Shown: in pieces, positions 1 through 12,939 of the stretch
Layout of the letters: each line of letters opens with the position of its first letter
How positions within the stretch are numbered: the stretch's first letter is position 1
Source: Erythrobacter sp.
GTDB lineage: Bacteria; Pseudomonadota; Alphaproteobacteria; Sphingomonadales; Sphingomonadaceae
Assembly (NCBI GenBank): GCA_002695185.1
Contig: NZOF01000121.1
Coordinates: 1 to 12,939 of the forward strand
Direction: 5' to 3'
DNA length: 12,939 nucleotides
The notes under the pieces: generated by a model
Databases searched by the model: none
Told to the model about the DNA's origin: nothing
What the model saw: the letters and a program-made list of their open reading frames with translations, nothing else
Position numbers and translations under genes: made by a program

Positions 1-222
1 GTCGATGATTTCCAGGTAGGCATGGAATGCCTCAAGGACAAAACAGCGTGGACATCCGGCGACTGGGAACTCGGCGACGAAGTTCGGCGCTGGAACTCGC
101 TGCAAAATGTCAATCGCGACGTCGCGCTACTCAAGCACTATCTCGTCGGCATCCTCAAGGCCGATCTCAGACAAAAGCGGCGAGCAGCACCCGCTCCACT
201 CTTCGAAGACGCAGCTGAATAG
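1..222 (+). CDS. 3' end of an unidentified gene (5' truncated by window edge)
   Basis: The frame is open from base 1 to a TAG at 220-222 and gives about 73 C-terminal residues. The ATG at 22 is probably internal, because the codons before it are open and read as ordinary protein (VDDFQVG). The fragment is hydrophilic and aromatic-rich (SGDWELGDEVRRWNSLQNVN), then turns basic (KADLRQKRRA) and ends in an acidic tail. I see no motif that identifies it. The stop lies two bases before the GTG of queE, so the gene is almost certainly the operon partner immediately upstream of preQ0 synthesis. By context it could be a 7-deazaguanine-using protein such as a DpdA-type transglycosylase, but nothing in these 73 residues proves that. 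It could equally be another defence gene. Confidence 0.7.
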   Translation, partial: VDDFQVGMECLKDKTAWTSGDWELGDEVRRWNSLQNVNRDVALLKHYLVGILKADLRQKRRAAPAPLFEDAAE

Positions 223-224
223 TC

Positions 225-857
225 GTGGCTTATGCGGTCAAAGAGATATTCAAGACCTTGCAGGGTGAAGGCGCTCATGCTGGGCGCACGGCTGTTTTCT
301 GCCGTTTCTCGGGCTGCAATCTTTGGTCGGGTCGCGAACAGGACCGAGCGAGCGCGCAATGCACCTTTTGCGACACCGACTTCGTGGGTGTGGATGGGAC
401 CTGTGGGGGCCGTTTCGCGGACGCGGAATTGCTGGCACAAACAATCGCTGATGAATGGGCTGGCTCGAATGAGAGTCGCTATGTTGTGCTCACAGGTGGT
501 GAACCGTTGCTGCAGGTCGATGCGCCTTTGGTAGATGCACTTCATCGACACGGTTTTGAAATCGGGGTCGAGACCAATGGCACGCGTCCTGCCCCAGAAG
601 GCATCGATTGGATCTGCGTTAGCCCCAAAGGGGAAAACGAACTTGTCTTGCGTTCGGGCAACGAACTGAAGCTCGTGTTCCCGCAGGCAGGCGCGCCACC
701 TGAACGCTTCGAAGACCTCGAGTTCGAGCACTTCTTCTTGCAGCCAATGGATTGCGCCGAGGCCGGCCAATGCCTCGATGACACGATCCATTACTGCCTC
801 GAAAATCCTCACTGGCGCCTATCGCTCCAGTCGCACAAGCTAGTCGGAATCCGCTGA
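225..857 (+). CDS. queE: 7-carboxy-7-deazaguanine synthase QueE (radical SAM)
   Basis: QueE converts 6-carboxy-5,6,7,8-tetrahydropterin to 7-carboxy-7-deazaguanine in the cytoplasm, using S-adenosylmethionine, a 4Fe-4S cluster and Mg2+. The protein has 210 residues, a normal length. The N-terminus VKEIFKTLQGEGAHAGR is the family signature. The cluster cysteines are C31, C46 and C49, spaced CX14CX2C, the expanded spacing of many QueE proteins in place of the classical CX3CX2C. The radical-SAM GGEP motif is at 91-94, ETNGT at 116-120, SPK at 133-135, and the C-terminus LSLQSHKLVGIR is typical. The start is a GTG two bases after the upstream stop. No later start keeps the conserved N-terminus, and the ribosome binding site is weak, so translation is probably coupled to the gene before. 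The stop overlaps the queD ATG by one base (TGATG). Identification is firm. Confidence 0.96.
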   Translation: MAYAVKEIFKTLQGEGAHAGRTAVFCRFSGCNLWSGREQDRASAQCTFCDTDFVGVDGTCGGRFADAELLAQTIADEWAGSNESRYVVLTGGEPLLQVDAPLVDALHRHGFEIGVETNGTRPAPEGIDWICVSPKGENELVLRSGNELKLVFPQAGAPPERFEDLEFEHFFLQPMDCAEAGQCLDDTIHYCLENPHWRLSLQSHKLVGIR

Positions 858-1231
858 TGTACGAACTCTCAAAGCAATTTCGCTTCGATGCGGCCCACAC
901 GCTCGATCGTATTGTTCAGACTGAATCCAGCCGGAGAATTCATGGGCACAGCTATAGGGGCGAAGTCACCCTAAGGGGCAGGCCTGATCCGGAAAGCGGA
1001 ATGATTGTCGATGTGGGCATTCTGGAACGCGAACTGGAAAGTGTTCGCGACGCGCTCGACCATCGCTTTCTCGATGACATCAACGACCTTGGTCCAGCTA
1101 CGATGGAGAACCTTTGCCGCTGGATCTGGGAGCGTCTGAAGCCCAGCTTTCCTGCGCTGACGAAAGTGAGTGTCTATCGCGATAGCAACAGCGATGCATG
1201 CTCCTACTGGGGGGAAGAAGAACTCGCATGA
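857..1231 (+). CDS. queD: 6-carboxytetrahydropterin synthase QueD / PTPS-family protein
   Basis: This is a small PTPS-fold enzyme of 124 residues, expected to turn 7,8-dihydroneopterin triphosphate into 6-carboxytetrahydropterin, the substrate of QueE. The zinc-binding histidines are clear: H14 in FRFDAAH, and H29 and H31 in IHGHSY. D68-H69 in LDHRFLDD match the catalytic Asp-His pair, and the WIWERLKP segment is typical. Two expected residues are missing. The nucleophilic Cys, four residues before the first His of HGH in E. coli QueD (C27), is Ser25 here. The pterin-anchoring Glu near the C-terminus aligns with Asp109 in [11 protein letters not shown]. Nearby E23 might substitute, as Glu does in some PTPS subfamilies. 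I recall similar SRRIHGH forms in other alphaproteobacteria but could not check this. Position between queE and queC makes the QueD role very likely. It overlaps both neighbours, by 1 bp and by 4 bp. Confidence 0.88.
1209..1220 (+). promoter_or_regulatory. Ribosome binding site of queC
   Basis: A purine run of six G followed by AAGAAG ends seven bases before the ATG at 1228. It supports that ATG as the queC start over the in-frame ATG at 1198, which lies upstream of this site inside queD and would add ten non-conserved residues. Confidence 0.7.
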
Positions 1232-1941
1232 TCGCAGACGAGAAAGCCCTAGTCCTATTCTCGGGCGGACAGGATTCTGCAACGTGCTTGGCATGGGCTT
1301 TGGAGAACTTCGCATCGGTGGAGACGATCGGGTTTGACTATGGCCAGAGGCACAGGGTCGAACTCGAATGCCGCGAGGAATTTCTCGCCAAAGTCGTCGA
1401 CATCAAACCGGACTGGAAGGGCAAACTTGGCGCGGATCATATGCTCGATCTGTCGATCCTTGGGCAGATTAGCGATACCGCTCTGACGCGCGGAGCAGAA
1501 ATAGCATTGCGCGAAGACGGCCTGCCCAACACTTTTGTCCCTGGCCGCAACCTTCTGTTTTTCACGCTTGCGGCAGCGCTCGCCTCACGTCGTCAGGCGC
1601 GACACCTCATCGGAGGAATGTGCGAGACCGACTTTTCCGGGTACCCGGACTGTCGCGATGACACGCTCAAATCGCTTCAGGTCACCCTCAATCTCGGGAT
1701 GAACACTCGAGCTGTGCTATGTACGCCGCTTATGTGGCTCGATAAGGCGCAGACTTGGGCTATGGCCAAGCAACTTGGGGGCGCTCAGCTAATTGAGCTT
1801 ATCCGGACATCGACACATACCTGCTATCTCGGCGTTCACGATCTGCTTCATAATTGGGGGTATGGTTGCGGAACCTGCCCTTCCTGCGAATTGCGGATTA
1901 AGGGATGGGAAGGGTTCGATGCATCGCGCCGCGATGCGTGA
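1228..1941 (+). CDS. queC: 7-cyano-7-deazaguanine (preQ0) synthase QueC
   Basis: QueC converts 7-carboxy-7-deazaguanine to preQ0 with ATP and ammonia, the last step of preQ0 synthesis. The protein has 237 residues, a usual length. The PP-loop SGGQDS is at 12-17 and DYGQRH at 37-42. PGRN at 105-108 and GYPDCR at 138-143 are family motifs. The structural zinc ligands are C199, C214, C217 and C220 (CGTCPSC near the C-terminus). All key residues are present, so this looks like a working QueC and not the divergent QueC-like protein (QatC) of the Qat defence system. The ATG lies inside the queD stop (ATGA) behind a strong ribosome binding site. The preQ0 could feed tRNA queuosine or, given the downstream genes, a 7-deazaguanine DNA modification. 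No folE (GTP cyclohydrolase) is in the window, so the starting pterin must come from elsewhere. Confidence 0.96.
1919..1939 (+). other. GC-rich RNA hairpin at the 3' end of queC
   Basis: GCATCGC at 1921-1927 and GCGATGC at 1931-1937 are perfect inverted repeats around a 3-base loop. A G-U pair and an A-U pair extend the stem to nine pairs (1919-1927 with 1931-1939). It covers the last queC codons up to the first base of the stop. No T-run follows, so this is not a standard intrinsic terminator. It could act as an attenuator, a 3'-end stabiliser or a processing point between the queEDC block and the nuclease-helicase genes. A weaker 5-bp hairpin (CGCCG at 1965-1969, CGGCG at 1976-1980) lies in the same gap. 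The pairing is seen directly; any role is inferred. Confidence 0.45.
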
Positions 1942-1981
1942 CGTAGTGGCAGAGCGGACTAGGACGCCGATGGTCCGGCGC

Positions 1982-1988
1982 AGGGGAG
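1982..1988 (+). promoter_or_regulatory. Ribosome binding site of the nuclease gene
   Basis: AGGGGAG ends four bases before the ATG at 1993. It is a strong site and fixes that start, independent of translation from queC. The 51-bp gap is the only real spacer in the operon, and no clear promoter is visible in it. Confidence 0.65.
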
Positions 1989-1992
1989 AATT

Positions 1993-4251
1993 ATGGCGTC
2001 GGGTCTGAGTGCGTCCACGGTCAAATCTTGGTTTCAGTATCGCTGCGAACGCAAGACGCGTTATGACATGATGACGCGCGCAGAACGCGACAGCGCCACC
2101 ATCGTCAAGGAAGAGAGCGGCGCCGCCTGGGCTCTTGAAGGAAACAAGTTCGAGGAGCGTGTACTCGCCAGGCTCAGCGCAAAGGAGCCTTTGTTAGGAC
2201 CTGGTCCAAACGAAGATCGGTTGGGCCAGGCAGAAACGATCGCCTTTCTCCGAGGCCAAACGAAGCAAAAGGCTGCTACCCAACTCGGTCTCGAACAAGG
2301 ACCATCGTTTCGCGCCGCGCTTGCTCTGCCCGATCATCTGCAGATCAATCGATCCTACACCGACATCGTGTTTCGCGAGACGACACCTAATGGCGTCGTC
2401 TTTCGCATCGTCGATATCAAGGCGACACGCAATTCCACGCCCTTCCACAAGGCACAGGTCGCATTCTACGCGCTGTTGCTTCGAGGCATGCTCGCCGATC
2501 TCGGGATCGACGCAAGTGTCGATGCGACCGGTGCCGTCTGGCATATACGGGCGGGAAGCCGCGTGGCCGAGGGACTTGTTGAGCCAGCGACTTTCCCGCT
2601 CAAGCCCTATTTGAGATTGGTTGAGGAGTTCCTGAAGCGCGATGCACCGCGTATCGCTAGGAGAAAGGTCCTCGCAAACTTCGATGAGACCTTCTTCCAT
2701 ATCTACTTCAAATGTGAGCAGTGTGATTATCTCGCCCATTGTCGCAAAGCTATCGAGCATCCGAACCCCGCCGAAAACGATGTGTCCGCGGTCCCCGGCG
2801 TTTCACACGAAGGCAAGCTAGCGCTGCAGGCGCGCGGCCTGAAGACGGTCGGGCTGCTCGCGGGTTCGGCTGGGATTGGCACCACTGGGCCGACGAGTTG
2901 GTCATTGCAGCGTCGGAGCGACACCATCATCGCTCGCGCCGGCGCGATTACGGCCAATAACGTGCGCCGCCTCCCAGACGTGATGAGCTATCTCATGCCG
3001 CCACGCATCGACCGTGCGTTCTACCTTCTCGCCGATCATGACGCCGTGGAAGATAACCTCGTCTCCGTCGCCTACATGCGGCGCGGCGGAACACCCCGAT
3101 CGGTCATTCGCGTTATCGACAAGAGCAGCCCGGATGCCGAACGGCAAGCACTGCTCGACGTGTTCGTCGCGCTCATCGCCGATCTTGGCGAGATCGATGC
3201 CCACAACGAAGCTGCCGCCCCTGATCAGCAACTCCAGGCCCACATCTTCATCTATGAGCCCGCCGAAGCGCGCGCGATACAAGCGGCGATCGGTAGGCAT
3301 CTGAACGATCCTCAGATCCGAACCGGTTTGCTCCACGCCGTTCGGTTGTTTCCGCCGGAGGATGTAGTGCCCGAGCCCGAATTCAAGGGCGCGCACCACC
3401 TTCCCGCCACAGCAATCCGATCTGTCATAGAGCAGCTATATGCGTTGCCGGCGTTGGTCTCGTATGACCTTCGGCAAGTCTCGGAGGCACTTCAGGCCGC
3501 CGGGCAGATCGATGCAGCTTATACGCCGGTTGGCACATTTCGACGAGACTTCTCGTCCTTGCTTGCAATGGAAGTCATTCGCTCGCTTCGCGAGGGGCTC
3601 CGCGATGCGGTCTCCCACGCCCAAGTGGAGGCAGATGTCAGGGCGAGGCTGGAAGCGGCAGCGCGACTCGTTGAGTGGCTGACCAGCCAGAACGCGGCAT
3701 CGCAGCCACCATTTTTGCGGCTCGAAAAACAACCTTTCCGATTCCAATCTACTCTCAACCCTCTGAATGCCGGCGATCTTGATCTTCTTCACGCATACGA
3801 ACTGCTGGATTCGCGTAGCGCCTTGCTGGAAACACTTGTGCGCCTCGCCCAACCTGCTCGCGTGCGCCAGCAACGCGGAGAGTGTCTCGCCGGTCTGACG
3901 CTCGAAAGCGAGGGCAGACATCCGAATGGACGCCGCTGGCTTCGCTTCTCAATTCCGCCAGAGAGCCGCGATGCCGAAATCTCACCTGACGACATTGGCC
4001 TCATCCTGACCGACGACAATCCCGACCTACGTCTCAACCCCGCAAACTGGCGTCCATTGGAGATCCGATTCAACTATGGGGATTATGGATCGCTCTTCGT
4101 GAACATGTCGGCGCGCCAATATGATTCGTCGATCATGGCTAGCCTTCGCCGCCAAACCGGACCGAAGGGATGGTGCATCGACAAGACCCACCGGGACATC
4201 AATGGCCCGCGAGTCCAAAACTTTCTCCTTCAACTCGGCGGCCAGCCATGA
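1993..4251 (+). CDS. Cas4/RecB-like PD-(D/E)XK nuclease with HhH and RNase H-like regions (TM0106-type)
   Basis: This is a 752-residue predicted DNA nuclease. Residues 1-255 form a RecB/Cas4-type PD-(D/E)XK domain: E54/E55 in the first helix, D124 (SYTDIVF), D141-I-K143 (the DXK catalytic pair) and Q155 to Y159 in AQVAFYALLL. C18 (YRCER) with C241, C244 and C250 (KCEQCDYLAHC) match the one-plus-three cysteine layout of the 4Fe-4S cluster in Cas4 and AddB. A helix-hairpin-helix-like stretch follows at about 265-290 (AVPGVSHEGKLALQARGL). Residues about 340-500 resemble the RNase H-like part of TM0106-family proteins (IFIYEPAEARAIQAAIGRH), but its first acidic strand is degenerate, so it may be inactive. 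The last 180 residues are beta-rich and unassigned. The ATG of the helicase gene overlaps this stop by 4 bp. In TM0106-type proteins known to me, this nuclease part is often joined to a UPF1-like helicase, which here is the next gene. They probably form one complex. Confidence 0.85.
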   Translation: MASGLSASTVKSWFQYRCERKTRYDMMTRAERDSATIVKEESGAAWALEGNKFEERVLARLSAKEPLLGPGPNEDRLGQAETIAFLRGQTKQKAATQLGLEQGPSFRAALALPDHLQINRSYTDIVFRETTPNGVVFRIVDIKATRNSTPFHKAQVAFYALLLRGMLADLGIDASVDATGAVWHIRAGSRVAEGLVEPATFPLKPYLRLVEEFLKRDAPRIARRKVLANFDETFFHIYFKCEQCDYLAHCRKAIEHPNPAENDVSAVPGVSHEGKLALQARGLKTVGLLAGSAGIGTTGPTSWSLQRRSDTIIARAGAITANNVRRLPDVMSYLMPPRIDRAFYLLADHDAVEDNLVSVAYMRRGGTPRSVIRVIDKSSPDAERQALLDVFVALIADLGEIDAHNEAAAPDQQLQAHIFIYEPAEARAIQAAIGRHLNDPQIRTGLLHAVRLFPPEDVVPEPEFKGAHHLPATAIRSVIEQLYALPALVSYDLRQVSEALQAAGQIDAAYTPVGTFRRDFSSLLAMEVIRSLREGLRDAVSHAQVEADVRARLEAAARLVEWLTSQNAASQPPFLRLEKQPFRFQSTLNPLNAGDLDLLHAYELLDSRSALLETLVRLAQPARVRQQRGECLAGLTLESEGRHPNGRRWLRFSIPPESRDAEISPDDIGLILTDDNPDLRLNPANWRPLEIRFNYGDYGSLFVNMSARQYDSSIMASLRRQTGPKGWCIDKTHRDINGPRVQNFLLQLGGQP

Positions 4252-7200
4252 GCGCTCAGGAAATCCTGCGCTTCCTGCGCGATCCACTCGATTTCGCGGA
4301 TGATCCGGTCGATGCCGATATCTGGGACGCAGGTTTCAGCGACGTTGCACAGCCCCTCACCGAAGCCGCGAACATACCCTTGCGCCGGGCGCAAATTGAT
4401 GCCTGGCATGGGCTCGCTCACGCTCGCGCCGGGCTGATTCTTGGTCCGCCCGGAACCGGCAAAACCCACGCGCTCGCCTGGATGGCTGCGGGGTACCTTG
4501 AAGCGCGGCGGCGGGCAGGCTTGCCCTGCCGGATCCTCGTCTCCGCCTTCACCCGCAACGCCATCATCAATCTCATTGAGGCAATCGCTGTGCGGTGCCA
4601 GCAACTCGACGTCCCTCCCCGAATTGCCTTTGTTGGTCGCGAACCGTCTAGTCCGCTTGCACCCGGCGTCGAGCATCTCGACGTCGATGATGCTGCGGCT
4701 CTTCTCACCGAAGACTATGCCGTCGCTGGAATGACGGTGTGGGGCCTCAACCGGCTCATCGATGCGCAAGGCGGATTTACCGGTGCTTTCTTCCACCTGA
4801 CCTGCGTCGATGAAGCTTCGCAGATGGTGTTGAGCCATGGCCTGATGGCTATTGCCGGTATGGCAGAAAATGGTCGTATCCTGGTCGCGGGCGACAACAA
4901 GCAGCTTCCACCGATCAGGGTTGAACATGAACATGATGTCGACGGCCGTCGGCTCGGATCATCGCTCTACGCCTTCCTTCAAGCGGCCGGCGTTCCGGAA
5001 TTTCCGTTCGACGAGACGTTCCGGCTGAACGAACCGCTCACGCGCTTTCCCCGCGATCGCTTCTATGAGAACCGCTACCAGAGCGTTGTCCCCGAGCGGT
5101 GCCTCCCCCTGATTGAGGACTGGGAACAAGGGCTCGATGATTGGGAGCGAGTGGCGCTCGACCCTGAGTATCCGATCTGCGTTCTGATCCATGACGGTCC
5201 GCCAACCGGATCATCCAACCCGTTCGAAGCGACGGTCGCGGCTAGGCTCGGACGCCTGTTGTTCCGCCGACTGCCGCCGACTAAGGATGGCGCGGACGAT
5301 GCCGAGAAATGGCAGCATCGCCTCGCGATTGTCAGCCCACATCGCGCGCAGAACGCGCTGATCCGCAACATGCTTGCCCAAGGGCCGGAAGGCGCGGGCG
5401 CAGTGGTTGAGACCGTCGACCGCATCCAGGGCCGCGAGCGGGATGCGATGGTCGTGAGCTACACCGTCGCCGACCCCGAGTTCGCACTGGCGGAAGCGGA
5501 GTTCATCTTCAGTCCCGAGCGTCTCAATGTCACCGTGACGCGTGCGCGCGGCAAGCTCATCCTGATCATTTCGCGGCGATTGCTTGAAGTCGTGCCGTCC
5601 GACGAGGAGTTGGTCGACAAGGCCGAGACCCTGCGCGAATTCATCTTCCGCGCCAAATATGCAGACAGCGTCAAGCTGTCCGCGCCCGATCACGGCCAGG
5701 TCAACGTCGATGTCTGCGTCCTTCCATTCAGCGACGAGGCGCCGCTGCCGCAGATCGCCGCGCCCGCGCGGCCGGTGCGAGACGACCTTGCTGACCTCAC
5801 GCCCGGGCACCTGCGGATCCTTGAAGAAATCCGCAAAATGGCTGGCGTCAACAAGTGGGGCACTGTTCCCGACTACACGCTTGCCAGGGCAATGCGCAGC
5901 GACGCCAAAAGGATATTCCCTGATCTGCGACTGCTGCAGCGACACGGCCATATCGCGTTGGAGCACGTCCAAGGCACGCCGCCCTTTTGGAGCATCACGC
6001 CGCTCACCAATCAACGGGCACTTTATTCGCTCGATACAGACGAGTTGGTCGACCGGGTCGAGGAAGCGATCATGCTCGCCGGGGCCGGCCGGCGAGGTGC
6101 CCTGTATCGTCGGGTTCGCGACGCTTTCGACTGGCTAGGTGCAGACGGCGAGGACCAGTTCAAGCCCGTGCTTGACGGTCTCGAGGCGGACAAGGTCGTC
6201 CAATATGAGATGATCAACAACCGGCTCTATGTCGCGCGGGTCCGAACCGAGCCGGCGGACGCCCGCGACCTGGCCGAGGCGCTCGGCGAAGACCTTCAGC
6301 CGGCAGACTATATCCTCCTCAATCACCTCGAAGACCATGAGGCCCGACGGATCAACTTCGGCGTTTTCGAAGAGTGGCATGCCCCGATGGATCTCGCGCG
6401 CGGGCTTGGCGCCAGCCTCTCGGAGGTCGCGGAGTCGCTCCGCCGCCTGAGCCTCCACGGGCACGTGCTCATTGCGGAAGAGGGACGTGTTCGCAGCCGA
6501 ATGGCGGAAATGGCGCGCGCCGTCCGCTATTCAAAACAGCGCTTCCATAAGGACGATGCCGGTGATCGACCGTATCTCGTCCGCGGCCTGAAGGTTGAAT
6601 TGCGCAACAGGGAAAAGCCGGCTTATGAAAGCCCGCTGCGTGATGCCGTTGCGGCCGTCGAAGCGAAGCATGGGCAAGGCAGCGAGCCCACCGCAGCGTT
6701 CGGGATGGTGGCCGAAATGCTGCGGCGTGCCTGGAACGCACCCTCGCCGAACCTCGCCGGCTTCCAGGATCGGGCGTTTACCGCGATATTCGACGCCTGG
6801 GTTGGGTCTGGCGACGAACGCTTCGTCATCGCGGCTGACACAGGCTCGGGAAAGACCGAGGCAGCCTGCCTGCCCATCATCGCTGGCGCGACACTGGACC
6901 TGCTTCGCTCCATCGGCGGCACGCGGGCGATCCTCGTTTATCCGCGCGTCAGGCTCGCCGCCAACCAGGCGCAGCGGCTAGCCCGTTATTTGGCGGCGCT
7001 CCGGAACGTGGATGGAGCACCCCGTCTCACATTGGGTTTGCAAAACGGTGCCGTTCCAGAAGGCTGGCATTATGCGGACCCGGAGACGTGGGAGCCGACC
7101 GGCCGCACCGGCGAATATCATTTTCCTTTCTTCATGTGCCCCGAGCCCGCCTGCGGCGCTCCGCTCGCCATTGCCGCTGGGATAAACGGTGCGCCTGACA

Positions 7201-10200
7201 CGCTCCAATGCAAGGGCTGCGGCTGGGAGTTCGATGGTTGGATCGGGACCAAGCAAGCCCTGCGAGCGACACCTCCGACGTTGTTCCTGCCCACGACGGA
7301 GTCGCTCCACCAGTGGCTGAACGATAGCCGCTATGGTGCCCTCTTTGGCGATGGCGGGTCCGGACCGCGCTGCATCCTCGCCGACGAGATTCACCTCTAT
7401 ACGCACATCCAAGGCGCGCAGATCGGATATGGGCTGCGCCGTCTCCTTGGCCGATGCGCTTTGAACGGCGATGCGCCCATCGCTGTCGGCATGAGCGCGA
7501 CGTTGGGCCGGCCCGCTCATGTTTGGCACCAGCTCGTTGGTGGCTCGGAGCCCCTGCTGATCGAGCCGCTTCCTGCCGAACGAAAGCCAAATCCCAAGGG
7601 GCGGGAATATTTCTACTTCGTCCAACCAGAGGTCGAGTCGCGCAATCGTGACGTGGCCGGCGCATCGACAACGATCCAGGCCGCCATGGCGCTCGCCCAC
7701 AACATGCATCGCCGGCATGGCAGCGAAGGAGGGTTTCGCGGTATCGTCTTTGTCGATTCGATCGACAAGCTGAAGCGGCTCCATGGCAATTACATGGATG
7801 CCGAAGTAGGCCAGAGCCTCGCCAGCCTCCGCACCAGGATCTACCCGGACCACCCCGCGACCGGTCTCCCACGGCGCGCCTGTTGCGGTGATCCGCTCGG
7901 ATGCGACCTGTTCCGTGATGGCGAGTGCTGGACGTTCGCGGCCACCGATCAGAGGCAATGGACCGCGCGTGGCCCGTACATCCCGGGCAATCCGCTCAGT
8001 GTCGCCCGCTTTCCCGTTTACTCGGGGAGTAGCGCTCGCATCGAAACAGAAATCCAGCGGAGCGATCTGGTCTTTTCAACAGCGTCGCTCGAGGTTGGGT
8101 ATGACGATCCGGACATGGCGTTCGTCTACCAGCATTATGCTCCCTCGAACCTCGCCAGCTTCGTTCAACCCAAAGGCCGCGGCGGTCGCGGCAATGATGA
8201 TCGTCCGGTCACTGGCATCACGCTTTCGATCTACTCGGCTCGGGACTCCTGGTACTATCGCCGTCCAACCGCACTCCTGGACAGCCGCGGTTTCGAAGTT
8301 CCCTTGAACCTCTCAAACCCGATCGTGTCGCGCGGCCAACTCGCAACGCTGCTCCTAGATCTCATCGCGCGGCGTGAGGTTTTACGCCTGCCCGCAATCG
8401 GGAGCGGGGGCCACCCATCGGGCGAGATCGTTTCGGAGTTCAGCGAGGCCTGTTCACGCCTGTTCGATGACGATCCCTTTACTCGGCTGGGCTATGCCGA
8501 CGCCGAAGCGTTCATCCGAGACATCACGTCCAAATTCGGCACCTTTCCTACCGATGAGCATGCCAGGACCAGACGTGCCCGGATCGAATGGGTGCCACGG
8601 ACTCTGTTCGGGGCTGCGGATCTGCCGAGTGTCGACATCCGAGTCCCCATTCATGGCGGCGACCCGATCATCAAGAGCGAGGATATTTCGCTGGGCCTTG
8701 GCGCGGCAGCGCCAGGCAATGCGACCCGCCGGTGGGGCAGCATTGAGGTTCATTGGCGGGCGCCCAAGCTCGGGCGCGCTCCCTATCTCAACGCGCAGGA
8801 AGAGGCTCTCGCCGAACGGATCGATCTTGGCAGTGCAGTTGAACTCCTCGCCAACTTGCCAATCGAGGCGCGCGAAGATCTCGGGGATGCTCCAATCTCG
8901 CCGACGATCCTGCGTCCCACGAACTTGGGCACGGACCTTATCGGCCTGGTTCGCGGTGGCGGCTGGACGCCGCTTATCGAATGGGATGCCCAGAACTGGG
9001 CCGCCAAGCCGATCCCGGAGAATGTCGATCCGGCGGCGGCGCTCGACATGCGCAGCACAGGTTCGCTCCGTGGCTTTCCAACCCTGCGCTTCGACAGGGA
9101 GGGCATGCCTGCCGATATTGGCGACATGCGCCCTATTCTTTCCGGGTTCGAGACCTATGTGGGCAGCGCGACGAGCAGCCCCGGCCTTCACCTGTCGCGT
9201 ATCTATTGGGGGGCGGATGCTGAGGTCAGGATTGTCGAACAGGCCGACCCGATCGGAGTCTCCCAGACGTTCACGGACGCGACCGGCGAGACATCGCAGT
9301 TCATAGGCTACACGATGGAGAGCGAAGGTGTCCGCTTCGCTCTTCGCTCAGACCGCATTGACGCGTTCCTCGATGCGGAAATGTCCAGGCTCGCCGGCGA
9401 CTCTGCTGATCAGCGATGGCACCGCAATCAGATGCTGCGCTACATCGTACAGCGGCGGGCTCGAAACGCGGGGATCAATGGGTACGAAGCCCGACGCGCC
9501 GCTGAACTGGTAGTTGCTGCTGCCGATAGTCCCGCCCTGTGCGGCGACCTCGCGAAGTTGCTCAAGATGTGGAGCGACACGGCCCTCGGCGATCTATTCA
9601 AGCGCACCTACCATGAAGCGCTCTCGAGCCATCCGCTGCTGAGCGAGCGCCGGATCGATCGACTCATTGGAACGCTCGCCGGCACCCGCTTTAACGAATT
9701 GCTCCGCCATATCATGGAAGCGCAGAAGTCCGATGACCATCTTCGTGCATTTCTGCGCAGCCAGTTGGTCCATAGTTTGGCCGTGCGCCTTCGCCAAAGC
9801 TTCGTGCTGCACGGCCGGGGCGAGGAGCGGCGCGTGGTCGCGCATGTGAAGCTACCGGTGCAGTTCGGTAACCGCTCGGAGGACGTGATCACGATCGCTG
9901 AGAATGGTGTCGGTGGCGACGGCACGACCAGGACGTTCATCGAGCAGGCGCATGACGCGTTTGGTGACTTTATGAGCGGCTTCGCCGACACTTGCCCCAA
10001 CGCCGCTGAAGACCAGTTGGTAGAAGCGGCCCATCAGGCCTACGTTCACCATGAGCATTGGCGTGCGCTCGATCCTCGGCGCCCCGAGACGCTGGACGCG
10101 ATCGGCGGCGATCTCGGCATCGACTTTCATGTCGCTGGTCCGCCGTCGCCCCAGCAACTTCTCCGCCTGCTCTATGCCAATGAAGCGATCGGTGGCCAAC

Positions 10201-10574
10201 AAGTCGCACTGTATGACATCTGGCAAGAGGTGATGGCGGCAAAGGGAGCGCTGAAATCCCTCATCGGACGAGAGCCCGATGGGTGGGAGATCGTCAGCGC
10301 GGCCTCCAAAGGTGCTCTCGACGGGACCTATCCCACGCTGGCAACGATGCTGAGCGCGTATTCACAAATTGAAGGGGCGGCGCAGGACGGCAGCCTCTCC
10401 CCAGGCGAACGGCTGGCCGATCAGATCTACCGCGTCAGCGGCAGGCTTTGCTTCGACGGCTGCCTGGCCTGTCTCCACGGAGACAGCGACCTCATGCCGT
10501 CGACCCTTGCGGAGGCTGCGGTAAGCCGCCGACTGCTGACGCGCTTCATGGAATCATGTCGCGCCATGGGCTGA
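4248..10574 (+). CDS. Giant dual helicase: UPF1/DNA2-type SF1 plus DpdJ/DrmA-like SF2
   Basis: This is a 2108-residue protein with two complete motors. The ATG at 4248 (MSAQEILRFL) overlaps the nuclease stop as ATGA; the upstream in-frame start at 4170 lies inside the nuclease gene and is unlikely. Residues about 45-470 are an SF1 UPF1/DNA2-like helicase: Walker A GPPGTGKT (66-73), VDEASQ (187-192), GDNKQLPP (215-222), IQGRERD (393-399) and NVTVTRARGK (427-436). Residues about 515-755 read as three winged-helix-like repeats. Residues about 820-1340 are an SF2 motor: DTGSGKTE (864-871), DEIH (1046-1049), SAT (1083-1085), STASLEVGYDDP (1277-1288) and QPKGRGGR (1307-1314). A zinc ribbon is inserted in it (C964, C969, C988, C991), with more cysteines at C1212, C1213, C1219 and C1227. 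The C-terminus has CX3CX2C (C2068, C2072, C2075), like DUF1998-type helicases. The SF2 part most resembles DpdJ or DrmA from memory. A role as the translocating part of a restriction complex with the nuclease is inferred. Confidence 0.88.
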   Translation: MSAQEILRFLRDPLDFADDPVDADIWDAGFSDVAQPLTEAANIPLRRAQIDAWHGLAHARAGLILGPPGTGKTHALAWMAAGYLEARRRAGLPCRILVSAFTRNAIINLIEAIAVRCQQLDVPPRIAFVGREPSSPLAPGVEHLDVDDAAALLTEDYAVAGMTVWGLNRLIDAQGGFTGAFFHLTCVDEASQMVLSHGLMAIAGMAENGRILVAGDNKQLPPIRVEHEHDVDGRRLGSSLYAFLQAAGVPEFPFDETFRLNEPLTRFPRDRFYENRYQSVVPERCLPLIEDWEQGLDDWERVALDPEYPICVLIHDGPPTGSSNPFEATVAARLGRLLFRRLPPTKDGADDAEKWQHRLAIVSPHRAQNALIRNMLAQGPEGAGAVVETVDRIQGRERDAMVVSYTVADPEFALAEAEFIFSPERLNVTVTRARGKLILIISRRLLEVVPSDEELVDKAETLREFIFRAKYADSVKLSAPDHGQVNVDVCVLPFSDEAPLPQIAAPARPVRDDLADLTPGHLRILEEIRKMAGVNKWGTVPDYTLARAMRSDAKRIFPDLRLLQRHGHIALEHVQGTPPFWSITPLTNQRALYSLDTDELVDRVEEAIMLAGAGRRGALYRRVRDAFDWLGADGEDQFKPVLDGLEADKVVQYEMINNRLYVARVRTEPADARDLAEALGEDLQPADYILLNHLEDHEARRINFGVFEEWHAPMDLARGLGASLSEVAESLRRLSLHGHVLIAEEGRVRSRMAEMARAVRYSKQRFHKDDAGDRPYLVRGLKVELRNREKPAYESPLRDAVAAVEAKHGQGSEPTAAFGMVAEMLRRAWNAPSPNLAGFQDRAFTAIFDAWVGSGDERFVIAADTGSGKTEAACLPIIAGATLDLLRSIGGTRAILVYPRVRLAANQAQRLARYLAALRNVDGAPRLTLGLQNGAVPEGWHYADPETWEPTGRTGEYHFPFFMCPEPACGAPLAIAAGINGAPDTLQCKGCGWEFDGWIGTKQALRATPPTLFLPTTESLHQWLNDSRYGALFGDGGSGPRCILADEIHLYTHIQGAQIGYGLRRLLGRCALNGDAPIAVGMSATLGRPAHVWHQLVGGSEPLLIEPLPAERKPNPKGREYFYFVQPEVESRNRDVAGASTTIQAAMALAHNMHRRHGSEGGFRGIVFVDSIDKLKRLHGNYMDAEVGQSLASLRTRIYPDHPATGLPRRACCGDPLGCDLFRDGECWTFAATDQRQWTARGPYIPGNPLSVARFPVYSGSSARIETEIQRSDLVFSTASLEVGYDDPDMAFVYQHYAPSNLASFVQPKGRGGRGNDDRPVTGITLSIYSARDSWYYRRPTALLDSRGFEVPLNLSNPIVSRGQLATLLLDLIARREVLRLPAIGSGGHPSGEIVSEFSEACSRLFDDDPFTRLGYADAEAFIRDITSKFGTFPTDEHARTRRARIEWVPRTLFGAADLPSVDIRVPIHGGDPIIKSEDISLGLGAAAPGNATRRWGSIEVHWRAPKLGRAPYLNAQEEALAERIDLGSAVELLANLPIEAREDLGDAPISPTILRPTNLGTDLIGLVRGGGWTPLIEWDAQNWAAKPIPENVDPAAALDMRSTGSLRGFPTLRFDREGMPADIGDMRPILSGFETYVGSATSSPGLHLSRIYWGADAEVRIVEQADPIGVSQTFTDATGETSQFIGYTMESEGVRFALRSDRIDAFLDAEMSRLAGDSADQRWHRNQMLRYIVQRRARNAGINGYEARRAAELVVAAADSPALCGDLAKLLKMWSDTALGDLFKRTYHEALSSHPLLSERRIDRLIGTLAGTRFNELLRHIMEAQKSDDHLRAFLRSQLVHSLAVRLRQSFVLHGRGEERRVVAHVKLPVQFGNRSEDVITIAENGVGGDGTTRTFIEQAHDAFGDFMSGFADTCPNAAEDQLVEAAHQAYVHHEHWRALDPRRPETLDAIGGDLGIDFHVAGPPSPQQLLRLLYANEAIGGQQVALYDIWQEVMAAKGALKSLIGREPDGWEIVSAASKGALDGTYPTLATMLSAYSQIEGAAQDGSLSPGERLADQIYRVSGRLCFDGCLACLHGDSDLMPSTLAEAAVSRRLLTRFMESCRAMG
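10469..10486. repeat. 18-bp inverted repeat near the end of the helicase gene
   Basis: CTGTCTCC at 10469-10476 and GGAGACAG at 10479-10486 are perfect 8-base arms around AC. It lies within the codons after the last zinc cysteines of the helicase and about 70 bases past the stop of the minus-strand gene. As RNA it could form a hairpin ending the minus-strand message, but no T-run follows on either strand. The coding constraint may explain it by chance. Confidence 0.4.
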
Positions 10575-11282
10575 CACCGTGAACAGGGCCAAGGCGTCAT
10601 GATCTCGGATCCAGCCGAGTATCTCGTCCGTCAGGTCTGACAATCGCACCGGCCGAGCAGCGACAGCCACAAGGAATGCCGCGATCGGCGGAGCCACGCC
10701 GACCGCAAGCAGTCGATCGTTCAACGCGGATGCTTCCGCCACGAGCGTGTCGCGCTCCTTCACCCGATCAGCAGGCGGGCGGCTCGCATCTTCGAGCTTC
10801 TGGGCACGGGCTGCCAACTTCAGTAGGTCGCTGCCGAGTGCCTCGACACCAGGAATATTGGCCAGCACTTCGCCCAGTGCCGCCTGTCCCCCGAGGGCAT
10901 CCTGGGCCGCCTTCCGCCACACGCCTTCGATGCCTCTCTCGATCTTCTCCATCTCGAAGGGAAGTCGGGTCAGGCCGATCTGGTTGATAGCGTCCAACTG
11001 TTCGATTGTGGGCTCACCCGCGAGAATGCGGCTCATCCTCACAATCTCGCCGAGCGACGCGCCGATTTCGGATCGCACGGCTTCAAAATCCGCATTGGCC
11101 GCTTTGACCAGCGTGGCCAAGCCTTCGAGCAGAGCGGGAAGGCCATCCAGCCGCTCTGCTGACGCGGTCGCCTTCTGGAGCGCGGTTCCGAGTCTGGCAC
11201 GCTCTTTCGCTTTGTCGATCTTGGGCAATAGCTCGATCAATTCGTCGAGTGGAGCGAGCGTGGTGTCGGCTACATCATCCAT
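10554..11282 (-). CDS. Helical protein of unknown function, second gene of convergent operon
   Basis: This is a 242-residue protein I do not recognise. It is almost entirely predicted helix, acidic and rich in Ala, Leu and Glu, with heptad-like stretches at about 12-75 (LDELIELLPKIDKAKERARL) and 150-185 (LLKLAARAQKLEDASRPPAD). It has no cysteines, no nucleotide-binding loop and no signal peptide. The stretch at about 200-215 (VAPPIAAFLVAVAARPV) is hydrophobic but short for a membrane segment. The C-terminus LSDLTDEILGWIRDHD looks like a small folded motif. The ATG at 11282 overlaps the stop of the gene before it (TAATG) behind a good ribosome binding site, so the two proteins are translationally coupled and probably form a complex. 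The 3' end overlaps the giant helicase gene tail to tail by 21 bp. It may be an accessory subunit of the same system. Confidence 0.82.
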   Translation of the reverse strand: MDDVADTTLAPLDELIELLPKIDKAKERARLGTALQKATASAERLDGLPALLEGLATLVKAANADFEAVRSEIGASLGEIVRMSRILAGEPTIEQLDAINQIGLTRLPFEMEKIERGIEGVWRKAAQDALGGQAALGEVLANIPGVEALGSDLLKLAARAQKLEDASRPPADRVKERDTLVAEASALNDRLLAVGVAPPIAAFLVAVAARPVRLSDLTDEILGWIRDHDALALFTVSAHGAT

Positions 11283-12939
11283 TACGCGACCTCATCAAAC
11301 GTGGTCTGCAGCGCTTCCGCCGCGGCCGCTAATCGCTCGCCAAAGCTCTGTACGACCGAGAGATCGCCGGCGCTCTTATTGCCCTCGACGAAGGCACGGG
11401 CGTATTTATAGGCTGCGTCAACCGCGAGTTCGGCTTTCTCCAGCGTCTCCAAGGCAAGCCGCAAGGATGCTATCGGAACCCCAAGCGTGTGCGCCAACTT
11501 CTCAGCCTCTCCTTGGAAACCAACGTCGTCCGAGAGCAGATAGTCCGCCAGTCGCTCCCACGCAGGATCAGCCTCGTTCAACAACCCCGCATTCGCGGCA
11601 CGAGCCCGTGCCGTTGAATATTCCTGATATTGTACGGGCGCGGCCTGGACGAACGCCGAGACGGTCCGCGTCATTGCATCGTCGACCTTCGCCAGATGAT
11701 GGCTGAAGCTCGATTGCCGAAGCAGAGCCAGGGCACGCTCCTTGCGCTGCGATAGGCTCTTGTTCTCGCGCTCCGGAATGTGCCGCAATTGGCCATCGGT
11801 TTGACAGGCAAGTTCAACAAGCTTGCCGATTTCCTCAAGCCCCTTGGAGAACTCCGGCTTGGCGGGAACCGGCACGGTCCGCATCGTGTCGCGAAGGCTT
11901 TTCATCGCTGCCGCGACCGCTCCCGCGTTCATCAGCGGAGCACCGCTACCAAGCGGGAGGTTCAACGATTGCCTCAGCATACCGCGAAGCTTGTCGTGCC
12001 AGTAGCTCGTCGCCTTGACCAACTCGCCCCACGACTCGACCCGATCATCCGGAAGGCTTTTCGCCTCCTGCTCCTCCGAGAGCAGTTCCTGGAACTGCTC
12101 CTCCAGCGGAGAATCTGGTGAGATCGCGCCGCGAAGCCAGGCTCGCGCCAGCAACACCTGAACTGTCGCTCCATCGATCGACCATGGGTCGTCCTGAGCC
12201 AAGCGACGCTCCAACTGCGCCGATGCGAGTTCGGCCAGACGTCGCAGCAATCTCGCAATCGCGCGGCGATTGCTCTCCAGTTGCAGCGGCTGGAGGGCAG
12301 TGCCCAACCGATTGGTGATGTAGGCTTCGATCCCGCGGGTCGCCCAATCTTCACGTGGAATGACAAAGTGCCGAATGTCGGTTCTGCCTGACCCTTCCAG
12401 CTTCACATTGTCCTTGGTAAAGACGCGTTCCCAAAGACCGAACTGAGGCTCAGGAAGCAGTTCCCGCGCCTCGTTCATAAGGTCGATGAGCAGGATCTCC
12501 CAGGCACTCGGATCGCTGATCGGCTTCCCGTCACGCCAGAGCAGCGCTTGCTCCGCGAGTGCTTTGAGGCGCGTCATTGAGACAGTTGGACTTGTCGGCG
12601 ACGACCTTCCGCCAGGCGAACTCGACCTTCCAGAAGTTGTCGAAGTCAGGGGATTGATAGGCGCGGGTGTTGATGGAGCCGGGGCACCCGGAGTGGGGCC
12701 TGCGGGCATCTCCGGCTCCGGCACCTCTGAGGCCGACCCGCCCGACTGCATAGCCACAGCAGGCGACGAAGTTCCAGCCGAGTCCAGGCCCTCGCCGAGC
12801 CAAGGGAGCCGGAAAGCCTCGAAGACGCCGTCCGCTACGCCCGAGACGGAGCGCGTACCCTCGGCCGTTACGCCGACGTGAACTTCGCTCGTGCGATCGC
12901 CCCAGAGCATCATGAGTCGGCGCAATTGCTCCCGCCGAC
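11282..12939 (-). CDS. C-terminal part (over 547 residues) of an unidentified protein, 5' truncated by window edge
   Basis: The frame is open from the right edge of the window to a TAA at 11284-11282. The TTG at 12925 could serve as a start, but the codons before it remain open (RREQ) and read as protein, so the gene most likely continues outside the window. Residue numbers here count from that TTG. Residues 1-48 (RRLMMLWGDRTSEVHVGVT and on) look like the end of a folded domain. Residues about 50-118 are a disordered linker rich in Ser, Pro, Gly, Ala and Thr. From about 119 to the end the protein is helical, with WEILLIDLMNEARELLPEP at about 143-161 and many Arg/Glu-rich helices, and no Walker motif. 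I do not recognise it. The layout suggests a large multidomain protein, perhaps with an ATPase beyond the edge, whose helical tail works with the coupled 242-residue protein. A link to DpdG, DpdH or DpdI is possible but untested. Confidence 0.75.
   Translation of the reverse strand, partial: RREQLRRLMMLWGDRTSEVHVGVTAEGTRSVSGVADGVFEAFRLPWLGEGLDSAGTSSPAVAMQSGGSASEVPEPEMPAGPTPGAPAPSTPAPINPLTSTTSGRSSSPGGRSSPTSPTVSMTRLKALAEQALLWRDGKPISDPSAWEILLIDLMNEARELLPEPQFGLWERVFTKDNVKLEGSGRTDIRHFVIPREDWATRGIEAYITNRLGTALQPLQLESNRRAIARLLRRLAELASAQLERRLAQDDPWSIDGATVQVLLARAWLRGAISPDSPLEEQFQELLSEEQEAKSLPDDRVESWGELVKATSYWHDKLRGMLRQSLNLPLGSGAPLMNAGAVAAAMKSLRDTMRTVPVPAKPEFSKGLEEIGKLVELACQTDGQLRHIPERENKSLSQRKERALALLRQSSFSHHLAKVDDAMTRTVSAFVQAAPVQYQEYSTARARAANAGLLNEADPAWERLADYLLSDDVGFQGEAEKLAHTLGVPIASLRLALETLEKAELAVDAAYKYARAFVEGNKSAGDLSVVQSFGERLAAAAEALQTTFDEVA
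11289..11296 (-). promoter_or_regulatory. Ribosome binding site of the 242-residue protein gene
   Basis: Read on the minus strand, GATGAGGT ends six bases before the ATG at 11282. It lies within the last codons of the upstream gene, consistent with coupling through the TAATG overlap. Confidence 0.55.

Follow-up and report, generated by a model that had tools for sequence, protein, structure and literature searches.

A Dpd-type 7-deazaguanine island with a putative substituted nuclease-helicase effector

The gene content places the window (the whole stretch of 12,939 nucleotides analysed here) in the middle of a Dpd (7-deazaguanine-in-DNA) island, which probably puts an altered-guanine mark on the DNA of its host cell and destroys DNA that is unmarked. 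We consider it likely that the island is of the Dpd modification-restriction kind and that its effector has been substituted. This reading is carried by gene content and gene order, conserved catalytic residues, the constant pairing of a nuclease with a fused DpdJ and the lack of DpdK and DpdD, all of which can be read from the sequences themselves. A deazaguanine modification-restriction island of unusual composition had been proposed from the window alone, and the survey of homologous islands supported it: DpdA is present in all 33 of them (with further stretches), and DpdK and DpdD are present in none.

Layout of the window and preQ0 synthesis genes

The original prediction placed a complete queE-queD-queC block, a Cas4-like nuclease and a 2108-residue double helicase in one tight operon, and the gene coordinates (Table 1) confirmed both this arrangement and every junction described. 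queE begins at 225, separated by a 2-bp gap from the end of DpdB at 222; base 857 is common to queE and queD (1-bp overlap); queC, whose start was taken at the ATG at 1228 (the ORF list begins it at an upstream ATG at 1198), overlaps the end of queD at 1231 by 4 bp; a 51-bp gap separates the end of queC at 1941 from the nuclease start at 1993; and the DpdJ ATG at 4248 overlaps the nuclease stop at 4251 by 4 bp (ATGA). The genes that had been left unnamed are DpdB, the first partial gene, and on the minus strand the DpdI-like gene and the C-terminus of DpdH.

Table 1. Features of the window, with the matches and motifs that bear on their names
Feature	Position	Strand	Remarks
DpdB C-terminal part (DGQHR/ParB-like)	1..222	+	truncated by left window end; PDLC02811 4.9e-15, NF041060 3.6e-11, final ~50-60 profile positions
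queE	225..857	+	TIGR04508 352 bits, cut-off 240; Cx14CxxC motif found
queD-type 6-carboxytetrahydropterin synthase	857..1231	+	PF01242 113 bits; TIGR03367 81 bits, below cut-off 89.25
queC, preQ0 synthase	1228..1941	+	TIGR00364 203 bits, cut-off 150; SGGQDS
Nuclease, 752 aa	1993..4251	+	Cas4/AddB/DNA2-type iron-staple domain, residues 1-255; DnaQ/DEDD-like exonuclease fold, residues 337-580
DpdJ fused to SF1B helicase, 2108 aa	4248..10574	+	PADLOC DpdJ PDLC02895 1806 bits, P0006 residues 30-2128 of 2134
SF1B (Upf1/DNA2-like) helicase domain of DpdJ	4248..5717	+	about residues 1-490
DpdJ N-terminal region and SF2 (YprA-like) helicase core	6318..8375	+	about residues 691-1376; NF041067 326 bits, cut-off 800 missed
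DpdI-like gene, 242 aa	10554..11282	-	convergent with DpdJ, 21-bp overlap; window copy without own Dpd family match
DpdH C-terminal part	11282..12939	-	open at right window end; PDLC02884 155 bits, NF041065 42 bits

QueE and QueC pass their family cut-offs, and QueD falls inside PF01242 but below the QueD equivalog cut-off. The SxxxHGH motif of QueD has Ser where the QueD signature has Cys, and this missing Cys was counted against the substituted-effector reading. Among the 33 homologous islands (with further stretches), queC occurs in 31 (all except L026 and L029), queD in 29 and queE in 28, so that the nuclease-helicase pair does not normally stand without queEDC.

The window genes are under purifying selection against two close relatives (dN/dS 0.045-0.15; queD is saturated in the comparison with L007 and gave no estimate in that pair), and the gene order of the island repeats where the nucleases share only 41-48% identity, therefore the arrangement is not a matter of chance. 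A megablast search of the window against plasmids gave 0 matches.

The nuclease and the fused DpdJ

The 752-residue protein is, as judged by its motifs, a Cas4/AddB/DNA2-type iron-sulphur nuclease with a DnaQ-like domain, its activity being predicted. Its first 255 residues carry E54, D124, D141-x-K143, Q155-Y159 and four Cys (C18, C241, C244 and C250), that is, the RecB motifs and the four conserved Cys of the iron-staple nucleases Cas4, AddB and DNA2, and residues 337-580 form the DnaQ/DEDD-like second domain. The protein scored 26.5 bits with PDDEXK_1, above the cut-off of 22, and among the PADLOC models only those of Cas4 matched, at 11-12 bits. In a Foldseek search, DNA2 was the single match below 1e-3 (5e-4, with low TM-scores of 0.20/0.15) and AddAB ranked third; a VIA search with the nuclease model had no DNA2 or AddAB chain among the 50 matches listed, and a PDB sequence search with the nuclease profile returned none at E 0.1. 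The motif comparison comprised 36 nucleases, leaving out the broken, fragmentary or contig-end nucleases of L034, L036, L037 and L038, and these fall into 30 clusters at 90% identity, with L001/L006 and L021/L028/L022 as near-copies.

A phage origin was rejected. PHROGs gave no match to the nuclease, and the viral contigs yielded a single locus (L039) that is short and partial, thus the nuclease shows little sign of being a phage gene. One island comes from a record labelled "Bacteriophage sp." (L001, MT835580), and this label is doubtful because its island scores are the same as those of the Sphingomonas parapaucimobilis island L006.

DpdJ of the window, with 2108 residues, comprises one SF1 and one SF2 motor, and the motifs inspected are intact, those of the SF2 motor being ADTGSGKT, ADEIH, SATL and QPKGRGGR. 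A structural search with the SF1 model ranked coronavirus nsp13, IGHMBP2 and Upf1 above DNA2. The 4-bp overlap between the nuclease and DpdJ genes is seen in 30 of 35 loci (L034 excluded), and in a Chloroflexota protein the nuclease half and the helicase half are joined in a single chain; the E-values of the nuclease-profile comparison that includes this fusion, L075 and L079 come from a 19-protein set. In the DpdJ tree the fused proteins form one group (100/99), and two of the non-fused rows, L078 and L079, are long-branched.

Dpd genes in homologous islands

The window itself starts inside DpdB, and its lack of DpdA and of a complete DpdH was counted against the substituted-effector reading. 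The base-inserting enzyme on which the original prediction depended was found in the relatives: in addition to the count for the 33 islands, of the 32 genomes that carry the nuclease 29 have a DpdA that passes the cut-off and one more has it in pieces. It is otherwise rare, with 1 of 385 genomes over cut-off in a class-wide sample and weak matches in 76 more. The island count covers the stretches seen, so that an absence means "not in stretches seen": the right ends of L008, L009 and L022 lie outside view, and a piece from a second contig of the respective genome completed L006, L011 and L022. DpdG and DpdF are missing from L009, where the contig ends, and from L022, whose right side lies outside the fetched stretch; DpdC is missing from L002 and L011, where the fetched stretch stops before it.

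In the relative L002, DpdB reached 354 bits (cut-off 300), DpdH 1025 bits with PADLOC and 285 with NCBIfam, and the RecQ-like DpdF 695 and 433 bits, respectively, both NCBIfam scores lying below cut-off. DpdG (PADLOC 17.7 bits; NCBIfam 45.7, below the cut-off of 80) and DpdI (PADLOC 12.2; NF041066 4.6e-5 and 23.5 bits, below 150) matched weakly in places that agree with the operon. The DpdI-like gene of the window is tied to its L002 homologue by position and phmmer similarity, and since the matches are weak the DpdI label is tentative. The restriction half is well diverged, as NCBIfam equivalog cut-offs were missed by DpdJ of the window (326 bits against 800) and by DpdF, G, H and I of L002. 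DpdE is kept in 4 of 33 islands, the two closest relatives among them, which, like the divergence of the restriction half, was counted against the substituted-effector reading. Every one of the 32 genomes and 14 controls matched the DpdE model weakly, therefore the name DpdE was given only to the five strong matches (one over cut-off, four at 333-384 bits).

A PLD protein, DpdK, is taken as the Dpd cutter in the available text of PMC5567051. Besides its absence from the islands, DpdK was found over cut-off in 0 of 32 nuclease-carrying genomes in a search that included a positive control, and a profile search for DpdD gave 0 of 32 as well, its positive control being over cut-off in two of three canonical plasmids and at 290 bits in the third. 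The phmmer references for both proteins came from two or three islands, and the genome-wide models are the stronger test. Weaker matches to the DpdK model occurred in 6 of the 32 genomes and in 3 of 14 control genomes. Five of the six scored 21-28 bits; four of these lie on contigs other than that of DpdA, and the fifth (G007) lies at 76 kb of its contig, hence off the 8.1-kb nuclease contig. The sixth, at 71 bits, comes from a Planctomycetia MAG with two DpdE over cut-off, which may hold a second island. These six matches were considered and then set aside.

A DrmC-like PLD gene adjoins DpdE in L047 (7415-8677), which makes a PLD nuclease possible in that island, and by phmmer it is absent from all other fetched stretches. 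In L066 an HxKx4D motif occurs in an unlabelled ORF ~12 kb past DpdF, and ORFs with this pattern in L034 and L069 are antisense to island genes; the pattern is a poor test because most DpdK/PLD references escape it.

Proposed mechanism, alternatives and known systems

We propose that QueE, QueD and QueC, with an assumed host FolE, would make preQ0, that DpdA and DpdB would swap guanine in DNA for preQ0, and that DpdC would convert this mark to dADG. DpdF (RecQ-like), DpdG, DpdH (a P-loop ATPase), DpdI and DpdJ would examine incoming DNA. The DNA2-like SF1B motor at the N-terminus of DpdJ would partner the iron-sulphur nuclease encoded upstream, replacing the PLD nuclease DpdK and DpdD, so that the two may amount to a DNA2/Bad enzyme split over two chains. 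The Dpd helicases and ATPase would load this nuclease-helicase: unmarked DNA would be opened by the YprA-like and RecQ-like motors, the SF1B motor would feed single strand to the Cas4-like endonuclease for degradation, and trimming of 3' ends may fall to the DnaQ-like domain. Complex formation between the nuclease and DpdJ, recognition of the absent mark and degradation are the steps that we infer.

DNA2-like enzymes work in repair too, which was counted against the substituted-effector reading. The nuclease and SF1 domain could instead serve repair or resection and so allow host DNA that bears deazaguanine to be replicated, like DNA2 at stalled forks, with restriction left to other island proteins. 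According to the available text of PMC7430649, DNA2 and Bad are flap/resection-type enzymes and eukaryotic DNA2 partners RecQ helicases, to which DpdF is similar. We regard this alternative as unlikely, since DpdJ includes the SF1 part as a fused domain and the gap-free island of a close relative, Sphingomonas sp. IC-56 (L007+L047), has no other recognised nuclease save the PLD gene past DpdE. For a modification cluster in L043, moreover, neither labels nor annotation show a Dpd restriction gene within ~20 kb on each side, so the deazaguanine mark does not always require the nuclease-helicase module.

Somewhat less probable still is that the nuclease-DpdJ pair is an independent antiphage helicase-nuclease, blind to the mark, that shares the island with the modification cluster. 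YprA-family helicases serve ARMADA and Druantia, which are described without deazaguanine genes in the available sections of PMC12458937; the closest relatives differ between the two halves of the window; and two nuclease-carrying genomes of the 32 (G007 and G031) gave no DpdA match at all, an absence that was counted against the substituted-effector reading as well. However, dpdA accompanies the pair in every one of the 33 islands, and the absence in the two genomes may reflect assembly gaps because the nuclease lies there on short contigs of 8.1 and 5.7 kb. That the island is ordinary canonical Dpd with an accessory nuclease and nothing replaced is very improbable: PADLOC already calls the fused protein DpdJ, but DpdK and DpdD occur in no homologous island, and in the plasmid collection the records with DpdK (5, from one query) and those with a complete nuclease (4) never coincide.

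The original prediction held that the known Dpd set includes no TM0106-type nuclease with a fused SF1-SF2 motor. For the fused protein this did not hold, as PDLC02895 covers it (1806 bits). As to the nuclease, a 2017 paper (PMC5567051, in its available text) noted that Cas4-like nucleases and a helicase occur close to tgt genes, with data not shown there; the literature searched, which lay outside the main Dpd papers, gave no account of DpdK and DpdD being consistently replaced by a DNA2-like nuclease-helicase. There is perhaps an even chance that the islands represent a second Dpd restriction class, in which deazaguanine self/non-self discrimination acts through a split DNA2-like nuclease-helicase in place of a PLD nuclease. 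Taken with the case of Bad, which adjoins a DNA methyltransferase (PMC7430649, available text), this would make DNA2-type engines general, exchangeable effectors for different DNA marks, with modification and restriction halves recombining as separate cassettes. The Dpd restriction mechanism is unsettled in the literature read, and islands from 30 nuclease clusters that lack DpdK and DpdD but keep DpdF, H and J, and probably DpdG and DpdI, would reveal its conserved core. The replacement nuclease has known enzymology (DNA2/Bad), and point mutants would make the effector question directly testable.

Compared with the known Dpd island (dpdA-dpdK; for example the Enterobacter plasmid L040 and, in the literature, S. 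Montevideo), the relatives of the window share DpdA, B and C, the preQ0 genes, DpdF, H and J and probably DpdG and DpdI, as well as occurrence on plasmids and chromosomal contigs. They differ in lacking DpdK and DpdD and mostly DpdE (4/33), and DpdJ of the window gains an SF1B helicase and is preceded by the Cas4/DNA2-like nuclease gene. The PADLOC model covers this fused protein almost end to end, and its listing is silent on both the SF1 part and the nuclease. A Qat system was rejected, with no Qat protein among the PADLOC matches listed for the 8 window proteins (for DpdJ, the best 25 of 38). BRIGADE, as described in the available text of PMC12458937, also combines Dpd-like genes with a YprA-type helicase and occasionally has its PLD swapped for PD-(D/E)xK; it is confined to Haloarchaea, however, and usually has two YprA-like helicases, at least one of them ARMADA-like. 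It was rejected too, the window having one YprA-like protein and the gap-free L007+L047 one DpdJ, and at E 10 the nuclease profile gave no match to the PD-(D/E)XK protein of the haloarchaeal L079. TM0106/TIGR03491 nuclease-helicases share the RecB nuclease domain, with weaker similarity across the next domain; in L075 the SF1 helicase lies within the same protein, whereas the nuclease of the window scored 27.8 bits, under the curated cut-off of 97.45. Bad and eukaryotic DNA2 likewise couple an iron-staple RecB-family nuclease to an SF1B helicase, but they do so in one chain, whereas the window has two chains with the helicase fused to DpdJ, and here the mark would be deazaguanine.

Gene content and layout of the island

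By profile matching the island is of the Dpd type, because PADLOC and NCBIfam identify DpdB, DpdJ and DpdH; the NCBIfam names match those of PADLOC, with DpdJ and the two partial genes scoring below the equivalog cut-offs. The five junctions described in the original prediction (a 2-bp gap, 1-bp and 4-bp overlaps, a 51-bp gap and a 4-bp overlap) were exact.

Features of the window and of related stretches
Stretch	Feature	Coordinates	Strand	Model match
Window	dpdB, last 73 codons, at left end		+	PADLOC DpdB
Window	queE, queD, queC, after dpdB	857-1231 (queD)	+
Window	nuclease, 752 aa, after queC	1993-4251	+
Window	double helicase (fused DpdJ), 2108 aa, after nuclease	4248-10574	+	PADLOC DpdJ, 1806 bits, nearly full length
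Window	DpdI-like gene, 242 aa, after DpdJ		-
Window	dpdH, C-terminal half, last gene		-	PADLOC DpdH
L001	genes ahead of island	5121-11503
L037	second, broken nuclease copy	9974-11827
L041	nuclease and helicase genes	14082-17679	-
L042	X and HAD-family hydrolase genes	24678-26367
L047	PLD-family gene	7415-8677	-	PLDc_2, 41.7 bits; DrmC-like PDLC02614, 41 bits
L080	1416-aa protein	5226-11952

The window's flanks were inferred from the islands of relatives. With a profile built from 26 nucleases, 33 loci were recovered from GTDB genomes and a single partial one from IMG/VR, and four full-length plasmid copies and one 'phage' record (via a DpdJ search) were added. Further stretches were taken for 28 GTDB loci, which with L001-L005 make 33 islands, and phmmer searches with reference sequences, both canonical and variant, served to label the reading frames. 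The genes usually run dpdC-dpdB-dpdA-dpdB-queE-queD-queC-nuclease-DpdJ, followed convergently by dpdI-H-G-F and at times E; hyp0, which lies 5' of dpdB, is DpdC (PADLOC, 396 bits in L007), and the modification block is inverted or located past DpdF in several islands. DpdA, DpdB, DpdJ, the DpdI-like protein and DpdH were each found in all 33 islands, DpdC, DpdG and DpdF each in 31, queC in 31, queD in 29, queE in 28, DpdE in 4, and DpdD and DpdK in none, part of the absences being due to island ends outside the stretches covered.

In Devosia sp. ZB163 (L037) the second, broken nuclease copy directly adjoins a DpdH fragment on a separate scaffold, and the L034 island is split into many short reading frames, which may reflect degeneration or sequencing errors. 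In the 'Bacteriophage sp.' record MT835580 (L001), the genes ahead of the island encode ArdC, an S26 peptidase and DUF3363, suggesting a conjugative element rather than a phage. L043 carries a dpdB-dpdA-dpdB-queEDC cluster, and the ~20 kb to either side of it contain nothing labelled or annotated as a Dpd restriction gene. A gene pair found in many dpd modification operons, among them those of L042, L014-L016, L021, L030 and L033, encodes protein X, which matches PycTM weakly at 27 bits, and a HAD-family hydrolase; of the 40 nuclease loci, 10 have X and 11 have the HAD gene. On a Bradyrhizobium plasmid (L041), divergent genes for a 398-aa PD-(D/E)XK nuclease and a DEAD/DEAH helicase adjoin a dpd modification cluster, and a PLD-like gene lies ~11 kb past it; since this record is missing from the tblastn matches of the window's nuclease, the genes may form another effector set.

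Mosaic composition and the QueD signature

Bases 1 to ~850 of the window are 94-98% identical to the Altererythrobacter island L021 (Erythrobacter L028 is similar), and the nucleases of L021 and the window are only 45% identical. From ~2000 on, the restriction half shares 83-95% identity with Sphingomonas island L007. Because the two halves have different relatives, modification and restriction cassettes appear to recombine. A more complex assembly artefact may underlie the mosaic; a simple two-parent artefact is disfavoured, since the DNA from ~850 to ~2000 shares 67-83% identity with L021 and 68-84% with L007, while QueD is closest to L021 (93.5%) and QueC to L007 (81.9%). Cassette recombination is expected if the halves communicate through a mark on the DNA.

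Ser replaces the Cys of the QueD signature CxxxHGH (PMC5041015) in the window's QueD, which matches none of the PTPS-I, II and III motifs given in the available part of that paper. Among 31 nuclease-island QueDs, 17 are of the Ser type (16 by pattern, L058 by reading), 13 have Cys and one Tyr. The Ser type was the sole QueD-model match in 5 of 7 genomes tested, which leaves two readings: an enzyme that functions without this Cys, or an incomplete pathway.

Genome-wide searches for DpdA, DpdK, DpdD and DpdE

Across the 32 genomes underlying the 33 GTDB loci, DpdA scored above cut-off in 29, was fragmented in one and gave no match in two (G007 and G031), whose nuclease contigs are 8.1 and 5.7 kb. 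Its base rate in the class was 1 of 385 genomes, the centre genome, with weak matches in 76 more. DpdK was above cut-off in none of the 32, with weaker matches in six, and DpdD gave no match at E<=1e-3. Three canonical plasmids served as positive controls: DpdK scored 182-199 bits, and the best DpdD scores were 290-630 bits, above cut-off in two of three. Neither model matched the four nuclease plasmids. With the DpdK model, even divergent PLD genes, those of L076 and L077, scored 24-29 bits. Across the plasmid collection, a single DpdK query hit five records and the full nuclease was present in four, with none shared. DpdE exceeded cut-off in one genome and reached 333-384 bits in four more, the remainder giving weak matches, as did all 14 control genomes. 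The PLD-family gene of L047, 0.4 kb past DpdE in the genome of L007, had no phmmer homologue in the other fetched stretches.

A DNA2-like pair as candidate cutting engine

PADLOC already has a model for the fused DpdJ, and a 2017 paper (PMC5567051) mentioned nucleases of the Cas4-like kind in the neighbourhood of tgt genes, so this is a variant of a known system rather than a wholly new one. A YprA preprint assigns a PLD nuclease to Dpd, notes that PD-(D/E)xK proteins can take its place in haloarchaeal BRIGADE, and refers to many Dpd-like classes as uncharacterised (PMC12458937). GATOR-GC reports variable dpd content, and the word 'nuclease' is absent from its main text (PMC11888242).

The nuclease and the SF1 domain are under purifying selection (dN/dS ~0.05), and in sequence comparison the catalytic residues are intact, nuclease-DpdJ pairing is constant, and DpdK and DpdD are absent. 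We propose that the DNA2-like pair would be the cutting engine of the variant, which the DpdF-J set would load onto unmarked DNA. Canonical dpd reportedly restricts unmodified plasmid >1,000-fold (PMC5567051). Bad, a single-chain DNA2-like nuclease-helicase, has a 5'-3' motor and ssDNA endonuclease activity and adjoins a DNA methyltransferase, and its authors consider it a possible part of a restriction enzyme (PMC7430649). On a Bradyrhizobium plasmid (L080), the gene for the 1416-aa protein, whose C-terminal SF1 domain is related to that of DpdJ, adjoins genes for an antiphage dGTPase and a DNA methyltransferase, an arrangement resembling Bad beside its methyltransferase. DpdF is RecQ-like, which recalls, by analogy, the cooperation of DNA2 with RecQ helicases.
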